From Actinomyces oris (GTDB lineage Bacteria > Actinomycetota > Actinomycetes > Actinomycetales > Actinomycetaceae): a DNA stretch of 64,000 nt. The stretch is from the NCBI RefSeq assembly GCF_006546825.1, contig NZ_VICC01000006.1, positions 620,001 to 684,000 on the forward strand, written 5' to 3'. The notes beneath the pieces are model-generated. The model was not told the origin of the DNA and did no database searches. It saw nothing but the letters and a program-made list of their open reading frames with translations. Below are positions 1 through 64,000 of this stretch, piece by piece (within the stretch, counting starts at the first letter, position 1; each line of letters starts with the position of its first letter). The translations under genes and the position numbers were made by a program.

Positions 1-90
1 GCAACACCCTGACTTTGAGTAGTTTCGATAGCAATAGTCCGACAATTCAAGTTCACACCACCAACTACACCTCACAACACACTAGATGTC

Positions 91-1020
91 CTACAATTTC
101 CATAGTCCACCCTGAACCCAACCATCAGGAGCGCCCGTGCTCCAAAAAGGAACAACCTCGTTTTCGGGAAACGTCCTGAACACCGAAGGTAGTATTTTAA
201 GATTACCCGCCTTAAGAACTCTCAGTAGATATTGAATCAAAGTAGCCTGACCAAAAATTCGATTCATTGCATCGACACAGAATAGCACCTCGGGATGCGT
301 TTCCCTTCTCGGCAACCTAGGCGTTTTACCATAAACTCGATTATACATACGTCCATGATGTGCCGCGATGTTTCTCACGATATTCAGGGCTTTTAGCCAA
401 GATTCCAACTGAGGAGAAGTGAGATTGACAGCATCAGCAACCTTCACCTGAGCAACGCGAGGTGACATTGAATAAAGATGCGTCAACATCCCCCAGTCCA
501 ACAACTCAACCGCCACCCATATCGGAAGGGTTCCACCATATCTCTCCTTGTGGTGCTGCACAAAGTCCTCACGAGAAGTATCCAACTTTTCGTTATACCT
601 CTTCAGCCACTCTTTGTATTCTGACGAGCGCTCCCCTCTTGCGACAGGACCTAACAAATCTGCATTAAGATGGATGCACGGGTCTATCTCACCCAACGCA
701 TGCCCAACCAAGGCTCGCATCGACAGTTCAACTGGCGCCAGCGCAGCGAGGACCGCCACCCTAAGTCGTGCATCAAAATCATAGAGAGCAACCACATCAT
801 CAAAAGCAGAGCCAGGAAGAAAACGATCAGATCGACCACCCCCATCCGGCCTACGCATACGGAACGGATACCAGTACCCCGATAGGCGATAGTAGTTGAC
901 CCGACGCAATTTCTCGATGGCTCGCTCACGATCTGCAACACACATTCCCCGCCCTATAAGGAGATCTACCTGCTCCTCATAAGTTTTAAAGCTCTTGGGC
1001 TGTTCAACCACCATTGCCAC
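91..1020 (-). CDS. Abi_2 (AbiD/AbiF-like) family abortive-infection protein
   Basis: This 309-residue protein matches the Abi_2 family of phage-resistance proteins. The N-terminal region around residues 38-54 (RRVNYYRLSGYWYPFR) is the family hallmark. An RX4H motif at R216-H221 (RNIAAH) is of the HEPN type, which in relatives acts in RNA cleavage. The start could be GTG at 1020 or the ATG six bases downstream (1014), which has an AAGG just upstream. The gene is clearly richer in A+T than everything that follows and stands alone at the edge of the window with no toxin-antitoxin partner visible, so horizontal acquisition is likely. Anti-phage function is inferred from the family, not shown here. 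Confidence 0.8.
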   Translation of the reverse strand: MAMVVEQPKSFKTYEEQVDLLIGRGMCVADRERAIEKLRRVNYYRLSGYWYPFRMRRPDGGGRSDRFLPGSAFDDVVALYDFDARLRVAVLAALAPVELSMRALVGHALGEIDPCIHLNADLLGPVARGERSSEYKEWLKRYNEKLDTSREDFVQHHKERYGGTLPIWVAVELLDWGMLTHLYSMSPRVAQVKVADAVNLTSPQLESWLKALNIVRNIAAHHGRMYNRVYGKTPRLPRRETHPEVLFCVDAMNRIFGQATLIQYLLRVLKAGNLKILPSVFRTFPENEVVPFWSTGAPDGWVQGGLWKL

Positions 1021-1188
1021 CTTGACTCATCATCGAGATAAAACGAAGACCGGCCCTGGACTTCCTTGACGGAAGCGGAACCGGTCGTGATGGCTAGAAA
1101 TATAATCGACGAAATGCCCGAGATCCAACTTAATGCAACATGACTTAAGTCACAACTTTGCACAAAATAGGGTAGTGACAGCTTCAGG

Positions 1189-1953
1189 TCAGGCCAGCAG
1201 CCACAGGGAGCCGTCAGGGATGACGGCCTCCGGAGCACCCTTGGACGCTGCACCGCGTGAGGCGTCGTCGTCCAGCAGGGTGATGACGGTCGCCCGCCTG
1301 CGGCCGCCGCCCTCCACGGCCGGTGCCACGGTGCCCCGATCGCGGATCCGCACCCGGCTGTCCAGCCCGATGCCGGCCCGCTCCAGGCGGCGCAGCGTCT
1401 CGGTGTCGTCCTGAATCCGTCCGACGACGCCGTCGGAGCCCACCGGCAACGTCTCCAGGCCCACCAGGTGGGGCACGATGAGGCGGCCGTCGGCCGTGGG
1501 GATCGGGTCCCCATGCGGATCACGGGTGGGGTGCCCCAGGACCGCATCGAGCCTCTCCAGCAGCCGCTCAGAGACGGCGTGCTCGAGCTCCTCGGCCTCA
1601 GCATGCACCTCATCCCAGCCGAAGCCGAGCCGAGTGACCAGGTAGGTCTCCAGGATGCGGTGACGGCGGATCATGCCCATGGCCCGACGTCGCCCCTCCT
1701 CGGAGAGGGTGACGGCCTTGTAGGGCTCGTGGACGAGCAGCCCCTCCTCCACGAGGCGAGCCACGTTCTCCGAGGCGGTCGAGGGGGCCACCTCCATGCG
1801 TTTGGCCAGGCCGGTGACAGAGGCGCCCGCGCCGCCCCACTCGCACGCGGCCCACACAACCTTGAGATAGTCCTGCGTGACGGTCGAGTCCCCCGCCACC
1901 GAGGACTTCCCACCAGACCCGCTTGGAGCCCTCCGCTCCTTGGGCGCAGTCAC
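1189..1953 (-). CDS. DtxR/MntR-family metal-dependent transcriptional regulator
   Basis: A 254-residue regulator with an N-terminal winged helix (about residues 24-90), a dimerisation/metal region (about 91-150) and a C-terminal FeoA/SH3-like domain. Metal-ligand positions of the family are recognisable: D28, H98, E102, H117, E121, E124 and H125. E121 stands where iron-sensing DtxR has Cys102 and manganese-sensing MntR has Glu, so manganese preference is suggested, not proven. The GTG start at 1953 was chosen because it forms a GTGA overlap with the stop of the VKOR gene; longer upstream reading is low-complexity out-of-frame VKOR sequence. Co-transcription with VKOR suggests a link between metal status and oxidative folding. 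Confidence 0.85.
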   Translation of the reverse strand: MTAPKERRAPSGSGGKSSVAGDSTVTQDYLKVVWAACEWGGAGASVTGLAKRMEVAPSTASENVARLVEEGLLVHEPYKAVTLSEEGRRRAMGMIRRHRILETYLVTRLGFGWDEVHAEAEELEHAVSERLLERLDAVLGHPTRDPHGDPIPTADGRLIVPHLVGLETLPVGSDGVVGRIQDDTETLRRLERAGIGLDSRVRIRDRGTVAPAVEGGGRRRATVITLLDDDASRGAASKGAPEAVIPDGSLWLLA

Positions 1954-2684
1954 CCGAACAGCCTCGCCAGCTGGCCGCCGAAAGCGATGACGATGGTGAG
2001 AACCACCACCAGGTACATCGCCGCCGTGATCCACCAGCGGGCCTTGAGCACGTCCAGCGCCAGGTTGTCACGCAGCCCCAGGTGCCCGCCGGCCGCGGCC
2101 CAGGCCCAGGAGTGAGCGGCCACCGGGATGGTGACGGACCAGATGACCATGCAGAAGGGGCAGAGCTTGCCGAAGGTCATGATGGATACGGACAGGAACC
2201 AGATGACGAAGGCGATCCCGCCGAGGCTGCCGGCGCTGAGCCCCCACCACATCCAGCGCGGCAGGCGCGCACCGCTGAGCAGTACCAGGCCGATCGCGGC
2301 CAGGGCCCCGAAGGCGATGGCCCCGACGAAGGAGTTGGGCACCCCCAGCAGGTTTCCCTGCCACACGTTGAGGGAGTCGCCGCAGGACACCAGGGGGCTG
2401 ACGTCGCAGACGAGCTCCGCGTACGGGTTGCGCAGCAGGTTGAGCTGGGCGGTGATGAGCTCCCAGCAGGCAAGGATCCCGATCAGTGCGCACACGGTGA
2501 GCAGCCAGCCGAATCCCCGCTCGGCCCCGGAGCGCCGCAGCCAAGCTGGGCGCGCGGACGAGCCCTCGCCGGTATCACGACGAGCGCGCCGGTCGAGCTC
2601 TTGAGCGGGGCCGGAGCCCAGGTAGGCCTCGAGCTCTTCCTCGCTCATCTCATCGATCTCGGCATCTGTGGGCATGCGCGACAT
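1950..2684 (-). CDS. Vitamin K epoxide reductase (VKOR) family membrane protein
   Basis: An integral membrane disulfide-bond enzyme that in actinobacteria reoxidises the secreted thiol oxidoreductase MdbA/DsbA using quinone. Counted from the chosen ATG, an N-terminal acidic cytoplasmic tail of about 55 residues is followed by about five membrane segments. The loop cysteine pair (CDVSPLVSC, near residues 93 and 101) and the active-site CPFC (near residues 175-178) are all present. The ATG at 2684 has GAGGAG seven bases upstream; the GTG 15 bases earlier would include that ribosome site. The DtxR-family gene overlaps its end by four bases. No thioredoxin-fold partner is fused or adjacent. Confidence 0.9.
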   Translation of the reverse strand: MSRMPTDAEIDEMSEEELEAYLGSGPAQELDRRARRDTGEGSSARPAWLRRSGAERGFGWLLTVCALIGILACWELITAQLNLLRNPYAELVCDVSPLVSCGDSLNVWQGNLLGVPNSFVGAIAFGALAAIGLVLLSGARLPRWMWWGLSAGSLGGIAFVIWFLSVSIMTFGKLCPFCMVIWSVTIPVAAHSWAWAAAGGHLGLRDNLALDVLKARWWITAAMYLVVVLTIVIAFGGQLARLFG

Positions 2685-2777
2685 CGTCAGTCTCCTCACC
2701 GGTGGTGCGTCAGCAGTTCTTCTGGGCCTCGTAGGGTTATCAGGACGAGAGCGTAGCCACAGACGGTCACCTCTGTC

Positions 2778-4793
2778 CTACCCGTCCGAGGATTCGCTCT
2801 CCCCCTGGGGCTCTGCCCCCTCCTGTGGCGCAGAGCCATCCTCGGGCCTCGTGCTCTGCGGGGCTCCGGTCGGTGTCGGCACCGGGGTGGCCGACGCCGT
2901 CGGGCTCGGGGTTGAAGCCATCGTGGCTGTCGTCTGTCCCGCGGCGAGACCCGGCACGGACCGCCAGGCCCCCACCGTCACCGAGGCGTCGGAGTGGAGG
3001 ATGACGGCGCGCCAGGCCACCAGCGCGCCGGCGGAGTCGAAGGACATGACGTGGAGGAAGGCGTCCTCGGTGACCGATCCCAGGGACGTGCCGCCCTTAC
3101 CCGCGCCCGAGATGATCCCGGTGACGGGCAGACCGGTTCGGGGGCTGATCGTCGTGGTCATCCCCCGTTCGGCGTGGACGTGCCCGGCCAGGAGCAGCGG
3201 CGCGCAGCCCTCCTTGGTGAGCGTGTCGAAAGTGGCGGGCTGATGAATGAGGACGACGTCGACCTGCGTGCTCCCGCAGCTGGTCGTGGCCAGGCGGGAG
3301 GCGATCTTCTCGGTGGTCTCCCCGTTGCGGGGCTTGGTGCCCGCAGCTGTTGTGCGCTCGGCGTCGTCGTGCCCCAGGAAGGTGATCCCGGCGACCGTCT
3401 GGACCGAGCCGTTGGTGACGGTCCACCCCTGGGAACGCAGGCGGGCGGCCGTGGCGTCGGAGTCGTGGTTGCCGATCGTGGCGACCTTCTTCGTCGAGCT
3501 CGGGACCGCCTGGGTCAGCGCGTCGACGCACACCCGCTCCGGGTCCGAGCCGGTCATGGTCAGGTCGCCGTCGTCCATGTGGATGTCGGCACCCGAGAGC
3601 TGGTCGAGGACCCCGGAGAAGGCGATGACGTCGAGGTTGCAGTGCAGGTCCGTGGTGAGCACGGCGGTCTTGCGTCCCCGCTCTGGCACTGATCGGGCCC
3701 CGGTCACCGAGATCGAGGGCGTCGCGGTGGCCCGTGGGCTCTCAGAGGGCTGCGGGGCGGTGCCGGGCTCCGGGTCGGGGCCGGCATCCACCAGGGTCTT
3801 CGCGGAGGAGGCCCTGACCCGGCTCTGAAGGCTCTCGGTATCCACCTTGCCGTCGACGGCGGTGACGTCCACCAGGCCCTCAGTCTGCTCGGCGGCCTTC
3901 CATGCGGCCCGCAGGTTGGTGTCCGCCTTGGCGTAGAAGCCCTTGTTCGTCTCCACGAAGGTACGCGCCTTGGACCCGTAGGCGGTGACGACGTCAGCGA
4001 TGCGTCCCGAGAAACGGGCCTGGGCCAGCGGCGTCCCCTCCAGGACGGACAGGGTGGAGCCGGGCGAGGTGGCCGTGCGCATGGCCGGCACCAGGAGGGA
4101 GGCCGCGGTGGCCACGGTCGCACAGGCCGCCACGGTGGTGGCCCAGCGGTGTGAGGCGCCGGCTCGGACGGTCTCGCGCCAGGGCTTGGTCGGCGCCAGG
4201 CGCCAGGCGGCCACACAGCACAGGAAGATCGCCTCAACGACCCCGGCCCGGCGCAGGGCGTCGCCGGCCAGTGCGTAGAGGCCCTGCCGGATCGTCAGGT
4301 CGGGGTGGGAGACCAGTGAGAGGTAGGAGGTCGCGTCGGAGGACAGGGACTGGCCCACGCTGGCGGCATTGGCCGTATCGGGTGTCGGATCGCCCGGGAT
4401 CTCCCCCAGAACCACCTTGACGCCGAGCATTCCTGCCGGGGACTCCAGCGAGGCCGTTCCCAGCGGCCCGAGGTCCAGCGTGACAGTGGAGTCCAGGGTC
4501 GTCGACCAGGTCGCCTCATGCGGGCCGACCGGTGACGAGGCCGTCGCCGTGGACAGACCCAGCAGGAGGGAGACGAAGCTGGAGGCCAGGATCATGGCCG
4601 CTGTTCCGATCACCGTGCGGGTGCCGGGGCGACGACGACGCCACCACAGGCGCGGCGACAGCAGCACCGTGACGACCAGGGCGCAGCAGCGTCGCACGGC
4701 CGTCAGCAGACCGTCCCACAGGTCTCCTGCTCGCTCGGCGGTGCCGGTATCGGCGTCGGCTCCGGTGTCAGGGCCTAAAGATGTCTGTACCAC
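2778..4793 (-). CDS. Membrane-anchored calcineurin-like metallophosphoesterase
   Basis: A 671-residue protein with hydrophobic segments near residues 35-47, 61-84, 185-199 and 217-238, then a long extracytoplasmic part. The metallophosphoesterase signature is complete: DLH 382-384, GD 409-410, GNHD 441-444, IHQP 516-519 and GHVH 537-540. The last 60 residues are Ser/Pro/Thr-rich. A GTG start is preceded by GAGG six bases upstream. Catalysis therefore probably occurs outside the membrane on a phosphodiester or phosphomonoester; the substrate cannot be read from sequence. It lies nine bases after the HAD hydrolase gene and probably shares its transcript. Confidence 0.8.
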   Translation of the reverse strand: MVQTSLGPDTGADADTGTAERAGDLWDGLLTAVRRCCALVVTVLLSPRLWWRRRRPGTRTVIGTAAMILASSFVSLLLGLSTATASSPVGPHEATWSTTLDSTVTLDLGPLGTASLESPAGMLGVKVVLGEIPGDPTPDTANAASVGQSLSSDATSYLSLVSHPDLTIRQGLYALAGDALRRAGVVEAIFLCCVAAWRLAPTKPWRETVRAGASHRWATTVAACATVATAASLLVPAMRTATSPGSTLSVLEGTPLAQARFSGRIADVVTAYGSKARTFVETNKGFYAKADTNLRAAWKAAEQTEGLVDVTAVDGKVDTESLQSRVRASSAKTLVDAGPDPEPGTAPQPSESPRATATPSISVTGARSVPERGRKTAVLTTDLHCNLDVIAFSGVLDQLSGADIHMDDGDLTMTGSDPERVCVDALTQAVPSSTKKVATIGNHDSDATAARLRSQGWTVTNGSVQTVAGITFLGHDDAERTTAAGTKPRNGETTEKIASRLATTSCGSTQVDVVLIHQPATFDTLTKEGCAPLLLAGHVHAERGMTTTISPRTGLPVTGIISGAGKGGTSLGSVTEDAFLHVMSFDSAGALVAWRAVILHSDASVTVGAWRSVPGLAAGQTTATMASTPSPTASATPVPTPTGAPQSTRPEDGSAPQEGAEPQGESESSDG

Positions 4794-4801
4794 CGCTCGC
4801 C

Positions 4802-5659
4802 TCAGAGCCGAGCACCCAGCGAGACCTGGGCGGCCGGGTCCTCACCGCCGTGCACGTCAGAGGCGATCAGACTCGCCAGGGAGGTGACGTAGGCAACGGT
4901 GTCCTGCCAGCCGCTCACGGCCTGGCAGGGAACGCCCAAGGCCTTGACGGGGTAGTCGTTGCCCTCCGGGTCCAGGCGGTCGCCGACGAAGATCATCTCC
5001 TCCAACGCGATACCGGTCATCTCCGCCAAGCGCTTCATGCCGTAGGCCTTGTCCACCCCTTTGAGGGTGATGTCGACACTTGTGGAACCGCCTGAGCGAA
5101 CCTCCAGGTCCGGAAGGAGCGGGGCGACGGCGTCACGCAGAGCGGCCTTCTTCTCACCCGTGGGATCCCACGCGCGTTTGGCGTCCAGGGGGGCCTCCTG
5201 CCCCAGCGCGGAGAAGGTGATCTGGCTGCCGCGGTCCTCCAGGATCGCCCCCCAGGTCTGCTCCTCCCACAGACCGAGGCGTCGCGCCTGGGCCTCGACG
5301 ATCTCAAAACCGGTGCGGATCTGCTCAGGGGTGAGGTCGTTGGCGTAGACCAGCGTCCAAGCGTCCTCATCGCTCTGGGCACGGGAGGGGTCGTAGGTGT
5401 AGTAGCGCGTTCCGCAGGTGGGCATGAGGTGAAGCCGGGAGAACTCATCGGCGTCGGCGTCGAGGTGGGCCAGGACCTGGTCGCGGAACTGCCCCACCTG
5501 CCCACCGGAGATGATGCAGACGGGGACGACGTCGAGCAGCCGCCTGAGCGCTGTGGCCATGGCCGGTGGCATGGCCGACTTGGAGGGCGCCAGCGTGTCG
5601 TCGAGGTCGAAGGCCACCAGGCGGGGCAGCGCCCGGGGGCTCACATCAGTCTGAGTCAT
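4802..5659 (-). CDS. HAD-superfamily (HAD-IIB type) sugar-phosphatase/phosphomannomutase-like hydrolase
   Basis: A 285-residue HAD hydrolase. Motif I is DLDDT at residues 18-22 (nucleophile D18, acid D20); motif IV is in FVGDRLDPEGNDYP near the C terminus, with a IIB-type cap between. Such proteins resemble eukaryotic phosphomannomutases and often dephosphorylate sugar phosphates. The ATG at 5659 was preferred because a CACAAT hexamer ends six bases before it, consistent with a leaderless mRNA; an in-frame GTG at 5677 is the alternative. Specific substrate unknown. Confidence 0.8.
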   Translation of the reverse strand: MTQTDVSPRALPRLVAFDLDDTLAPSKSAMPPAMATALRRLLDVVPVCIISGGQVGQFRDQVLAHLDADADEFSRLHLMPTCGTRYYTYDPSRAQSDEDAWTLVYANDLTPEQIRTGFEIVEAQARRLGLWEEQTWGAILEDRGSQITFSALGQEAPLDAKRAWDPTGEKKAALRDAVAPLLPDLEVRSGGSTSVDITLKGVDKAYGMKRLAEMTGIALEEMIFVGDRLDPEGNDYPVKALGVPCQAVSGWQDTVAYVTSLASLIASDVHGGEDPAAQVSLGARL

Positions 5660-5665
5660 AGGCGT

Positions 5666-5671
5666 ATTGTG
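5666..5671 (-). promoter_or_regulatory. Candidate -10 element of a leaderless promoter (HAD gene)
   Basis: On the minus strand CACAAT is followed by exactly six bases and then ATG. No convincing -35 hexamer is seen. The same CACAAT-N6-start layout recurs at 10918 and 26469. Confidence 0.45.
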
Positions 5672-5746
5672 TCCCACCCGCCTGGAAACCGGCCGAACCG
5701 GGCCCCAGACGGGTGGTGGAGTCAGTCTCTCTTCTCAAGCGGTCAC

Positions 5747-5766
5747 GTCCGCGTTTCTCAGCGGAC
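5747..5766 (-). terminator. Candidate terminator after metPS
   Basis: GTCCGC and GCGGAC arms flank an 8-base loop just after the metS stop, with additional flanking pairing (GCG/CGC). No U-tract follows on the minus strand, so termination efficiency is uncertain. Confidence 0.45.
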
Positions 5767-5774
5767 CGCACCGG

Positions 5775-5948
5775 TCAGTCGGTCTCCTCGGGGTGAAGCA
5801 TGTGCTCGCGGGCCCGCGCCGAGGCCTCGGCCCGGGCGTCGCGGTCCTCGCGGCGTCCGCGCGAGATGAGCGCGGTGATGGAGACCGCCAGACCGCCCCA
5901 GATGATGACGATGGCGAGCAGCATGATGAGCACGGCGATTCCGGTCAT
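5775..5948 (-). CDS. metS: MetS, small subunit of the methionine/alanine importer
   Basis: A 57-residue single-pass membrane peptide: a hydrophobic segment (residues 3-28, containing the family's IIWGG) followed by a charged Arg/Glu/Ala tail. This is the pattern of MetS, which in Corynebacterium is needed with MetP for sodium-coupled methionine and alanine uptake. The ATG at 5948 sits two bases beyond the first base of the metP stop codon, so the two are translationally coupled. The gene is too short for many gene callers; position and sequence make the call firm. Confidence 0.9.
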   Translation of the reverse strand: MTGIAVLIMLLAIVIIWGGLAVSITALISRGRREDRDARAEASARAREHMLHPEETD

Positions 5949-5949
5949 C

Positions 5950-7530
5950 TCAGTCCTCCTCCTGGGAAGCGGCCTCCAGCGTGAGGGCCTCGAACTCGTC
6001 CACCGGGGTCCTCCAGGGGATGAGGCTCATGACGGCGGTGCCCAAGGCAACCACCAGCAGCATCCCCCATCCGAAGACCATGACGAAGCCGCTGGAGTAG
6101 GCCTCCGACTCATATCCTTCGGACAGGTACGTCCACAGGGTCTGGATGAACATGTACCCCAGCAGGACGGGGACGACGGCGCCGACGAGGACCCTCCACC
6201 ACAGGCCGATCATCCGGGACTCGGAGACGGCGTTGAGGTGGTCCTGAAGCAGCTTCGTGCGCCGCAGCAGCCAGGCGACCACCACGCACATGATGATGGC
6301 CGAGACGACCACGCCGATGTTGTTGATGAAGGCGTCCACCACGTCGAGGTCCGGCAGGCCCGAGCTGGTGGCGAATAGGACGAAGGACAGGACGGCGGCC
6401 GGGACGCCGACGACGAGAGAGGCCTTCTTCGGCGTCAGGTCGAGCTTCTCCCCCACGCCGGCGGCGACCACCTGGATGATAGAGATGAAGGAGGTCAGCC
6501 CCGCCATGGAGAAGGAGGCGAAGAAGAGCACCCCGAAGAGCGCGCCTCCGGGCATCTGGGCGATGACGGTGGGGAAGGTGATGAAGGACAGGGAGGGCCC
6601 GGTGATCTTCATCTCGCTGATCCCGACGTGCTGCGTGTGCGCCATGAAGCCGAGGGTCGCGAAGACGCCGATCCCTGCGAACAGCTCGAAGGAGGAGTTG
6701 GCGAAGCCCGCCACGAGGCCGGTTCCCACCAGGTTGGAGCGGCGCCGCTGGAGGTAGGAGGCGTAGGTGAGCATGATGCCGAAGCCCACGGACAGGGAGA
6801 AGAAGATCTGCCCGAAGGCCGCCATCCACACCTGGTAGTCCAGCAGGGCGGACCACTTGGGCGTGAACAGGGCATTGAGCCCCTCCCCCGCGCCCGGGAG
6901 CAGGAGGGCGCGCACCACGAGGCCGGCAAACATGATGACCAGCAGCGGCAGGAAGATCTTGTTGGCCTTCTCCACACCCCCACTCACGCCCAGGGCGGTC
7001 ACCACCAGGCCGAAGCCCCACACGAACAGCAGCGGCAGGGCCACGCCCATGACGACTGACGGCGAGTAGGCAACCTCGGAGCCGAGCCGGTCCATCCCAA
7101 TGTAGTGCTGGAAGAAGCCCGCCGCGTCGTCACCCCAGGCGATGTTGACGGAGAAGAACATGTAGCGCAGGGACCAGGCCACGACCACCGCGTAATAGGT
7201 CATGATGACGAAGCAGATGAAGACCTGGAACCATCCCAGCCACTCGAGCCTGGTGGACAGGCGCCGGAAGACCGCCGGTGGCGAGCCCCGGAAGCGATGC
7301 CCCAGGGCGTAGTCGAGGAAGAGGATCGGCAGCCCGGCCGCCAGCAGCGCGATGACGTAGGGGACGACGAAGGCGCCGCCGCCGTTGGTGTAGGCCACCC
7401 CTGGGAAGCGCCAGATGTTTCCCAGGCCGATCGCCGAGCCGATGGCGGCGATGAGGAAGCCGAGCTGCCCGCTCCACTGCTCGCGCGGGGGAGCCTGAAG
7501 AGACTCGCTCTCCCCTGTCTTGGAGGACAT
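5950..7530 (-). CDS. metP: MetP, sodium-dependent methionine/alanine transporter (NSS family)
   Basis: A 526-residue neurotransmitter:sodium symporter-family protein. The unwound TM1 substrate/sodium site (GSAIGLGNIWRFP, about residues 30-42) is intact and about eleven or twelve membrane segments can be picked out. The ATG at 7530 has GGAAGGT five bases upstream and removes a non-conserved N-terminal extension. Immediate coupling to metS supports methionine/alanine import instead of other NSS substrates. Confidence 0.88.
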   Translation of the reverse strand: MSSKTGESESLQAPPREQWSGQLGFLIAAIGSAIGLGNIWRFPGVAYTNGGGAFVVPYVIALLAAGLPILFLDYALGHRFRGSPPAVFRRLSTRLEWLGWFQVFICFVIMTYYAVVVAWSLRYMFFSVNIAWGDDAAGFFQHYIGMDRLGSEVAYSPSVVMGVALPLLFVWGFGLVVTALGVSGGVEKANKIFLPLLVIMFAGLVVRALLLPGAGEGLNALFTPKWSALLDYQVWMAAFGQIFFSLSVGFGIMLTYASYLQRRRSNLVGTGLVAGFANSSFELFAGIGVFATLGFMAHTQHVGISEMKITGPSLSFITFPTVIAQMPGGALFGVLFFASFSMAGLTSFISIIQVVAAGVGEKLDLTPKKASLVVGVPAAVLSFVLFATSSGLPDLDVVDAFINNIGVVVSAIIMCVVVAWLLRRTKLLQDHLNAVSESRMIGLWWRVLVGAVVPVLLGYMFIQTLWTYLSEGYESEAYSSGFVMVFGWGMLLVVALGTAVMSLIPWRTPVDEFEALTLEAASQEED

Positions 7531-7711
7531 GAGTACCTTCCGTGATATGACGAATGGAGGCGACCCAGGGGCCACCTCTTCCTGCGGACTGGTCGCAGGC
7601 CCTTTTGTCGTTGGACGCTAGTCGAGCGACCACGATGTGTCGTCTGACGTCCACGATACGGACAGTTGTCAGGGTGGTCGCCTGTCTTTTCTCACGCGAT
7701 CCATGCCACAC

Positions 7712-7727
7712 TGAACACTACTGTTCA
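7712..7727. promoter_or_regulatory. Dyad in the metP-deoD divergent promoter region
   Basis: TGAACA and TGTTCA arms separated by CTAC, 31 bases before deoD and about 180 bases before metP. A regulator site is plausible; no local regulator is obvious. Confidence 0.4.
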
Positions 7728-7757
7728 CACCTGATTCACCACCCCGAGAGGACCCCC

Positions 7758-8480
7758 ATGGCCACCCCTCACATCGCTGCAGAGCCCGGAGACTTCGCCC
7801 CCGCCGTCCTCATGCCCGGCGACCCCAAACGGGCCCAGCGCATTGCTGCGCTCCTCATGGATGATGCCCGCCTGGTCACCGACGTGCGCGGGATGCTGGG
7901 CTTCACCGGGACCGTGAACGGCAGGCCGCTGAGCGTCATGGGCTCAGGGATGGGGCAGCCCTCCTTCACGATCTATGCCACCGAGCTGTTCAGCCAGTTC
8001 GGGGTGGAGCGGATCATTCGGGTGGGCACTGCCGGCGCCCTGTCCCCGAAGGTCAAGGTCGGCGACGTCATCGTGGCCACTGGCGCCCACACGGACTCCT
8101 CCATGAACCAGCTGCGCATCCCGGGCGTCAACTTCAGCGCCGTGGCGGACTTCCGGCTGGCCGCGGCCGCGTACCAGGCCGCGCAGCCCGAGGGGGCTCA
8201 GGCTGGAGGAGCAATCCACCTGGGCACCGTTATGTCGCGGGACCACTTCTACTTCACCCCCCAGGGACAGACCGAGGCGCTGGCGAGGTACGGGGTCCTG
8301 GGAGTGGAGATGGAGGCCGCCGCCCTCTACGGCGTCGCGGCCGAGTACGACAAACAGGCGCTGGCGATCCTGACCGTCTCCGACCACCTGCTGGACCACT
8401 CCAGCGACATGAGCGCCGCCGAGCGCGAGACACGTTTCACGGACTCTCTGCGCCTGGCCGTGGCCGCCGCGCACAGCTGA
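7758..8480 (+). CDS. deoD: Purine nucleoside phosphorylase, DeoD type
   Basis: A 240-residue hexameric-type PNP that cleaves purine (deoxy)ribonucleosides with phosphate. The phosphate-binding MPGDPKRAQ (19-27), GTAGAL (90-95), the ribose-binding GVEMEA (182-187) and the catalytic SDH with D209 are all present. Length fits the family (about 235-240). The ATG at 7758 follows GAGAGGACC; reading further upstream is only intergenic sequence. It is a single-gene unit, divergent from metP, with a hairpin downstream. Confidence 0.93.
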   Translation: MATPHIAAEPGDFAPAVLMPGDPKRAQRIAALLMDDARLVTDVRGMLGFTGTVNGRPLSVMGSGMGQPSFTIYATELFSQFGVERIIRVGTAGALSPKVKVGDVIVATGAHTDSSMNQLRIPGVNFSAVADFRLAAAAYQAAQPEGAQAGGAIHLGTVMSRDHFYFTPQGQTEALARYGVLGVEMEAAALYGVAAEYDKQALAILTVSDHLLDHSSDMSAAERETRFTDSLRLAVAAAHS

Positions 8481-8853
8481 TCGGCGCACGGCCTTCGATC
8501 TCGCCGATCTCTCCGGACGATCCGGGCAACAGCGACTCCCCTGAGGCGGGGCGGGCACAGCTCACCCCGCCCTTGACGTCAGTGCCCTCCGTGCAGCGGA
8601 AAGTCCTCGACCGCACTCGCGCAGGACTGCCTTACCTGCGAGGAATAACGAAAATCGACGGCACACAACCCCGACTTTCCCCGAGGGCCGCAAACAGACC
8701 CGAGCACCTCCTCCTTGGCCGCTAAAACGGCGTCATTTCAACGTTCCTCGACATGCTGCGAGGCAGGGCAGGCTGTCCTTCGTTGCCGGGGAGCGGATGC
8801 GGATTTACGTTATTCATGTCCGCAGCGCACATCCGCTCGAAAGGAAAAGCATC
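8481..8853. other. Intergenic region between deoD and the DUF1540 gene
   Basis: It holds a deoD-proximal hairpin at 8545-8571 and the presumed promoter and ribosome site (AAAGGAA) of the downstream Cys-rich gene. No conserved reading frame or RNA gene was recognised in the remaining sequence. Confidence 0.6.
8545..8571 (+). terminator. Hairpin downstream of deoD
   Basis: GGCGGGG pairs with CCCCGCC, extended inward by partly matched bases to an almost 12-bp stem around an ACA loop. No T-run follows, as is common in GC-rich actinobacteria. Confidence 0.5.
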
Positions 8854-9132
8854 ATGTCCGTCACCAAGATCTCCTCCTGCACCACCACCTCCTGCGCCTT
8901 CAACAACGGCGGCTGCACCGCCTTCGCCATCACCGTTGGTGGCGACAACGGCGCACCGGCCTGCGACACCTTCATCAGCCTCGACGCCCGCGGCGGCCTG
9001 CCGGTGGCAGAGGGCCACGTGGGTGCCTGCCAGCGTCTCGAGTGCGTCCACAACAAGGACCTCATGTGCACGGCCGAGGCCGTGACCGTCGGGGGCGACA
9101 CCGCCGCCTGCACGACCTACGAGGTCCGCTGA
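8854..9132 (+). CDS. DUF1540 protein, two Cys4 repeats
   Basis: A 92-residue soluble protein made of two similar DUF1540 units. Cysteines lie at 9, 14, 21, 37 and at 59, 64, 72, 86, giving two C-x4-C-x6/7-C-x13/15-C groups; each has an AxTVGGD segment between the third and fourth cysteine. Each unit could bind one zinc or iron ion. The ATG at 8854 has AAAGGAA upstream. DUF1540 function is unknown; metal storage or a redox role is a guess. No operon partner. Confidence 0.85.
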   Translation: MSVTKISSCTTTSCAFNNGGCTAFAITVGGDNGAPACDTFISLDARGGLPVAEGHVGACQRLECVHNKDLMCTAEAVTVGGDTAACTTYEVR

Positions 9133-9249
9133 CCGGAAGGCTCTCCAGCTCGAGCGGCTGGGGGCCAACGGGGGATGCCACCACATGGTGGTATCCCCCG
9201 TTTCGGTATTCGCGGCCAGCTGGTCGCAGCCGCAGCTGAGCTGACAGCC

Positions 9250-10137
9250 TCAGGGCCGAGTCAGGCGCTGCGGCAGAGCGTGAGAGGCCAGCTGCTCCAG
9301 GGCCGGCCCCACCTCGCCGGCGTCGGCCAGTGCCTGCCCGAAGGAGACCACGAGTGTGGTGACCTCCTCACCGGTGATGGACATGAGGGTCACCCCGTGA
9401 GCATCGACGTCGACGCACAGGGTCCTGTCCCACAGCGTCGGGCACACCCCGACGGCGGGGCGGGAGGAGCAGATCCATCCGGGCATCTGTCCCTCGCGCA
9501 CGGCCTCGCACACAGCCCGCAGACCGAGCTGACCGACGGCGCTGACCGCCTCGTGGGCGTCCATGATCTCCGGGGAACTCCAGGAGGCCGAGGGCGCCGC
9601 AGCGGCATCGGCCGAGTCGATGTCGAGGATCTCCTCGATGTCGTGGCTGGAGACCCCGGAGACGCAGTGAAGCATGACCCGTTCACAGGTGATGACGCCC
9701 AGCCGGCCGCCGGGACCCGCGGCGATCTCCCGGACCCGCTCGAGCGGATCCTCCCCGACGATGGCGCAGTGGCAGGCGGAAGCCCGAGAGGAGGCCAGCA
9801 GCAGGGCGCGGTCCTCGCCCTCGACCCAGGTCAGGCTCCCCAGCAGGTGAGCGGTGGCAGCCGTGATGCGCACACCTGGCTCGGCGGCGTCGAGAGTGAC
9901 ATCGAGTCGGATGTCGACGGCAACGTCGTCGGGCGCGATGGCCAACGGGGTGCCCTGGGGAGGACATGCGGCAACGAGGATTCGGCCATCGGCACGCAAG
10001 GCATGAGCGACGAAGGCGGCCGGCGCGGAGGGGTCGATGCGGTAGGCCGTTACCGCCGCGCTCCCACTGCCGGCCAGAAGACGCCGGGCCGTGCGCCGGG
10101 CACGCTGCATGATGTCGGGAACCTGAACGGACGTCAC
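9250..10137 (-). CDS. Putative HugZ/DUF2470-like protein behind an iron box
   Basis: A 295-residue soluble protein without signal peptide. Residues 15-60 look like a flavin/split-barrel oxidase-type strand pattern and the C-terminal third (CVDVDAHGVTLMSITG and onwards) resembles the end of DUF2470 domains found in heme-utilisation proteins; this is weak, by-eye similarity. A DtxR/IdeR-type iron box about 58-76 bases upstream makes iron-repressed expression likely and fits a heme or iron role. Otherwise it should be treated as hypothetical. Confidence 0.5.
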   Translation of the reverse strand: MTSVQVPDIMQRARRTARRLLAGSGSAAVTAYRIDPSAPAAFVAHALRADGRILVAACPPQGTPLAIAPDDVAVDIRLDVTLDAAEPGVRITAATAHLLGSLTWVEGEDRALLLASSRASACHCAIVGEDPLERVREIAAGPGGRLGVITCERVMLHCVSGVSSHDIEEILDIDSADAAAAPSASWSSPEIMDAHEAVSAVGQLGLRAVCEAVREGQMPGWICSSRPAVGVCPTLWDRTLCVDVDAHGVTLMSITGEEVTTLVVSFGQALADAGEVGPALEQLASHALPQRLTRP

Positions 10138-10194
10138 ACGCTTACCTTCCTACCGTGTTGCCGCACGTGGGGGCGGGTGCTCCGGGCAACATCT

Positions 10195-10213
10195 GAAGGT
10201 GAGGCTACCCTCA
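10195..10213 (-). promoter_or_regulatory. DtxR/IdeR-type iron box
   Basis: The minus-strand 19-mer TGAGGGTAGCCTCACCTTC matches 14 of 19 positions of the actinobacterial consensus TTAGGTTAGGCTCACCTAA, with near-dyad symmetry. It is correctly placed for repression of the gene starting at 10137. Confidence 0.65.
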
Positions 10214-10263
10214 GAGTGCCCGATGGGCCAGTTCCTTGCTGAAACCCGCACGTGGAGCGCGTC

Positions 10264-10911
10264 TCAGCGAGCCAGCCCGGGGAAGAGGTGCTGGATCCCA
10301 ACGACGATCATCTGCACCGCGATCGAGGCCAGGATCATGCCCATGAGGCGGGTCATGATGGTGCGCATCGTCATGGACAGGCGAGCACCAATGCTGGCTG
10401 AGAAGTAGAGAACGATCCCGAGCGCCGCAAGGACGGCTGCCAGGGCAGCTGCAACCGCCGCATGCCCGCCCAGTCCCTGGGCCTGGGACTGGATGACGAT
10501 GATGGTTGCGATCGTTCCCGGCCCCACGAGGATGGGGAAGGTCATGGGGTAGAAGGAGACGTCGTTCCCACCACCGGCAACGATGTTGTGCTGCGTCTTC
10601 TCCTGCGCACTGCCCTCGTGAGCGCTGGAGCCGCTGCCGTTGAGCATGGACAAGGAGATGATGAGCAGGACGATTCCGCCTGCAATCCGGAAATCGTCGA
10701 CGCCAATGCCGAAGAATCTCAGGATCGTCGCACCCAGGAGCAGGACGACAGTGCACATGACGGTGGAAGAGATCGTGGTACGAACTGCTGTACGCCGCTG
10801 GGTCGCAGCATCCTGTTCCTGGGTGAGGCTCAGGAACAGGGGCAGGTTGACAAAGGGGTTCATGATCGCGAAGAAGGCGCCTAGCGCCTTGATGAGCACA
10901 GCAGTAGCCAT
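10264..10911 (-). CDS. MarC family integral membrane protein
   Basis: A 215-residue protein with six hydrophobic segments and the MarC/UPF0056 signatures: FFAIMNPFVNLPLFLSLT near the N terminus and FPILVGPGTIATII in the middle. The family's transport function is unresolved. The ATG at 10911 was chosen because upstream sequence encodes the tRNA terminator and tRNA; a CACAAT hexamer ends six bases before it, and the intervening GTGGGG may alternatively be a ribosome site. Confidence 0.88.
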   Translation of the reverse strand: MATAVLIKALGAFFAIMNPFVNLPLFLSLTQEQDAATQRRTAVRTTISSTVMCTVVLLLGATILRFFGIGVDDFRIAGGIVLLIISLSMLNGSGSSAHEGSAQEKTQHNIVAGGGNDVSFYPMTFPILVGPGTIATIIVIQSQAQGLGGHAAVAAALAAVLAALGIVLYFSASIGARLSMTMRTIMTRLMGMILASIAVQMIVVGIQHLFPGLAR

Positions 10912-10917
10912 CCCCAC

Positions 10918-10923
10918 ATTGTG
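10918..10923 (-). promoter_or_regulatory. Candidate -10 element of marC-family gene
   Basis: CACAAT on the minus strand, six bases before the ATG. Confidence 0.4.
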
Positions 10924-10945
10924 CCGCACGCGGCAACGGCGGGCG

Positions 10946-10980
10946 GAAAAATAAAATGGCCCTCGCCTCATGGCGGGGCC
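10946..10980 (-). terminator. Intrinsic terminator of the tRNA-Ala pair
   Basis: On the minus strand a nine-pair GC stem with one bulged base (GGCCCCGCC / GGCGAGGGCC, loop ATGA) is followed by ATTTTATTTTT. This is the best U-tract terminator in the window and ends about 16 bases after the second tRNA. Confidence 0.85.
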
Positions 10981-10995
10981 TCTATATCGCTGGTG

Positions 10996-11071
10996 TGGTG
11001 GAGCTAGGGGGATTCGAACCCCCGACCTCTTCCATGCCATGGAAGCGCGCTACCAACTGCGCCATAGCCCC
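10996..11071 (-). tRNA. tRNA-Ala (anticodon GGC), CCA encoded
   Basis: 76 nt. Acceptor GGGGCTA pairs with TAGCTCC (one G-U), anticodon stem CTTCC/GGAAG with loop ATGGCAT gives GGC, T-arm GGGGG TTCGAAT CCCCC. Discriminator A73 and a genomic CCA follow. It is the downstream member of an identical pair. Confidence 0.97.
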
Positions 11072-11111
11072 GTGACGGGTGTCCCACCCGGCGTTCACTC
11101 CGAGGGGATCG

Positions 11112-11184
11112 TGGAGCTAGGGGGATTCGAACCCCCGACCTCTTCCATGCCATGGAAGCGCGCTACCAACTGCGCCATAGCCCC
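11112..11184 (-). tRNA. tRNA-Ala (anticodon GGC), CCA not encoded
   Basis: 73 nt, identical in its body to the copy at 10996-11071, but the 3' end is followed by CGA, so CCA must be added enzymatically. The copies are 40 bases apart and would be cut from one transcript. Confidence 0.97.
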
Positions 11185-11218
11185 GTTCGGGCGTCGCTCG
11201 CGTGCGGCGACGCGGATA

Positions 11219-11248
11219 ACTGTATGAAGTTCGGACCCGTCAGGGCAA
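11219..11248 (-). promoter_or_regulatory. Candidate promoter of the tRNA-Ala pair
   Basis: Minus-strand TTGCCC (11243-11248) and TACAGT (11219-11224) are 18 bases apart and would start a leader of about 27 nt before the first tRNA. Confidence 0.5.
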
Positions 11249-11277
11249 ATCCGCACCACGTGCGCTACCTCACCTGC

Positions 11278-11919
11278 TCAGCCCAGGATTCTGCCCAGCG
11301 GACTGGAGTCCACCGGTGGTCCGGCATTCCACGTCACCACCGCCCAGCCCGGAGGCCGTTTGTTGGTCCGCAGGAGTGCGTAGCAGCAGTTGCTCATGCC
11401 ACGCAGGCCGAACCACTGCTGAGCATCCATCCCCAGCAGGTAGGTGGCCCCCAGGTTGGTAGCCGCTCCGTGGGAGACGGCCACGATGATGTCGTCCTTC
11501 TGGGAACCTGCGACGATGGCCTTGAGCGCCTCCCCCACTCTCTCGGCGGTTTGGCGGCGCCCCTCGATCCGGAACTGAGGGAGGTCTCCCCCGGCCCGCC
11601 AGGTGGCGTAGTGCTCCGGCCACTGCTCCTTGATGTCAGCGGCCTTGAGGCCCTCCCAGTCCCCGAAGGACTTCTCCGCCAGACCCTCATCGATCTCGAC
11701 GCTCAGTCCGGTCAGCGACGCCAGCGCCTCGGCCGTGCCCCGAGCCCGAACCAGCGGGGAGGAGACGATGCGAGTGGGCCCCAGGGCCGCGATGTCCTCG
11801 GCGGCACGCCGAGCCTGGTCACGACCGGTCTCATTAAGAGGGACGTCAACCTGGCCCTGAATACGCCCTTGACTGTTGTAGTCGGTCTGACCGTGGCGCC
11901 ACAGAATGAGATCCGTCAT
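11278..11919 (-). CDS. Histidine phosphatase family protein (GpgP-like)
   Basis: A 213-residue phosphoglycerate-mutase-fold phosphatase. The phosphohistidine motif RHG at 8-10, the following GRIQGQ, the internal SSPLVRARGTAE and the second histidine in VSHGA are in place. The order nadD, rsfS, phosphatase is the same as mycobacterial Rv2421c-Rv2420c-Rv2419c, where the last gene is glucosyl-3-phosphoglycerate phosphatase GpgP. Orthology is suggested by synteny; substrate is not established. Start overlaps the rsfS stop (ATGA). Confidence 0.85.
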   Translation of the reverse strand: MTDLILWRHGQTDYNSQGRIQGQVDVPLNETGRDQARRAAEDIAALGPTRIVSSPLVRARGTAEALASLTGLSVEIDEGLAEKSFGDWEGLKAADIKEQWPEHYATWRAGGDLPQFRIEGRRQTAERVGEALKAIVAGSQKDDIIVAVSHGAATNLGATYLLGMDAQQWFGLRGMSNCCYALLRTNKRPPGWAVVTWNAGPPVDSSPLGRILG

Positions 11920-12335
11920 GACGCGGTGGTCTCCCGACCGCCGAGGGAATCACCGTCCTGGCTGCCCTCATGCGCCAGGTCCGCCGGCAGCTCGATGGCG
12001 GGGCAGTCCTTCCACAGGCGTTCGAGCGAGTAGAACTCCCGGTCCTCGTTCTGCAGGACGTGAACGACGACGTCGCCGTAGTCCACCAGGACCCAGTGGG
12101 CGTCGGCGAAGCCCTCCCGGGTACGGCGCTTGGCCCCGGCTCGGTGCATGGCCTCATCGACCGCATCGACGATGGCGTGGACGTGGCGGTCGTTCGCCCC
12201 GGAGGCCAGCAGGAAGACGTCGGTGAGTCCCAGTCGCTCGGAGACGTCGATGGCGGCGAGGTGCTCAGCCTTCTTATCGGCCGCCGCGCGAGCGGCAGCG
12301 ATCGCCAGGCCGGTGGCGTGTTCAGTGGCGGACAC
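11916..12335 (-). CDS. rsfS: Ribosomal silencing factor RsfS
   Basis: A 139-residue RsfS/DUF143 protein that binds ribosomal protein L14 and blocks subunit joining under starvation. Family core KKAEHLAAIDVSE, DVFLLASGANDRHVHAI and DYGDVVVHVL are intact. A 25-residue acidic tail is additional. It overlaps the phosphatase gene by four bases and lies 66 bases after the upstream gene. Confidence 0.95.
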   Translation of the reverse strand: MSATEHATGLAIAAARAAADKKAEHLAAIDVSERLGLTDVFLLASGANDRHVHAIVDAVDEAMHRAGAKRRTREGFADAHWVLVDYGDVVVHVLQNEDREFYSLERLWKDCPAIELPADLAHEGSQDGDSLGGRETTAS

Positions 12336-12401
12336 GGATCTCCTTCGGGAGGGTCAGTCGGACATCATGCGGCAGCGGCGACTGTACCGTGCCCACCTCC
12401 A

Positions 12402-14090
12402 TCAAACGAGCTGACGGATCCACTCCCCCGCACCGATGCTGGCTGCCATGGCGCTCGTACCACCGCCGAGCTTGCCGTTGGAGATCAGCAGCGCCAGGAC
12501 AACAGCGATGATAATCAGCAGCAGGACGATGATGAGCGCGGCCATGAGGATCTTGCCGGTGCGCGAGGAGGCGCCGGGCTGCTCCATCGGCAGGACGTGA
12601 TCCGGGGTGGGAACCCTTCCGGTCACCTCGTTGACGGGAGCCAGGTAAGGCTCCTCAGGGACCTCGGCAGCCGGGGCCGCCACGGAGTCCCACTCGGAGG
12701 CCCCCATCGGACCGTTGCCGTTCTCGGCCTCGTCGCTGTAGAAGGCGTAGGGGCTGACGGCCTCGCCGGAGACGGCTGCGGTCTCGGCCGTTCCGTCAAC
12801 GATCGCCTCCTGGAAGCTACCCGCCTGCGGGGGCTGATGCAGCGACCTCCACTGCGGGGCCCCGGGCGCACCGAACTCGGAGTCCTGTGCCCCCTGAGTC
12901 GAGGGCGCCGACGTCGACACCACCATGGTCTGTGCCTCAATGTCGACCTCGACCTCGGCGTCGTCCTGCACCATCGGTTCCTCGATGGAGGGAGCGCCGT
13001 AGACATCCTGCACGTCGGCGGCCTCCTGGGCGGACGGCGAGCTGTCCACGGGCTGGACCGAGCTGAGCTCTCCCGTGGAGGCGTTCACGGTGCGCACACC
13101 CTGCGCAGCGGCCGGAATCCGCACGATGGGTCGGCGCACCGAGCCGGCGGAGGACGCCGAGCCGGCGCTGACCCCGCTGCGGGAGGTCTCGGCGCTCCGC
13201 ATGGCCCCGGCCTGCCCGTAGGCGGCGACGTCGGCAGCACCGGGGGCGGTTGCGGAGATGGCGGGAACAGCGGAGGCGGCGCTCACGGCCTCGACCGCCG
13301 AGGAGGACTGCGAGGAGGCGTCCGCGTCGTCCTGAGCCACCGGCTCGAGACCCTCCCGGTAGTCGTAGGGGCTGGTGGCGGGCTCCTCGGTCTCAGCGCC
13401 GCCACTCACCTCGACGGCGCCCTGAGGCTCATTGTCCTGTGGGCTCTCCGGCTCCTCCGCCTCGGCGACGGAGCCTCCTTCAAGACGGTCCTTGAGTGAG
13501 AAGCGGGTGGGGACCGGCGCCGGCTCGGAGCTGGCGTTCGCGGCCCAGTGAGCGTCGTAGTCAAGGGTGGCCACCGGCAGGTCGACGGCCTCCATCAGGC
13601 CCGTCTCGATCTCGGAGATCGCCACGGCCTCGGCCGCCGACAGCGAGCGCCAGCTCGGAGCAGAGGCGGCCGACCCCTCGGGGACGGACATGCTCAGGGG
13701 CGGGTTCTGCCCGCCCTGCTCGAGATAGTCACCCCCGTCCAGGGCGGTGGGCTCGGCCGGCTCCACCGGCGCGGACTCGGCCTCGTCACCGGAGGTGGCG
13801 GAGGAACGGGAGGTGACCGACGAGGGATCGGCAAGAGGATCCTGGAGCGCCTGCGCCTGCTCAGGGGTGATCTCGCCCGCCTCGACGGCAGCCCTGAGCG
13901 CCTTGGCCTCCTCGCGCAGACGCCGCATCTCACGCCGGGTCAGGAGCGGCTGCTGACCGGTCAGGATCGCCTCGCGCTCCGCGGCGCGCTCCGCCTGCCG
14001 GATCGCACGACGACTACCGCGTGGAGCGTGCTCATCTGGCGTCGGCTCCTCGGACGTGGGGGCATTGACGCCGGTCTGCTCAGTGCTCAC
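12402..14090 (-). CDS. Large tail-anchored protein of unknown function between nadD and rsfS
   Basis: A 562-residue protein. Residues 1-100 are charged with a helical R/E/A-rich stretch ([17 protein letters not shown]); residues 100-500 are acidic, Ser/Ala/Pro/Glu-rich and almost certainly disordered; residues about 523-545 form one strong hydrophobic segment ([22 protein letters not shown]), leaving a short outside tail. The GTG at 14090 lies inside the end of nadD (11-base overlap) with AAGGAG seven bases upstream. No catalytic motif seen. Cell-envelope or scaffold role is only a guess from topology. Confidence 0.75.
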
Positions 14091-14763
14091 CGTCGTTCTC
14101 CTTCCTCAGGGACTGCTCGCGGGCCACTCTCGCCGTCATCGACGTCGCCGACGCCGGCCGCAAGGCCATACGATAGAGCCCGTACTTGCGTATGTACTGC
14201 ACGACACCGTCAGGGACCAGGTACCACACCGGAGACCCCTCCCCGACCCGCTGGCGGCAGTCAGTCGACGAGATCGCCATGGCCGGCACCTCGACCAGCG
14301 AGATCCGGTCACGGGGAACCCCGGAGTCACTGAGTACGTGCCCGGGACGCGTCACCCCCACCAGATGAGCCAGGTCGAAGATCCCCTCACTGTCCTTCCA
14401 GGTGAGGATCTGCGCCAGCGCGTCGGCTCCAGTGATGAAGTACAGCTCCGCGCCCGGGTACTCGGCCGCGATGTCATGCAGGGTGTCGATCGTGTAAGTC
14501 GTCCCACCTCGGTCGATATCGACCCGGGAGACCGTGAACCTCGGGTTGGAGGCCGTGGCGATCACCGTCATGAGGTACCGGTGCTCAGCCGGGGAGACCT
14601 TGCGCTCCTTCTTGAAGGGCTGGGCCCAGGTGGGCACGAAGATGACCTCGTCGAGAGCGAAGACGTTCTGCACCTCACTGGCTGCGACCAGGTGCCCATG
14701 GTGGATCGGATCAAAGGTTCCACCCATGATGCCGATGCGAAGCGGACGAGCAGACAGGGTCAC
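14080..14763 (-). CDS. nadD: Nicotinate-nucleotide adenylyltransferase NadD
   Basis: A 227-residue NaMN adenylyltransferase of NAD synthesis. The nucleotidyltransferase motif [11 protein letters not shown] begins near residue 14, and the C-terminal [13 protein letters not shown] (ISSTxxR) motif is present. The GTG at 14763 was chosen because the conserved domain begins at once and the upstream in-frame extension is Arg/Ser-rich without similarity. A dyad CAACT-AC-AGTTG lies 59 bases upstream (14822-14833). Confidence 0.93.
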
Positions 14764-14941
14764 GCGCTGCGCCTCGCTTCTCTCCTGGGGGACACGTTTG
14801 GTTCTCCTCAACCGGCTTGGACAACTACAGTTGGCGAACATACTGCCACGGCCTGCCCCCATTGTGGGTCTCCGCAACGCCATAAGCGAGTTATCAGCCA
14901 AGGGCGCAGAGACGCGAGGCGACATTCGGGCTGCTGTCAGG

Positions 14942-16021
14942 CTACTTCCAGTCGGCCAGTGCGCGCCCCGCCGCCCCCAGCGCCGGCGCGGTCGCCCCGA
15001 GCCGGGCCGCCACCAGTCGCGGTGCCGGCAGGTCGCCCACGAGATCCGCCACTCGGCCTCGCAGAGGCTCCAGGAACGCAGCCTCGTCCGCCCGCATCAG
15101 CTCGGAGTTGACGACGACGTCGAGGGGTCCGAGCAGGCCCACACCCTGAGCAATGAGCTCAGCCAGGCAGTCCAGGCCGGTGTCCCAGACGCGGCGCGCC
15201 TCCCGGTCCCCCGAGGCGATCGCGCCCAGGAGGGACTCCAGCCCCGTGGCGCACTGGGCGAATGACTCATCGGAAGCGTCCTCGCAGCCGCCCGGCTCCG
15301 GCGCGGCGGAGCCGAGGGAGCCGGCAGAGTCATCGAGCATGCCGGCGGTGTGCCGCCTGACCATTGCGCACACGGAGGCGACATCCTCCAGGCGGGCCCT
15401 CTCCCCGCTCCAGTCCGGATCGGGAACCAGGATCCGACCGACCTGACCGGCCCAGCCCTCACCGAGCACCGGGGCGCCGCCCAGCAGGACGGCGGAGGAG
15501 ATCCGCTCACCGACCGCCAGATAGAGGCAGTTCCTCCCGGCCGCACCCCACTGGCTCTCGGCCCAGGCGCCGCAACCGGCATCCTGATAGAGCCTCACCT
15601 CAAGGCCTCCGGAGAGTCCGGGTGACCCGGAGGCCTGAGACGACAGCGACCGTCTCACCAGACTCACCAACGGGGCGTCCTGCAACCCAAGAGTCTCGCT
15701 GCGGCGCACACGCCCCTCGTCCTCGTCGACAACACCGGGCACACTGACTCCGACGACGAGGGCCGCCGCCCCGGACACCTCACCACTGAGGTCATCGGCG
15801 AGGCCCGCGCACAAGGACTGGATCGCGCTCCCGATCTCCTGGGCCAGCCGATCGGCGTCTGCACGGCACTGTCTGGGGACCGGCCGCTCCACGGAGGAGA
15901 TGACACTCCCCCGGCCGTCAGCGACAACCGCGGTGACGGCGTCGGCACTGACATCGACCCCTATGGCGACGACGCCCTCCCCACGGCGGAGGGGCTCGGC
16001 AAGGTCAGCGGGACAACCCAT
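14942..16021 (-). CDS. Degenerate ROK-family (sugar kinase/regulator fold) protein
   Basis: A 359-residue ASKHA-fold protein with ROK-like N-terminal [13 protein letters not shown] and [16 protein letters not shown] segments. Compared with active ROK glucokinases, the zinc motif (CxCGxxGC) is absent, the ExGH motif reads QVGR, and the NDAN motif reads QDAG. No N-terminal helix-turn-helix. It may be an inactive sugar-binding relative. The ATG at 16021 gives a sensible domain start. It diverges from the DeoR-type gene across a 283-base region with a perfect dyad. Confidence 0.7.
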
Positions 16022-16217
16022 ATCTTCTCTGTTCTCGGAGGCGGGATGGCGAGCCCACGGGGTCACCACTCCACACAATGACGTGATTGATGTCGACGAC
16101 AGTAGCAAGGTTTACATCGCGATGTGTCGCCCTCAGGAGGCAACTGGGGACATCCCTGAACTATGCTGACATCGGTACACCGACTACCTGCCGCACGGTC
16201 ACTAGAATACGGCAAGT

Positions 16218-16237
16218 GGTTGATGCACAAATCAACC
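16218..16237. promoter_or_regulatory. Perfect dyad between ROK-like and DeoR-family genes
   Basis: GGTTGAT and ATCAACC arms around GCACAA, 68 bases before the DeoR-type start and downstream of a possible -10 TAGAAT (16203-16208). A good candidate for autoregulation by the DeoR-family protein. Confidence 0.55.
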
Positions 16238-16304
16238 GTGCACCCCCTCCCAGCCCATCCCCTCTCCGTCCCGCACCACCCCCTTGACCCCCAGGAGGAT
16301 CGAG

Positions 16305-17081
16305 ATGTCTCGGCATGATCGCCATTCGGCCATCCTCGACATCGTCATGGACGAGGGCAGCGTCCATATCGACGACATCATCACGCGGCTGGGGGTCTCA
16401 GCGGCCACCGCGCGACGCGACCTCGACCACCTGGCTGACCAGCAGCTGGTCAGCCGTACCCGCGGCGGCGCCATTGCCAACCCCACCTCCACCGAGCCTC
16501 CTCTGCGCTACCGCACCTCCAAGATGGCCGATGAGAAGACCCGTATCGCCAAGGCGGCGGCTGCTCTGGTGCACCCGGGCGACTCCATCGGTCTCAACGG
16601 CGGCACCACGACCACTGAGGTCGCGCGCGAGATCGCGCTCCTGCCGGCGCTGACCGATCCGGAGGTGCCGGTCACCCTGGTCACCAACGCCGTCAACATC
16701 GCCAACGAGATGGCCGTGCGCCAGTGCGTGCGCGTCGTCGTCACCGGGGGGATCGCGCGAGCCCGGTCCTTCGAGCTCACCGGCCCTCTGGCCTCTCTCA
16801 TCCTTCCCTCGATCAGTGTGGGCACGCTCTTCCTGGGAGTCGAGGGACTTGATGAGAGGGGCGCCTACGCGCAGCACGACGGGGAGGCGGCCATCAACGC
16901 CGCACTGGTTGAGGCCGCCGAGCACGTCGTCATCGTGTGTGACAGCTCCAAGCTCGGCAGCACGGCCTTCGCCCTCATCTGCCCCACCTCCAGGATCGAC
17001 ACGGTCATCACCGACGACGGCGCCTGCGCCGACCAGGTCGAGGCCCTGCGGCGAGCCGGAGTCCAGGTGCAGCTGGTCTAG
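16305..17081 (+). CDS. DeoR/GlpR-family transcriptional regulator
   Basis: A 258-residue regulator: N-terminal HTH (residues 5-57, with the DeoR signature around RRDLDHLADQQLVSRTRGGA) and a C-terminal sugar-phosphate-binding ISOCOT-like domain (about 75-235, GLNGGTTTTEVA, LVTNAVNIANE, VTGGIARARSFELTG). The ATG at 16305 has AGGAGG at an ideal distance. Members sense phosphorylated sugars. It may control itself, the divergent ROK-like gene, or the glycosyltransferase cluster 112 bases downstream. Confidence 0.9.
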   Translation: MSRHDRHSAILDIVMDEGSVHIDDIITRLGVSAATARRDLDHLADQQLVSRTRGGAIANPTSTEPPLRYRTSKMADEKTRIAKAAAALVHPGDSIGLNGGTTTTEVAREIALLPALTDPEVPVTLVTNAVNIANEMAVRQCVRVVVTGGIARARSFELTGPLASLILPSISVGTLFLGVEGLDERGAYAQHDGEAAINAALVEAAEHVVIVCDSSKLGSTAFALICPTSRIDTVITDDGACADQVEALRRAGVQVQLV

Positions 17082-17143
17082 CATCCGACAAACCTGAGAG
17101 CTTTCTCATCCACCCCTAATCGTCATCTTCTTCTGGCCGGTCA

Positions 17144-17163
17144 GGATCGTTTCAGAACGATCC
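17144..17163. promoter_or_regulatory. Perfect dyad upstream of the glycosyltransferase cluster
   Basis: GGATCGTT and AACGATCC arms around TCAG, 30 bases before the first glycosyltransferase start. A weaker hairpin (TGAGA/TCTCA, 17095-17108) just after the DeoR-type stop may end that gene. The main dyad could be an operator or a 5'-UTR hairpin. Confidence 0.55.
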
Positions 17164-17193
17164 AGAACCGACACCGGGAGAAGAGAGACGATC

Positions 17194-18486
17194 ATGACGA
17201 GCGCTCCCCTACGCGTGGCCCTCTACAGCCACGATGCCAAGGGGCTGGGACACCTTCGCCGCAACCTCGCTCTGGCCCACCACCTGGCCCGGGCACTGCC
17301 GGGGCTCACCGGCCGTGACGTCACCGGCCTGGTCATCACCGGTCTGGCCCCGGGCCAGGAGTACCGCCTCCCCGACGGCTTCGACTGGCTGGTGCTGCCG
17401 GGGATCAAGAAGTCTAAGGGCATCTACCAGCCCCAGCGCCTGCGCATCACCCACGAGGACCTGGGCGAGGTCCGTAGCGCCCTGCTGAACGGCGTCCTGA
17501 GCACCTTCGCCCCGGATCTGCTCATCATCGACCGACACGCCTACGGGGTGCACCAGGAGCTGCGCGAGCCCCTGACTCACCTGCGCCGCACTCACCCCTC
17601 CGCGCGCGTGGTGCTCGGTCTGCGCGAGGTCCTGGACACCCCCGCAACCGTGCAGCGCGAATGGGATGAGCTCGGCGAGGCCGACACGCTGCGCCGGCTC
17701 ATCGACGAGGTCTGGGTCTACGGGGACGCCGCGGTCCACGACCTGAGCGCCACCGGCGAGGCCCCGCCTGCGCTGGAGGAGCGGATGCACTACACCGGTT
17801 ACCTCGCCCACGGTCGCGACATCGCCGAGCCCAGGGACGGCTCCGAGGCCTCACCCGCGTTGGCCGGTAACGCCCTGGACCCCGAGCCCTTCATCCTGAC
17901 GACCGCCGGTGGCGGCTCCGACGGCATCAACCTGCTGCGTGCCGCCGCGCAGGTACGCGTCCCTGACGGCTACCGGCATGTCGTGGTCACCGGCCCCCAG
18001 CTCGACGCCGCCCTGTTCCACCAGGTCGCTCAGGCGGCCGGTCCCCGCACCGTGGTGCGCCGGTCCTGGCCCGGCATGAGTCGTCACATCCAGCAGGCCG
18101 CAGCGGTCATCGCGATGGCCGGCTACAACACGGTCACCGAGATCCTCGCCTCCGAGACCCCGGCCCTCCTCGTCCCGCGCGAGACGCCTCGTCTGGAGCA
18201 GTTCATCCGGGCCTCCGGCCTGAAGAAGGCGGGCGCCGTCGACCTCCTGAGAGTCACGGATCTGAGTGCCGCAGCGCTGGAGGACCGGCTCTCCGAACTG
18301 CTGGGCGACCAGGAGGCCGCCCGTCGCCAGCTGACGGGGCGACGTCGTCTGCGTCTGGACGGCCTGGCCACGGTCCCCCTGCTGGCCGCCGAGCTCATGG
18401 ACCACCGACATGACGCTCCTACCACGAGCCCGACCTACCTCACCAGCCACGCCACCAGCCTCACCAGGATGGAGATCCCCGCATGA
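17194..18486 (+). CDS. GT-B fold glycosyltransferase (COG4671/MurG-like)
   Basis: A 430-residue protein with the N-terminal SHDAKGLGHLRRNLALA loop typical of the predicted glycosyltransferase family COG4671 and a C-terminal GT28-like donor-site region (AGYNTVTEILASETPALLVPRE). The C-terminal 20 residues are Thr/Ser-rich and unconserved. RBS GGGAGAAGAG precedes the ATG. First gene of a seven-gene run in which each stop overlaps the next start. Donor and acceptor unknown. Confidence 0.82.
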   Translation: MTSAPLRVALYSHDAKGLGHLRRNLALAHHLARALPGLTGRDVTGLVITGLAPGQEYRLPDGFDWLVLPGIKKSKGIYQPQRLRITHEDLGEVRSALLNGVLSTFAPDLLIIDRHAYGVHQELREPLTHLRRTHPSARVVLGLREVLDTPATVQREWDELGEADTLRRLIDEVWVYGDAAVHDLSATGEAPPALEERMHYTGYLAHGRDIAEPRDGSEASPALAGNALDPEPFILTTAGGGSDGINLLRAAAQVRVPDGYRHVVVTGPQLDAALFHQVAQAAGPRTVVRRSWPGMSRHIQQAAAVIAMAGYNTVTEILASETPALLVPRETPRLEQFIRASGLKKAGAVDLLRVTDLSAAALEDRLSELLGDQEAARRQLTGRRRLRLDGLATVPLLAAELMDHRHDAPTTSPTYLTSHATSLTRMEIPA

Positions 18487-19778
18487 ATCCCCCACTCGAC
18501 ACCCACCAGCCCCACCAGGGCGCCCCCCGTATCGGATACGTCCTCAAGGTCTACCCCCGCTTCTCGGAGACCTTCATCGTCACCGAGATCCTGGCCCGCG
18601 AGGCCCAGGGCGAGGACCTGAGCATCTATGCGCTGCGTCCCACAACGGACGCGCGCTTCCACCCCGAGATCGCCCGGGTCGCCGCCCGCGTCAACTGGGT
18701 GGGCCGGCCGCAGCGGGCCATCGACCTGTGGAGCCAGCTCACCGAGGGCCTGACCCGCCAGGAGGACCGCGAGCGCTTCGCCGCCATCATGCCGGTCCTG
18801 GCCGAGCTGCCCGGCGACGTGGTGGCCCAGGGAGTGGAGCTGGCGCGCCAGGCGCGCCGGGACTCCATCACCCACCTGCACGCGCACTTCGCGTCCCTGG
18901 CGGGACGGGTGGCGTGGATCGCCTCGGCCGTCACCGGTATTCCCTACACCGTGACCACCCACGCCAAGGACATCTTCCACGAGTCGGTGGACCCGGTGTG
19001 GCTGCGCCGGATCTGCGCCGATGCCCAGCGGGTCATCGCCATCAGCCGTTACAACGAGGACTACCTGGGCACCGTCCTGGCGGGCACGGGGGCCACGGTG
19101 TCGCTGCGTTACAACGCCCTGGAGCTGGATCGCTTCTCCTACCGTGCCCCGCAGCCGGTGTCCGCCACGAGGGCAGAGCCGCTGCGGGTGTGCGCCGTGG
19201 GTCGCCTGGTGCCCAAGAAGGGCTTCGCCGATCTGGTCGAGGCGGTGAGGATCCTGGTGAGCTCGGGGATCGATGTCGAGGTGGAGCTGGCCGGTGACGG
19301 CGATGAGCGTGAGCGCCTGACCGAGCAGATCGAGCGCCTGGGGCTGGCCGACAGGATCCGTCTGCTGGGGCCGCTCACGCAGGCGGAGGTGCGAGAGCTG
19401 CTGGCGCGCTCGGACGTGTTCGCGGCGCCGTGCATCGAGGCGGCCGACGGCAATATCGACGGTCTGCCCACGGTGGTCCTGGAGGCGATGGCCTGCGGGA
19501 CGCCGGTGGTGGCCACGGCGGTGTCGGGACTTCCGGAGGTGGTTCACGACGGCGTCACCGGGATTCTCCTTCCCCCGGGTGACCCGGCCTCGCTGGCCGT
19601 GGCCCTGCGCGGGATCGCACAGGGCGAGGTGGACATCGTTGCGCTGTCCCGCGGTGCGCGAGCACTGATTGAGGAGCAGTTCGACTCTCGGGCCCAGGCC
19701 GCGGTGCTGGCCGCCTGGCAGTCGGGTCCCGTCCCGGCTTCCGGCATGCGCCTGGCCGATCAGGAAGGAGCCGCCTGA
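18483..19778 (+). CDS. Glycosyltransferase family 4 protein
   Basis: A 431-residue GT-B enzyme. N-terminal YVLKVYPRFSETFIVTEI is typical of the WcaL-like GT4 branch; the C-terminal nucleotide-sugar region includes VGRLVPKKGFADLVEA, the LLGPL turn and an E-x7-E-like segment around AADGNIDGLPTVVLEAMACGTPV. Start overlaps the preceding stop (ATGA). Probably transfers a hexose or hexuronate onto the cluster's product. Confidence 0.88.
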   Translation: MNPPLDTHQPHQGAPRIGYVLKVYPRFSETFIVTEILAREAQGEDLSIYALRPTTDARFHPEIARVAARVNWVGRPQRAIDLWSQLTEGLTRQEDRERFAAIMPVLAELPGDVVAQGVELARQARRDSITHLHAHFASLAGRVAWIASAVTGIPYTVTTHAKDIFHESVDPVWLRRICADAQRVIAISRYNEDYLGTVLAGTGATVSLRYNALELDRFSYRAPQPVSATRAEPLRVCAVGRLVPKKGFADLVEAVRILVSSGIDVEVELAGDGDERERLTEQIERLGLADRIRLLGPLTQAEVRELLARSDVFAAPCIEAADGNIDGLPTVVLEAMACGTPVVATAVSGLPEVVHDGVTGILLPPGDPASLAVALRGIAQGEVDIVALSRGARALIEEQFDSRAQAAVLAAWQSGPVPASGMRLADQEGAA

Positions 19779-20946
19779 TGCGCATCGCCTACATCTGCTG
19801 CGACCCGGGCATCCCGGTGTTCGGGACCAAGGGCGCCTCGGTACACATTCAGGAGGTCGTTCGCGAGCTGCGGGCCGCCGGCCACGAGGTGGTGCTCTAC
19901 GCCCTGCGCTCAGGCGAGCACGTGCCCGCCGACCTGACCAATCTCGAACTGCACCTGGAGGCGGTCACCGACGTCTCCCCCGCTGAGCGGGAGCAGGCGC
20001 AGGTGCGTGCCGCCCAGAGGATTGCTTCGCGGGTCATCACCGACGGCGCTGACCTGGTTTACGAGCGCTACTCCCTGTTCTCCACGGCTCTGGCCGACAT
20101 CACGGCGGCCACCGAGGTGCCGGGGGTCCTGGAGGTCAACGCTCCACTGATTGACGAGCAGCATCGTCACCGCTCGCTGGTGGACGCCTCCGGCGCTGAG
20201 CAGGCGCTGCGCCGTCAGGTCGGGGCGGCTCGGGTCACGGTGTGCGTCTCGGACCCGGTGGCCGACTGGGTTCGCCGTCGCACCGCCGATGTGCCGGACG
20301 CGGAGGCTGTTGCCGCCAGGGTCCACACGGTTCCCAACGGTGTGAGCGTGCGCCGCATCCAGCCTCAGCCGGCGGACCCCGAGCGGGTGGTCGTCACCTT
20401 CGTGGGGACGCTCAAGCCCTGGCACGGGGTGGCCGACCTCATCACGGCGGCGGCCCTGGCGCGTCAGCGGTGGAGCCTGCGGATCATCGGCGACGGACCC
20501 GAGATGGAGACGCTCCGTGCGCAGGCCGAGCGCCTGGGGGTGGAGGCGGACTTCCGTGGGGCGGTCGCCCCTGAGGAGATTCCCACTCACATGGCGGGTT
20601 CAGCGATCGGGGTGGCTCCCTATCCGGATCTGGGGGGTCTGGAGCAGCAGTACTTCTCCCCCATGAAGGTCCTGGAGTACCTGGCCGCGGGGCTGGCGGT
20701 CGTGGCCTCCGACGTCGGTCAGATCCCCCAGCTGCTTGAGGAGGGATCGCAGCGCCACGGCGTGCTCGTGGCGCCCTCGGACCCCACGGCGCTGGCCGCG
20801 GCCCTGGATGATCTGGCGGCCTCCCCCCAGCGGCGGGCCCGGATGGGGCGTAACGGTCGTCTTCTGGCTGAGGAGCGCCACTCCTGGAATCGGGTCGTCA
20901 CCCGGATCCTGGGGCTGGCCGGCATCGCTGAGGGTGGTGGGCGGTA

Positions 20947-20947
<1 letters not shown>
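19778..20947 (+). CDS. Glycosyltransferase family 4 protein
   Basis: A 389-residue GT4 protein with the N-terminal GTKGASVHIQEVVRELRAAGHEV acceptor-side loop, then VTFVGTLKPWHGVADLI and the donor-site segment FSPMKVLEYLAAGLAVVASDVGQ. Stop of the preceding gene and its ATG share one base (TGATG). It differs enough from its neighbour that a distinct linkage is likely. Confidence 0.88.
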
Positions 20948-22769
<1,822 letters not shown>

Positions 22770-22773
<4 letters not shown>

Positions 22774-23987
22774 CTCCTTCGCTCATCAACGCGACGACCA
22801 CGGCCGACGCCGTCGCCGCGGTCCTCGACGCCGATCGGCTCAGTAAGCTCCTCGGGCGCCCGGTGCGGGCCGCCAGGCTGCGCATCAAGCCTGAGGTCTC
22901 GGTCCTGGTCTCCCTGACGGACCGGAGCACCGGGCTCACCGCGGGCTGGGCCCGCCTGCTCTGGCCGGTCTCGCACTCCAAGGCCGCTCAGGCCGAGCGC
23001 CTGGCCGCCTCCCTGGGGCTGCAGCCCCCCGTCACCCGGTCCCTGGACGAGGGCCTGCTGCTGCAGTGCGGTGCGGTCCTCACCGACCCCAAGCTGGCTG
23101 AGCCTCTCGCCCAGGCCACGGAGCTGGGGGTGCTGGGCAGCTGGGAGGCCCGGGACGTGCTGCGCTACAACCCCTCACGGCGCCTGGTCCTCCGGGACGG
23201 CTCCACGGTTCTGCGGCTGCGAACCGGCGGCGGGGGACCTGCCGACGACGTCCACCGCACCCTGTCCGGGCTCCTCCCGGTCCCCGGTCTGCTCGACTCA
23301 CAGGCCGTGGCCCAGTGCGAGGGCCGCGTCAGCGTGCAGCAGTGGTGCGGAGACACGAACCTGGCTGACGTCTATGCGGACAACGTTGATGGTCCGGCCA
23401 CTGCTCAGGGCCTGAAGGAGGCCACCAGGCGTGTGGGGGCTCTGCTGGCCGAACTGCACTCCTGCGCCGGGCAGCTGCCGGCGGACCTCATCGACCGGCT
23501 GCCGCATCAGCCTGCCGGCTCCCGGGAGCTGGCCGAGGTCCACGCTCGTCAGCTCGATGTCCTGGCCCCTGAGCTGGCACGCCGGGTACGGGCGGTGAGC
23601 GACATGCTGCCCTCCCACCTCCCCGGGACACCGGTTCTCACCCACGGTGATGCCTCCCCCGACCAGGTGCTCTACGAGTACTCGACCGGGCGGATCTGGC
23701 TGACCGACTTCGACCGGGTGTGCCTGGCGCCGGCGGCGACGGACCTGGGCTCCTACCTGGCGGAGGCACCGTCCTGTCAGCGGCATGCGCTGCTGGAGGG
23801 TTACGCCGTGCACCGGCTGGTACCGAGCGACGAGGAACTGGGGTGGGCGATCGCACTGTCCCGGCTGGCGCGACTGGCCGACCCCCTGCGACGGGCCCAC
23901 CCGTCCTGGCGTGAGCGCATCGGCGCGGACCTGGCCGCCATCGAGCGCATCGCCCGGTCGCCGGAGAAGGAGGCCAGCTGGGCATGA
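22770..23987 (+). CDS. APH/maltokinase-fold phosphotransferase, copy 1
   Basis: A 405-residue kinase-like protein. The catalytic loop HGDASPDQ (H292, D294, Q299) and the following metal-binding LTDFDR are clear. The usual metal-binding Asn of aminoglycoside kinases is Gln here, as it is in maltokinases, which favours a sugar substrate. The ATG forms an ATGA overlap with the exporter gene. Antibiotic resistance is possible by fold only; the operon context argues against it. Confidence 0.78.
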
Positions 23988-25081
23988 CGGACACGACGAG
24001 CACAACACCAAGGACTGAGATGACACAGACGACGGAGGCGGCCGACATGCTCAGCACGCTGCGGGCCATCCCCGGGCTGCGACGGGCCTGGCCCGCCGGC
24101 CGGGAATCGGAGCCGGCGAGCGTGAGCATCGAGTGCGTCGACGGCCAGGGCCGTCTGCGCGCCGGGCACGTCACCGTGGGGGGCGCCCCCGACCTGCTGC
24201 CCTACGCCAGTGACCCGGCCCTGCCGGCCCTGTCCAGGCAGCTGACCGGGAGACTCGTCGTCCACCGCGCCGGCCGCCGCGCCGTCGTCATGGAGACCTC
24301 CCGGGTCCGCAAGATGGTGCGGCCCCACAAGGCCGCCTCCCTGGTGCGGGCCCACACGACCGCCGCCTCGGTGCTGCGGGTCACCGGTCTGAGCACCCCC
24401 AGGATCCTCGGCAACGGGGACGACGTCGTTGACCTCGAGCTGCTGCCGGGCCGCAGTCTCGACGAGCTCGGTGACGCCGGCCTGCCCGGGTGGCAACGGC
24501 TCACGGAGGCCTGGTCGCTCCTGGGCGATCGTGAGGCGGACCTGCCCGCCCACGGGCCGCGTCAGGAGGCCCAGGTGCTGCAGCGCTGGCTGGCCTCCGC
24601 CCGCCGCTGCGGCCTCATCGACCAGCAGGATCTTCTGCACGAGCAGGTGGTGGACACCTGCCTGAGCCTGACAGAGGCGAGCGGGGTGCACGTCATCACC
24701 CACCGCGACCTCCACGACGGCCAGCTCCTGTGGGACGGAACCGACCTGTCCCTGCTCGACCTGGATACCGCGGCCATGGCCGAGGCGGCCCTTGACCTGG
24801 GCAACCTCTGGGCCCACGCGGATCTCATGGCGGTTCGCGGCCGGATCGGCCCCGAGGCCCACGCCCGGGTCCGCGGGCTGCTCGACGACCTGGCCCGCGC
24901 ACTGCCCGTGACGGAGCAGCGCCTGGAGACCTACTACCGCTCCTCAGCGCTGCGGCTCGTCTTCGTCCACGCCTTCCGGCCCGCCGCCCACCGGTGGCTG
25001 CCGATCTGGGTGCGCCACTGCCTGGGAGACGCCTCCCCCTTCATGTCCCTGGACCTCACCAACGATTGGAACGACTCATGA
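23984..25081 (+). CDS. APH/maltokinase-fold phosphotransferase, copy 2
   Basis: A 365-residue kinase-like protein with catalytic loop HRDLHDGQ (H240, D242, Q247) and metal-binding LLDLDTA about 16 residues later. The Asn-to-Gln change is shared with the preceding gene although the two are otherwise quite different. ATGA overlap with copy 1. The N-terminal lobe is short and ends with the KMVRPHKAASL basic stretch. Likely phosphorylates a carbohydrate precursor or product of the cluster. Confidence 0.76.
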   Translation: MTDTTSTTPRTEMTQTTEAADMLSTLRAIPGLRRAWPAGRESEPASVSIECVDGQGRLRAGHVTVGGAPDLLPYASDPALPALSRQLTGRLVVHRAGRRAVVMETSRVRKMVRPHKAASLVRAHTTAASVLRVTGLSTPRILGNGDDVVDLELLPGRSLDELGDAGLPGWQRLTEAWSLLGDREADLPAHGPRQEAQVLQRWLASARRCGLIDQQDLLHEQVVDTCLSLTEASGVHVITHRDLHDGQLLWDGTDLSLLDLDTAAMAEAALDLGNLWAHADLMAVRGRIGPEAHARVRGLLDDLARALPVTEQRLETYYRSSALRLVFVHAFRPAAHRWLPIWVRHCLGDASPFMSLDLTNDWNDS

Positions 25082-26406
25082 CCACCCCTCTTAAGCTCAC
25101 CGTCATCGGCTGCGGATACCTCGGTGCCGTCCATGCCGCTGCCATGGCCCACCTGGGACATCACGTCCTGGGGATCGATACGCGACCCGAGCAGGTCGAG
25201 GCCCTCTCCCAGGGCCACGCCCCCTTCTATGAGCCCGGGCTGCCCGAGCTGCTGGTCACCGGGGCCCAGCAGGGAGACCTGCGCTTCACCTCAACGCCGA
25301 CGCCGGCCGAGCTGGCCGAGGCCGACGTCCATTTCATCGCCGTGGGGACCCCGCAGTCCACCACTGGTGGGGAGGCCGACCTGAGCCAGCTGTGGAGCGT
25401 GGTCGACATGCTTCACGACGCCCTGCCCGAGGGTGGGCGCAGCCTGGTGGTGGGCAAGTCCACCGTCCCGGTGGGTACCGTCCAGCGGGTGGCCGAGCGC
25501 CTGGCCGGACGCGCCCTGGTGCTGTGGAACCCCGAGTTCCTGCGTGAGGGCTTCGCCGTGGCCGACACCCTCCACCCCGACCGCATCGTCTACGGGGTCC
25601 CTGCCGATCCCGCCGACGCCCAGGAGGCCCAGGCCGTGCTCGACGCCGTCTACCAGGACCTGCTGGAGGAGGGCATCCCCCGGATCGTCACCGACTACCC
25701 CACCGCCGAGCTGGTCAAGACCGCGGCGAACTCCTTCCTGGCCACCAAGATCAGCTTCATCAACGCCATGGCCCACCTGTGCGACACCGCCGGGGCCGAC
25801 GTCACCGTCCTGGCCGACGCCATCGGCCACGACCCGCGCATCGGTCGGCGATTCCTCCAGGCCGGCGTCGGCTTCGGCGGAGGCTGCCTGCCCAAGGACA
25901 TCCGGGCGCTGCGGGCCAGCGCCGACCTCCACGGCGCCGTGCACTTGGCGGACCTGCTGGGCCGGGTCGACTCCATCAACCGCGAGCAGCGCGACCGGAT
26001 CGTCGAGCTGGCCCGCACCCACGTGGGCGGCGACCTGTCCGGTCGGGCGATCACCATCCTGGGGGCGGCCTTCAAGCCCCTGAGCGACGACGTACGCGAC
26101 TCCCCCGCCCTGGACGTCGCCTCCCGTCTGGCCGACCTCGGGGCCGAGGTCACCGTCTGCGACCCACAGGCCCTGCCCGTGGTGGCCCGCTCCCACCCCC
26201 ACCTCACCCTGGAGGACGACCCCCGCGCCGCGCTCAAGGGAGCCGAGCTCGTCCTGCTGCTGACCGAGTGGGACCAGTTCGTGGCCCTCGACCCCGTTGA
26301 GGCCGCCACCGGCGTCGCCGAACGCGTCATCATCGACGGACGCAACGCCCTGGACCCGGTGACCTGGCGTGAGGCCGGGTGGACCTACGCGGGAGTGGGA
26401 CGCTGA
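25078..26406 (+). CDS. UDP-glucose/UDP-N-acyl sugar 6-dehydrogenase
   Basis: A 442-residue enzyme of the UDP-glucose/GDP-mannose dehydrogenase family. NAD-binding GCGYLG is at the N terminus, GTPQS and KSTVPVGT follow, and the catalytic cysteine C270 lies in FGGGCLPKD. It should oxidise a UDP-hexose to the uronate using two NAD. UDP-glucose is the default; an N-acetylhexosamine substrate cannot be excluded. ATGA overlap with the kinase gene makes it the last gene of the run and the likely source of UDP-uronate for the glycosyltransferases. Confidence 0.87.
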   Translation: MTTPLKLTVIGCGYLGAVHAAAMAHLGHHVLGIDTRPEQVEALSQGHAPFYEPGLPELLVTGAQQGDLRFTSTPTPAELAEADVHFIAVGTPQSTTGGEADLSQLWSVVDMLHDALPEGGRSLVVGKSTVPVGTVQRVAERLAGRALVLWNPEFLREGFAVADTLHPDRIVYGVPADPADAQEAQAVLDAVYQDLLEEGIPRIVTDYPTAELVKTAANSFLATKISFINAMAHLCDTAGADVTVLADAIGHDPRIGRRFLQAGVGFGGGCLPKDIRALRASADLHGAVHLADLLGRVDSINREQRDRIVELARTHVGGDLSGRAITILGAAFKPLSDDVRDSPALDVASRLADLGAEVTVCDPQALPVVARSHPHLTLEDDPRAALKGAELVLLLTEWDQFVALDPVEAATGVAERVIIDGRNALDPVTWREAGWTYAGVGR

Positions 26407-26431
26407 ATCGGGCCGCTCCCGGCTCCGCCCA

Positions 26432-26470
26432 TGCCCGGATCCATGGGGCGGAGCCCAGTGGATCCGGGCA
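26432..26470 (+). promoter_or_regulatory. Large hairpin between the sugar cluster and the two-component genes
   Basis: Perfect 12-base arms (TGCCCGGATCCA / TGGATCCGGGCA), a one-base bulge, four more pairs (TGGG/CCCA) and a GCGGAG loop. It ends 10 bases before the GTG of the sensor kinase and lacks a T-run. It could end the upstream transcript, attenuate read-through, or be a dyad operator over the kinase promoter. Confidence 0.7.
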
Positions 26471-26474
26471 CAAT
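26469..26474 (+). promoter_or_regulatory. Candidate -10 element of the sensor kinase gene
   Basis: CACAAT followed by six bases and GTG; it overlaps the final two bases of the hairpin. Confidence 0.4.
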
Positions 26475-26480
26475 GGCGAG

Positions 26481-28010
26481 GTGACCTCACTGCTGCCCAC
26501 TCGTACCGTCACCATCGGAACCCGCGTCATGTGGGCGATCGTGCTGGTGGCCGGCATCGCGCTGGTCATGTGCGGGGCGATCGTGTGGGCGCTGGGGCTC
26601 TCCAGCGTGTCGGCCGACGCCACCAACCGGCTCGAGCACAGCCGCGACCGGATCCGCCAGCTGGCCGCCGACAGGCAGGACCCCTCCAGCGGTCAGCCCC
26701 TGGAGGACGTCTCCGCGGTTCTGCGCACCCACATCCAGCGCACTGCCGAGGGGCGCGGTGAGGCCGAGCTCGGCTTCGTGGGCACCGATGCCAGTACGAA
26801 GCTGACCTGGGTCTCCGCAGACAACGTCTCCTTCCGCCCCGAGCAGGACAAGGAGCTGCTCACTCGGGTCTCCTCCCAGGCCGCCGCCTCGGAGTCCGTC
26901 ATCGAGACGGTGCGCACCCCCACCTCGAGCTACCGGGTCCTCGTTGTCCCGTTGCAGGGCGGCGCCCAGCGCGGCGCACTCGTGCACGTCATCGATCTCA
27001 AGGTCGCCGAGTCCCAGCTCCGGCGCACCATGGCCTTCTACGCGGCCGCGGCCGTGTTCACCGTCGCCCTGGTGACGGGTCTGGCCTGGTTCGCCGTCGA
27101 GCGGCTCCTGCGCCCCATCGAGCAGCTGCGCCGAGCCACCGAGTCCATCGGCGAGGAGGACCTGACCACCCGGGTACCGGTCAAGGGCCGGGATGACCTG
27201 ACGGCCCTGGCCGCGGCCGTCAACCGGATGCTCGACCGGGTCCAGACCTCGGTGGAGGCCCAGCGCAACCTGCTGGACGACGTCGGCCACGAGCTGCGCA
27301 CCCCGATCGCCGTGGTCCGCGGTCACCTCGAGCTCACCGACCCCGCGGACCCCGAGGACGTGCGCCAGACCCAGCTGCTGGCCCTTGACGAGCTCGACCG
27401 GATGGGGATGCTCGTGGGCGACCTGATCCTGCTGGCCAAGAGCGTCCAGAGCGACTTCGTCACCCCGGCGGACACGGATGTCGCCGAGCTGACCGAGCTG
27501 GTCTTCGACAAGTCCCTCGCCCTGGGTGAGCGCCGCTGGAAGATGGAGTCGGCGGCCTTCACCCGGGCCATGGTCGACCCCACCCGGATCACCCAGGCCT
27601 GGCTCCAGCTGGTGGCCAACGCGGTGAGGTACTCCGAGCACTGCTCCACCGTGTCCCTGGGCTCGGCCGTTCGCGACGGCCACCTGCAGATGTGGGTCAG
27701 GGACGAAGGCATCGGGATCGCCCCTGAGGACATCGACCTGGTGCGCCAGCGGTTCAAGCGCACCGCCGGTGCTCAGAAGCTCGCCTCTGGAACGGGACTG
27801 GGGCTCAGTATCGTCGAGACAATCGTCGCAGCTCACGGCGGGAGGCTGGACATACTCTCTGAGGTGGGCCGAGGATCGGTGTTCACCATGGTGATCCCTC
27901 TCAGGCCCCCCACCGCCGTGGCCTCCTCCCGAGGCGACGCCCTCGCACCTGCCGGGGACTCGCTCCCCGCTCAGCCCCCGACAGCCTCCCGAAGGAGTCA
28001 CTCACCATGA
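26481..28010 (+). CDS. HAMP-containing sensor histidine kinase
   Basis: A 509-residue membrane kinase: TM1 about residues 12-34, an extracytoplasmic sensor region about 35-185, TM2 about 187-210, HAMP (RLLRPIEQLRRATESI onwards), HisKA with phospho-acceptor H270 in DVGHELRTP, and an ATPase domain with N (LVANAVRYS), G1 (DEGIGI) and G2 (GTGLGLS) boxes. GTG start by context. It overlaps the response regulator gene (ATGA). Proximity to the sugar cluster suggests control of that cluster or response to envelope state. Confidence 0.92.
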   Translation: MTSLLPTRTVTIGTRVMWAIVLVAGIALVMCGAIVWALGLSSVSADATNRLEHSRDRIRQLAADRQDPSSGQPLEDVSAVLRTHIQRTAEGRGEAELGFVGTDASTKLTWVSADNVSFRPEQDKELLTRVSSQAAASESVIETVRTPTSSYRVLVVPLQGGAQRGALVHVIDLKVAESQLRRTMAFYAAAAVFTVALVTGLAWFAVERLLRPIEQLRRATESIGEEDLTTRVPVKGRDDLTALAAAVNRMLDRVQTSVEAQRNLLDDVGHELRTPIAVVRGHLELTDPADPEDVRQTQLLALDELDRMGMLVGDLILLAKSVQSDFVTPADTDVAELTELVFDKSLALGERRWKMESAAFTRAMVDPTRITQAWLQLVANAVRYSEHCSTVSLGSAVRDGHLQMWVRDEGIGIAPEDIDLVRQRFKRTAGAQKLASGTGLGLSIVETIVAAHGGRLDILSEVGRGSVFTMVIPLRPPTAVASSRGDALAPAGDSLPAQPPTASRRSHSP

Positions 28011-28666
28011 GCCGCATCCTCATCGTTGAGGACGAGCCCCGCATCGTCGCCTTCCTCACCAAGGGTCTCAAGGCGGCCGGGTTCACCCCCCACACCACCG
28101 CCGAGGGCGGGCAGGCCGTGGCCCTGGCGGTCCAGGAGGACTTCGACCTCATCATCCTGGATGTGGGCCTGCCCGACATCGACGGCTTCGAGGTGCTCCA
28201 GCAGCTACGCGGCCAAGGAGTGGGAACGCCGGTCATCATGCTCACGGCGCGCTCCTCGGTGGCCGACCGCGTCGCCGGCCTGGAGGGCGGCGCGGACGAC
28301 TACATGCCCAAGCCCTTCTCCTTCGAAGAGCTCCTGGCCCGCATTCGGGTACGGCTGCGCCCGGATGCCACCGGCCCTGACCAGATGCGCCTGACCCACC
28401 GCGACATGGTTCTGGACCTGCGCACCCGCACCCTGACACTGGAGGGCAGGACCGTGGAGCTCTCCGCCAGGGAGTTCGCCCTGGCCGAGACCTTCATGCG
28501 CCACCCCGGTCAGGTCCTCAGCCGCGAGCAGCTGCTGAGCGCCGTGTGGGGGCTGGACTTCGACCCCGGCTCCAACGTGGTGGAGGTCTATGTCTCCTAC
28601 CTGCGCAACAAGCTGGGAAGGCAGCGGGTGGAGACCGTGCGCGGCATGGGCTACCGGCTCATCTGA
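28007..28666 (+). CDS. OmpR/PhoB-type response regulator
   Basis: A 219-residue regulator. The receiver has the acidic pair at EDE, phospho-acceptor D52 in LDVGLPD, and K in MPKPFSFEELLAR; the C-terminal winged helix includes VELSAREFALAETFMRHPGQVLSRE and the VVEVYVSYLRNKL recognition helix. Cognate to the preceding kinase by overlap. Confidence 0.94.
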   Translation: MSRILIVEDEPRIVAFLTKGLKAAGFTPHTTAEGGQAVALAVQEDFDLIILDVGLPDIDGFEVLQQLRGQGVGTPVIMLTARSSVADRVAGLEGGADDYMPKPFSFEELLARIRVRLRPDATGPDQMRLTHRDMVLDLRTRTLTLEGRTVELSAREFALAETFMRHPGQVLSREQLLSAVWGLDFDPGSNVVEVYVSYLRNKLGRQRVETVRGMGYRLI

Positions 28667-28699
28667 TCCGCGGCGCCGGCCGTCTCGTCAGCCGTCCGC

Positions 28700-29197
28700 T
28701 CAGTCATCGTCGCGGTCGTCGTCATCGGCTTCCTTCACACCGTTCCTGGCCGGCTTCTTGTCGTCGTCATCATCGTCCACATCGGTGCGTCCGGGGGCGG
28801 CCGGTGCGGTGGTCCCGGCCGGGGCAGCCGGTGCGGCGGGGGCCGGCTGGCGATGGCCGTGGTCGACGGCGACAGGCGGGTCGGGCTCCACCGCCTGAGG
28901 CGCGTGCCCCTGCGTCGAGGAGTCCGATGAGGTCCAGGAGTCCGCCGCGGAGTCGCCGGACTCGTGCCGGGTGGAGCCGGCACCGCCGCCGGCAGTCGAG
29001 CTCTGCGTGGCCGTCACAGAGGACTGGGACGAGGTGACCCGTGGGGTTGCCGTCAGGACGATTCCCGGTTCCTTCGCGGACTCGGCGGGGTGGGAGAAGA
29101 CCATGCGGGTGACTGCGAGCAGGAGACCCGCGGTCACGATGACAACGGTGGTGGCCACGACGCGGCCACGTCCGAAACGATGCAGCAGACTCGCCAT
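28700..29197 (-). CDS. Single-pass membrane protein with disordered Asp-rich tail
   Basis: A 165-residue protein: a short basic N terminus, one hydrophobic segment (about residues 12-33), then a Ser/Thr/Ala/Pro-rich region and a C terminus holding two runs of six and four-plus aspartates. ATG at 29197 was chosen because it places the hydrophobic segment near the start. It converges on the response regulator gene with 33 bases between. No known domain; the acidic tail could bind cations or cell-wall partners. Confidence 0.6.
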   Translation of the reverse strand: MASLLHRFGRGRVVATTVVIVTAGLLLAVTRMVFSHPAESAKEPGIVLTATPRVTSSQSSVTATQSSTAGGGAGSTRHESGDSAADSWTSSDSSTQGHAPQAVEPDPPVAVDHGHRQPAPAAPAAPAGTTAPAAPGRTDVDDDDDDKKPARNGVKEADDDDRDDD

Positions 29198-29362
29198 TCC
29201 AGCGTCCCCCTTCTGCCCGGCTCTGGCTTGACGGGACCTGCCCGACTTTTGTCGACCGTAACATGAATAAGAGGACAAAGCACCGGAGCACGACGCCGGG
29301 GAGTGACAGAACTGATCCGCGGGCTTGTCGCAATCAGCACAACTCCGCGGCGCCCGGTATCA

Positions 29363-29376
29363 CTCGCGGGCGCGAG
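29363..29376 (-). terminator. Short palindrome after proA
   Basis: CTCGCG and CGCGAG arms around GG, four bases past the proA stop. Weak, with no U-tract. Confidence 0.35.
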
Positions 29377-29379
29377 GGG

Positions 29380-30675
29380 TCAGGGACGGATGTGGCCGTC
29401 TCCCTCGACGATCCAGGTCGTCGTCGTCAGCTCGCTCAGTCCCATGGGGCCGCGGGCGTGGAGCTTCTGGGTGGAGATGCCCAGCTCGGCCCCCAGGCCC
29501 AGCTGTCCGCCGTCGGTGAAGCGGGTCGAGGCGTTGACCATGACGGCCGCCGAGTCCATGCCGGCGATGAAGTCGTTGATGACGCTCACGTCCTGGGCGA
29601 GGACCGCCTCGGTGTGTCCGGTGGTGTGGGCACGGATGTGGTCGATGGCCTCCTCCAGGCTCTTCACGACGCGCACGGCCAGGTCCAGCGAGCCGTACTC
29701 GGTGTCCCAGTCGGCCTCAGTGGCCTGTGTCAGGAGGACATCACGTCCAGCGGTCGTCGCAGCCTCGGTCAGGATCCGGTGGGCGGTGGGGTCAGCGTGC
29801 AGGACGGTGTCCTTGTCCCACAGGGCGCGGGCGGCAGCCGGCAGGTAGGTGGCGGCGACGTCGGCGTGGACCAGGAGCGTCTCGGCGGCGTTGCACACGC
29901 CGACGCGCTGGGTCTTGGCGTTGACGATGATGTCCACCGCGGCCTCCAGGTCGGCGCTGGCGTCGACGTAGACGTGGCAGTTGCCCGATCCGGTCTCGAT
30001 GACGGGGACGGTGGACTGCTCGACGACGGTGCGGATGAGCCCGGCCCCTCCCCGCGGCACCAGGGCGTCGACCAGGCCGTGGGCGCGCATGAGGGCGCGG
30101 GCTCCGTCCCGACCGGCGGCATCGACGCTGGTGACGAGATCTGCGGGCAGTTCCTGCGCCTCCAGGGCGCTGCGCAGGGCCGCGACGATGGCGGCGTTGG
30201 AGTCCTGGGCGGCACTGCCCCCGCGCAGGATGATGGCGTTGCCGGACTTGACGGCCAGGGCGGCGGTGTCGACGGTGACGTTGGGGCGGGCCTCGTAGAT
30301 CATGCCGACGACGCCCAGTGGCACCCGGACCCGGCGCACTCGCAGCCCGTTGGGCATGACCGAGCCGTCAACGACCTGGCCCACGGGGTCGGGCAGGGCG
30401 GCCACCTCGCGCAGGGAGTCGGCGATGGCCGACAGCCGCCCACTGTCCAGGGCCAGGCGGTCGAGGAGGCCGGGCTTCATCCCGCCTTGGCGTCCGCGCT
30501 CCAGGTCGGCGGCGTTGGCCGCGAGGATCGCTTCGCCGTGCTCGATCAGGCTGTGGGCCATGGCCTCCAGGGCGGCGTCCTTGACGGCGCGTGGGGCCCT
30601 GGCCAGGCTCCGTTGCGCCACGCGGGCGGAGCGGGCGGTTGCGGTGACGAGCTCGTGGGCCTCAACGTCGTTCAT
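29380..30675 (-). CDS. proA: Glutamate-5-semialdehyde dehydrogenase ProA
   Basis: A 431-residue gamma-glutamyl phosphate reductase, second step of proline synthesis. ALDH-fold hallmarks include GMIYEARPNVTVD, ILRGGSAA, the catalytic cysteine in QRVGVCNAAETLL, and the C-terminal HARGPMGLSEL. Usual length. It lies 34 bases after proB in the same direction. Confidence 0.95.
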   Translation of the reverse strand: MNDVEAHELVTATARSARVAQRSLARAPRAVKDAALEAMAHSLIEHGEAILAANAADLERGRQGGMKPGLLDRLALDSGRLSAIADSLREVAALPDPVGQVVDGSVMPNGLRVRRVRVPLGVVGMIYEARPNVTVDTAALAVKSGNAIILRGGSAAQDSNAAIVAALRSALEAQELPADLVTSVDAAGRDGARALMRAHGLVDALVPRGGAGLIRTVVEQSTVPVIETGSGNCHVYVDASADLEAAVDIIVNAKTQRVGVCNAAETLLVHADVAATYLPAAARALWDKDTVLHADPTAHRILTEAATTAGRDVLLTQATEADWDTEYGSLDLAVRVVKSLEEAIDHIRAHTTGHTEAVLAQDVSVINDFIAGMDSAAVMVNASTRFTDGGQLGLGAELGISTQKLHARGPMGLSELTTTTWIVEGDGHIRP

Positions 30676-30709
30676 GGGGACACCTTAGAAGACGAGGCCG
30701 ATGGTGTCC

Positions 30710-31879
30710 TCAGACCCCGGCGATGCGGGGCAGCTCGGCCAGATCGTCGCGGTGGATCACGGGAGCCACGTGGTCGGGGGCGGGGGCGCCCTCGGCCCGG
30801 GCCGCCAGGACCTCGCGCAACTCGGCTGCGGCGTAGCGGCATATCCCCCGGGCCAGGACGCCCTCGGGGCCGACGACGTCGACGACGGAACCCGGCTCGA
30901 AGTCGCCGTCGAGGCCGTTCAGGCCCGGCAGCAGGAGCGACTTCTTCCCCACGGTCAGGGCCCGGGCCGCCCCGGCGTCGATGAGAACGCGCCCGTCGGG
31001 CTGGGAGGCGTGGGCCATCCACAGCCGGCGGCTGGGGCGGTGGGGACCGGTGGGCTCGAACCAGGTGCCCAGGTCTGCGGGAACCTGTTCCTGGCCCAGG
31101 AGCGCTGCGGCGTCGTCGGCCCGGGCGATGAGGGTGGTGGTGCCCGAGGCGCAGGCGATGGTGGCGGCCTGGAGCTTGGTGGTCATGCCGCCGGTTCCCA
31201 CGAAGGAACCGCGCCCGGAGACACTGACCCCCGCCAGGTCCGCCGAGGAGCGCACGTGGCGGATGGGAGTGGCGCCGGGGGTTCCGGGGCGCGCGGTCCA
31301 CAGGCCGTCGACGTCGGTGAGTAGCACCAGGACGTCGGCGGTCACCAGGTGGGCCACGAGAGCGGCCAGCCGGTCGTTGTCACCGAGGCTGAACTCGCTG
31401 GTGGCCACCGCGTCGTTCTCGTTGATGATGGGGACGGCTCCCAGTGAGAGCAGGGAGTCGAAGGTAGCGCGCACCGTGCGGTAGTGGCTGCGGATGGCGA
31501 CGTCGTGGGCGGTCAGGAGGACCTGGGCGGTCACCAGTCCGTAGGCGCTCATCGCGGTCTCCCAGCGGGCGGCGAGCCGCCCCTGTCCCACGGAGGCGGC
31601 CGCCTGCAGGAGGCTGAGCTCGTCGGGGCGCCGGCTCAGCCCCAGGGGCACCAGCCCTGAGGCGACGGCCCCGGAGGAGACCAGGACGACATCGTGGCCG
31701 CGACTGCGCATACCGGCGATGAGGCCGGCGAGGATATCGATGCGGTTGAGATCGAGCCCGCCGTCGGCGCGTGTCAGGGAGGAGGAGCCGACCTTGACCA
31801 CCACGCGGGCACCCTCAGGCAGGCGTTCCGGGCGCTTCTGCCCGCCCTCGGAGCCGGCATCGGTTGCTGCTGGAGTCAT
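30710..31879 (-). CDS. proB: Glutamate 5-kinase ProB
   Basis: A 389-residue enzyme: amino-acid kinase domain ([11 protein letters not shown] near residue 26, [21 protein letters not shown]) and a C-terminal PUA domain ([13 protein letters not shown] onwards). The ATG at 31879 overlaps the obgE stop by four bases. First step of proline synthesis, likely feedback-inhibited by proline through the kinase domain. Confidence 0.95.
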
Positions 31880-33498
31880 GGGTTCGCGCCTCGGTCCTCG
31901 TCGTCCCCGTGCCAGGAGGCGGCATCGGTCCACAGGCCCTCGGCGGCCTCGTCGCGCAGCTGCTGGCGCGCGGCCTCCTTGGCATCCATCATCTCGTGGT
32001 ACTGGCTGCGCCGCTCCACGTTGGTCCGACGCCGACTGGTCTCCAGGCGCAGGTCGGTCCCTCTGGCGCCCAGCAGCTCGGGCCCGGTGGTCATCGTGGG
32101 CTCCCAGGTGAAGAGCACTCCCCCATCGACCTCGCCGATGAGGACGGTGTCGCCGGCGTGGGCGCCGGCCTTGACAAGCTCGTCCTCGACCCCGGCCGCG
32201 GCCAGGCGGTCGGCGAGGTAGCCGACGGCCTCGTCATTGGTGAAGTCGGTCTGACGCACCCAGCGCTCGGGACGCTGCCCGCGGACCTGGTAGACCTGCC
32301 CCTCGCTGGGATGGGCCAGCAGACGCACCTGGGCGACGCTCTCCTTCTCCCGGCGCCCGACCGCCGCGGGCCGGATGATGGGGCGCGGCTCACCCGAACC
32401 GTCAGTCCCACCGGGCTCGCCGTCGCGCTGGGACATGGCAGGAGCGGCCTTCCGGGCCCGCTCGACCTCACTGGCCAGGGCGAAGGACAGGGGGCGCAGC
32501 CCCGTGTGCGCGACCGCGGAGATGATGTGAACGGGCAGTCCCCGGGCCTCGATGTCGGCGCGCACGAACTCGGCGAGCTCCGCGGCGTCGGGGACATCGA
32601 CCTTGTTGAGCACCACGATGCGGGGGCGCTCCATGAGGGGGACCCGGCCGGTGAGGGAGGGGTTGTCCTCCTGCTCGCCGAGGCGCTCGGAGTAGGCAGC
32701 GAGCTCGGCCTCAATGGTGTCCAGGTCGGAGAGGGGGTCGCGCCCCGGCTCGAGGGTGGCGCAGTCCAGGACGTGGACGATGACGGCGCAGCGCTCGATG
32801 TGCCGCAGGAAGTCAAGTCCCAGACCTTTGCCCTGGGAGGCTCCGGGGATGAGTCCGGGGACGTCGGCGATGGTGTAGCGCACGTCGCCGGCCTCGACGA
32901 CCCCGAGGTTGGGGACGAGGGTCGTGAAGGGGTAGTCGGCGATCTTGGGGCGGGCGGCGCTCATGGCGGCGATGAGGGAGGACTTGCCGGCGCTGGGGTA
33001 GCCCACCAGGGCGACGTCGGCGATGGTCTTGAGCTCCAAGGTGATGTCCTGGGTCTGACCGGGCTCTCCCAGGAGGTGGAAGCCGGGGGCCTTGCGCTTG
33101 GAGGAGGCCAGGGAGAAGTTGCCGCGTCCGCCGGTGCCGCCCTGGGCGACGACGACGCTGGTGCCCTCCCCCACGAGGTCGGCGATGACCTGACCGCGCG
33201 AGTCCTTGACGACGGTGCCCTCAGGAACGGGCAGGACGAGGTTCTTGCCGTCGGTACCGCGGCGCCAGTCCCCCATGCCGGGGGTGCCGTTGCCGGCCCG
33301 CTGGTGCGGGGAGCGGTGGTAGCTCAGCAGGGTCGTCACCCGGGGGTCGACCGTCAGGACGACGTCACCGCCATGACCGCCGTCGCCGCCGTCGGGCCCG
33401 GCCAGGGGCTTGAACTTCTCACGGTGCACGGAGGTGCAACCGTTGCCGCCGTCGCCGCCGGCCACGTGGAGGACCACTCGGTCAATGAAGCTGGGCAT
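31876..33498 (-). CDS. obgE: Obg/CgtA GTPase ObgE
   Basis: A 540-residue ribosome-associated GTPase. Gly-rich Obg domain (1-158, [18 protein letters not shown]), G domain with [15 protein letters not shown] and NKVD, and the OCT domain (around [10 protein letters not shown] to VLFTWEP). RBS AGGAGA precedes the ATG. Standard rplU-rpmA-obgE order, extended here by proBA. Confidence 0.96.
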
Positions 33499-33523
33499 GG
33501 GGTCTCCTGTGAGTCCGGGATAG

Positions 33524-33563
33524 CGCGAGAGGGCGGACGGCAGGTGCCGTCCGCCCTCTCGCG
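33524..33563 (-). terminator. Exceptionally long hairpin between rpmA and obgE
   Basis: Two perfectly complementary 19-base arms (CGCGAGAGGGCGGACGGCA and its complement) are separated by two bases. It starts 22 bases after the rpmA stop and ends 26 bases before obgE. It may partly stop transcription after the ribosomal genes or be an RNase III processing site. Confidence 0.75.
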
Positions 33564-33584
33564 ACGTGGTGATGTGCTCGGGGC

Positions 33585-33842
33585 TCAGGCCTCGGGGAGC
33601 ACGACGTTGACGACCCGGCGACCGCGGAAGGTGCCGAACTCGACGTTACCGGCGGCGGTGGCGAACAGGGTGTCGTCGTTGCCGCGGCCGACGTTACGGC
33701 CCGGGTGGAAGTGGGTGCCGCGCTGGCGGACGATGATCTCGCCGGCCTTGACGAACTGGCCGCCGAAGCGCTTGACGCCGAGGCGCTGCGCGTTGGAGTC
33801 GCGGCCGTTACGGGAGGAACCAAGACCCTTCTTGTGTGCCAT
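33585..33842 (-). CDS. rpmA: Ribosomal protein bL27
   Basis: 85 residues; begins [16 protein letters not shown] without the cleaved N-terminal extension seen in Firmicutes, and contains the conserved [22 protein letters not shown]. Follows rplU by 69 bases. Confidence 0.98.
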
Positions 33843-33911
33843 GGTTGAAGGCTTCTTTCTTCTCGAGCGTGTGCGTTCAGGATGCCCGCGTACTGGCTGA
33901 CGCCGGGGCGG

Positions 33912-34232
33912 TCACTTGATGGCGGTGACCTTGACGGCCGTCAGCTGAGCGCGGTGGCCCTGGCGCTTGCGGAAGCCGGTCTTGTTCTTGAACTTGAGGA
34001 TGTTGATCTTGGGGCCCTTCTCGTCGCCGATGATCTCGGCGGTGACGGAGGACTTGGCCAGATCGGCGGCAGAGGTGGTCACCTTGTCGCCGTCCACCAG
34101 CATGACGGGGGCGAGGGTGACCTCGTCGCCGATCTCACCAGCAAGCTTGTCGACAACCACGACGTCGCCGACGGAGACCTTCTCCTGACGGCCGCCGGCC
34201 TTGACGATCGCGTAGACCACTTGAATGCTCAT
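33912..34232 (-). CDS. rplU: Ribosomal protein bL21
   Basis: 106 residues with [17 protein letters not shown] and the C-terminal [15 protein letters not shown] signature. A five-residue N-terminal extension (MSIQV) precedes the usual start. First gene of the rplU-rpmA-obgE-proBA unit; the 176-base upstream region carries a possible minus-strand -10 TAGAGT. Confidence 0.97.
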
Positions 34233-34408
34233 CTCTGTAGATTCTTCGAAAGGCTCTCACTCGCTGCAAGACCGGGATCGGCCTCGCCGGGAGGGCCCTG
34301 TCTGGGCAATGGCGCAAGAAGCACCGGCAGATAACTCTAGGCGATCATGTCGCCAGCACCAACCTCCGATCCGCCCCGTCCCCTGTGTTCTTGGGCACGG
34401 AGACGTCG

Positions 34409-37400
34409 TCAGGCCGACTCCTCCGGGGTGTCTGAAGAATTCTCCGGTGAGGGCGCGGCGCTCTTGGCCGCGGCCCGCCGTCGCGTCCTCCTCGCCGGCT
34501 TGTCCTCGGCCGGCTCAGACGGCGCCTCGCCGGGCTGCGGCTCAGCGGGGTCCTCGGAGGTCGCGACAGCCTTCTTCTCGGCCTTCTTGCCGGTCTTCCT
34601 CCCCGACTTCTTGTCCGCCTTGTCGCTCTTCTTCTCACTGGACTTCTTCGCCGGCTTCTTGTCAGCCGCCTTCCTCGACCGGCTCTTGACCGGCTTGTCC
34701 TCGACCGGGACATCCGAAGCATCCTGGCCATCGGCGGGCTGCCCGTTCTCCGCGGTCTGCGCCGCAGCGTCGGCGGTGTCACTCACGCCGGCCTCCGGGG
34801 CCTCAACGGCCCCCTGATCCTCATGAGACTCCTGTCCCTCCTGCTGGCTGTCCTTGTGAGCCTGCTCGGCGGCGGCCGCGATCTGAGCCAGGGCGCCGCG
34901 CACTGCCGCCCGAGCCTCGTCGTCGGCTCCGGGTTCTGGCGATGCGGCGACGTCGCGCCCTGCCGACGCCTTGCCGCGACCGGAGCCCTTGGGGCTCTTG
35001 GAGCCCTTGGTCTCCTGAGAGTCCTGCTTAGTCTCCTTCTTGCCCCCGCCGGCAGCCTGCTCCTCACGGTTCTTGCGTCCGCGCGAGCGCCCGCCCCCGC
35101 GCGAGGCGGAGGCCGACATGTCGACCTGCTGGTTCTCCACGGGCTCGTCGTGAACGATGAAGCCCCGGCCCTTGCAGTGCTCGCAGGTGGTGGAGAAGGC
35201 CTCGACCAGGCCCTGCCCCACCCGTTTGCGGGTCATCTGGACCAGTCCCAGCGAGGTGACCTCGGTGACCTGGTGGCGTGTCCGGTCGCGCCCCAGGCAC
35301 TCCACGAGCCGGCGCAGCACGAGGTCCCGGTTGGACTCCAGGACCATGTCGACGAAGTCGATGACGACCATGCCGCCGATGTCGCGCAGGCGCAGCTGGC
35401 GGACGATCTCTTCGGCGGCCTCCAGGTTGTTGCGGGTGACGGTCTCCTCCAGCGTGCCCCCCGCGCCGGTGAAGCGCCCGGTGTTGACGTCGATGACGGT
35501 CATCGCCTCGGTGCGGTCGATGACCAGGGTGCCGCCGCTGGGGAGCCAGACCTTGCGGTCGAAGCCCTTGGCGAGCTGCTCGTCGACGCGGTGGGCGGCG
35601 AAGACGTCCTCGGGTCCGACCCAGTGCTCGAGGCGCTCGGACAGATCCGGGCTGACCTCGTCGATGTACTGCGAGACCGTGGACCAGGTGTTGTCCCCGG
35701 AGACGACGAGCTTGCGGAAGTCTTCGTTGAAGACGTCGCGGATGACTCTCACGGCGAGCTCGGGCTCACCCTTGAGCAGGACGGGGGCCTTGCCGCTGCC
35801 CTTCATGACGGAGGACGCCTTCTTGTCGATGGCCTCCCACTGGGCCACGAGGCGCTCGACGTCGGCGGTCAGCTGCTCCTGGGTGGCCCCCTCCGCGGCG
35901 GTGCGCACGATGACTCCGGCCGAGTCGGGCACGATCCGCTTGAGGATCTTCTTCAGGCGGCTGCGCTCGGTATCCGGCAGCTTGCGCGAGATACCTGTCA
36001 TGGTGCCGCCGGGGACCAGGACCAGGTATCGGCCCGCCAGGGTGATCTGGCTGGTGAGCCGGGCGCCCTTGTGGCCGATGGGGTCCTTGGTGACCTGGAC
36101 CAGGACGGTGTCGCCGCTGGAGAGGGCGTCCTCGATACGGCGGGGCCTGCCCTCCAAGCCGGCGGCGTCCCAGTTGACCTCGCCGGCGTAGAGGACGGCG
36201 TTGCGCCCCTTGCCCAGATCCACGAAGGCGGCCTCCATGGAGGGCAGGACGTTCTGAACCCGGCCGACGTAGACATTGCCGACCATGGAGGTCTGGGTGT
36301 GCCGGGAGACGTAGTGCTCCACGAGGAGCCCGTCCTCCAGGACGGCGATCTGGTTGAGGCCGTCGGACTCGCGCACGATCATCTGCCGGTCCACGGACTC
36401 GCGACGGGCCAGGAACTCGGCCTCGGTGACGATGGGACGACGGCGCCCGGCCGCCCTGCCCTCGCGGCGGCGCTGACGTTTGGCCTCCAGGCGGGTGGAC
36501 CCCTTGAGGGCGGTCACCTCGTCACGCAGGTCACCACTGTCCGAGCGGGTACGGGAGCGACGTCGCCGGCGGCGCGATCCGGACACGGTACTCGTGGCGC
36601 TCTCCGCAGCGGCATCGGAGGAGGTCTCACGCGAGGGAGCCTCATCGGCGCTGTCATCCTCCGCGGCCTGCGACTCATCATCGGCGTCGGCGCGCGTCGG
36701 GTCTTCGCCACGCGAGCGCGAGCGCCGACCGCGCCCACCACGGCGCCGCTTGCGGCGGGCCCCGCCCTCGCGGGCATCCTCCGAAGAATCGGCCCGGGCC
36801 TCATCGGTCCCGTCAGCACTGTCAGTGCCATCGGCCTCTGAGACCTCGGCGGGCTCGGCGTCGGCCTCGTCGTGGGAGGAGCCCTCGCGGCGCTCCTGCG
36901 GGGCCCCGGTACCGGCGGCAGCCCGCCGACGCCGACGGCCGCGACCGCCACTGCGGTCGGCACGGGAGGACTCGGACTCAGCATCCTCGTCATGTCCCTG
37001 GGCACCGGTCCGCGCGTCGGAGCCCCCCTCATCCGCCTCGTCCTTGGCTCCCTGGTGACGCGAGGCAGTCGGCGCCTCCTGGGGAGCGGCGCTCGCCGCG
37101 GTGACCCGACGACGCCGACGGGCCCGGCTGGGGTCGGGGGCCTGGAACAGGAGCGAGGCGGCAGGAAGCCGGGGGACCTGGAGGTCCTCCTCCTCATCGA
37201 GGTTCGTGCCGGCGGGCTCGTCGCCTTCGTGGGGCTGGTCGGCTTCCTCGTCGTCGGTCTCGTCGATCTCAGCCGCCCCCTCGACCTGGTCCTCGAGATC
37301 CTCCTGCGCGGCTTCGCCGCTCGATGCATCCTCGGTCACGCCCAGCTCGTCAGGCTCGTCGGCCTCGACGGCGACACGGGCCTCGGCGGCGGGAGCCTCC

Positions 37401-37684
37401 TCAGGAGCGGCGGAGGCCGCGACAACCTTCCGGCGCCGACGCGGCGGGACCGGCTCAGCCACAGGAACTGCCGGGGCCTGCTGCACACCGGGTTCCTCAA
37501 GGCCGGAGATGGTGACGGTCTCCGAACTCCCCGCCGAACCGGGCTGCTCGGCAACGGGGGCCTGTGCGGGGGCGGCCGCGGCCGCGGTGACCCTGCGGCG
37601 GCGGCGCGGAGCCGGGGAGCTCACGGCCTCACCGTCGCCGTGCTCGAAGGATTCTGTTGATTCTGATGTGGTGCGACGTGCCAT
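34409..37684 (-). CDS. rne: Ribonuclease E/G with long disordered arms
   Basis: A 1091-residue endoribonuclease. Residues 1-400 are Glu/Ala/Arg/Ser-rich with repeated RRRR(K/R)VTAA(A/S)AAP-type motifs; the S1 domain begins near 465 (GNVYVGRV), the two catalytic aspartates lie near 730 (TVIDVNTG) and 775 (VVIDFVDM), and the zinc-link CEHC is near 836. Residues 870-1091 are Lys/Glu-rich. Both arms resemble actinobacterial RNase E scaffolds for RNA and degradosome binding. Single-gene unit upstream of rplU. Confidence 0.95.
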   Translation of the reverse strand: MARRTTSESTESFEHGDGEAVSSPAPRRRRRVTAAAAAPAQAPVAEQPGSAGSSETVTISGLEEPGVQQAPAVPVAEPVPPRRRRKVVAASAAPEEAPAAEARVAVEADEPDELGVTEDASSGEAAQEDLEDQVEGAAEIDETDDEEADQPHEGDEPAGTNLDEEEDLQVPRLPAASLLFQAPDPSRARRRRRVTAASAAPQEAPTASRHQGAKDEADEGGSDARTGAQGHDEDAESESSRADRSGGRGRRRRRAAAGTGAPQERREGSSHDEADAEPAEVSEADGTDSADGTDEARADSSEDAREGGARRKRRRGGRGRRSRSRGEDPTRADADDESQAAEDDSADEAPSRETSSDAAAESATSTVSGSRRRRRRSRTRSDSGDLRDEVTALKGSTRLEAKRQRRREGRAAGRRRPIVTEAEFLARRESVDRQMIVRESDGLNQIAVLEDGLLVEHYVSRHTQTSMVGNVYVGRVQNVLPSMEAAFVDLGKGRNAVLYAGEVNWDAAGLEGRPRRIEDALSSGDTVLVQVTKDPIGHKGARLTSQITLAGRYLVLVPGGTMTGISRKLPDTERSRLKKILKRIVPDSAGVIVRTAAEGATQEQLTADVERLVAQWEAIDKKASSVMKGSGKAPVLLKGEPELAVRVIRDVFNEDFRKLVVSGDNTWSTVSQYIDEVSPDLSERLEHWVGPEDVFAAHRVDEQLAKGFDRKVWLPSGGTLVIDRTEAMTVIDVNTGRFTGAGGTLEETVTRNNLEAAEEIVRQLRLRDIGGMVVIDFVDMVLESNRDLVLRRLVECLGRDRTRHQVTEVTSLGLVQMTRKRVGQGLVEAFSTTCEHCKGRGFIVHDEPVENQQVDMSASASRGGGRSRGRKNREEQAAGGGKKETKQDSQETKGSKSPKGSGRGKASAGRDVAASPEPGADDEARAAVRGALAQIAAAAEQAHKDSQQEGQESHEDQGAVEAPEAGVSDTADAAAQTAENGQPADGQDASDVPVEDKPVKSRSRKAADKKPAKKSSEKKSDKADKKSGRKTGKKAEKKAVATSEDPAEPQPGEAPSEPAEDKPARRTRRRAAAKSAAPSPENSSDTPEESA

Positions 37685-38203
37685 GGGGCTTGCACTCTCC
37701 GGGGCCGACGCCGTCGCCGTACCCTCGACGCGTCAGCGCGGTTGTGCCCCCTAGCGGGAGCAGCGAAAAAGTCTTGAGCGCACCCGCGAGGGCGCACACC
37801 TCACCTGACGTCCACTCAGACCGGGCTCGCAGCGGCGCATCTCAGGCGGCGCAAGGTCCTCGGACAGGGACGGTCGTAAGGCGCGGCTTCAGGTACTGGT
37901 ACGAGGCACCCGACGCCGACTCGAAGTATCCCACACAAACGCCGAGATGCGCTTGTGCGACTCATGGCGCCCTCGATCTGCGTTCACGTTGCCCTCATCA
38001 CGCCCCCAGCAGGCACCCACCCCTCGACCAGACACGCAGCAAGCCCCACCAACGTGTCACGGACTTTCATCCCCGTTCTGCGACAACCACACCTGCACCG
38101 CTTGCCCGATAAAGCGCCGCGACATCGCCTCGTCAGCGAGGCGCCCACAAGAAAAGAACCGGTCGGACCGCATACTGCGACACCTTCACACGCCACACGT
38201 TTC

Positions 38204-38232
38204 ACGACATGACGTCATGGTTGCCTTATAAT
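38204..38232 (+). promoter_or_regulatory. cydA promoter with palindrome in the spacer
   Basis: A perfect -10 TATAAT (38227-38232) is 17 bases from ACGACA (38204-38209, four of six to TTGACA). The spacer and the end of the -35 contain the perfect 12-base palindrome CATGACGTCATG (38208-38219), ideally placed for a repressor or an activator of spacer-occluding type. Confidence 0.7.
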
Positions 38233-38244
38233 ACTCCTATTGAC

Positions 38245-38262
38245 CTGTAGGACGATCTACAG
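38245..38262 (+). promoter_or_regulatory. Dyad just after the predicted cydA transcription start
   Basis: CTGTAG and CTACAG arms around GACGAT, beginning about six bases after the expected start site; either an operator or a small 5' hairpin. Confidence 0.45.
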
Positions 38263-38305
38263 AGCAACCTATCGATCTCATCACCATCTCCGAAAGGTGG
38301 CGCGG

Positions 38306-39865
38306 ATGGCCATCTCTCCTATGGCGCTGGACTCTCTGGATCTAGCGCGCTGGCAGTTCGGTATCACCACTGTCTACCACTTCATCCTGGTTCCGCTGAC
38401 CATCGGGCTGTCCCCTCTGGTGGCTCTCATGGAGACGCTGTGGCGCAGGACCGGTAACAAGCAGTGGCTCGTGGCTACCAAGTTCTTCGGCAAGATCCTG
38501 CTGATTAACTTCGCGCTCGGCGTGGCCACCGGCATCGTTCAAGAGTTCCAGTTCGGCATGAACTGGTCGGAGTACTCCAGGTTCGTCGGCAACATCTTCG
38601 GTGCCCCCCTCGCCTTCGAGGCCCTGCTGGCCTTCTTCATGGAGTCCGTCTTCCTGGGCCTGTGGATCTTCGGATGGGACCGTCTGTCTCCCAGGCTGCA
38701 CAACCTGTGCATGTGGGCTGTGGCCGCCGGCACGAACTTCTCCGCCTTCTTCATCCTCACCGCCAACTCCTGGATGCAGCACCCGGTGGGCGCCGTCGTC
38801 AACCCCAAGACGGGGCGCGCCGAGCTCGATGGCGTGAGCGGCTTCCTCAAGCTCCTGTCCAACGAGCTGGTGTGGGCCACTGTGCTGCACGTCATCTCCT
38901 CGGCTCTGCTGGTGGCCGCGGCCGTCGTCATGGGCGTGTCCGTGTGGTGGATGGTCAAGGCCGCCCAGGCCAAGCAGGACTTCGAGGCGCGTGAGCTGTG
39001 GCGGCGGGTCGCCCGTTTCGGGGCCATCACCATGGTGGCCGCGGGTCTGGTCACCGCCGGCACGGGCCACATGCAGGGTCAGCTGGTCGCCGAGTACCAG
39101 CCGGCCAAGATGGCCGCTGCCGAGGGTCTGTGCCACACCGAGGCCGGAGCCCCCTTCACCGTGGCCGCCTTCGGGGACTGCAAGAACGAGGACGGCATGG
39201 TCCGGTTCATCTCGGTTCCCGGTGTCTACTCCTTCATGGCCACCAACGACTTCAACGCCAAGCTCACTGGGCTCAAGGAGGCCGGCGACACCTACGCCAA
39301 GCAGTACGGCACCACCGACGCGCGCGGCAACGCCGTCGACTACAGCCCCAACATCATGGTCAACTTCTGGTCCTTCCGCCTCATGATCGGGCTGGGCATG
39401 GCCTCCATGGGCCTGGGGGCCCTGGCCCTGTGGCTGACCCGCTCCAACAGGCTCATCTCCCGCCCGGTTCTGGGCAAGGCGGCACTGGCCACCATGTGGC
39501 TGCCCTTCATCGCCTGCTCCTTCGGGTGGATCTTCCGTGAGATGGGCCGCCAGCCCTGGGTCATCGTCCCCAACCTGTCCGATCCGGTCTCCCAGGTCTA
39601 CATGCTCACCGCCGACGGCGTCTCCTCCGTGGTCTCCTCGGGCACGGTGCTGGCCTCCATGGTCATCTTCACCCTGCTGTACGCCGCGCTCGGAGTGGTC
39701 TGGTTCGTCCTGCTGCGCCGCTACATCCGCGAAGGGGTGCGCACCCCGGTGCCGGACAAGACCGGCACGTCTGAGCAGACCGACCAGGACGGCAAGGAGA
39801 CGGACTCCAGCGACGACTCCAATGACTCCTCCGAGGCCGCCCCGGCCCTGTCCTTCGCCTACTGA
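38306..39865 (+). CDS. cydA: Cytochrome bd oxidase subunit I
   Basis: A 519-residue quinol oxidase subunit. LDLARWQFGITTVYHFILV gives the N-terminal heme-ligand helix, the Q-loop (around AEYQPAKMAAAEG) is of the short type, and the MGRQPW signature is present. GAAAGGTGG precedes the ATG. The C-terminal 40 residues are acidic and disordered. First gene of cydABDC. Confidence 0.97.
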   Translation: MAISPMALDSLDLARWQFGITTVYHFILVPLTIGLSPLVALMETLWRRTGNKQWLVATKFFGKILLINFALGVATGIVQEFQFGMNWSEYSRFVGNIFGAPLAFEALLAFFMESVFLGLWIFGWDRLSPRLHNLCMWAVAAGTNFSAFFILTANSWMQHPVGAVVNPKTGRAELDGVSGFLKLLSNELVWATVLHVISSALLVAAAVVMGVSVWWMVKAAQAKQDFEARELWRRVARFGAITMVAAGLVTAGTGHMQGQLVAEYQPAKMAAAEGLCHTEAGAPFTVAAFGDCKNEDGMVRFISVPGVYSFMATNDFNAKLTGLKEAGDTYAKQYGTTDARGNAVDYSPNIMVNFWSFRLMIGLGMASMGLGALALWLTRSNRLISRPVLGKAALATMWLPFIACSFGWIFREMGRQPWVIVPNLSDPVSQVYMLTADGVSSVVSSGTVLASMVIFTLLYAALGVVWFVLLRRYIREGVRTPVPDKTGTSEQTDQDGKETDSSDDSNDSSEAAPALSFAY

Positions 39866-39886
39866 GCCGAGGAAGGTAGAAAACCC

Positions 39887-41020
39887 ATGACACTGAGCAT
39901 CCTCTGGTTCATCCTCATCGCCGTCCTGTGGATCGGCTACCTCACCCTGGAGGGCTTCGACTTCGGCGTCGGCATGATTCTGAAGATCCTGGGCCGCGAC
40001 GAGCGCGAGCGGCGCGCGACACTGGCCACGATCGGCCCCCACTGGGACGGCAACGAGGTATGGCTGCTGACTGCCGGCGGCGCGACCTTCGCCGCCTTCC
40101 CCGAGTGGTACTCCACCCTGTTCTCCGGGGCCTACATCGTCCTGTTCATCATTCTGCTGTGCCTCATCGTGCGCGTGTGCGCCATCGAGTGGCGCCCCAA
40201 GGTCAACTCCCAGACCTGGCGCGACCGCTGGGACTGGGTCCACACGATCAGCGCCTGGCTGCCCTCCATCCTGTGGGGCGTGGCCTTCGCGAACCTGGTT
40301 CAGGGCATGCACATCGAGGTCGTCCAGATCTCCAACGGCGCCGTCGTCCCGGCCGCCCAGGTGCCGGCAGACTCCCTGGTGCCCGGTGCCGCCCACCAGA
40401 TCACCGGGGGCCTGCTCACCATGGTGACTCCCTTCACTCTGCTGGGCGGAGCCGTCACCTGCCTGCTCTTCCTCAACCACGGTGCGCTCTTCGTAGCCCT
40501 CAAGACCACGGGTGACCTGTCGCAGCGCGCGCTGGGGATGTCGCGCCGGCTCGCCCCGGCGGCCACCGCGGTCACCGCCGCCTGGGCCCTGTGGGCGCAG
40601 CTGGCCTACTCGGGCAGCGCTCTGTCCTGGATTCCGCTGGTCATCGCCGCCGCCGGACTGATCGGCTCCCTGCTCATGGGACGTTCCGGGAGCGAGGGAC
40701 GGGCCTTCGCCCTGCACTTCGTTGGGATCGCCTTCGCCGTCGTCTTCATCTTCGCCGCGATGGCCCCCAACGTCATGCGCTCCTCGGTGGACCCGGCCTA
40801 CTCGCTGACGATCCAGCAGGCCGCGAGCGCCGACACGACACTGCTCATCATGAGCGTCGCCGCGGCGGTATTCGTCCCCGGGGTCCTGGCCTACACGATC
40901 TGGAGCTACAAGGTCTTCGCCTCGCGCATCAACGTTGAGAGCATCAATCCCGACGAGGGCGGGCTGCACCCCACGCTGGTGCGCGACTCGACCCAGCCCG
41001 AGGCGCACTTCGGGTACTGA
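39887..41020 (+). CDS. cydB: Cytochrome bd oxidase subunit II
   Basis: A 377-residue partner of CydA with the N-terminal WFILIAVLWIGYLTLEGFDFG and IGPHWDGNEVWLLTAGG signatures and about eight membrane segments. RBS GAGGAAGG 21 bases after cydA. Confidence 0.97.
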   Translation: MTLSILWFILIAVLWIGYLTLEGFDFGVGMILKILGRDERERRATLATIGPHWDGNEVWLLTAGGATFAAFPEWYSTLFSGAYIVLFIILLCLIVRVCAIEWRPKVNSQTWRDRWDWVHTISAWLPSILWGVAFANLVQGMHIEVVQISNGAVVPAAQVPADSLVPGAAHQITGGLLTMVTPFTLLGGAVTCLLFLNHGALFVALKTTGDLSQRALGMSRRLAPAATAVTAAWALWAQLAYSGSALSWIPLVIAAAGLIGSLLMGRSGSEGRAFALHFVGIAFAVVFIFAAMAPNVMRSSVDPAYSLTIQQAASADTTLLIMSVAAAVFVPGVLAYTIWSYKVFASRINVESINPDEGGLHPTLVRDSTQPEAHFGY

Positions 41021-41073
41021 CGGACAGCGCCACGCATCGGCCGGGGGTCTCCGGGCCCTTGGACCTACTCCCC

Positions 41074-41079
41074 TATCCT
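41074..41079 (+). promoter_or_regulatory. Candidate internal -10 before cydD
   Basis: TATCCT followed by seven bases and GTG; would allow separate leaderless transcription of cydDC, though GAGCAG next to the GTG may be a weak ribosome site. Confidence 0.35.
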
Positions 41080-41086
41080 TGAGCAG

Positions 41087-42862
41087 GTGAAGCCCCTCGA
41101 TCCCCGGCTGATGCGTTACGCACGCTCCGCCCGCCGATACATCGCCGCCACCGCCGTCACCGGAATGGTGACCGCCGTGCTGGTGGTGGTTCAGGCCTTC
41201 CTCATCTCCGGTGCGGTCTCCTCAGTCATCTCCGAGGGGGCCGCACCGTCTGCCGTCAGGCCACTGGCGGTGGCTCTGGGCGGGGTCCTGGCGGCCAGGG
41301 CCCTGGTGGTCCTGCTCCAGGAGGTTCATGCCCACCGGTCCGCCACGGAGACCATCGTTGAGCTGCGTCGTCTGGTTCTGGAGCACGCGGCCCGACTAGG
41401 CCCCCGGTGGCAGGCGATTCACGGGACGCAGACGGCCACTCTTCTGACTCGCGCGCTGGACGACCTCGAGCCCTACTTCACCCGCTACCTTCCCCAGCTG
41501 GTGCTGGCCTCGACGGTGACACCGGCCACGGTGCTGGTGCTCCTCACCCAGGACTGGTCGGCCGCGGTGGCCGTGGTGTGCACCTTGCCCCTCATTCCGA
41601 TCTTCATGATCCTCATCGGCAGGATGACTCAGTCCGTCTCCCAGGAACGTCTCAAGACCATGCAGGTCCTGGGCGATCAGGTGCTCGATCTCATCTCGGG
41701 CCTGCCCACGCTCAAGGCCCTCGGGCGCGAGCGGGGACCGGTCGAGCAGGTGCGCTCCTTGAGCCGCTCCTACCGGCGCACCACCATGTCGACCTTGCGG
41801 GTCGCCTTCCTGTCGGGGGCGGTCCTGGAGTTCATCACGACGCTGTCGGTGGCGATCATCGCCGTCCAGATCGGGTTCCGGCTCGTGGCCGGACGCATGG
41901 ACCTGTTCACCGGTCTGCTCGTCCTCATGGTGGCCCCTGAGGTCTATCAGCCGCTGCGGCAGGTGGGTTTCCAGTTCCACGCCTCGGCCAACGGGGTGGC
42001 GGCGGCGAACGCCGTCTTCGAAGTTCTTCAGACCCCGGTGCCCGAGCACGGCGACCTGTCGGCCCCCGACCTGCGCTCGTCGACAATCGAGCTCGATGAG
42101 GTGTCCGTCGCCTCCCGGGGCGCGTGGGCCCCCGCCGGGCTCAGTGCCTCGATCCGGCCGGGCAGCCTGGTGGCGCTGACCGGCCCGTCAGGTGCGGGCA
42201 AGACGACGACGACGCAGGTCCTGCTCGGCCTGCTGCCCCCTGACCGGGGGCGGGTGAGGATCGTGCCGGACGGCGGCGCCCCCAGCGGCGTCATCGACCT
42301 CGCCCAGATCGATCCGGCCACCTGGTGGGAGCAGATCGCCTGGGTGCCCCAGCGCCCCACCATCACCCCGGGCACGGTGCTGGACAACGTCCTGGGTCAT
42401 GCCGAGCCGGGAGCCGCGGCGGCAGAGGACGTACCCGACGTACTGGTCGAGGCGGCCCGGGCCACGGGCTTCGATGAGGTCGTGGACGGCCTGCCGCAGG
42501 GGTGGCGGACCCCGGTGGGCAGTGCAGGTGTGGGACTGTCCGTGGGGCAGCGCCAGCGTCTGGCCCTGACCCGTGCCCTGTGCTCGACGGCACCCCTGGT
42601 GGTCATGGATGAGCCGACCGCACACCTGGACGCGGCCAGTGAGGCCCACGTCCTGGACGCCGTCCGTGCGCTGCACGCCTCGGGGCGCACGGTGGTGGTC
42701 ATTGCGCACCGTCCTGCGCTCATGGCCCTGGCCGAGCAGACCATCGCCGTGACGAGCCAACCGGTACCGCCGGCGGACCTCGCACCTGACCGGACACCTG
42801 ACCGGGTACCTGACCAGGTATCTGCCCATGAGGCGGCGACGGCGCAGGAGGAGGCCCGGTGA
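41087..42862 (+). CDS. cydD: Glutathione/cysteine ABC exporter subunit CydD
   Basis: A 591-residue half of the CydDC thiol exporter needed for cytochrome bd assembly. Six-helix membrane domain (about 15-310), Walker A GPSGAGKTT, the variant signature LSVGQRQR, and Walker B VVMDEPTAHLD. GTG start 66 bases after cydB. The C-terminal tail contains an in-frame 12-base tandem repeat that encodes PDR/PDQ units. Confidence 0.93.
   Translation: MKPLDPRLMRYARSARRYIAATAVTGMVTAVLVVVQAFLISGAVSSVISEGAAPSAVRPLAVALGGVLAARALVVLLQEVHAHRSATETIVELRRLVLEHAARLGPRWQAIHGTQTATLLTRALDDLEPYFTRYLPQLVLASTVTPATVLVLLTQDWSAAVAVVCTLPLIPIFMILIGRMTQSVSQERLKTMQVLGDQVLDLISGLPTLKALGRERGPVEQVRSLSRSYRRTTMSTLRVAFLSGAVLEFITTLSVAIIAVQIGFRLVAGRMDLFTGLLVLMVAPEVYQPLRQVGFQFHASANGVAAANAVFEVLQTPVPEHGDLSAPDLRSSTIELDEVSVASRGAWAPAGLSASIRPGSLVALTGPSGAGKTTTTQVLLGLLPPDRGRVRIVPDGGAPSGVIDLAQIDPATWWEQIAWVPQRPTITPGTVLDNVLGHAEPGAAAAEDVPDVLVEAARATGFDEVVDGLPQGWRTPVGSAGVGLSVGQRQRLALTRALCSTAPLVVMDEPTAHLDAASEAHVLDAVRALHASGRTVVVIAHRPALMALAEQTIAVTSQPVPPADLAPDRTPDRVPDQVSAHEAATAQEEAR
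42783..42822 (+). repeat. 12-bp tandem repeat inside the cydD 3' end
   Basis: CACCTGACCGGA, CACCTGACCGGG, TACCTGACCAGG and a partial fourth copy TATC encode successive xPDR/xPDQ units; in-frame length variation would be tolerated. Confidence 0.8.
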
Positions 42863-44772
42863 GCACGGCAAGCACATTGATCCCTGAGCCCCCTGAGACC
42901 CCCGTGAACCCCGCACATCCGACAACCTCCGCCCTCTCCCCCGCGCTGTCCGCTGATGAGCGACGCTCCCTGCGCCGGGCGGTGGGCCTGCTGAACCTGG
43001 ACCGCTCACGCTTCATCCTGGCCGTAGTCGCCGGGGCGGCGGGTATGGCCTCGGCAGTGTCCCTGTCCGGGGTAGCGGCCTGGCTCATTGCGCGGGCCTC
43101 ACAGATGCCCGACGTCGTCGCACTGGGGGTTGCGCCGGTGGCGGTGCGGCTCTTCGGCATCTCACGCTCCGTGCTGCGCTACTGCGAGAGGCTCGTCTCC
43201 CATGACACCGCCCTGAGAGGCATGGGCGCGCTGCGCACCCGCCTCTATGAGTCCCTGGCCTCAGCCCGCACCGACACGGTTGCGGGCCTGCGCCGCGGCG
43301 ACGTCCTGGCGCGAGTGGGCAGCGACATCGACGCGGTCGGGGATCTCGTGGTGCGCGCCTATCTGCCGGCGGCGGTCGCCGCCGTCCTGGGCGCAGCCAC
43401 ATGTCTCGGCGTCGGCGTGGTCTACTGGCCGGCGGGCCTCATCCTGCTGGCCTGTCTGCTGCTGTCGGGACTGGTGGGCCCGTTGGCCACCATCCGTTCG
43501 GCGAGAATCGCCGAGCAGGCCCGTCAGAGGCAGGCCACTGAGCTGTCCGCGGAGGTGCTGGCGGTCCTGGAGGGGGCCCCCGAGCTGTCCGTCTCCGGGC
43601 GTCTGGCCGACTCGATGCGCCAGGTCGTCTCCCGGGAGGAGAGCCTGACCCGTCTGCGGGACCGGGCCGCGGTACCGGCCGCGATCGCGGCGGCCGTGGA
43701 CGTGGCCGCCATGGGCCTGGCGGTCCTGGGAAACCTGGTGGTGGGGGTGAGCGCCGTGTCCTCCGGGCAGCTGGCCCCGGTCTGGCTGGCAGTGATCGTC
43801 CTGGTTCCACTGGCCGCCTTCGAGGCCACCTCCGCGCTCGGCCCGGCCAGCGTGCAGCTGGTCAGGTCGGCCGGCGCCGCCTGCCGCATCGTGGAGCTCA
43901 TCGAGGCCGCTGAAGCCAGTGCCGCCAGCGGCTCCGCGACGTCCTCCGCGCCTCTGGAGCTGCCCGAGCCCTCCGCCCAGGGCCCGTACCTCAAGGCAAG
44001 GGGGCTGGCGGTGGGCTGGCCGGGCGGCCCGGTGGTGGCCGAGGGCATCGACCTGGATCTGCGGGTCGGTCGCCGAGTGGCGATCGTGGGGCCGTCGGGG
44101 ATCGGCAAGTCGACACTGCTGGCCACGCTGGCGGGGCTGCTGGAGCCTCGGGGCGGCACGCTGACGCTCGACGGCGTCCCCCCGTGGCAGGCGGCCCACT
44201 CAGAGGTGGCGGCCCGGGTGTGCCTGACCGCGGAGGACGCGCACATCTTCCACACCAGCGTCCTGGAGAACCTGCGCGTGGCGCGCGGGGACGTCACCCC
44301 CGCCGAGGCCGGCGAGCTGCTGAGCCGGGCCGGCCTGGGGAGGTGGCTCGAGGCTCTTCCCAAGGGAGTTGAGACCATCATCGGCACCGATGCCACCACA
44401 CTGTCAGGTGGGGAGCGGCGTCGGCTCCTGCTCGCCCGGGCCCTGGCGGCTCCGGCTCCCCTGATGCTGCTGGACGAGCCCGGTGAGCATCTCGATGCCC
44501 TCACCGCGGACCGGCTCGTGACCGACCTGCTGACAGCGGGCGACCAGGGCCGCGGCACTCTCCTGGTCACCCATCGCCTCAGCGCCCTGGAGCACGCCGA
44601 CGAGGTCCTCGTCATGGGACACCGGCCGCAGGCCACCGGCGAGCAGGCCCCGGCGACTATCCTGCACCGAGGCAGCCACCGCGAGCTCCAGGACGTCTCC
44701 GAGACCTACCGGTGGTCGCTCTCCCAGGAGGATCAGGACAGGCAGCAGGACCACGTATCCGGTACGAGCTGA
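42859..44772 (+). CDS. cydC: Glutathione/cysteine ABC exporter subunit CydC
   Basis: A 637-residue partner of CydD: membrane domain about 45-340, Walker A GPSGIGKST, signature LSGGERRR, Walker B LMLLDEPGEHLD and H-loop VTHR. GTGA overlap with cydD. The linker before the ATPase (AASGSATSSAPLELPEPSAQ) is low-complexity. Confidence 0.93.
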   Translation: MSTASTLIPEPPETPVNPAHPTTSALSPALSADERRSLRRAVGLLNLDRSRFILAVVAGAAGMASAVSLSGVAAWLIARASQMPDVVALGVAPVAVRLFGISRSVLRYCERLVSHDTALRGMGALRTRLYESLASARTDTVAGLRRGDVLARVGSDIDAVGDLVVRAYLPAAVAAVLGAATCLGVGVVYWPAGLILLACLLLSGLVGPLATIRSARIAEQARQRQATELSAEVLAVLEGAPELSVSGRLADSMRQVVSREESLTRLRDRAAVPAAIAAAVDVAAMGLAVLGNLVVGVSAVSSGQLAPVWLAVIVLVPLAAFEATSALGPASVQLVRSAGAACRIVELIEAAEASAASGSATSSAPLELPEPSAQGPYLKARGLAVGWPGGPVVAEGIDLDLRVGRRVAIVGPSGIGKSTLLATLAGLLEPRGGTLTLDGVPPWQAAHSEVAARVCLTAEDAHIFHTSVLENLRVARGDVTPAEAGELLSRAGLGRWLEALPKGVETIIGTDATTLSGGERRRLLLARALAAPAPLMLLDEPGEHLDALTADRLVTDLLTAGDQGRGTLLVTHRLSALEHADEVLVMGHRPQATGEQAPATILHRGSHRELQDVSETYRWSLSQEDQDRQQDHVSGTS

Positions 44773-44786
44773 ACGAGCTGAGCACG

Positions 44787-46880
44787 ATGACGACACCCCA
44801 CCCGCAGCACGCAGCAGACACTCTCGGCGAGAGTCTTGGCTTCCCCGGTGTGCCCGAGGACGCCCTGGAGGAGCTCGACGGCCCCCCGGCGCGACGTGAG
44901 GAGGCGCTGGCGCCCGCTTCGGAGGAGAACGCCGCGGCGGGGCGTCTGGCCTACGCCGTCCACGCCGACCAGCTGGTCTCCACCCGTGGCCGCCGGGTGT
45001 CGGCCCTTCAGCCGAGCCTGGACGAGGCGACTGTCGCCCTCATCCAGGCGGCCCTGAGCCTCACCAGCTCCCTGCGGGTCCCCGACGCGCTGCGCCGTCT
45101 GGTGGAGTCGGCCTGCTCCATCACGGGTGCCTCGTGGGGAACCATCGCCGTGCTCAACCACGCGGACATGGATGTTGACCCGGCCGGCCCCCTCTCGCCC
45201 GATCCCTCCGGCGCGAGCTCGGGCACCGGTCTGTGCAGCGGGGTGCCCACGGCGACCCTCGATGAGCTCGCCCAGATGGCCGGCGCCCCCGATACCGCCG
45301 GTACTTCACACGCCTCCTCTGAGTCCCTGCTCAGTGGGCTCGAGGGCACCGGGATGGTCATCGACAACGACCTGGGCAGGGCATCGGCCTTCACCGGTGC
45401 CATCGAGGGTGAGGAGACCGGCAGTCTGCTCTCGGCCCCGCTGCGCCTTCACGGCCAGGTCTACGGACATCTCTACCTGTGTGACAAGCCGGGGGGCTTC
45501 ACCCGCTCGGACGCCGACGCCGTCCTGACCCTGGCCCAGGCCGCAGCCGTCGCCGTGGAGAACGCCCGCCTGTACCGCGAGGCCCGTGACCGCGAGCAGT
45601 GGATGGTGGTCTCCCAGGAGCTGACGACGCTGCTGCTCTCGGGCGCCGAGGAGGATGACGCACTGACGCTCATCGCCCACCGTGTCCGCCAGGTCGCTCA
45701 CGCCGACACCGCCGCCCTCATCCTGCCCAGCATCGGGGAGCGCTGGATCTGCGAGATCGCCGACGGCGAGCACGCCAGGGAGCTGATCGGCACCTTCTTC
45801 CCGCCCGAGGGTCGGGCCCTGACCACCCTGGCCCATCAGACCGGCCTGGTCGTGGACTCCCTGGAGGACGCCTGGGGCGACGGCGACCTGATGGTCCCCC
45901 AGCTGGCCCAGTTCGGGCCGGCCCTCTACGCCCCCATGATCCACCGGGGGCGGGGCGTGGGGGTGATGCTGCTGCTGCGCTCCCCCGGCGCGGCGCCCTT
46001 CACCGCCCAGGACCTGGAGATCGCCGAGCTCGTGGCGGGGCAGGCCACCATGGCCTTCGAGCTGGCCGACGCCCAGCACGCCGAGGAGATGGCCACGCTG
46101 CTCGATGAGCGGGCCCGGATCGGCCGGGATCTGCACGACCTGGCCATCCAGCAGCTCTTCGCCACCGGGATGCAGATCTCTGCGGCCCGGGAACGGCTGG
46201 CCTCCAGCGCGCAGGCGGACCTGGATGCGGTGTGCTCCGTGCTGAGCACCGCCCTGGAGGCGGTGGACGACTCCGTGGGCCAGATCCGCTCCATCGTGCG
46301 TTCCCTACGCGATCGCGATGAGGAGGTCGGGGTGATCGAGCGGCTGCGGCGCGAGGCCTCCCTGGCCCGCAACGCCCTGGGCTACGCCCCCTCGCTGCTG
46401 CTGAGCGTCGACGGCCGGGGTCTGGCCCAGGTGGACCGCGACGAGGAGGACCGGCTCATCGGCTCGGTCGACGCCGCCGTGGCACCGGACATCGCCGACG
46501 ACATGGTCGCCGTCGTGCGTGAGGGACTGAGCAACGTGGCCCGTCACGCCCACGCCTCCTCGGTGACGGTGGACGTCAAGATCGAGGGGGTGCAGCCGGG
46601 CTCGGAGCAGTGCTGCGGCCCCGGCGACGACGAGGGTCACGCCTCGGGCGACGCCGAGCCCTTCCGGGGCAGCCCGGTGGTGGAGATCGTCTGCCGTGAC
46701 GACGGCGTCGGGGTGAATCCCTCAGTGACGCGCCGTTCGGGGACGGCCAACATGGCCGAGCGGGCCCGCCGCCACGGCGGCAGCTTCGTCATTGGTCCAC
46801 GGGCCCGCTCCGACGGCGAGCGACGCGGCACCTGCTTCACCTGGCGAGTGCCCTTGGACGGGGGCGGCCGGGTGCGCTGA
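44787..46880 (+). CDS. DevS/DosS-like GAF-domain histidine kinase
   Basis: A 697-residue soluble sensor kinase. Two GAF domains (about residues 95-270 and 285-430) are followed by a HisKA_3 domain with phospho-acceptor H450 in IGRDLHDLAIQQLFATGMQ and a HATPase_c domain (LSNVARHAHASSVTV, CRDDGVGV). This is the layout of mycobacterial DevS/DosS, whose first GAF holds heme and senses oxygen; a heme ligand cannot be proven here. It begins 14 bases after cydC and is probably co-transcribed with the bd oxidase genes. Confidence 0.9.
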   Translation: MTTPHPQHAADTLGESLGFPGVPEDALEELDGPPARREEALAPASEENAAAGRLAYAVHADQLVSTRGRRVSALQPSLDEATVALIQAALSLTSSLRVPDALRRLVESACSITGASWGTIAVLNHADMDVDPAGPLSPDPSGASSGTGLCSGVPTATLDELAQMAGAPDTAGTSHASSESLLSGLEGTGMVIDNDLGRASAFTGAIEGEETGSLLSAPLRLHGQVYGHLYLCDKPGGFTRSDADAVLTLAQAAAVAVENARLYREARDREQWMVVSQELTTLLLSGAEEDDALTLIAHRVRQVAHADTAALILPSIGERWICEIADGEHARELIGTFFPPEGRALTTLAHQTGLVVDSLEDAWGDGDLMVPQLAQFGPALYAPMIHRGRGVGVMLLLRSPGAAPFTAQDLEIAELVAGQATMAFELADAQHAEEMATLLDERARIGRDLHDLAIQQLFATGMQISAARERLASSAQADLDAVCSVLSTALEAVDDSVGQIRSIVRSLRDRDEEVGVIERLRREASLARNALGYAPSLLLSVDGRGLAQVDRDEEDRLIGSVDAAVAPDIADDMVAVVREGLSNVARHAHASSVTVDVKIEGVQPGSEQCCGPGDDEGHASGDAEPFRGSPVVEIVCRDDGVGVNPSVTRRSGTANMAERARRHGGSFVIGPRARSDGERRGTCFTWRVPLDGGGRVR

Positions 46881-46914
46881 GTCCGCGTGCGCCCCTCAGT
46901 GGCGGGCTCAGCGC
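46874..46914. terminator. Bidirectional hairpin between kinase and regulator
   Basis: GCGCTGAG and CTCAGCGC arms, plus inner CGC/GCG pairing, between two convergent genes; the left arm overlaps the kinase stop codon. Confidence 0.6.
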
Positions 46915-46927
46915 GCAGAAGGACCCG

Positions 46928-47581
46928 TCAGCTGTTGCGCCAGCCTGAGGCTCGCTGACCGGCGACCCAGGCGGCGACCTGGGTGCGTCGCTGCAGACCC
47001 ATCTTGGCCAGCAGGGAGGTGATGTGGTTCTTGACCGTCTTCTCGGCGACTCCGAGCCGCTCACCGATCTCCCGGTTGGACAGGCCGTCGCCGATGAGGT
47101 CGAGGACCTTGCGCTCGGCATTGGTCAGGTCGGCGGTGGGGTCGTCGTGGTCCGCCCGGCGGCGCGTCACGGTGCGCTCGTCGAGCAGGACGCGCCCGGA
47201 GGCGACGGCCCGCACGACGTCGCTGATCTCGGCACCGTGGACCGTCTTGAGCAGGTAGGCCCGGGCACCTGCCGCCAGGGCCTCGGCCAGGGCCTCGTCG
47301 TCGTCGAAGGAGGTCAGCACGATCGGCAGGGCCTGGGGCACGGAGTCCCTCAGCTCCTGCATGAGCTCGATGCCGGTGCCGTCGGGCAACTGGAGGTCCA
47401 CGAGGATGACATCGGGGCGGACCAGCTCGGCCCGACGCACCGCCTCAGCCCGAGATCCCGCCTCGGCGACGACGTCGAGCCCATCAGCGCGGTCAATGAT
47501 CTCGGCGATGCCGCGACGGACGATCTCGTGGTCGTCCACGATCATGACGCGAACGATCTCCGACGATGGGGTGTGTGCCAT
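46928..47581 (-). CDS. DevR/NarL-type response regulator
   Basis: A 217-residue LuxR-type regulator. The receiver carries VDDHEIVRRG and phospho-acceptor near residue 62 (LVDLQLPDG); the C-terminal HTH reads LTNAERKVLDLIGDGLSNRE and then VAEKTVKNHITSLLAKMG, closely resembling DevR/DosR. It faces the GAF kinase, its likely partner. ATG at 47581 was preferred because TAATGT lies seven bases before it; ATG at 47587 is the alternative. Confidence 0.9.
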   Translation of the reverse strand: MAHTPSSEIVRVMIVDDHEIVRRGIAEIIDRADGLDVVAEAGSRAEAVRRAELVRPDVILVDLQLPDGTGIELMQELRDSVPQALPIVLTSFDDDEALAEALAAGARAYLLKTVHGAEISDVVRAVASGRVLLDERTVTRRRADHDDPTADLTNAERKVLDLIGDGLSNREIGERLGVAEKTVKNHITSLLAKMGLQRRTQVAAWVAGQRASGWRNS

Positions 47582-47588
47582 ACTCATG

Positions 47589-47594
47589 ACATTA
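47589..47594 (-). promoter_or_regulatory. Candidate -10 element of the DevR-like gene
   Basis: Minus-strand TAATGT seven bases before the ATG at 47581; GTGACG about 18 bases further up could be a -35. Confidence 0.4.
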
Positions 47595-47688
47595 CCAGGG
47601 TATGGAAACCTACGTCACAACCCTGGCAGCGCTGTGGCGATGCTGCGGTGATGCTGTTGTGGAGGCTGCCTGCGAGCACTGGCGGCGC

Positions 47689-48765
47689 CTACCGGTGCCG
47701 GCGCGGACGGGTCTGGCAACGGGGACAGTAGGTGTGAGAACGCCCTCCCAGAGTCTCACGCACCATGGTGGCCTTGCAGCGGCGACACTCCAGTCCCTGG
47801 CGCCCGTAGGCGCCCAGCTCGCGGGCGAAGAACCCGGCGGCACCCTCGACATCGACGTAGAGGGCATCGAAGCTCGTGCCACCGACCTCAAGGGCCCGGC
47901 GCATGACCTCAGCGGTGGACTCGAGGATCCGGGCCACCACCCGCGGGCCGAGACCGGTTCCCGGACGCAGGCCGTGCACCCCGGCCTCCCACAAGCCCTC
48001 GTCGGCGTAGATGTTGCCGATGCCCGAGACGAGTCCCTGGTCGAGCAGCTGGGTCTTGATGGCGCGCCTCGAGGCGCGCAGCCGGGCGACGACGCCGGTG
48101 GGGCCGGTCAGCTCCAGGGCCGGGTCGAGCAGGTCACGGGCGATATGGGTGGCGTCGGCGGGCAGCAGCGGCCGCGGGTCGCCCGTTCCGCCGGGAGCGC
48201 CGTCAGCGGTGGGGGTCAGGTCGACGACGTGCAGGCCACCGAGCATGCGCTGGTCGACCAGGTCGAGGACCGCCGCGCCGTCACCGTCGTCACCATCGGC
48301 GCCGTTGTCGCCGCCGAGGCCGGTGCTGAGGTGGAGGCGCACTCGCAGGTGGCGGGCGGAGGTGGAGATGTCCCGCACGTAGCGGGGCTGCTCGGTAGCA
48401 CTCAGGTCCGCTGGGCGCCCGCCGGGCAGAGTATCCGGATCGGCCAGGAAGGCCGCGGCACGGTGGGACTCCGGGGCAGCGTCAGGAGCGGTCGCGACGG
48501 TGGTGCCGCGCACGAGCAGCTGGCCGCTCATGCCCAGGTGGGCCGACAGGGCGCGTCCGTCATCCAGGGGCAACCACAGGAACTTCCCGCGGCGGACGGC
48601 CGCGGTCAGGGTGCGCCCGGTGAGCTGGTCGACGAAGGCCTGTGCTCCCCCGTCCTGGCGGCGCAGCGGACGCGGATCGAGAACCTCGACGCGGGTGACG
48701 GTGCGTCCGGCCACGTGCCGGGCGAGACCGGCGCGCACCACCTCGACCTCGGGCAGCTCTGGCAT
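47689..48765 (-). CDS. mutM: Formamidopyrimidine-DNA glycosylase
   Basis: A 358-residue base-excision enzyme removing 8-oxoguanine and formamidopyrimidines. Catalytic PELPEVE follows the start Met, GIGNIYADE is intact, and the C-terminal zinc finger has CRRC and CPRC. It is about 85 residues longer than the usual 270; the extra residues are an insertion around 85-160 with acidic, low-complexity sequence (GLGGDNGADGDDGDG). Its start overlaps the rnc stop by one base. Confidence 0.95.
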   Translation of the reverse strand: MPELPEVEVVRAGLARHVAGRTVTRVEVLDPRPLRRQDGGAQAFVDQLTGRTLTAAVRRGKFLWLPLDDGRALSAHLGMSGQLLVRGTTVATAPDAAPESHRAAAFLADPDTLPGGRPADLSATEQPRYVRDISTSARHLRVRLHLSTGLGGDNGADGDDGDGAAVLDLVDQRMLGGLHVVDLTPTADGAPGGTGDPRPLLPADATHIARDLLDPALELTGPTGVVARLRASRRAIKTQLLDQGLVSGIGNIYADEGLWEAGVHGLRPGTGLGPRVVARILESTAEVMRRALEVGGTSFDALYVDVEGAAGFFARELGAYGRQGLECRRCKATMVRETLGGRSHTYCPRCQTRPRRHR

Positions 48766-49559
48766 CAGATCGTCTGGGAGCCCTGCCCGGTGAGCAGGTC
48801 GGCGCGCAGGGCCTCGTTGACTCCGGGCAGGTTGAGGCCGCCGTCGCCCCGGGCAGCCAGGATGGCGGCGTAGGCGGCCTCGGCGGCGTCATGCTCGGCG
48901 ACCTTCTTCGAGCTGCCGGTGCCCTGCCCCAGGACCTCGCCGTCAACGATGGCACTGGCGGTGAAGACCCGCTGGTGATCGGGGCCGGTTCCGGTGACCT
49001 CGTAGGCGGGGTTGCCGAGCTGGTGGACGGCGGTGAGCTCCTGGAGGCTCGTCTTCCAGTCCAAGCCCGCGCCGCGGGTGCGGGCAGAGTCCAGGAAGCG
49101 GGAGACGAGCCGGGTGACGACAGTGCGGGTCTCCTCCAGGCCGTGGGTGAGGTAGGTGGCGCCGATGAGGGCCTCGACCGTGTCGGACAGGATGGAGTCC
49201 TTGTCCCGCCCGCCCGAGAGCGCCTCGCCCTTGCCGAGCTTGATGAACTCCCCCAGTCCCAGGTCGCGGGCGACGGCGGCCAGGGCCGGCTCGGAGACGG
49301 TGGCCGCACGCATTTTGGCGAGCTGGCCCTCGGGGACCTCCGGGTGGGTGCGGTAAAGGTACTCGGTGACGATGATGCCCAGGACGGAGTCGCCCAGGAA
49401 CTCCAGGCGCTCGTTGGTGGGCAGGCCGCCGTTCTCGTGGGCGTAGGAGCGGTGGGTCAGGGCCAGGTCGAGCAGGTCGGCATCGATGCTCGGCCCCCAG
49501 CGGTAGACGAGGGCCTCGGTGTCGGTGCGCGCGGGCGGGGCGCTGCGGCGCTTGGCCAT
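48765..49559 (-). CDS. rnc: Ribonuclease III
   Basis: A 264-residue double-strand RNase: catalytic domain with [16 protein letters not shown] and the second acidic site around [12 protein letters not shown], then a dsRNA-binding domain ([10 protein letters not shown] to [12 protein letters not shown]). Coupled to DUF177 (one-base overlap) and mutM. Confidence 0.96.
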
Positions 49560-50149
49560 CAGGCCTGTTCCTCCCCGCTCGTGGGCGCGTCCTGCTCGCC
49601 CTCCTGACCGGTCTCGGTCTCCAGCAGGCCGGCCAGGGCGGACCAGCGCGGGTCAAGGACCTCGTGATGGTGGTCGGCGGGCAGGTCCTCGAGCCGCTTG
49701 CCGCAGTCGGGGCACAGTCCGGGGCAGTCGGGGCGGCACAGGGGCTGGAAGGGCAGCGTGGGCACCAGGGCGTCGCGCAGTGCCGGCTCGAGGTCCAGCG
49801 TGGTCTCCCCCACCGCCAGGAGGTCCTCTGCCTCCTCATCGCCTTCGGCCCGCTGGGCCTCGATGACCTCGGGGAAGAGGTAGAGCTCGTCGATCCTCAC
49901 GCTGCGGTCCTCATCGAGGTCGCGCAGGCAGCGCACGCACTCGCCGTGGACGTGCAGGTCGGCGTCGGCCTGCGCCAGGACGCCGTCGTCCATGGAGGTC
50001 AGGGTGACGTCGAGGGCGAGGTCACTGCCCTCGGGCACGCCGATGACCTCGGTGCCCAGGTCGGCGGGGGCGGGGGTACGGATCTGCAGGTTCTTGACCG
50101 AGCCGGTGGCACGGGGCAGGTCGACGATGTCGACGACGAGTCCTGACAT
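49559..50149 (-). CDS. DUF177 (YceD-like) metal-binding protein
   Basis: A 196-residue protein, the conserved partner of rRNA/ribosome genes. Four-cysteine metal site [12 protein letters not shown] in the C-terminal half and [11 protein letters not shown] in the middle. ATG at 50149 has GGAGGAA upstream. In many bacteria rpmF (bL32) follows directly; here the rnc start overlaps the stop, so rpmF is absent from this position. Confidence 0.9.
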
Positions 50150-50228
50150 GGTTTCCTCCACAGCGGGTTGACCGCGCCGCATCCAGCGATGACCGAGGGG
50201 CCCAAGCGGCATGATGTCCGCGTGATGC

Positions 50229-50276
50229 CCAGGTGATGTACCAGGTGATGCACCAGGTGATGCACATGGTGCTGGG
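50229..50276. repeat. 12-bp tandem repeat
   Basis: CCAGGTGATGTA, CCAGGTGATGCA, CCAGGTGATGCA and a diverged fourth copy, in the gap between the SepIVA-like gene and DUF177; a minisatellite in the 5' leader region of DUF177. Confidence 0.85.
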
Positions 50277-50347
50277 CGGCTGGTGGGCGGGGTGATGGAC
50301 GAGGTGTCTGACGCGAGCGTACCCGGTGGGGCTGCGGCGCCTCTGGT

Positions 50348-50899
50348 TCAGTGGGCGGAGGGGTCCACGGACCAGCCCGAGCGACGGCGCACGGGCTCCT
50401 GGATCTCCATCGGCTGGCCCGCGCCGTCCCCCAGGCGGCCGGCCAGGACCTCACGGCCGGCACGGATCTGCTCGGCGACCTTGGCGACCTCGGCCTCCAG
50501 GGAGGCCAGGGTGCGGTCGGAGTACTCATCGGCCCCGTGACGCAGGGAGGCGGCCTTGTCCTCCGCCGCGGCCACGATGCTGTCAGCCCGGTCATTGGCC
50601 ATGCGCACGATGTTCTCCCCGGCCACGAGCCGCTCGGACTCCTCCTGGGCGTACTGGACGAGCCGTTCGGACTCGGCCCGCCCCTCAGCCAGGACGGCGT
50701 CGGCATCGGCGACGATCTTCTCGGCACGGCGAACGGCGCTCGGGACCGCGTCACGAGCCCGGTCGATGAGGTGCAGGGCGTTCTCCCGGTTGACGATCGC
50801 CGAGGCGCTCATCGGCATGGATCGGGCGTTGCTGATGAGCTCGTCGAGCTCATCGAGGATGCGCAGCAGGTCGTCTCCGGCATCGCGGCTGGTCGTCAC
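50348..50899 (-). CDS. SepIVA-like coiled-coil division protein
   Basis: A 183-residue, mostly helical protein with a long E/R/A coiled coil (about residues 45-150). It sits next to DUF177-rnc-mutM, the position of Rv2927c in mycobacteria, whose M. smegmatis counterpart SepIVA is a DivIVA-domain septation factor. Assignment rests on synteny and DivIVA-like helices. Overlaps the coaD stop by four bases. Confidence 0.7.
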   Translation of the reverse strand: MTTSRDAGDDLLRILDELDELISNARSMPMSASAIVNRENALHLIDRARDAVPSAVRRAEKIVADADAVLAEGRAESERLVQYAQEESERLVAGENIVRMANDRADSIVAAAEDKAASLRHGADEYSDRTLASLEAEVAKVAEQIRAGREVLAGRLGDGAGQPMEIQEPVRRRSGWSVDPSAH

Positions 50900-51483
50900 G
50901 GTAGGTCCTCTCGAGTGTGGTCGGCGCCGACGAAGCGGCTTGGCGGGGTCCCGGGCGGGACGAGTCCTGAGTCGACGCCGTCGTGAGCCGCAGACCCGGG
51001 GGCCTGAGCCAGCCGGACCGCCAGGGCGTGGGCCACAGCGGGCGGGACGAGGGCGGAGACGTCCCGGCCATAGCCGGCGACGTCCTTGACGAGGGAGGAG
51101 GAGATGTGCGCGTAGGCGGCGGACGCGGGCAGGAAGACCGTCTCGGGCGCCCCCATGTCGCGGTTGAGCAGGGCCATGGGCAGCTCGGCGTCCAGGTCGC
51201 TGCCGTTGCGCAGGCCCTTGATGATGGCGCTCGCACCGCGCCGGCTGCAGTAGTCGGCCAGGAGCCCGGGGACGATGTCCACCTCGACTCCGGGCAGGTG
51301 GGAGGTGGCCTCCCTGGCCAGGCGGAGGCGTTCGTGGGCGTCGAGCAGGTGGCGCCCGGCCTTGGCGGCGTTGTGGGCGATCCCGATGACGACGACGTCG
51401 AAGAGCGTGGTCGCACGGTCGGCGATGTCGACGTGCCCCAGGGTGAGGGGATCGAAGCTTCCGGGGTAGACGGCCAGGCTCAT
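50896..51483 (-). CDS. coaD: Phosphopantetheine adenylyltransferase CoaD
   Basis: A 195-residue enzyme of coenzyme A synthesis. YPGSFDPLTLGHVDI and the C-terminal ISSSLVKDVA motif define the family. The last 30 residues (Ala/Gly/Pro-rich) extend beyond the usual 160. Usually rsmD lies directly upstream; here it is 7 kb away. Confidence 0.95.
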   Translation of the reverse strand: MSLAVYPGSFDPLTLGHVDIADRATTLFDVVVIGIAHNAAKAGRHLLDAHERLRLAREATSHLPGVEVDIVPGLLADYCSRRGASAIIKGLRNGSDLDAELPMALLNRDMGAPETVFLPASAAYAHISSSLVKDVAGYGRDVSALVPPAVAHALAVRLAQAPGSAAHDGVDSGLVPPGTPPSRFVGADHTREDLP

Positions 51484-51585
51484 ACGGTCACGCTACTGGT
51501 TGGGCCCACCGCCGTGCGGGACGCGCGCCGCACCACCCTCGCCAGCACGCCAACGCGGCACCCCGGAGTCCTGGGGCGGCGCTGC

Positions 51586-51591
51586 TATATT
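51586..51591 (+). promoter_or_regulatory. Candidate -10 element of the LacI-family gene
   Basis: TATATT, then six bases, then GTG at 51598. Confidence 0.5.
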
Positions 51592-51597
51592 TCCCTT

Positions 51598-52596
51598 GTG
51601 TCCACACGCGTGACCCTCAGTGACGTGGCCGAGGCAGTCGGAGTCTCAGCGCAGACCGTCTCCCGCGTACTCAACAACCACCCGTCGGTCCGTCCCGAGA
51701 CACGTCAGAAGGTTCTGGCGGCCGTTCAGGCACTGGGTTACGAGCCGAACCTCGCCGCCCGCTCACTGGCCTCGGGCTCCTCCGGGGCGGTGGGAATCCT
51801 GCTGACTGCCGGGCTGTCGCACGGGATGGCCTCCACCTTCTCCGCGATCGCCAGGGCGGTGCGCGAGCGGGGGGACACCTTCGTCCTGGCCACTGCCGAG
51901 GGAAGCGACCCGGAGTCCGTGCGACAGGCACTGGCTCACCTGCACGGTCACCGCGTGGCGACCATCGTGGTCCTGGCCCAGCGCGCCGACGTCCTGACCA
52001 TCCTCTCCTCCCAGCGCCACCGCGGTCCGGTCGTGGTCATCATCGCGGGTCAGCACGAGTTCGCCGAGCTGGCCACCGTCTCCATCGACCAGGCCCTGGG
52101 AGCCAGGCTGGCAACCGAGCATCTTCTGGCTCAGGGGCGCAGCCGCCTGCTGCATGTCACCGGGGACCTGTCCTGGCAGGACGCCTCGGAGCGGCTGGCC
52201 GCCTACCAGTCGGTGTGCGCGCAGGCCGGGATCCTCGGTCGCTGGGTGGGCACGGACGCCTGGACGGGAGAGGCCGGGGCCAAGGTCGCCAGGCGCCTGC
52301 TCGACAGCGGTCTGCCCGACGCCGTCTTCGCCGCCAACGATGACATCGCCCTGGGGCTGTGCCATGAGCTGCTCGCCGCCGGCGTGAGGATCCCCGACGA
52401 CGTCGCCGTCGTCGGCTTCGATGACATCCCCCTGGCACGTTGGGCGACCCCGTCCCTGTCCAGCGTCACGCAGGACTTCGACGCCCTGGGACGGGCCGCA
52501 CTGAGCCTGTCCGACGAGATCGTCGAGGGCGCCCCCGCCCGCAGTGTCCGCCTGGAGCCAACGCTCGTCGTCAGGGCGACATCAACCAAGGCCTAG
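51598..52596 (+). CDS. LacI-family transcriptional regulator of the fucose locus
   Basis: A 332-residue regulator: HTH and hinge (residues 5-57, TLSDVAEAVGVSAQTVSRVLNN, NLAARSLASG) and periplasmic-binding-protein-like effector domain ending with VGFDDIPLARWATPSLSSV. GTG at 51598 follows the TATATT hexamer by six bases (leaderless); the GTG four codons on is an alternative. It points toward fucP and converges on it; L-fucose or a derivative is the likely effector. Confidence 0.88.
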   Translation: MSTRVTLSDVAEAVGVSAQTVSRVLNNHPSVRPETRQKVLAAVQALGYEPNLAARSLASGSSGAVGILLTAGLSHGMASTFSAIARAVRERGDTFVLATAEGSDPESVRQALAHLHGHRVATIVVLAQRADVLTILSSQRHRGPVVVIIAGQHEFAELATVSIDQALGARLATEHLLAQGRSRLLHVTGDLSWQDASERLAAYQSVCAQAGILGRWVGTDAWTGEAGAKVARRLLDSGLPDAVFAANDDIALGLCHELLAAGVRIPDDVAVVGFDDIPLARWATPSLSSVTQDFDALGRAALSLSDEIVEGAPARSVRLEPTLVVRATSTKA

Positions 52597-52617
52597 CGCC
52601 GGCGATCACCTTTCCAG

Positions 52618-52689
52618 GCGGGCCCACTGGACCCACTGGGCCTGCGAAGCTCTGCACGCCCGGCTCGTACTGAGTGGGCGCACAGAGCT
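52618..52689. terminator. Two hairpins between convergent lacI-type gene and fucP
   Basis: GCGGGCCCA/TGGGCCTGC (52618-52645, one G-U) and AGCTCTG-CGCCC/GGGCG-CAGAGCT (52648-52689, with a 2x2 internal loop). One probably serves each direction. Confidence 0.65.
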
Positions 52690-52708
52690 CCGAGGTAAGA
52701 GGCGACCG

Positions 52709-54037
52709 TCAGGAGGCGCTGACGGGCCTGGGCGTGCGCAGCGTGTAGACCCCGTAGGCGGCCACCACCACAAAGCACCCGGCTACCGTGATGTAAGACA
52801 CCGCAGGAGACGTCTTGTCCATGATGTAGCTCTGCACCAGAGGCATGGTGGCTCCGCCGATGATGGCCATAACCAGGCCAGCGGCCCCGAACTTAGTGTC
52901 CTCCCCCAGCCCAAGGAGGGCCTCGCCGTAGATAGTGGGGAACAGCAGGGAGATGCACGCCGACAGGGAGACAATGGCCAGCACCCCCAGAATGTTGACG
53001 CTCACCATGGCGAACAGGGACAGGCCGACCCCGAGGGAGCACATGAACAGAAGCAGCTTTCGTGCGTCATACCGCCCCATGAGACCCACCATGAGGAACC
53101 GGAAGACCAGGAAGACGATGAGACTCGCCTGCAACCAGTATCCGGCGATCTTGTCCGACACCCCCAGGGCATCTGTGACGTAGTGCAGGGTGTAGGTCCA
53201 GATACAGGTCTGGGCGGAGACGTTGAAGTACTGCGCCACCACCCCGAAGCTGTAGCGCTTATTGCGCAGCAGGCGCGCGAGCCTGCCCGGCCCGCCGCTG
53301 TCACCCGCAGCCGATTCCACCGGCCTTTCCACGACCTTGACCCGGCCGATCATGACGGCCAGCAGGATGTAGAGGAGCCCGAGGGCGACATAGGGACCCA
53401 TGACCGCCTTGAGCTCTGCGCTCTGGGTGGCCAGCAGCACCTCGTGGCTCATGGCCTTGCGCTGCTCGGCGGTGGCCGGGTTCACCTTGGGCAGGATGAG
53501 TAGGGCGGCCAGCAGCACCCCCAGATTGGAGCCGATGGGGTTGAATGCCTGCGCGAAGTTGAGGCGCCGAGTGGCATTGCGCTCCGGCCCCATCGACATG
53601 ACGAAGGGGTTGGCACTGGTCTCCAGAATGGACAGGCCGGCAGCCAGGGTGAACAGGGCGGTCAGGAACACCGAGTAGGTCATGACGTAGGCCGCGGGGA
53701 TGAACAGGAGCCCGCCGGTTCCCGCCAGCACCAGCCCGATGAGGACGCCGCCCTTGTAGCCCAGGCGGCTGTTGATGAAGGCCGCCGGGATCGCCAGGCA
53801 GAAGTAGGCCCCGTAGTAGGCGGACTGCACCAAGGAGGACTGGAAGTTGTTCATGGAGAACACGGAGCGGAAGACCTTGACCAGAGGATCGGTCATGTTT
53901 CCGGCCAGGCCCCAGGCGGCGAAGCAGGAGACCAGCAGACAGAAGGGCAGCACCATGCCGGGATACAGGAACCCCCGCTTGGCCGGCCCCTCCCGAACGG
54001 GAGCCTCCTCAGCCACGGACTCACGGATCGCAGTCAT
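52709..54037 (-). CDS. fucP: L-fucose:proton symporter FucP
   Basis: A 442-residue MFS transporter with twelve membrane segments. FucP signatures: CFAAWGLAGNMTDPLV in TM1, ETSANPFV in TM4 and GPERNATRRLNFAQAFNPIGS in the following loop. ATG at 54037 overlaps the fucU stop (TGATG); a GTG one codon earlier is possible. Last gene of the fucI operon. Confidence 0.93.
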   Translation of the reverse strand: MTAIRESVAEEAPVREGPAKRGFLYPGMVLPFCLLVSCFAAWGLAGNMTDPLVKVFRSVFSMNNFQSSLVQSAYYGAYFCLAIPAAFINSRLGYKGGVLIGLVLAGTGGLLFIPAAYVMTYSVFLTALFTLAAGLSILETSANPFVMSMGPERNATRRLNFAQAFNPIGSNLGVLLAALLILPKVNPATAEQRKAMSHEVLLATQSAELKAVMGPYVALGLLYILLAVMIGRVKVVERPVESAAGDSGGPGRLARLLRNKRYSFGVVAQYFNVSAQTCIWTYTLHYVTDALGVSDKIAGYWLQASLIVFLVFRFLMVGLMGRYDARKLLLFMCSLGVGLSLFAMVSVNILGVLAIVSLSACISLLFPTIYGEALLGLGEDTKFGAAGLVMAIIGGATMPLVQSYIMDKTSPAVSYITVAGCFVVVAAYGVYTLRTPRPVSAS

Positions 54038-54465
54038 CACAGCACGCCCTTCTTGAGAATGAGATTGCCGTACAGGGCGGTCTCCCCGGTGAGGACAACG
54101 GCGTAGACGCTGGGGGTGTAGTCGTAGAAGGCCATGCGCTCAATCGTCTTGACGCTCACCGGTCCGGCATCCTTCTCGGCCTCGTTCCAGATCTCCTCGT
54201 AGACGTCCCACACCGGAGGCCGAGGGTCATCGCCCACCGTCTCCATGAGGGCCACCTGGTAGCTGCTGTAGCGGTCCAGGGGCATGAGCGTGAGGATGGA
54301 CCGCAGCAGGTCGGGGATCCCCAAGCCGTCGGCTCGCACTGTAGTGGGGTGGAGGTGGTGCCCGGGGAAGTTCGCATCGGCCAGGAGAATCTCATCCCCA
54401 TGGCCCATCTCGAGCAGGATCTTGACGAGTTCGGGTGACAGGTTGGCGGGAATGTTGCGGAGCAT
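54037..54465 (-). CDS. fucU: L-fucose mutarotase FucU
   Basis: A 142-residue RbsD/FucU-fold enzyme that interconverts fucose anomers for the isomerase. MLRNIPANLSPELVKIL, the catalytic-site MGHGDEILLADANFP and C-terminal YGNLILKKG are characteristic. Preceded by GAAAGGAGC. Confidence 0.95.
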   Translation of the reverse strand: MLRNIPANLSPELVKILLEMGHGDEILLADANFPGHHLHPTTVRADGLGIPDLLRSILTLMPLDRYSSYQVALMETVGDDPRPPVWDVYEEIWNEAEKDAGPVSVKTIERMAFYDYTPSVYAVVLTGETALYGNLILKKGVL

Positions 54466-54529
54466 CGTTGCTCCTTTCGTGTGGTGGGTGTTCAGTTCAA
54501 TGTGTGGTTACGCTCGACGTGCCTGGCGG

Positions 54530-55999
54530 TCAGTCGGCGGTGGCGTTGCCCAGCCGTTCCCGCATGGCGTCGAAGGCGCCGGGATCGGCGATGGTCCCGG
54601 AGGCCTCGACCTCCACGGAGCCGATGCTGCGGCGCAGCACCTCACCGCGAGCACTCGGGCCGAGGACCTCGGCGGCCTCGAGCTGGGCGAGGATGTTGCC
54701 CAGGGCACTGGCCTCCGGCGTGCCCACGATGACCTGGCGGTGGCAGGCCGCCGCCGTCATGGCCGGCAGGAGGCTGTTGCGAGCCCCGCCTCCCACCAGG
54801 TGGATCGGTGCCGCCGGGTCCAGCTGGTCGCCGACGACGTCCTGCAGCCCCTGGGCGTAGGCGGCGTGGGCGCAGGCGAGCGACTCGAGGATGAGCCGGA
54901 CCGTCTGCGCCGGCCCCTCGGGAGCCACCTTGTAGTGACTGCGGCACCACTGGGCGATCTTGGCCGGCATGTCGCCGGGACTGGCGAAGAGCTCATCATC
55001 GGGGTCGATGACGACCCCGAGGGAGGCGCAGTCTCCCGCCGCCTCGACCAGCGCACCGGTGTCGGGCTCGTTCCAGGCTCGCTGGCACTCCTGGAGCAGC
55101 CAGAAGCCGGTGAGGTTGCGCAGCAGCCGGATGCCTCCGTCAGTGCGCACCTCGTTGGTCAGTCCGGCCCACAGCGCCGCTGCGTCCAGGACGGGGCTGG
55201 GAACCGCCGCCCCGATGAGGCTCCAGGATCCTGAGGAGATGAACAGGCGCACCTCGTCACCAGCCAGACCGAGCGCATGGACGGCGCAGGCGGTGTCGTG
55301 CCCGCCGGGACGCACGATGGTGATCCCCTCCGGGGTCGTCCCGGCCACCGTGGCGTCGTCGACGAGCGGGGGCATCCACCCCTCAGGAATCCCGGTGGCC
55401 TGGAGCACGCGAGCCGACCACTCTCGCGCCCCCGGTGAGGCGAGCCCCGTGGTCGAGGCGATCGCCCGCCCCGCCTGCACGGGAGCCCCGAGCAGGTGGG
55501 CCACGAGGTCGGGCAGGGGCAGGAAGCGATCCACCCGATCGATGAGGTCGGGCTCCTGCCTCAGGTCCGCGTAGAGCTGGTAGACCGTGTTGATCTGCTG
55601 GGGCAGGATGCCGGTCTCCCGCCAGGCGGCCTCCACAGGGAGGGCCCGGTCCAGGTCCGCGGCCCAGCGGGCCATGCGCCGGTCCCGGTAGGCACGCGGG
55701 GCGCGCAGCAGCTCTCCGTGGGCGTCGAGCAGGCCGTAGTCGACCCCCCAGGTGTCGATGCCGATGGAGTCGGGGGCCCGCCCCAGGCGCTGCGTCGCCA
55801 TGACGATGCTCCGACGAACACCGTCCATGATGCGCTCGAGGTCCCAGGTGAGGGTGCCGTGGTCGTCCACCGCCTGGTGGTGGAGGCGGAAGACCTCCTC
55901 GGTGCTGATGGTGCCCTGCCGGTAGCTTCCCAGGACCGCTCTCACGGAGCTGGAGCCGAGGTCGAGGGCCAGGGCGTGGTGCTCGTCGGTGCTCGTCAT
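54530..55999 (-). CDS. FGGY-family kinase, probable L-fuculokinase of RhaB type
   Basis: A 489-residue carbohydrate kinase. DLGSSSVRAV at the N terminus, IDTWGVDYGLLD, the GGHDTACAVHA phosphate site and VGGGARNS adenosine site are present. Sequence features are those of rhamnulokinase RhaB more than FucK, but the operon has only fucose genes, so L-fuculose is the likely substrate. Twelve bases after fucI. Confidence 0.85.
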   Translation of the reverse strand: MTSTDEHHALALDLGSSSVRAVLGSYRQGTISTEEVFRLHHQAVDDHGTLTWDLERIMDGVRRSIVMATQRLGRAPDSIGIDTWGVDYGLLDAHGELLRAPRAYRDRRMARWAADLDRALPVEAAWRETGILPQQINTVYQLYADLRQEPDLIDRVDRFLPLPDLVAHLLGAPVQAGRAIASTTGLASPGAREWSARVLQATGIPEGWMPPLVDDATVAGTTPEGITIVRPGGHDTACAVHALGLAGDEVRLFISSGSWSLIGAAVPSPVLDAAALWAGLTNEVRTDGGIRLLRNLTGFWLLQECQRAWNEPDTGALVEAAGDCASLGVVIDPDDELFASPGDMPAKIAQWCRSHYKVAPEGPAQTVRLILESLACAHAAYAQGLQDVVGDQLDPAAPIHLVGGGARNSLLPAMTAAACHRQVIVGTPEASALGNILAQLEAAEVLGPSARGEVLRRSIGSVEVEASGTIADPGAFDAMRERLGNATAD

Positions 56000-56011
56000 G
56001 GCGGCGCCCCG

Positions 56012-57787
56012 TCAGCGGTAGAGAGGACCGAAGGTGGCGCAGGCCCGGAAGTCGGCGCTCTCGGGCTCGGCGGTGCCGAAGGGCACCCAGGCCTTGGGGC
56101 GCAGGATCCTCTCACGCTCGACGTTGTGCATGTAGACGGGGATGCGCAGCATCGAGGCCAGGGTGATGAGGTCGGCGCCGAAGTGCCCATAGCCGGTGGC
56201 CGTGTGGTTGGCGCCCCAGTTGGCCATCCAGTCGTAGACGGAGGTGAAGGCGCCCTGGCCGGTCAGGCGCGGGACGAAGAAGGTCGTCGGCCAGGTCGGG
56301 TCGGTGCGGTTGACGATCTGGTCGCGCACATCGTCGGGCAGCTCCACGGTCCAGCCCTCGGAGATCTGGAGGACCGGTCCCTGGCCGGCCACGAAGTTCA
56401 GGCGGGTCGCGGTGACGGGCATGCCGCCGGCGGTGGTGAAGTGCGTGGAGAAGCCGCCTCCGGGGAAGTACTCGCGGGTGGCGGCGTGGAAGGTGGAGGC
56501 CTTCAGATCCGCCTCGATGTCCGCCTCGGTGATCTCCCACCAGTGCTTGATGATGGGGTTGCCCTCGGCGTCCTTCTCCTCGCCGGTGGCGTTGAGGGTG
56601 GTGGCCCCGGAGTTGCGCAGGTCGATGAAGCCGTTCTCGGCGCGTCCCTCGAGCTTGTAGCCGGTGACCCGCTCAACGGCCTCGGGACTCCAGTAGGTGC
56701 GCACGTCGCTGAAGAGCTGGGGACGGTGAGTCAGGACGGAGTTGAAGAGCATGGCCACGGCGTTGCCGGCGTCACCCTCCGTGGCGAAGACCTTCTCGGG
56801 CCGCTTGCCGTTCCAGTCGAAGGTGGTGTTGAGGAAGGTCTCGAGGATGTCGCCGTTGGGCTTGTAGTCGGTCCACTGACGCTGCCCCTGGAAGCCCGCC
56901 GCGATGGCGTCGTGCCCCTCGGCCTCCTCGACGAAGCCCAGCTCGGCCAGGGCGGGGTTGCCCTCCATGAGGTCGCGGCCGATGAGGAGCATCTTGATGC
57001 AGTAGTCGAACTGCTCGTCATACTCCTCCTGGGTGAAGCGGTTGGCCTCGGGGTTGCGGTTCTCCCCGATGGTGAGGTGCTCCCGGGCCCAGGCCAGGGC
57101 GGTCTCGTACTCCTGGTGGTCGTAGATGCCGTGGGCGATACGGCGGTCGATCTCGATCATGTCGATGTACTCGGCCCTCATGCCCAGGTAGTCGACGAAG
57201 AACTGCTCGGGAACGCGGCAGCCGGCGATCCCCATGGAGACGGTTCCGATCGAGAGGTAGCTGCGCCCCTTCATGAGGCCGACCCCCAGGGCGGCGCGAG
57301 CGTAGCGCAGGATGTTCTCGACGACGTCGTCGGTCAGGCCCGAGTCGTCGGCGTCCTGCACGTCGTGGCCGTAGATGCCGAAGCAGGGGATGCCCAGCAT
57401 GTTGTAGGCGGCGGCCGCGGCGGCCAGGGTCACGGCCCCGGGGCGCTCGGTGCCGTTGAAGCCCCAGATGGCGTGCGGGATGGAGGGGTCGAGGTCGAGG
57501 ACCTCGGTGATGTAGTTCCAGGAGGCGGTGACGGTCAGGTCGGCGCACACGTTCTCGGTGCGGAACTGCTCCTTGCAGCGGTTGGCCTCGGCCACGCCTC
57601 CGATCGCGGTCTCGGAGATGACGCAGCGCACCGGGCTGCCGTCGGGGTAAGTCAGGCGCGAGGAGATGAGCTCGGCGACATCCTTGGCCAGCTGAGCGGT
57701 CTTGTCCTCGAGGGACTCCCTCACGCCACGACGACGTCCGTCAATGAGGGGACGGATTCCGATGGCGGGGTAGGACGCAGCGGACAT
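56012..57787 (-). CDS. fucI: L-fucose isomerase FucI
   Basis: A 591-residue Mn-dependent isomerase (same length as the E. coli enzyme) converting L-fucose to L-fuculose; may also accept D-arabinose. IGIRPLIDGRRRGVRESLE, WGFNGTERPGAV and ATEGDAGNAVAMLFNSVL are conserved. ATG at 57787 has AAAGGAAAC upstream. First gene of the fucI-kinase-fucU-fucP unit, divergent from fucA. Confidence 0.96.
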   Translation of the reverse strand: MSAASYPAIGIRPLIDGRRRGVRESLEDKTAQLAKDVAELISSRLTYPDGSPVRCVISETAIGGVAEANRCKEQFRTENVCADLTVTASWNYITEVLDLDPSIPHAIWGFNGTERPGAVTLAAAAAAYNMLGIPCFGIYGHDVQDADDSGLTDDVVENILRYARAALGVGLMKGRSYLSIGTVSMGIAGCRVPEQFFVDYLGMRAEYIDMIEIDRRIAHGIYDHQEYETALAWAREHLTIGENRNPEANRFTQEEYDEQFDYCIKMLLIGRDLMEGNPALAELGFVEEAEGHDAIAAGFQGQRQWTDYKPNGDILETFLNTTFDWNGKRPEKVFATEGDAGNAVAMLFNSVLTHRPQLFSDVRTYWSPEAVERVTGYKLEGRAENGFIDLRNSGATTLNATGEEKDAEGNPIIKHWWEITEADIEADLKASTFHAATREYFPGGGFSTHFTTAGGMPVTATRLNFVAGQGPVLQISEGWTVELPDDVRDQIVNRTDPTWPTTFFVPRLTGQGAFTSVYDWMANWGANHTATGYGHFGADLITLASMLRIPVYMHNVERERILRPKAWVPFGTAEPESADFRACATFGPLYR

Positions 57788-57858
57788 GGCAAGTTTCCTT
57801 TCACTGGGCGACGATGACCAGGACCCACGTCGATGTGAGCGCAAACATAGGATGCCCC

Positions 57859-57878
57859 TGACCGAACGGTCATGTCAA
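57859..57878 (-). promoter_or_regulatory. fucI promoter -35 with adjoining operator
   Basis: On the minus strand a perfect TTGACA (57873-57878) is directly followed by TGACCGTTCGGTCA (57859-57872), a dyad with six-base arms and a two-base centre lying between -35 and a possible -10 CATCCT (18-base spacer). This is an ideal repressor site for the local LacI protein, although the half-site is unusual for that family. It may also control fucA. Confidence 0.65.
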
Positions 57879-57995
57879 GCATGAAAACAGAAACGCGAAA
57901 TCGTAGACATGAGAGCGCCAACATGAGACGATGCCTCGGTACCACTTCTGACGCAACGGGGCGCGCAGCGGTACGCCCCGGGGAAAGAGCCCATC

Positions 57996-58664
57996 ATGCT
58001 TCTCAACGACGCTCGACAGCAGATCGCCGATGCCTGCTCCCACTTGTCCGACGACGGCCTGGTCATCGGCACCGCCGGCAACTTGTCCGTTCGGGAGGGG
58101 GACCTGGTCGCCATCACCCCCTCGGGGCTGCCCTACCAGGAGATGCGCCCCGACCTGGTCGCCGTGGTCGAGTACGCCACCGGCAAGCAGGTCGAGGGGC
58201 CGCTCAAGCCCGCCAGCGAGCTGGACCTGCACCTGACCGCGCTGCGGGCGACCGGACAGATGTCGGTCGTGCACACCCACTCCTATGCGGCCACTACCGT
58301 GGCCAGCCTCGAGGGCGTAAGCGCGCTCCCGGCCGTGCACTACTACATCTGCATGTTCGGCGGCAGCGACGTGCGAGTGGCCGACTACGCCATCTACGGC
58401 TCCCCCGAGCTGGCCGCCACTGTCGCCAAGGCCCTCAAGGGACGCACCGCGGCCCTCATGAGCAACCACGGATCCGTGGTGACCGGCCCGGACCTGGCCT
58501 CCACCTACGTCCTGGCCCAGGAACTGGAGTGGGTCTGCGAGCTCTATCTGCGCACGCTCGCCGTCGGCACCCCCAAGATCCTCACCGACGAGCAGATCGA
58601 GGCGGTCGCGTGCAAGATCCGGGACACCGGCTACGGTCAGCACGCCCCAGCCGAGGAGGGCTGA
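57996..58664 (+). CDS. fucA: L-fuculose-1-phosphate aldolase FucA
   Basis: A 222-residue class II aldolase giving dihydroxyacetone phosphate and L-lactaldehyde. E75, H93, H95 and H158 occupy the zinc/catalytic positions (E73, H92, H94, H155 in E. coli). TAGNLSVREGD and ITPSGLPY are conserved. GGGGAAAGAG precedes the ATG. No lactaldehyde reductase is present in the locus. Confidence 0.94.
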   Translation: MLLNDARQQIADACSHLSDDGLVIGTAGNLSVREGDLVAITPSGLPYQEMRPDLVAVVEYATGKQVEGPLKPASELDLHLTALRATGQMSVVHTHSYAATTVASLEGVSALPAVHYYICMFGGSDVRVADYAIYGSPELAATVAKALKGRTAALMSNHGSVVTGPDLASTYVLAQELEWVCELYLRTLAVGTPKILTDEQIEAVACKIRDTGYGQHAPAEEG

Positions 58665-58701
58665 GCGCCGCGGCCACAGGGGACGCGGCCTGCCGGCCGG
58701 G

Positions 58702-58707
58702 TAGGGT
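58702..58707 (+). promoter_or_regulatory. Candidate -10 element of rsmD
   Basis: TAGGGT seven bases before ATG; same hexamer as before recG. Confidence 0.45.
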
Positions 58708-58714
58708 CTTCCCC

Positions 58715-59275
58715 ATGACGAGGATCGTGGCCGGAACCGTGGGCGGACGCAGGATCGAGGTGCCCCGGTCCGGGACGCGCCCCACCTCCGAGCGCGTCCG
58801 CGAGGCTCTTTTCGCCCGCCTGGATCACTACGGGGTGCTCGACGGCGCCCGGGTGCTGGATCTGTGCGCAGGTTCCGGCGCCTTGGGCCTGGAGGCCGCG
58901 AGCCGGGGAGCCGGCGAGGTCACGCTCGTGGACTCCTCGCGCGGTGCGTCGCAGACCTGCCGACGCAACATCCGCTCACTGGGCCTGAGTGGGGTATCGG
59001 CGGTGACCGCGAAGGCGGCCGCCTTCCTGGCAGGCCCGGCGGGCGCTCCGGCGGACCTGGTGCTGATCGATCCTCCCTACGAGCTGAGCGAGGAGGAGCT
59101 CACCGCGATCCTCACTGCCCTGGTCCGCAGCGAGGATCCGTGGCTGGCGCCGCGCGCCGTCGTCGTCGTCGAGCGTTCGACGCGCTCACCGGAACCCACC
59201 TGGCCGGCGGGGCTGGAGCGCTTCGCGGACAAGCGGTACGGCGAGACCACGATCTGGTTCGCCGAACCGGCCTGA
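58715..59275 (+). CDS. rsmD: 16S rRNA m2G966 methyltransferase RsmD
   Basis: A 186-residue SAM-dependent methyltransferase: TRIVAGTVGGRRIEVP and RPTSERVREALF at the N terminus, SAM-binding VLDLCAGSGALGLEAASRGA, and catalytic DPPY. ATG at 58715 starts exactly at the conserved MTRIVAG. It converges on recG with 34 bases between. Confidence 0.95.
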   Translation: MTRIVAGTVGGRRIEVPRSGTRPTSERVREALFARLDHYGVLDGARVLDLCAGSGALGLEAASRGAGEVTLVDSSRGASQTCRRNIRSLGLSGVSAVTAKAAAFLAGPAGAPADLVLIDPPYELSEEELTAILTALVRSEDPWLAPRAVVVVERSTRSPEPTWPAGLERFADKRYGETTIWFAEPA

Positions 59276-59309
59276 GCCGGGGACGCTCCTCGGCCCTCAC
59301 CCTGGTGCC

Positions 59310-61637
59310 TCAGGCTCTTTCGAGGAAGGCCTGGGACTCCTCATCGAGACGCTCGACAATCGCTGCGGCCAGGGCCCGGTGGTCGCTCAGCTGAGGATCG
59401 GCGGCCACGATCCGCTCGGCCTGACGCCTCGCGGTGGCGATGAGGCGGGCATCGCGGGTCACGCGCAGCAGGTCCAGCCCGGAGGTGCGCCCCGACTGCG
59501 AGGCCCCCAGGACGTCACCTTCGCTGCGCAGCTCGAGGTCGGCCTCGGCCAGCGCGAATCCGTCCGTGGTGGAGGCGAAGGCCTTGAGCCGGTGGAAGGC
59601 GATGGAGCCGACCTCCGCACCGGTGACCGCCACGCACAGGGACGGCCTGCTGCCACGCCCGACCCGCCCGCGCAGCTGGTGGAGCTGGGACAGTCCGAAG
59701 CGCTCGGCGTCCAGGATGACCATCATCGAGGCCTCGGGTACGTCCACCCCCACCTCGATGACGGTGGTGGACACCAGGACCGGGGTGTTGCCCGAGGCGA
59801 AGTCGGCCATGGCGGCCGCCTTGTCCTCACCACTCATGCGTCCAGTGAGGACCCCGACGCCGATGCCCCCCAGAGCGGGCTCGCCGGCCAGTCGCTGCCT
59901 CCAGTCCTCGACGGCGGCCAGCGGGCGGTCGGGATGCGAACTGTTCCCCTGCTCCGCGAGCGCCTCCTGCTTCGGCCCGTCATCGGTCTCGACAGCCGCC
60001 GCGCCGTCCATCGGCGCCTGCCGGGGCTCGTCGTCGACCTCGATCCGTGGGCACACGACGTAGACCCGCCCCCCGGAGGCGACCTCCTTGGCGGCACGCC
60101 GCCAGATGCCCTCCACCCAGGAGGTGCGCGACCACGGGACGAGGTGAGTGGGTACAGCGCTGCGCCCGGCGGGCAGCTCGTCCAGGACGGAGGTGGCCAG
60201 GTCTCCGAAGACCGTCATGGCGATGGTGCGCGGGATCGGGGTGGCGGTCATGACCAGGAGGTGGGGCGTGTGGGTCTGTCCAGTGGCCGGGTCGATCAGA
60301 CCGCCGCGCTCGCGCAGGGCGTCGCGCTGGGCGACGCCGAAACGGTGCTGCTCATCGACGACGACCAGGCCGAGGAAGGGGATCTGCACCGTGTCGGACA
60401 GCAGGGCGTGGGTACCCACGACGATCGCCGGCTCACCGGCGGCCAGATCGGTGAGGATCCGACGGCGCTGAGCGGCGAGGGTGGAGCCGGTCAGCAGGTG
60501 GACGCAGGTGGCGCGTTCGGCGCCGCCAAGCATCCCGAGGCGGGCCATGGGCCCCAGGACCGCCTCCAGTGAGGAGTGGTGCTGGGCGGCGAGGACCTCG
60601 GTGGGGGCCAGGAGGGCGGCCTGCCCGCCACCTCCGACCACCTGGAGCATGGCGCGCAAGGCCACGAGGGTCTTACCGCTTCCCACGTCGCCCTGAAGAA
60701 GGCGCTGCATGGGAACGGTGCGGGCCAGGTCGGCGGAGATCTCCTCACCGACCCGCTTCTGCCCGGCGGTCAGGTCGTAGGGCAGGCGGGCGTCGAGGTC
60801 CACTCTCAGGGAGCCCTCCGCCTCCGGGACGGGCCAGGCGACCGCGGTGCATGTCGCCTCATGATGGGCTCGACGCTGGGCCAGGGCGACCTGCAGGATG
60901 AGGGCCTCCTCGTGGCGCAGCCGTTTCCGGGCAGCTTTCCACTGCCCGGAGTCCTCGGGCCGGTGCACCCAGCGGTAGGCGGTGTAGGCGTCGACCAGCT
61001 CCGCCTCGCGCCGCAGCTCCTCGGGGAGGGGGTCGGCGACGTCGCCCGGCTCCAGCTGGTCCAGGACGCTGCGCACCGCCTTGGCCACCAGCCAGGACGG
61101 GAGGGCCTCCGTGCCGGGGTAGATGGGCATGGGTCGGGCCAGCAGGGCCGCGCGCTCGTCCTCATCGAGCTCGTCGAGGACGTACAGGCGCGGGTTGGAC
61201 AGCTGCTTGCGTCCACGGTGGAGTCCCACCTTGCCGCTGAGCAGGACGGTGGTTCCGGGGGCCAGCTGAGCGGCTCGGGCGCGCATCTGGCCGGCCGCAC
61301 CGAACTGGACGAGGTCCATGGTGGAGGCGCCGTCGGTGACGGTGGCCTCCATGAGGGCCGGGACCCGTCCGGAGCGGGTGCGCCGGGAGGAGGCGCGCAC
61401 GACCTGGGCCTGGATGGTGGCCTGCTCGCCCTCGACGAGGGTGCGCATATCGGTCAGCTCCCCCCAGGTGTCGTAGCGCCGGGGCAGCAGGCGCAGCAGA
61501 TCCGCCCCGGTCTCCACCCCCTGCTTGGCGAGCTGTGCGGCCGTGCGCTTGCCCACGAGCCGGGTCACGGGACGCTCGAGCAGGCCGACGCTGCCAGGAC
61601 GGGGCGTGCAGGGTGAGCGATCAGACGAGCCGGACAC
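59310..61637 (-). CDS. recG: ATP-dependent DNA helicase RecG
   Basis: A 775-residue replication-fork-reversal helicase: wedge/OB domain (about 55-170), helicase domains with LLQGDVGSGKT, VVDEQHRFG, VMTATPIPRT and the QLRGRVGRG box, and the C-terminal TRG-like region. It carries a linker of about 45 residues (around MDGAAAVETDDGPKQEALAE) absent from most homologs. GTG start six bases after TAGGGT. Confidence 0.95.
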   Translation of the reverse strand: MSGSSDRSPCTPRPGSVGLLERPVTRLVGKRTAAQLAKQGVETGADLLRLLPRRYDTWGELTDMRTLVEGEQATIQAQVVRASSRRTRSGRVPALMEATVTDGASTMDLVQFGAAGQMRARAAQLAPGTTVLLSGKVGLHRGRKQLSNPRLYVLDELDEDERAALLARPMPIYPGTEALPSWLVAKAVRSVLDQLEPGDVADPLPEELRREAELVDAYTAYRWVHRPEDSGQWKAARKRLRHEEALILQVALAQRRAHHEATCTAVAWPVPEAEGSLRVDLDARLPYDLTAGQKRVGEEISADLARTVPMQRLLQGDVGSGKTLVALRAMLQVVGGGGQAALLAPTEVLAAQHHSSLEAVLGPMARLGMLGGAERATCVHLLTGSTLAAQRRRILTDLAAGEPAIVVGTHALLSDTVQIPFLGLVVVDEQHRFGVAQRDALRERGGLIDPATGQTHTPHLLVMTATPIPRTIAMTVFGDLATSVLDELPAGRSAVPTHLVPWSRTSWVEGIWRRAAKEVASGGRVYVVCPRIEVDDEPRQAPMDGAAAVETDDGPKQEALAEQGNSSHPDRPLAAVEDWRQRLAGEPALGGIGVGVLTGRMSGEDKAAAMADFASGNTPVLVSTTVIEVGVDVPEASMMVILDAERFGLSQLHQLRGRVGRGSRPSLCVAVTGAEVGSIAFHRLKAFASTTDGFALAEADLELRSEGDVLGASQSGRTSGLDLLRVTRDARLIATARRQAERIVAADPQLSDHRALAAAIVERLDEESQAFLERA

Positions 61638-61643
61638 GGCCCC

Positions 61644-61649
61644 ACCCTA
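61644..61649 (-). promoter_or_regulatory. Candidate -10 element of recG
   Basis: Minus-strand TAGGGT, six bases before the GTG. Confidence 0.45.
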
Positions 61650-61680
61650 TGACGAAGAAGCCTGGGAGCCCTTCATGACC

Positions 61681-61708
61681 CGAGGCGCTTGCATATGCGG
61701 GCGCCTCG
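61681..61708 (-). terminator. Hairpin after the DAK2-domain gene
   Basis: CGAGGCGC and GCGCCTCG arms around a 12-base loop, 25 bases past the stop codon. Confidence 0.5.
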
Positions 61709-61732
61709 AGGCATGGCAGCACGCAGAGAGGG

Positions 61733-63685
61733 CTACTCGATGGCGATGAGGACGTCGGGGTGCTCCTGGCCGCCGGCATGGACAGCGACCTCCACGTCCT
61801 CGCCGACCACGTGCCCCCGGGCCCCCACCGCCGCGCTGGCGGCCAGGGCACCGACGTCGCGGCCGGCATTGCGGCCGGTGATGACGGTGAGCAGCTCATC
61901 GGAGGGCCGCAGCGCCGAGGCCACGGCGCGAGCCACGGCCTCACCGTCGGCCTGGGCCCCGTTGAGGGCGATGGTGCGCAACCCCGCGGCGGCGCTCCAG
62001 GCGCGGCGGGCCAGCTCGGCCAGCTCTGCCTCCTCGCCCCTGCCGGCAAGGGCCACCGCGGCGGCCAGGACCCGGGCCTCGTCGTCGGTGTCGCATACGA
62101 GGAGCTGAATGCCCTCGGCCTCATAACGCTCCGAGGACACCCCGGCGCGGGCGGTCTCTCGAGCGGCGCCCGTCTTGCGGGTGGTACCCACCGGAGGGCG
62201 GACGGTGGAGACGGCGGAGCGGGCCGCCAGGAAGCGGGCGGCATCGTGGGCCGCCTCGGTGCAGGCGGCGTCACAGGGCAGCACGATGACCTGGGAGGAC
62301 CCCAGGTCCGCTGCGGCACGGGCGATCCCCTCCCGGTCCGGGTTGAGGACGACGGCGGCGTCGGAGCGGGCGAGCTGCTCGATGAGCCCGGGAGCCCGGG
62401 TACAGGCGATGACACCGACACCGGACTGCCGTGAGCGCACGGCCAGATGCGGGGCCTGCGCCGGTGCGGGACGGGGAGCGGCCGCCTGGGAGGGATGCAT
62501 GCGCACCGACTGCGCCTTGCGCTCGGCCCGGCGCGCGGCCAGGCGCTCGAAGGAGACCACGTGCCCCGTGGGGTCCGAGTCGAACGCCTCCCACGGAGAG
62601 GGCGGCTCGTCCGTGGGGCTCACCAGGGCTGTGGGGTGGAGGTGGTGGATGCAGATCTGCCGGGCACGGCCCGCGTGCGGCAGAGCGGCACGCGGAGTGT
62701 CAGTGTGGACGTGGACCTGGTAGAGGCCCACCCCCAGGGCGTCCGGGGTGCCGACGACGCCCACCGAGTCGCCGATGCGCTCCAGATCCCGACGCAGCTG
62801 ACCGGCCTGGACTGCAGTCGCCTCCAGCAGATACATCACCTCGAACTCGCCGGTGGACATGCCCAAGGGCTCGGGACCGACGCTGTGCGGAACCCCGCCG
62901 GCGGCCAGGTCGGTGAGCATCTGGCGGGCGACGGCGGTGTAGGGGGCGTGCTCGTCGGCGTCCTCGTGGCCCTGGCGCAGCTCTGGGGCCTCAGTCGCCC
63001 CGCGGCCGGCGTCCTGCATCGCGTCGATGGTGTCCGACAGACAGGTCAGCAGCAGCATGAAGGCCGCTCCCCCGGCATCCACCGGGCCGTGTCCGAGGCC
63101 GGAGGTCTCCACAACGGACTCCTGGGCGCCGAAGGCGGCGGCGGCGGCGATGAGGCTCAGGGTGGCGGGCGAGCTCGCCGTCGCCTCCTCCAGGGCGGAG
63201 CGGGCCGCCGTGGCCGCGTCCCGGGCGACCGACAGCAGGGTCCCCGAGACCGGACGGGAGACCGCGGCCCAGGTGGTGTCCGCCATGGCCTCGTAGACGT
63301 GGACAAGCTCGACGGGACGCAGGCCGGTGGGGTCGGGGGCCTCGGCGCAGACATCTGCGAAGGCGGCCAGGGCCTGGGAGACCAGAAGACCCGAGTTCCC
63401 GCGGGCTCCCCGGACGGCGCCGTCAGCTGCGGCCCGGGCCACCTGGGCGGCATCAGCGGCCCGGCCCAGGCGATGGAGGGCGTCGGAGGCCGAGCGCAGG
63501 GTGAGCAGGACGTTGGTTCCGGTATCCGCGTCCGGCACGGGGAAGACATTGAGGACATCGACCAGATCCCGGGTCTGATCGGCAACGATCTCCGCCAGCG
63601 CGATCCAACGCCGCACTGCGGCCCCCTGCAGCACATGGGCCCCTGAGACAGGGGTAACGGGGCGATGTCCTTGAGACTGCGCCAT
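61733..63685 (-). CDS. DAK2-domain protein, FakA/YloV-like
   Basis: A 650-residue protein. The N-terminal DAK2 kinase domain (about 20-215) has VFPVPDADTGTNVLLTL and RGARGNSGLLVSQ; middle and C-terminal YloV-type domains follow, with a 90-residue Ala/Pro-rich insert near 350-410. Relatives (FakA) phosphorylate fatty acids bound by FakB/DegV; no FakB gene is in view. Adjacent to recG, the usual actinobacterial order. GGGGAGG precedes the ATG. Confidence 0.85.
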   Translation of the reverse strand: MAQSQGHRPVTPVSGAHVLQGAAVRRWIALAEIVADQTRDLVDVLNVFPVPDADTGTNVLLTLRSASDALHRLGRAADAAQVARAAADGAVRGARGNSGLLVSQALAAFADVCAEAPDPTGLRPVELVHVYEAMADTTWAAVSRPVSGTLLSVARDAATAARSALEEATASSPATLSLIAAAAAFGAQESVVETSGLGHGPVDAGGAAFMLLLTCLSDTIDAMQDAGRGATEAPELRQGHEDADEHAPYTAVARQMLTDLAAGGVPHSVGPEPLGMSTGEFEVMYLLEATAVQAGQLRRDLERIGDSVGVVGTPDALGVGLYQVHVHTDTPRAALPHAGRARQICIHHLHPTALVSPTDEPPSPWEAFDSDPTGHVVSFERLAARRAERKAQSVRMHPSQAAAPRPAPAQAPHLAVRSRQSGVGVIACTRAPGLIEQLARSDAAVVLNPDREGIARAAADLGSSQVIVLPCDAACTEAAHDAARFLAARSAVSTVRPPVGTTRKTGAARETARAGVSSERYEAEGIQLLVCDTDDEARVLAAAVALAGRGEEAELAELARRAWSAAAGLRTIALNGAQADGEAVARAVASALRPSDELLTVITGRNAGRDVGALAASAAVGARGHVVGEDVEVAVHAGGQEHPDVLIAIE

Positions 63686-64000
63686 CTTCGCCTCCCCTGG
63701 GTCCCGGCTACGACCAGCACACCATGTGTGTCACGCTGTGAACACCTTCTGTTCCATTGCATGATCTGCATATGTGCAGGCGTTCAGCGAGCCTGGTTCA
63801 TGGCTGGGCCGAGCCTTCGGTTTGATATGTGGTTTTAGAGTACCGTCCCAGGCACATTCCTCCCACCGGAGCGAGGCGCACGGACAAGGACCGTGCTCTC
63901 AGCGACGCAGAGCCGAAAGGGCACTCAGGCCACCGGCACGCTGGTCAGGCCGCTACCACCACACCCACCTGAGACACACGTTCTTTGATCAGTGAGATAC
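63686..64000. other. Right-edge intergenic region
   Basis: The promoter of the DAK2 gene lies here. A plus-strand TAGAGT (63836-63841) with TTCGGT about 17 bases upstream may start a gene beyond the window; rpmB is common at this place in relatives. No gene identified inside. Confidence 0.4.

Follow-up and report, generated by a model that had tools for sequence, protein, structure and literature searches.

A possible saccharide synthesis, phosphorylation and export operon with its own two-component system in Actinomyces and other phyla

Positions 17194-28666 of the window (the whole 64,000-nucleotide stretch of DNA that was analysed) hold a block of nine plus-strand ORFs in an Actinomyces. 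The locus raises the question of what these genes might make together, and whether they form a conserved unit or a chance assembly of glycosyltransferases, an exporter, kinases and regulators.

Gene content of the locus

An ORF check of the sequence confirmed every ORF and junction of the nine-gene layout described in an earlier note (Table 1). Four-base overlaps joined GT28 to GT4a, the exporter to kinase 1 (ATG 22770), kinase 1 to kinase 2, kinase 2 to the dehydrogenase (ATG 25078) and the sensor kinase to the regulator, whilst GT4a/GT4b and GT4b/exporter each shared a single base. A gap of 74 bases separated the dehydrogenase from the sensor kinase, for which the start was taken as GTG 26481, an upstream GTG at 26379 also being open. 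Scans for Sigma-70 promoters and for terminators gave no result.

Table 1. Features of the locus in window coordinates
Feature	Position	Strand	Basis
GT28/MurG-like glycosyltransferase, 430 aa	17194..18486	+	Pfam Glyco_tran_28_C 34.9 bits
GT4 glycosyltransferase a (GT4a), 431 aa	18483..19778	+	Pfam Glycos_transf_1 123.8 bits
GT4 glycosyltransferase b (GT4b), 389 aa	19778..20947	+	Pfam Glyco_trans_1_4 94.2 bits, Glycos_transf_1 86.6 bits
ABCB-type exporter half-transporter, 608 aa	20947..22773	+	Pfam ABC_membrane and ABC_tran
APH-fold kinase 1, 405 aa; catalytic loop HGDxSxDQ, metal loop DxDR	22770..23987	+	Pfam APH 67.4 bits (scan begun at upstream GTG 22644)
APH-fold kinase 2, 365 aa; catalytic loop HRD[LF][HY]xxQ, metal loop DxD	23984..25081	+	Pfam APH 31.5 bits
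Nucleotide-sugar (UDP-glucose type) 6-dehydrogenase, accessory	25078..26406	+	Three UDPG_MGDP_dh Pfam domains
HAMP sensor histidine kinase	26481..28010	+	Pfam HAMP, HisKA and HATPase_c
OmpR/PhoB-type response regulator	28007..28666	+	Pfam Response_reg and Trans_reg_C
Putative response-regulator operator: three 11-bp direct repeats (CTCAT / CTAAT / CTTCT type)	17103..17133	+	Footprint alignment of seven upstream regions
Stretch between deoR and proA, missing from two same-genus genomes	17082..29379		Comparison with loci L174 and L175

The GT28 profile had MurG (1f0k, E 5.5e-11) as its best solved match. GT4a was nearest to the NCBIfam family EpsE, at 198.1 bits against a cut-off of 400. In the exporter, Walker A, signature and Walker B motifs were intact at residues 394, 498 and 518, and its ABC_membrane domain is fused to ABC_tran, in contrast to the permease with separate ATPase of the ABC-2 (KpsMT/Wzm-Wzt) type. 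Amongst solved bacterial relatives it matched Sav1866 (292 bits) and MsbA (245 bits), both of which were outscored by eukaryotic full-length ABCB proteins through two half matches. It scored below the cut-offs of all of the following curated families: MsbA lipid A (MsbA_lipidA, TIGR02203; 366 bits, cut-off 602), MsbA_rel (390 bits, cut-off 780), HepA (313.6 bits, cut-off 725), chvA (NdvA; 239.8 bits, cut-off 585.4) and PglK (139.4 bits, cut-off 1000). Sinorhizobium msbA2 was rejected as a counterpart, the neighbourhood of the pSymB match being devoid of kinases both in the listed genes, from an incomplete gene table, and in our own gene calls.

Kinases of the APH family usually carry Asn at the metal-ligand position of the catalytic loop. 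In our alignments the final residue of this loop was Gln in all 38 rows of kinase 1 and in 36 of the 38 rows of kinase 2, and D-x-H occurred in 33 of the 38 rows of kinase 2. Both kinases keep the Gln metal ligand of glucosamine kinase (GlcNK; Q305) and maltokinase (Mak; Q310), as given in two reports (PMC6520443, PMC4306142). AF2 models had pLDDT values of 95.0 (kinase 1) and 91.9 (kinase 2). Foldseek placed maltokinase 4u94 first for kinase 1 (E 2.9e-10), and for kinase 2 placed the maltokinases 5jy7 and 4u94 and the GlcN kinase 6hwl at ranks 1, 3 and 4, with about 16% identity to Mak and GlcNK in these alignments. The substrate class of the kinases is nonetheless uncertain, because VIA-align gave high ranks to other enzymes: LxmK and homoserine kinase for kinase 1, APH(4) for kinase 2, and methylthioribose kinase for both. 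Maltokinase was absent from the best 50 VIA-align rows for either kinase, which was not counted against the likeness to maltokinase. Profile searches against solved-structure sequences returned generic APH-type matches, and the GlcNK substrate motif Q-x(2)-RE-x(2)-YA-x(3)-LP-x-W was found in none of the 38 rows of either kinase.

The Pfam families of the nine proteins, together with the linkage described below, support the earlier reading of a synthesis, phosphorylation and export cluster with its own two-component system. Among the same nine proteins, the Pfam scan likewise bore out the statement that an initiating phosphoglycosyltransferase, Wzx/Wzy and an ABC-2 exporter are lacking, and detected no GT2 synthase.

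Linkage and distribution of the core

Because each locus was picked up through a sequence match to kinase 2, GT28 or GT4b, the counts that follow describe linkage and not frequency among genomes. A locus was called core-type when the four genes preceding the exporter, on its strand, included GT28 and a GT4, fused or swapped glycosyltransferase genes being allowed, as was a kinase between glycosyltransferase and exporter (L121, L170, L171). This arrangement was found in 116 of the 133 loci examined, and 108 of these 116 also had a kinase within four genes after the exporter. By anchor, core-type loci numbered 29/30 for kinase 2 (30 of 41 other matching genomes were taken, the 11 left out being among the weaker matches), 66/80 for GT28, 1/3 for the plasmid set and 20/20 for GT4b; some genera occur in more than one anchor set, and L047 and L103 probably come from the same genome. 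Genes of the relatives were called with a simple codon-usage script, and their barrels, histidine kinases (HK), response regulators (RR) and dehydrogenases were labelled by BLAST.

Core loci spanned seven phyla according to record titles, with Planctomycetota, Chloroflexota, Gemmatimonadota and Nitrospirota represented by metagenome bins. The conserved core of the predicted system begins with GT28 and continues with GT4a, GT4b and the ABCB exporter; it also includes either one or two kinases of the APH fold whose metal site is of the maltokinase type. Of 19 long kinase ORFs selected for a closer look, 17 contained both kinase motifs, and most cyanobacterial samples had one kinase gene. Initiating enzyme, polymerase and ligase genes were not found in the conserved core.

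GT28 and GT4a were also found together in clusters lacking an exporter and kinases of this type, and GT4b is the sharpest sequence marker of the predicted system. Its mean column identity was 51% over 19 rows from several phyla, and of 23 linked genomes or records, most of which had themselves supplied profile rows, 22 gave a single match to its profile (E ≤1.2e-156, cut-off 1e-60). A survey with GT4b gave at least 2 of 398 Pseudomonadota and at least 12 of 396 Actinomycetota, figures that are lower bounds because four candidates were scored per genome, and 12 of 117 Cyanobacteriota, for which 16 candidates were scored per genome. These counts include the centres G218, G208 and G000, and 20 of the 22 new matches were taken for locus inspection.

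A lack of co-conservation outside close strains, set beforehand as a refuting outcome, does not apply, since glycosyltransferases, exporter and kinase are linked across phyla; a strain-specific island is ruled out by the same linkage. The comparison of gene order was taken beyond the Actinomycetales, to which the earlier note had confined it, and the unit is not specific to that order. No characterised pathway with the same gene order was found in the open-access literature searched, nor was a matching cluster found in the available part of PMC12419801. Within the genus, the cluster sits between deoR and proA in the window, whereas deoR adjoins proA in two cluster-less genomes, with spacings of 21 bases (L174) and 67 bases (L175).

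Two-component system and accessory genes

When the kinase and regulator linked to a cyanobacterial cluster (L127) were compared with the Actinomyces genome, the sensor kinase of the window was the best match for the former (235 bits, next 131) and its regulator for the latter (240 bits, next 170). The two-component system belongs to the unit, because the cyanobacterial pair picks this pair by a wide margin, and as judged by these matches the HAMP kinase/OmpR regulator pair is orthologous between the two copies. HK and RR genes were present within eight genes in 51 of the 116 core loci.

The triple repeat starts 91 bases upstream of the GT28 start. It was recovered at p<0.01 in 40 of the 43 actinobacterial loci held out from training, with a matrix built from 20 sites at other loci (lowest possible p about 0.003); where GT28 was less than 55% identical to any training GT28, it was recovered in 17 of 19 held-out loci. 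Scores of at least 10 were obtained for 63 of 72 GT28 upstream regions, training loci included, versus 4 of 435 other upstream regions. Outside Actinomycetota, 2 of 45 loci (non-core loci included) had the repeat at p<0.01. A pattern written from the site in the window matched once in the genome, as did its reversed control. Envelope sensing, the role that the earlier note gave to the pair, is conjectural; at the level of sequence there is support for co-inheritance of the two-component system with the cluster and for a conserved repeat ahead of the operon. A palindrome before GT28, GGATCGTT-TCAG-AACGATCC, was rejected, being present in the window and A. oris and absent from five other upstream regions compared.

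The dehydrogenase scored 378.4 bits against NCBIfam NDP-sugDHase (TIGR03026), above the cut-off of 189.8, and fell below those of the UDP-glucose-specific equivalogs TuaD (331.6 bits, cut-off 700) and AglM (323.8 bits, cut-off 670). It was rejected as a core gene, lying within eight genes in 17 of the 116 core loci only. Being accessory, it allows the uronate-containing product proposed earlier for at most part of the family. Sulfotransferases (Sulfotransfer_3) occurred in certain Planctomycetota and certain further Actinomycetota, the scan covering genes of four loci chosen by eye (L108, L129, L170, L171).

Of the 34 diderm core loci, among which L133, a locus without a named phylum, was counted, 14 had an AlgE- or OprB-family outer-membrane barrel directly 3′ of the kinases. 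The AlgE-type domain (Alginate_exp, PF13372) was found in L117, L133, L134 and L145; in ten diderm loci OprB took its place, identified as PF04966 in L125, L127 and L128 and through BLAST labelling in 7 of the 11 cyanobacterial samples. No such barrel was seen in the other 20 loci, in four of which the sequence stops short of its position. Both families are rare, with 0-3 Alginate_exp (nine genomes) and 4-10 OprB (12 genomes) per genome; the linked barrel was the sole Alginate_exp found in G212 and in G218, whilst in the core-bearing G198 and G199 an Alginate_exp gene was present but unlinked. No gene family beyond the core and HK/RR occurred in more than 8 of 32 clustered gene sets.

Candidate product and relation to known systems

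We attach about an even chance to the view that the locus is an operon that has spread horizontally, is controlled by its own two-component system, and directs the synthesis and secretion of a saccharide that is phosphorylated and in many cases carries other anionic groups as well. The regulator would switch on the operon by binding to the triple repeat, and the three cytosolic transferases would assemble a short saccharide, with the MurG-like GT28 probably acting on a membrane-bound acceptor encoded outside the nine genes. The kinases would phosphorylate sugar hydroxyls of this saccharide, or of a sugar entering it, and the ABCB exporter would carry the product across the cytoplasmic membrane, from where, in diderms, the outer-membrane barrel would release it. 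Additional negative charge may be supplied according to lineage, by a uronate donor from the dehydrogenase in Actinomyces and relatives, and by sulfotransferases in those Planctomycetota and other Actinomycetota that encode them.

The earlier note had left the product as an oligosaccharide or a glycolipid, and here the barrels of diderm relatives point more towards a saccharide that is secreted than towards a glycolipid that stays in the envelope. We consider it unlikely that the product is a membrane glycolipid, in which diacylglycerol or a polyprenol would be glycosylated, phosphorylated on its head group in the manner of WaaP, flipped by the ABCB protein and retained in the envelope. Such a role would accord with the relationship of the exporter to MsbA and Sav1866, with the nearest match of the GT28 profile being MurG, an enzyme whose substrate is a membrane lipid, and with monoderm loci in which no outer-membrane or polymerase gene was recognised; against it stand the barrels beside the kinases and the lack of any widespread family beyond the core and HK/RR, although the dehydrogenase is the only one of the lesser families that was identified and a lipid gene may be among the rest. 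Alternatively, the kinases may supply sugar phosphates to nucleotide-sugar or phosphorylase steps, as maltokinase does with maltose-1-phosphate, the exported glycan being unphosphorylated. This reading, which overlaps with both the secreted saccharide and the glycolipid, is favoured by the Gln ligand and top Foldseek matches common to maltokinase and GlcN kinase, and by the D-x-H of kinase 2. We regard it as somewhat doubtful, as the Pfam scan found neither a nucleotidyltransferase nor a GlgE-like gene among the nine genes, and the kinases are usually beside the exporter and often fused to one another.

The combination of three transferases, APH-fold kinases and one exporter also resembles aminoglycoside clusters; streptomycin-6-phosphate is an antibiotic exported in phosphorylated form, and OprB barrels, counted here in favour of a small product, let small saccharides through. 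A glycosylated signal or antibiotic, exported phosphorylated with the kinases conferring self-protection, is however improbable, given that no aglycone-forming family is widespread around the core and that the identity of GT4b across phyla is unlike that expected of a fast-diversifying product.

For the secreted saccharide, our fullest description is a tentative one, held at somewhat less than an even chance: an unrecognised cross-phylum form of glycan secretion in which three GT-B transferases and a maltokinase-like kinase pair would build a short, finished glycan that leaves via ABCB (and in diderms AlgE/OprB), with a co-transferred two-component system and, in Actinomycetota, a CTCAT triple-repeat operator. 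Genes usually labelled singly, as glycosyltransferase, ABC transporter or aminoglycoside phosphotransferase, form a conserved unit here. Were the reading right, this unit would be a way of exporting phosphoglycans additional to those in textbooks, and would urge caution against naming such kinases antibiotic resistance genes. The operator, regulator and exporter would offer a single-operon handle on a glycan secreted by Actinomyces of the mouth and by actinobacteria of the soil, and the absent site, together with the strongly conserved GT4b marker, lends itself to direct presence/absence and knock-out comparisons.

Several known systems share parts of this design. Wzx/Wzy loci need an initiating phosphoglycosyltransferase, Wzx and Wzy, all missing from the nine proteins here. 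The clusters of Azospirillum/Desulfobulbaceae-type records (L109, L112, L115, L152) contain relatives of the GT28 and GT4 genes, arranged as here, but continue with a histidine phosphatase and a second GT28 in place of the exporter and kinases. Some ABCB relatives export glycans or glycolipids, and the exporter resembles those of the MsbA/Sav1866/NdvA/HepA type as a full-length half-transporter with intact ATPase motifs, yet scores under the curated cut-offs. In LPS core synthesis, phosphorylation by WaaP precedes export by MsbA; the same phosphorylate-then-export logic would apply here, with kinases of a different family and no lipid A gene among the nine. Alginate-type synthase-dependent secretion shares the AlgE-family barrel with four of the 34 diderm core loci, the others having OprB (ten) or neither (20), a component not applicable to the monoderm Actinomyces host, whereas three GT-B transferases and an ABCB exporter here replace the GT2 synthase. 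Regulators of the OmpR/PhoB type bind tandem direct repeats spaced by about one helical turn upstream of their targets, a pattern that the putative 11-bp triple-repeat operator fits. Finally, the kinases share the APH fold, Gln as Mg ligand and high Foldseek rank with maltokinase and actinobacterial GlcNK, from which they differ by low identity, by lacking the GlcNK substrate motif and by their setting as two paralogous, often fused, kinases among genes for an ABCB exporter and glycosyltransferases.

Gene content and linkage of the cluster

The gene list and junctions given in the earlier note were borne out, with nine plus-strand genes encoding, in order, a GT28/MurG-like transferase, two GT4 transferases (GT4a and GT4b), an ABCB exporter, two APH-fold kinases (kinases 1 and 2), a nucleotide-sugar dehydrogenase, a HAMP histidine kinase and an OmpR-type regulator. 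Neighbouring genes overlap by 1 or 4 bases within each of two runs, and 74 bases separate the dehydrogenase and histidine kinase genes. All nine have counterparts in A. oris P6N, with BLAST identities between 83 and 96%; a contig end cuts the last of them.

Loci were termed core-type where the exporter had GT28 and a GT4 among the four genes preceding it, in the same orientation. A search of 198 genomes of the order gave kinase-2 matches in 42, including the window's own, and regions were fetched from 30 of the 41 others. Core-type loci accounted for 29/30 of these, 66/80 anchored on GT28 in named genomes, 20/20 fetched with GT4b and one of three plasmid loci, from Paracoccus aestuarii (116/133 in total). 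A kinase followed the exporter within four genes in 108 of the 116 (29 kinase-2, 60 GT28, 18 GT4b and one plasmid locus). The 17 remaining loci comprised L068, three that were either cut short or held the GT28 gene alone (L096, L135 and L140), and thirteen with GT28 and GT4a or GT28 copies, without the cluster's exporter run. In the four of these thirteen that were read through (L109, L112, L115 and L152), a histidine phosphatase and a second GT28 replace the exporter and kinases.

Coordinates of the cluster, its upstream elements and related features
Feature	Location	Strand	Remarks
Nine-gene cluster	window 17194-28666	+	
Triple direct repeat (putative operator)	window 17103-17133	+	upstream of GT28
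Perfect 8-bp inverted repeat, GGATCGTT-TCAG-AACGATCC	window 17144-17163		between repeat and GT28 start; common to window and A. oris among seven upstream regions compared
165-aa ORF	window 28700-29197	-	between regulator and proA; N-terminal hydrophobic stretch; no Pfam match
Second nucleotide-sugar dehydrogenase gene	G000 (window's genome):C2:203185-203991		close to contig end; 51% identical protein in L002
Sulfotransfer_3 genes, two in tandem	L170 1710-3619		after kinase, one unscanned gene between; Actinomycetota of another family
Sulfotransfer_3 genes, three in tandem	L171 2427-5276		after kinase, then nucleotide-sugar dehydrogenase; Actinomycetota of another family
Other GT28 cluster kind	L112 10001-16156		GT28, GT4, GT4, histidine phosphatase, second GT28, deacetylase-like gene; lacks the cluster's exporter and kinases
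Other GT28 cluster kind	L115 4083-10257		same order; last gene a DUF2334 match below cut-off
Other GT28 cluster kind	L152 9956-16373		same order
128-129 aa protein gene	L089 19785		similar triple repeat upstream, score 12.5; no Pfam match for the protein
128-129 aa protein gene	L095 19737		similar triple repeat upstream, score 13.7

One starred ten-row group in the exporter tree (100/98) unites Actinomycetaceae with Rothia, Corynebacterium and Arachnia, which suggests, without proving, transfer among families. The copies in these three genera (L073, L074 and L076) retain the dehydrogenase, and their GT4a and exporter are 61-66% identical to those of the window; transfer among actinobacterial families is possible. 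In the window, deoR and proA are separated by the nine genes, the repeat and the 165-aa ORF; in two genomes of the same genus that have no kinase-2 match (L174 and L175) they lie 21 and 67 bases apart, most simply read as the entire block having been gained or lost. Neither of these two deoR-proA sites showed the ROK gene that precedes deoR in the window, hence the regions differ by more than this block.

Two-component system and upstream repeat

Genes for a sensor kinase and response regulator lay within eight genes of 51 of the 116 core loci, either before, after or divergent. When the pair of the cyanobacterium Gloeocapsopsis (L127) was used as query, the window's pair was the best match in the Actinomyces genome, at 240 bits against 170 for the next regulator and 235 against 131 for the next histidine kinase.

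A triple 11-bp direct repeat is kept upstream of GT28. A matrix trained on 20 sites taken from 29 loci detected it at p<0.01 in 40 of the 43 actinobacterial loci held out (L074, L091 and L101 were missed), and in 17 of 19 loci whose GT28 was less than 55% identical to any training GT28. A score of 10 was reached by 63/72 GT28 upstream regions versus 4/435 of the remaining upstream regions in these loci, training loci included. Five of eight further Actinomycetota loci (L143 and L165-L171) carried the repeat at p<0.01, as did two of 45 loci outside this phylum, non-core loci included (L151, Paracoccus; L157, a cyanobacterium). It also precedes clusters without a nearby regulator pair (e.g. L050, L056, L079 and L120). 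A pattern written from the window site occurred once in the 3.17-Mb genome, at the nine-gene cluster, and so did its reversed control, which excludes a wider regulon of that exact form and lends the match no significance by itself. The 128-129 aa protein encoded in L089 and L095 has a signal-like start and its gene adjoins, divergently, a histidine kinase gene; this gene is a possible second regulator target.

Kinases, exporter and associated genes

The kinase 1 catalytic motif HGDxSxDQ is kept, its final Gln and the metal-loop Asp both occurring in 38/38 rows; the kinase 2 motif HRD[LF][HY]xxQ is likewise kept (Gln 36/38, DxD 38/38). Mg is bound by Q305 in glucosamine kinase and by Q310 in maltokinase (PMC6520443, PMC4306142). 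Predicted models had mean pLDDT values of 95.0 (kinase 1) and 91.9 (kinase 2), and in Foldseek searches the top hit of kinase 1 was a maltokinase, with ranks 1, 3 and 4 for kinase 2 also going to maltokinases and glucosamine kinase, at low TM values of 0.40-0.47. VIA-align preferences were for LxmK and homoserine kinase (kinase 1), and for methylthioribose kinase and APH(4) (kinase 2). Both kinases thus appear to be active enzymes whose likeness to maltokinase lies in the metal site. Most cyanobacterial samples had a single kinase gene, and of 19 long kinase ORFs selected for a closer look, 17 contained both kinase motifs.

In the exporter the Walker and signature motifs are all intact, and the protein fell below the cut-offs of every curated export family compared. 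An outer-membrane barrel gene directly followed the kinases in 14 of 34 diderm core loci (Alginate_exp four, OprB ten), with matches under the cut-off in two more (L131 and L138). These families are rare, at 0-3 Alginate_exp and 4-10 OprB genes per genome; the cluster-linked Alginate_exp was the sole one found in G212 and G218, and that of G198 and G199 is unlinked to the cluster. No Actinomycetota or Chloroflexota core locus was labelled with an AlgE/OprB-type barrel. Sulfotransferase genes lay beside or within the operon in the four loci scanned (L108, L129, L170 and L171), and the dehydrogenase was near 17 of 116 core loci. Together, barrels, sulfotransferases and dehydrogenase are indicative of a saccharide that is secreted and often anionic, of which L170 and L171 may make a sulfated or uronated version.

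Proposed function and known systems

We interpret the core as a regulated operon for saccharide assembly, phosphorylation and export; the sequences themselves show which genes it holds and in what order, their motifs, the orthology of the regulators and the conservation of the repeat. The regulator would bind the upstream repeat, the transferases would act in turn on a saccharide, and the kinases would phosphorylate a presumed substrate before a putative species is exported and, in diderms, probably released through the outer-membrane barrel. We regard a secreted phosphorylated saccharide as having about an even chance of being the product. The kinases may instead do no more than supply sugar phosphates, a less likely reading that overlaps with those of a secreted saccharide and a glycolipid; a membrane glycolipid is unlikely, and a small-molecule product improbable.

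A search of open-access text found no description of this combination of parts, its cross-phylum spread or the upstream repeat. Each component falls in a known superfamily, and there are established examples of ABCB exporters that transport glycans.
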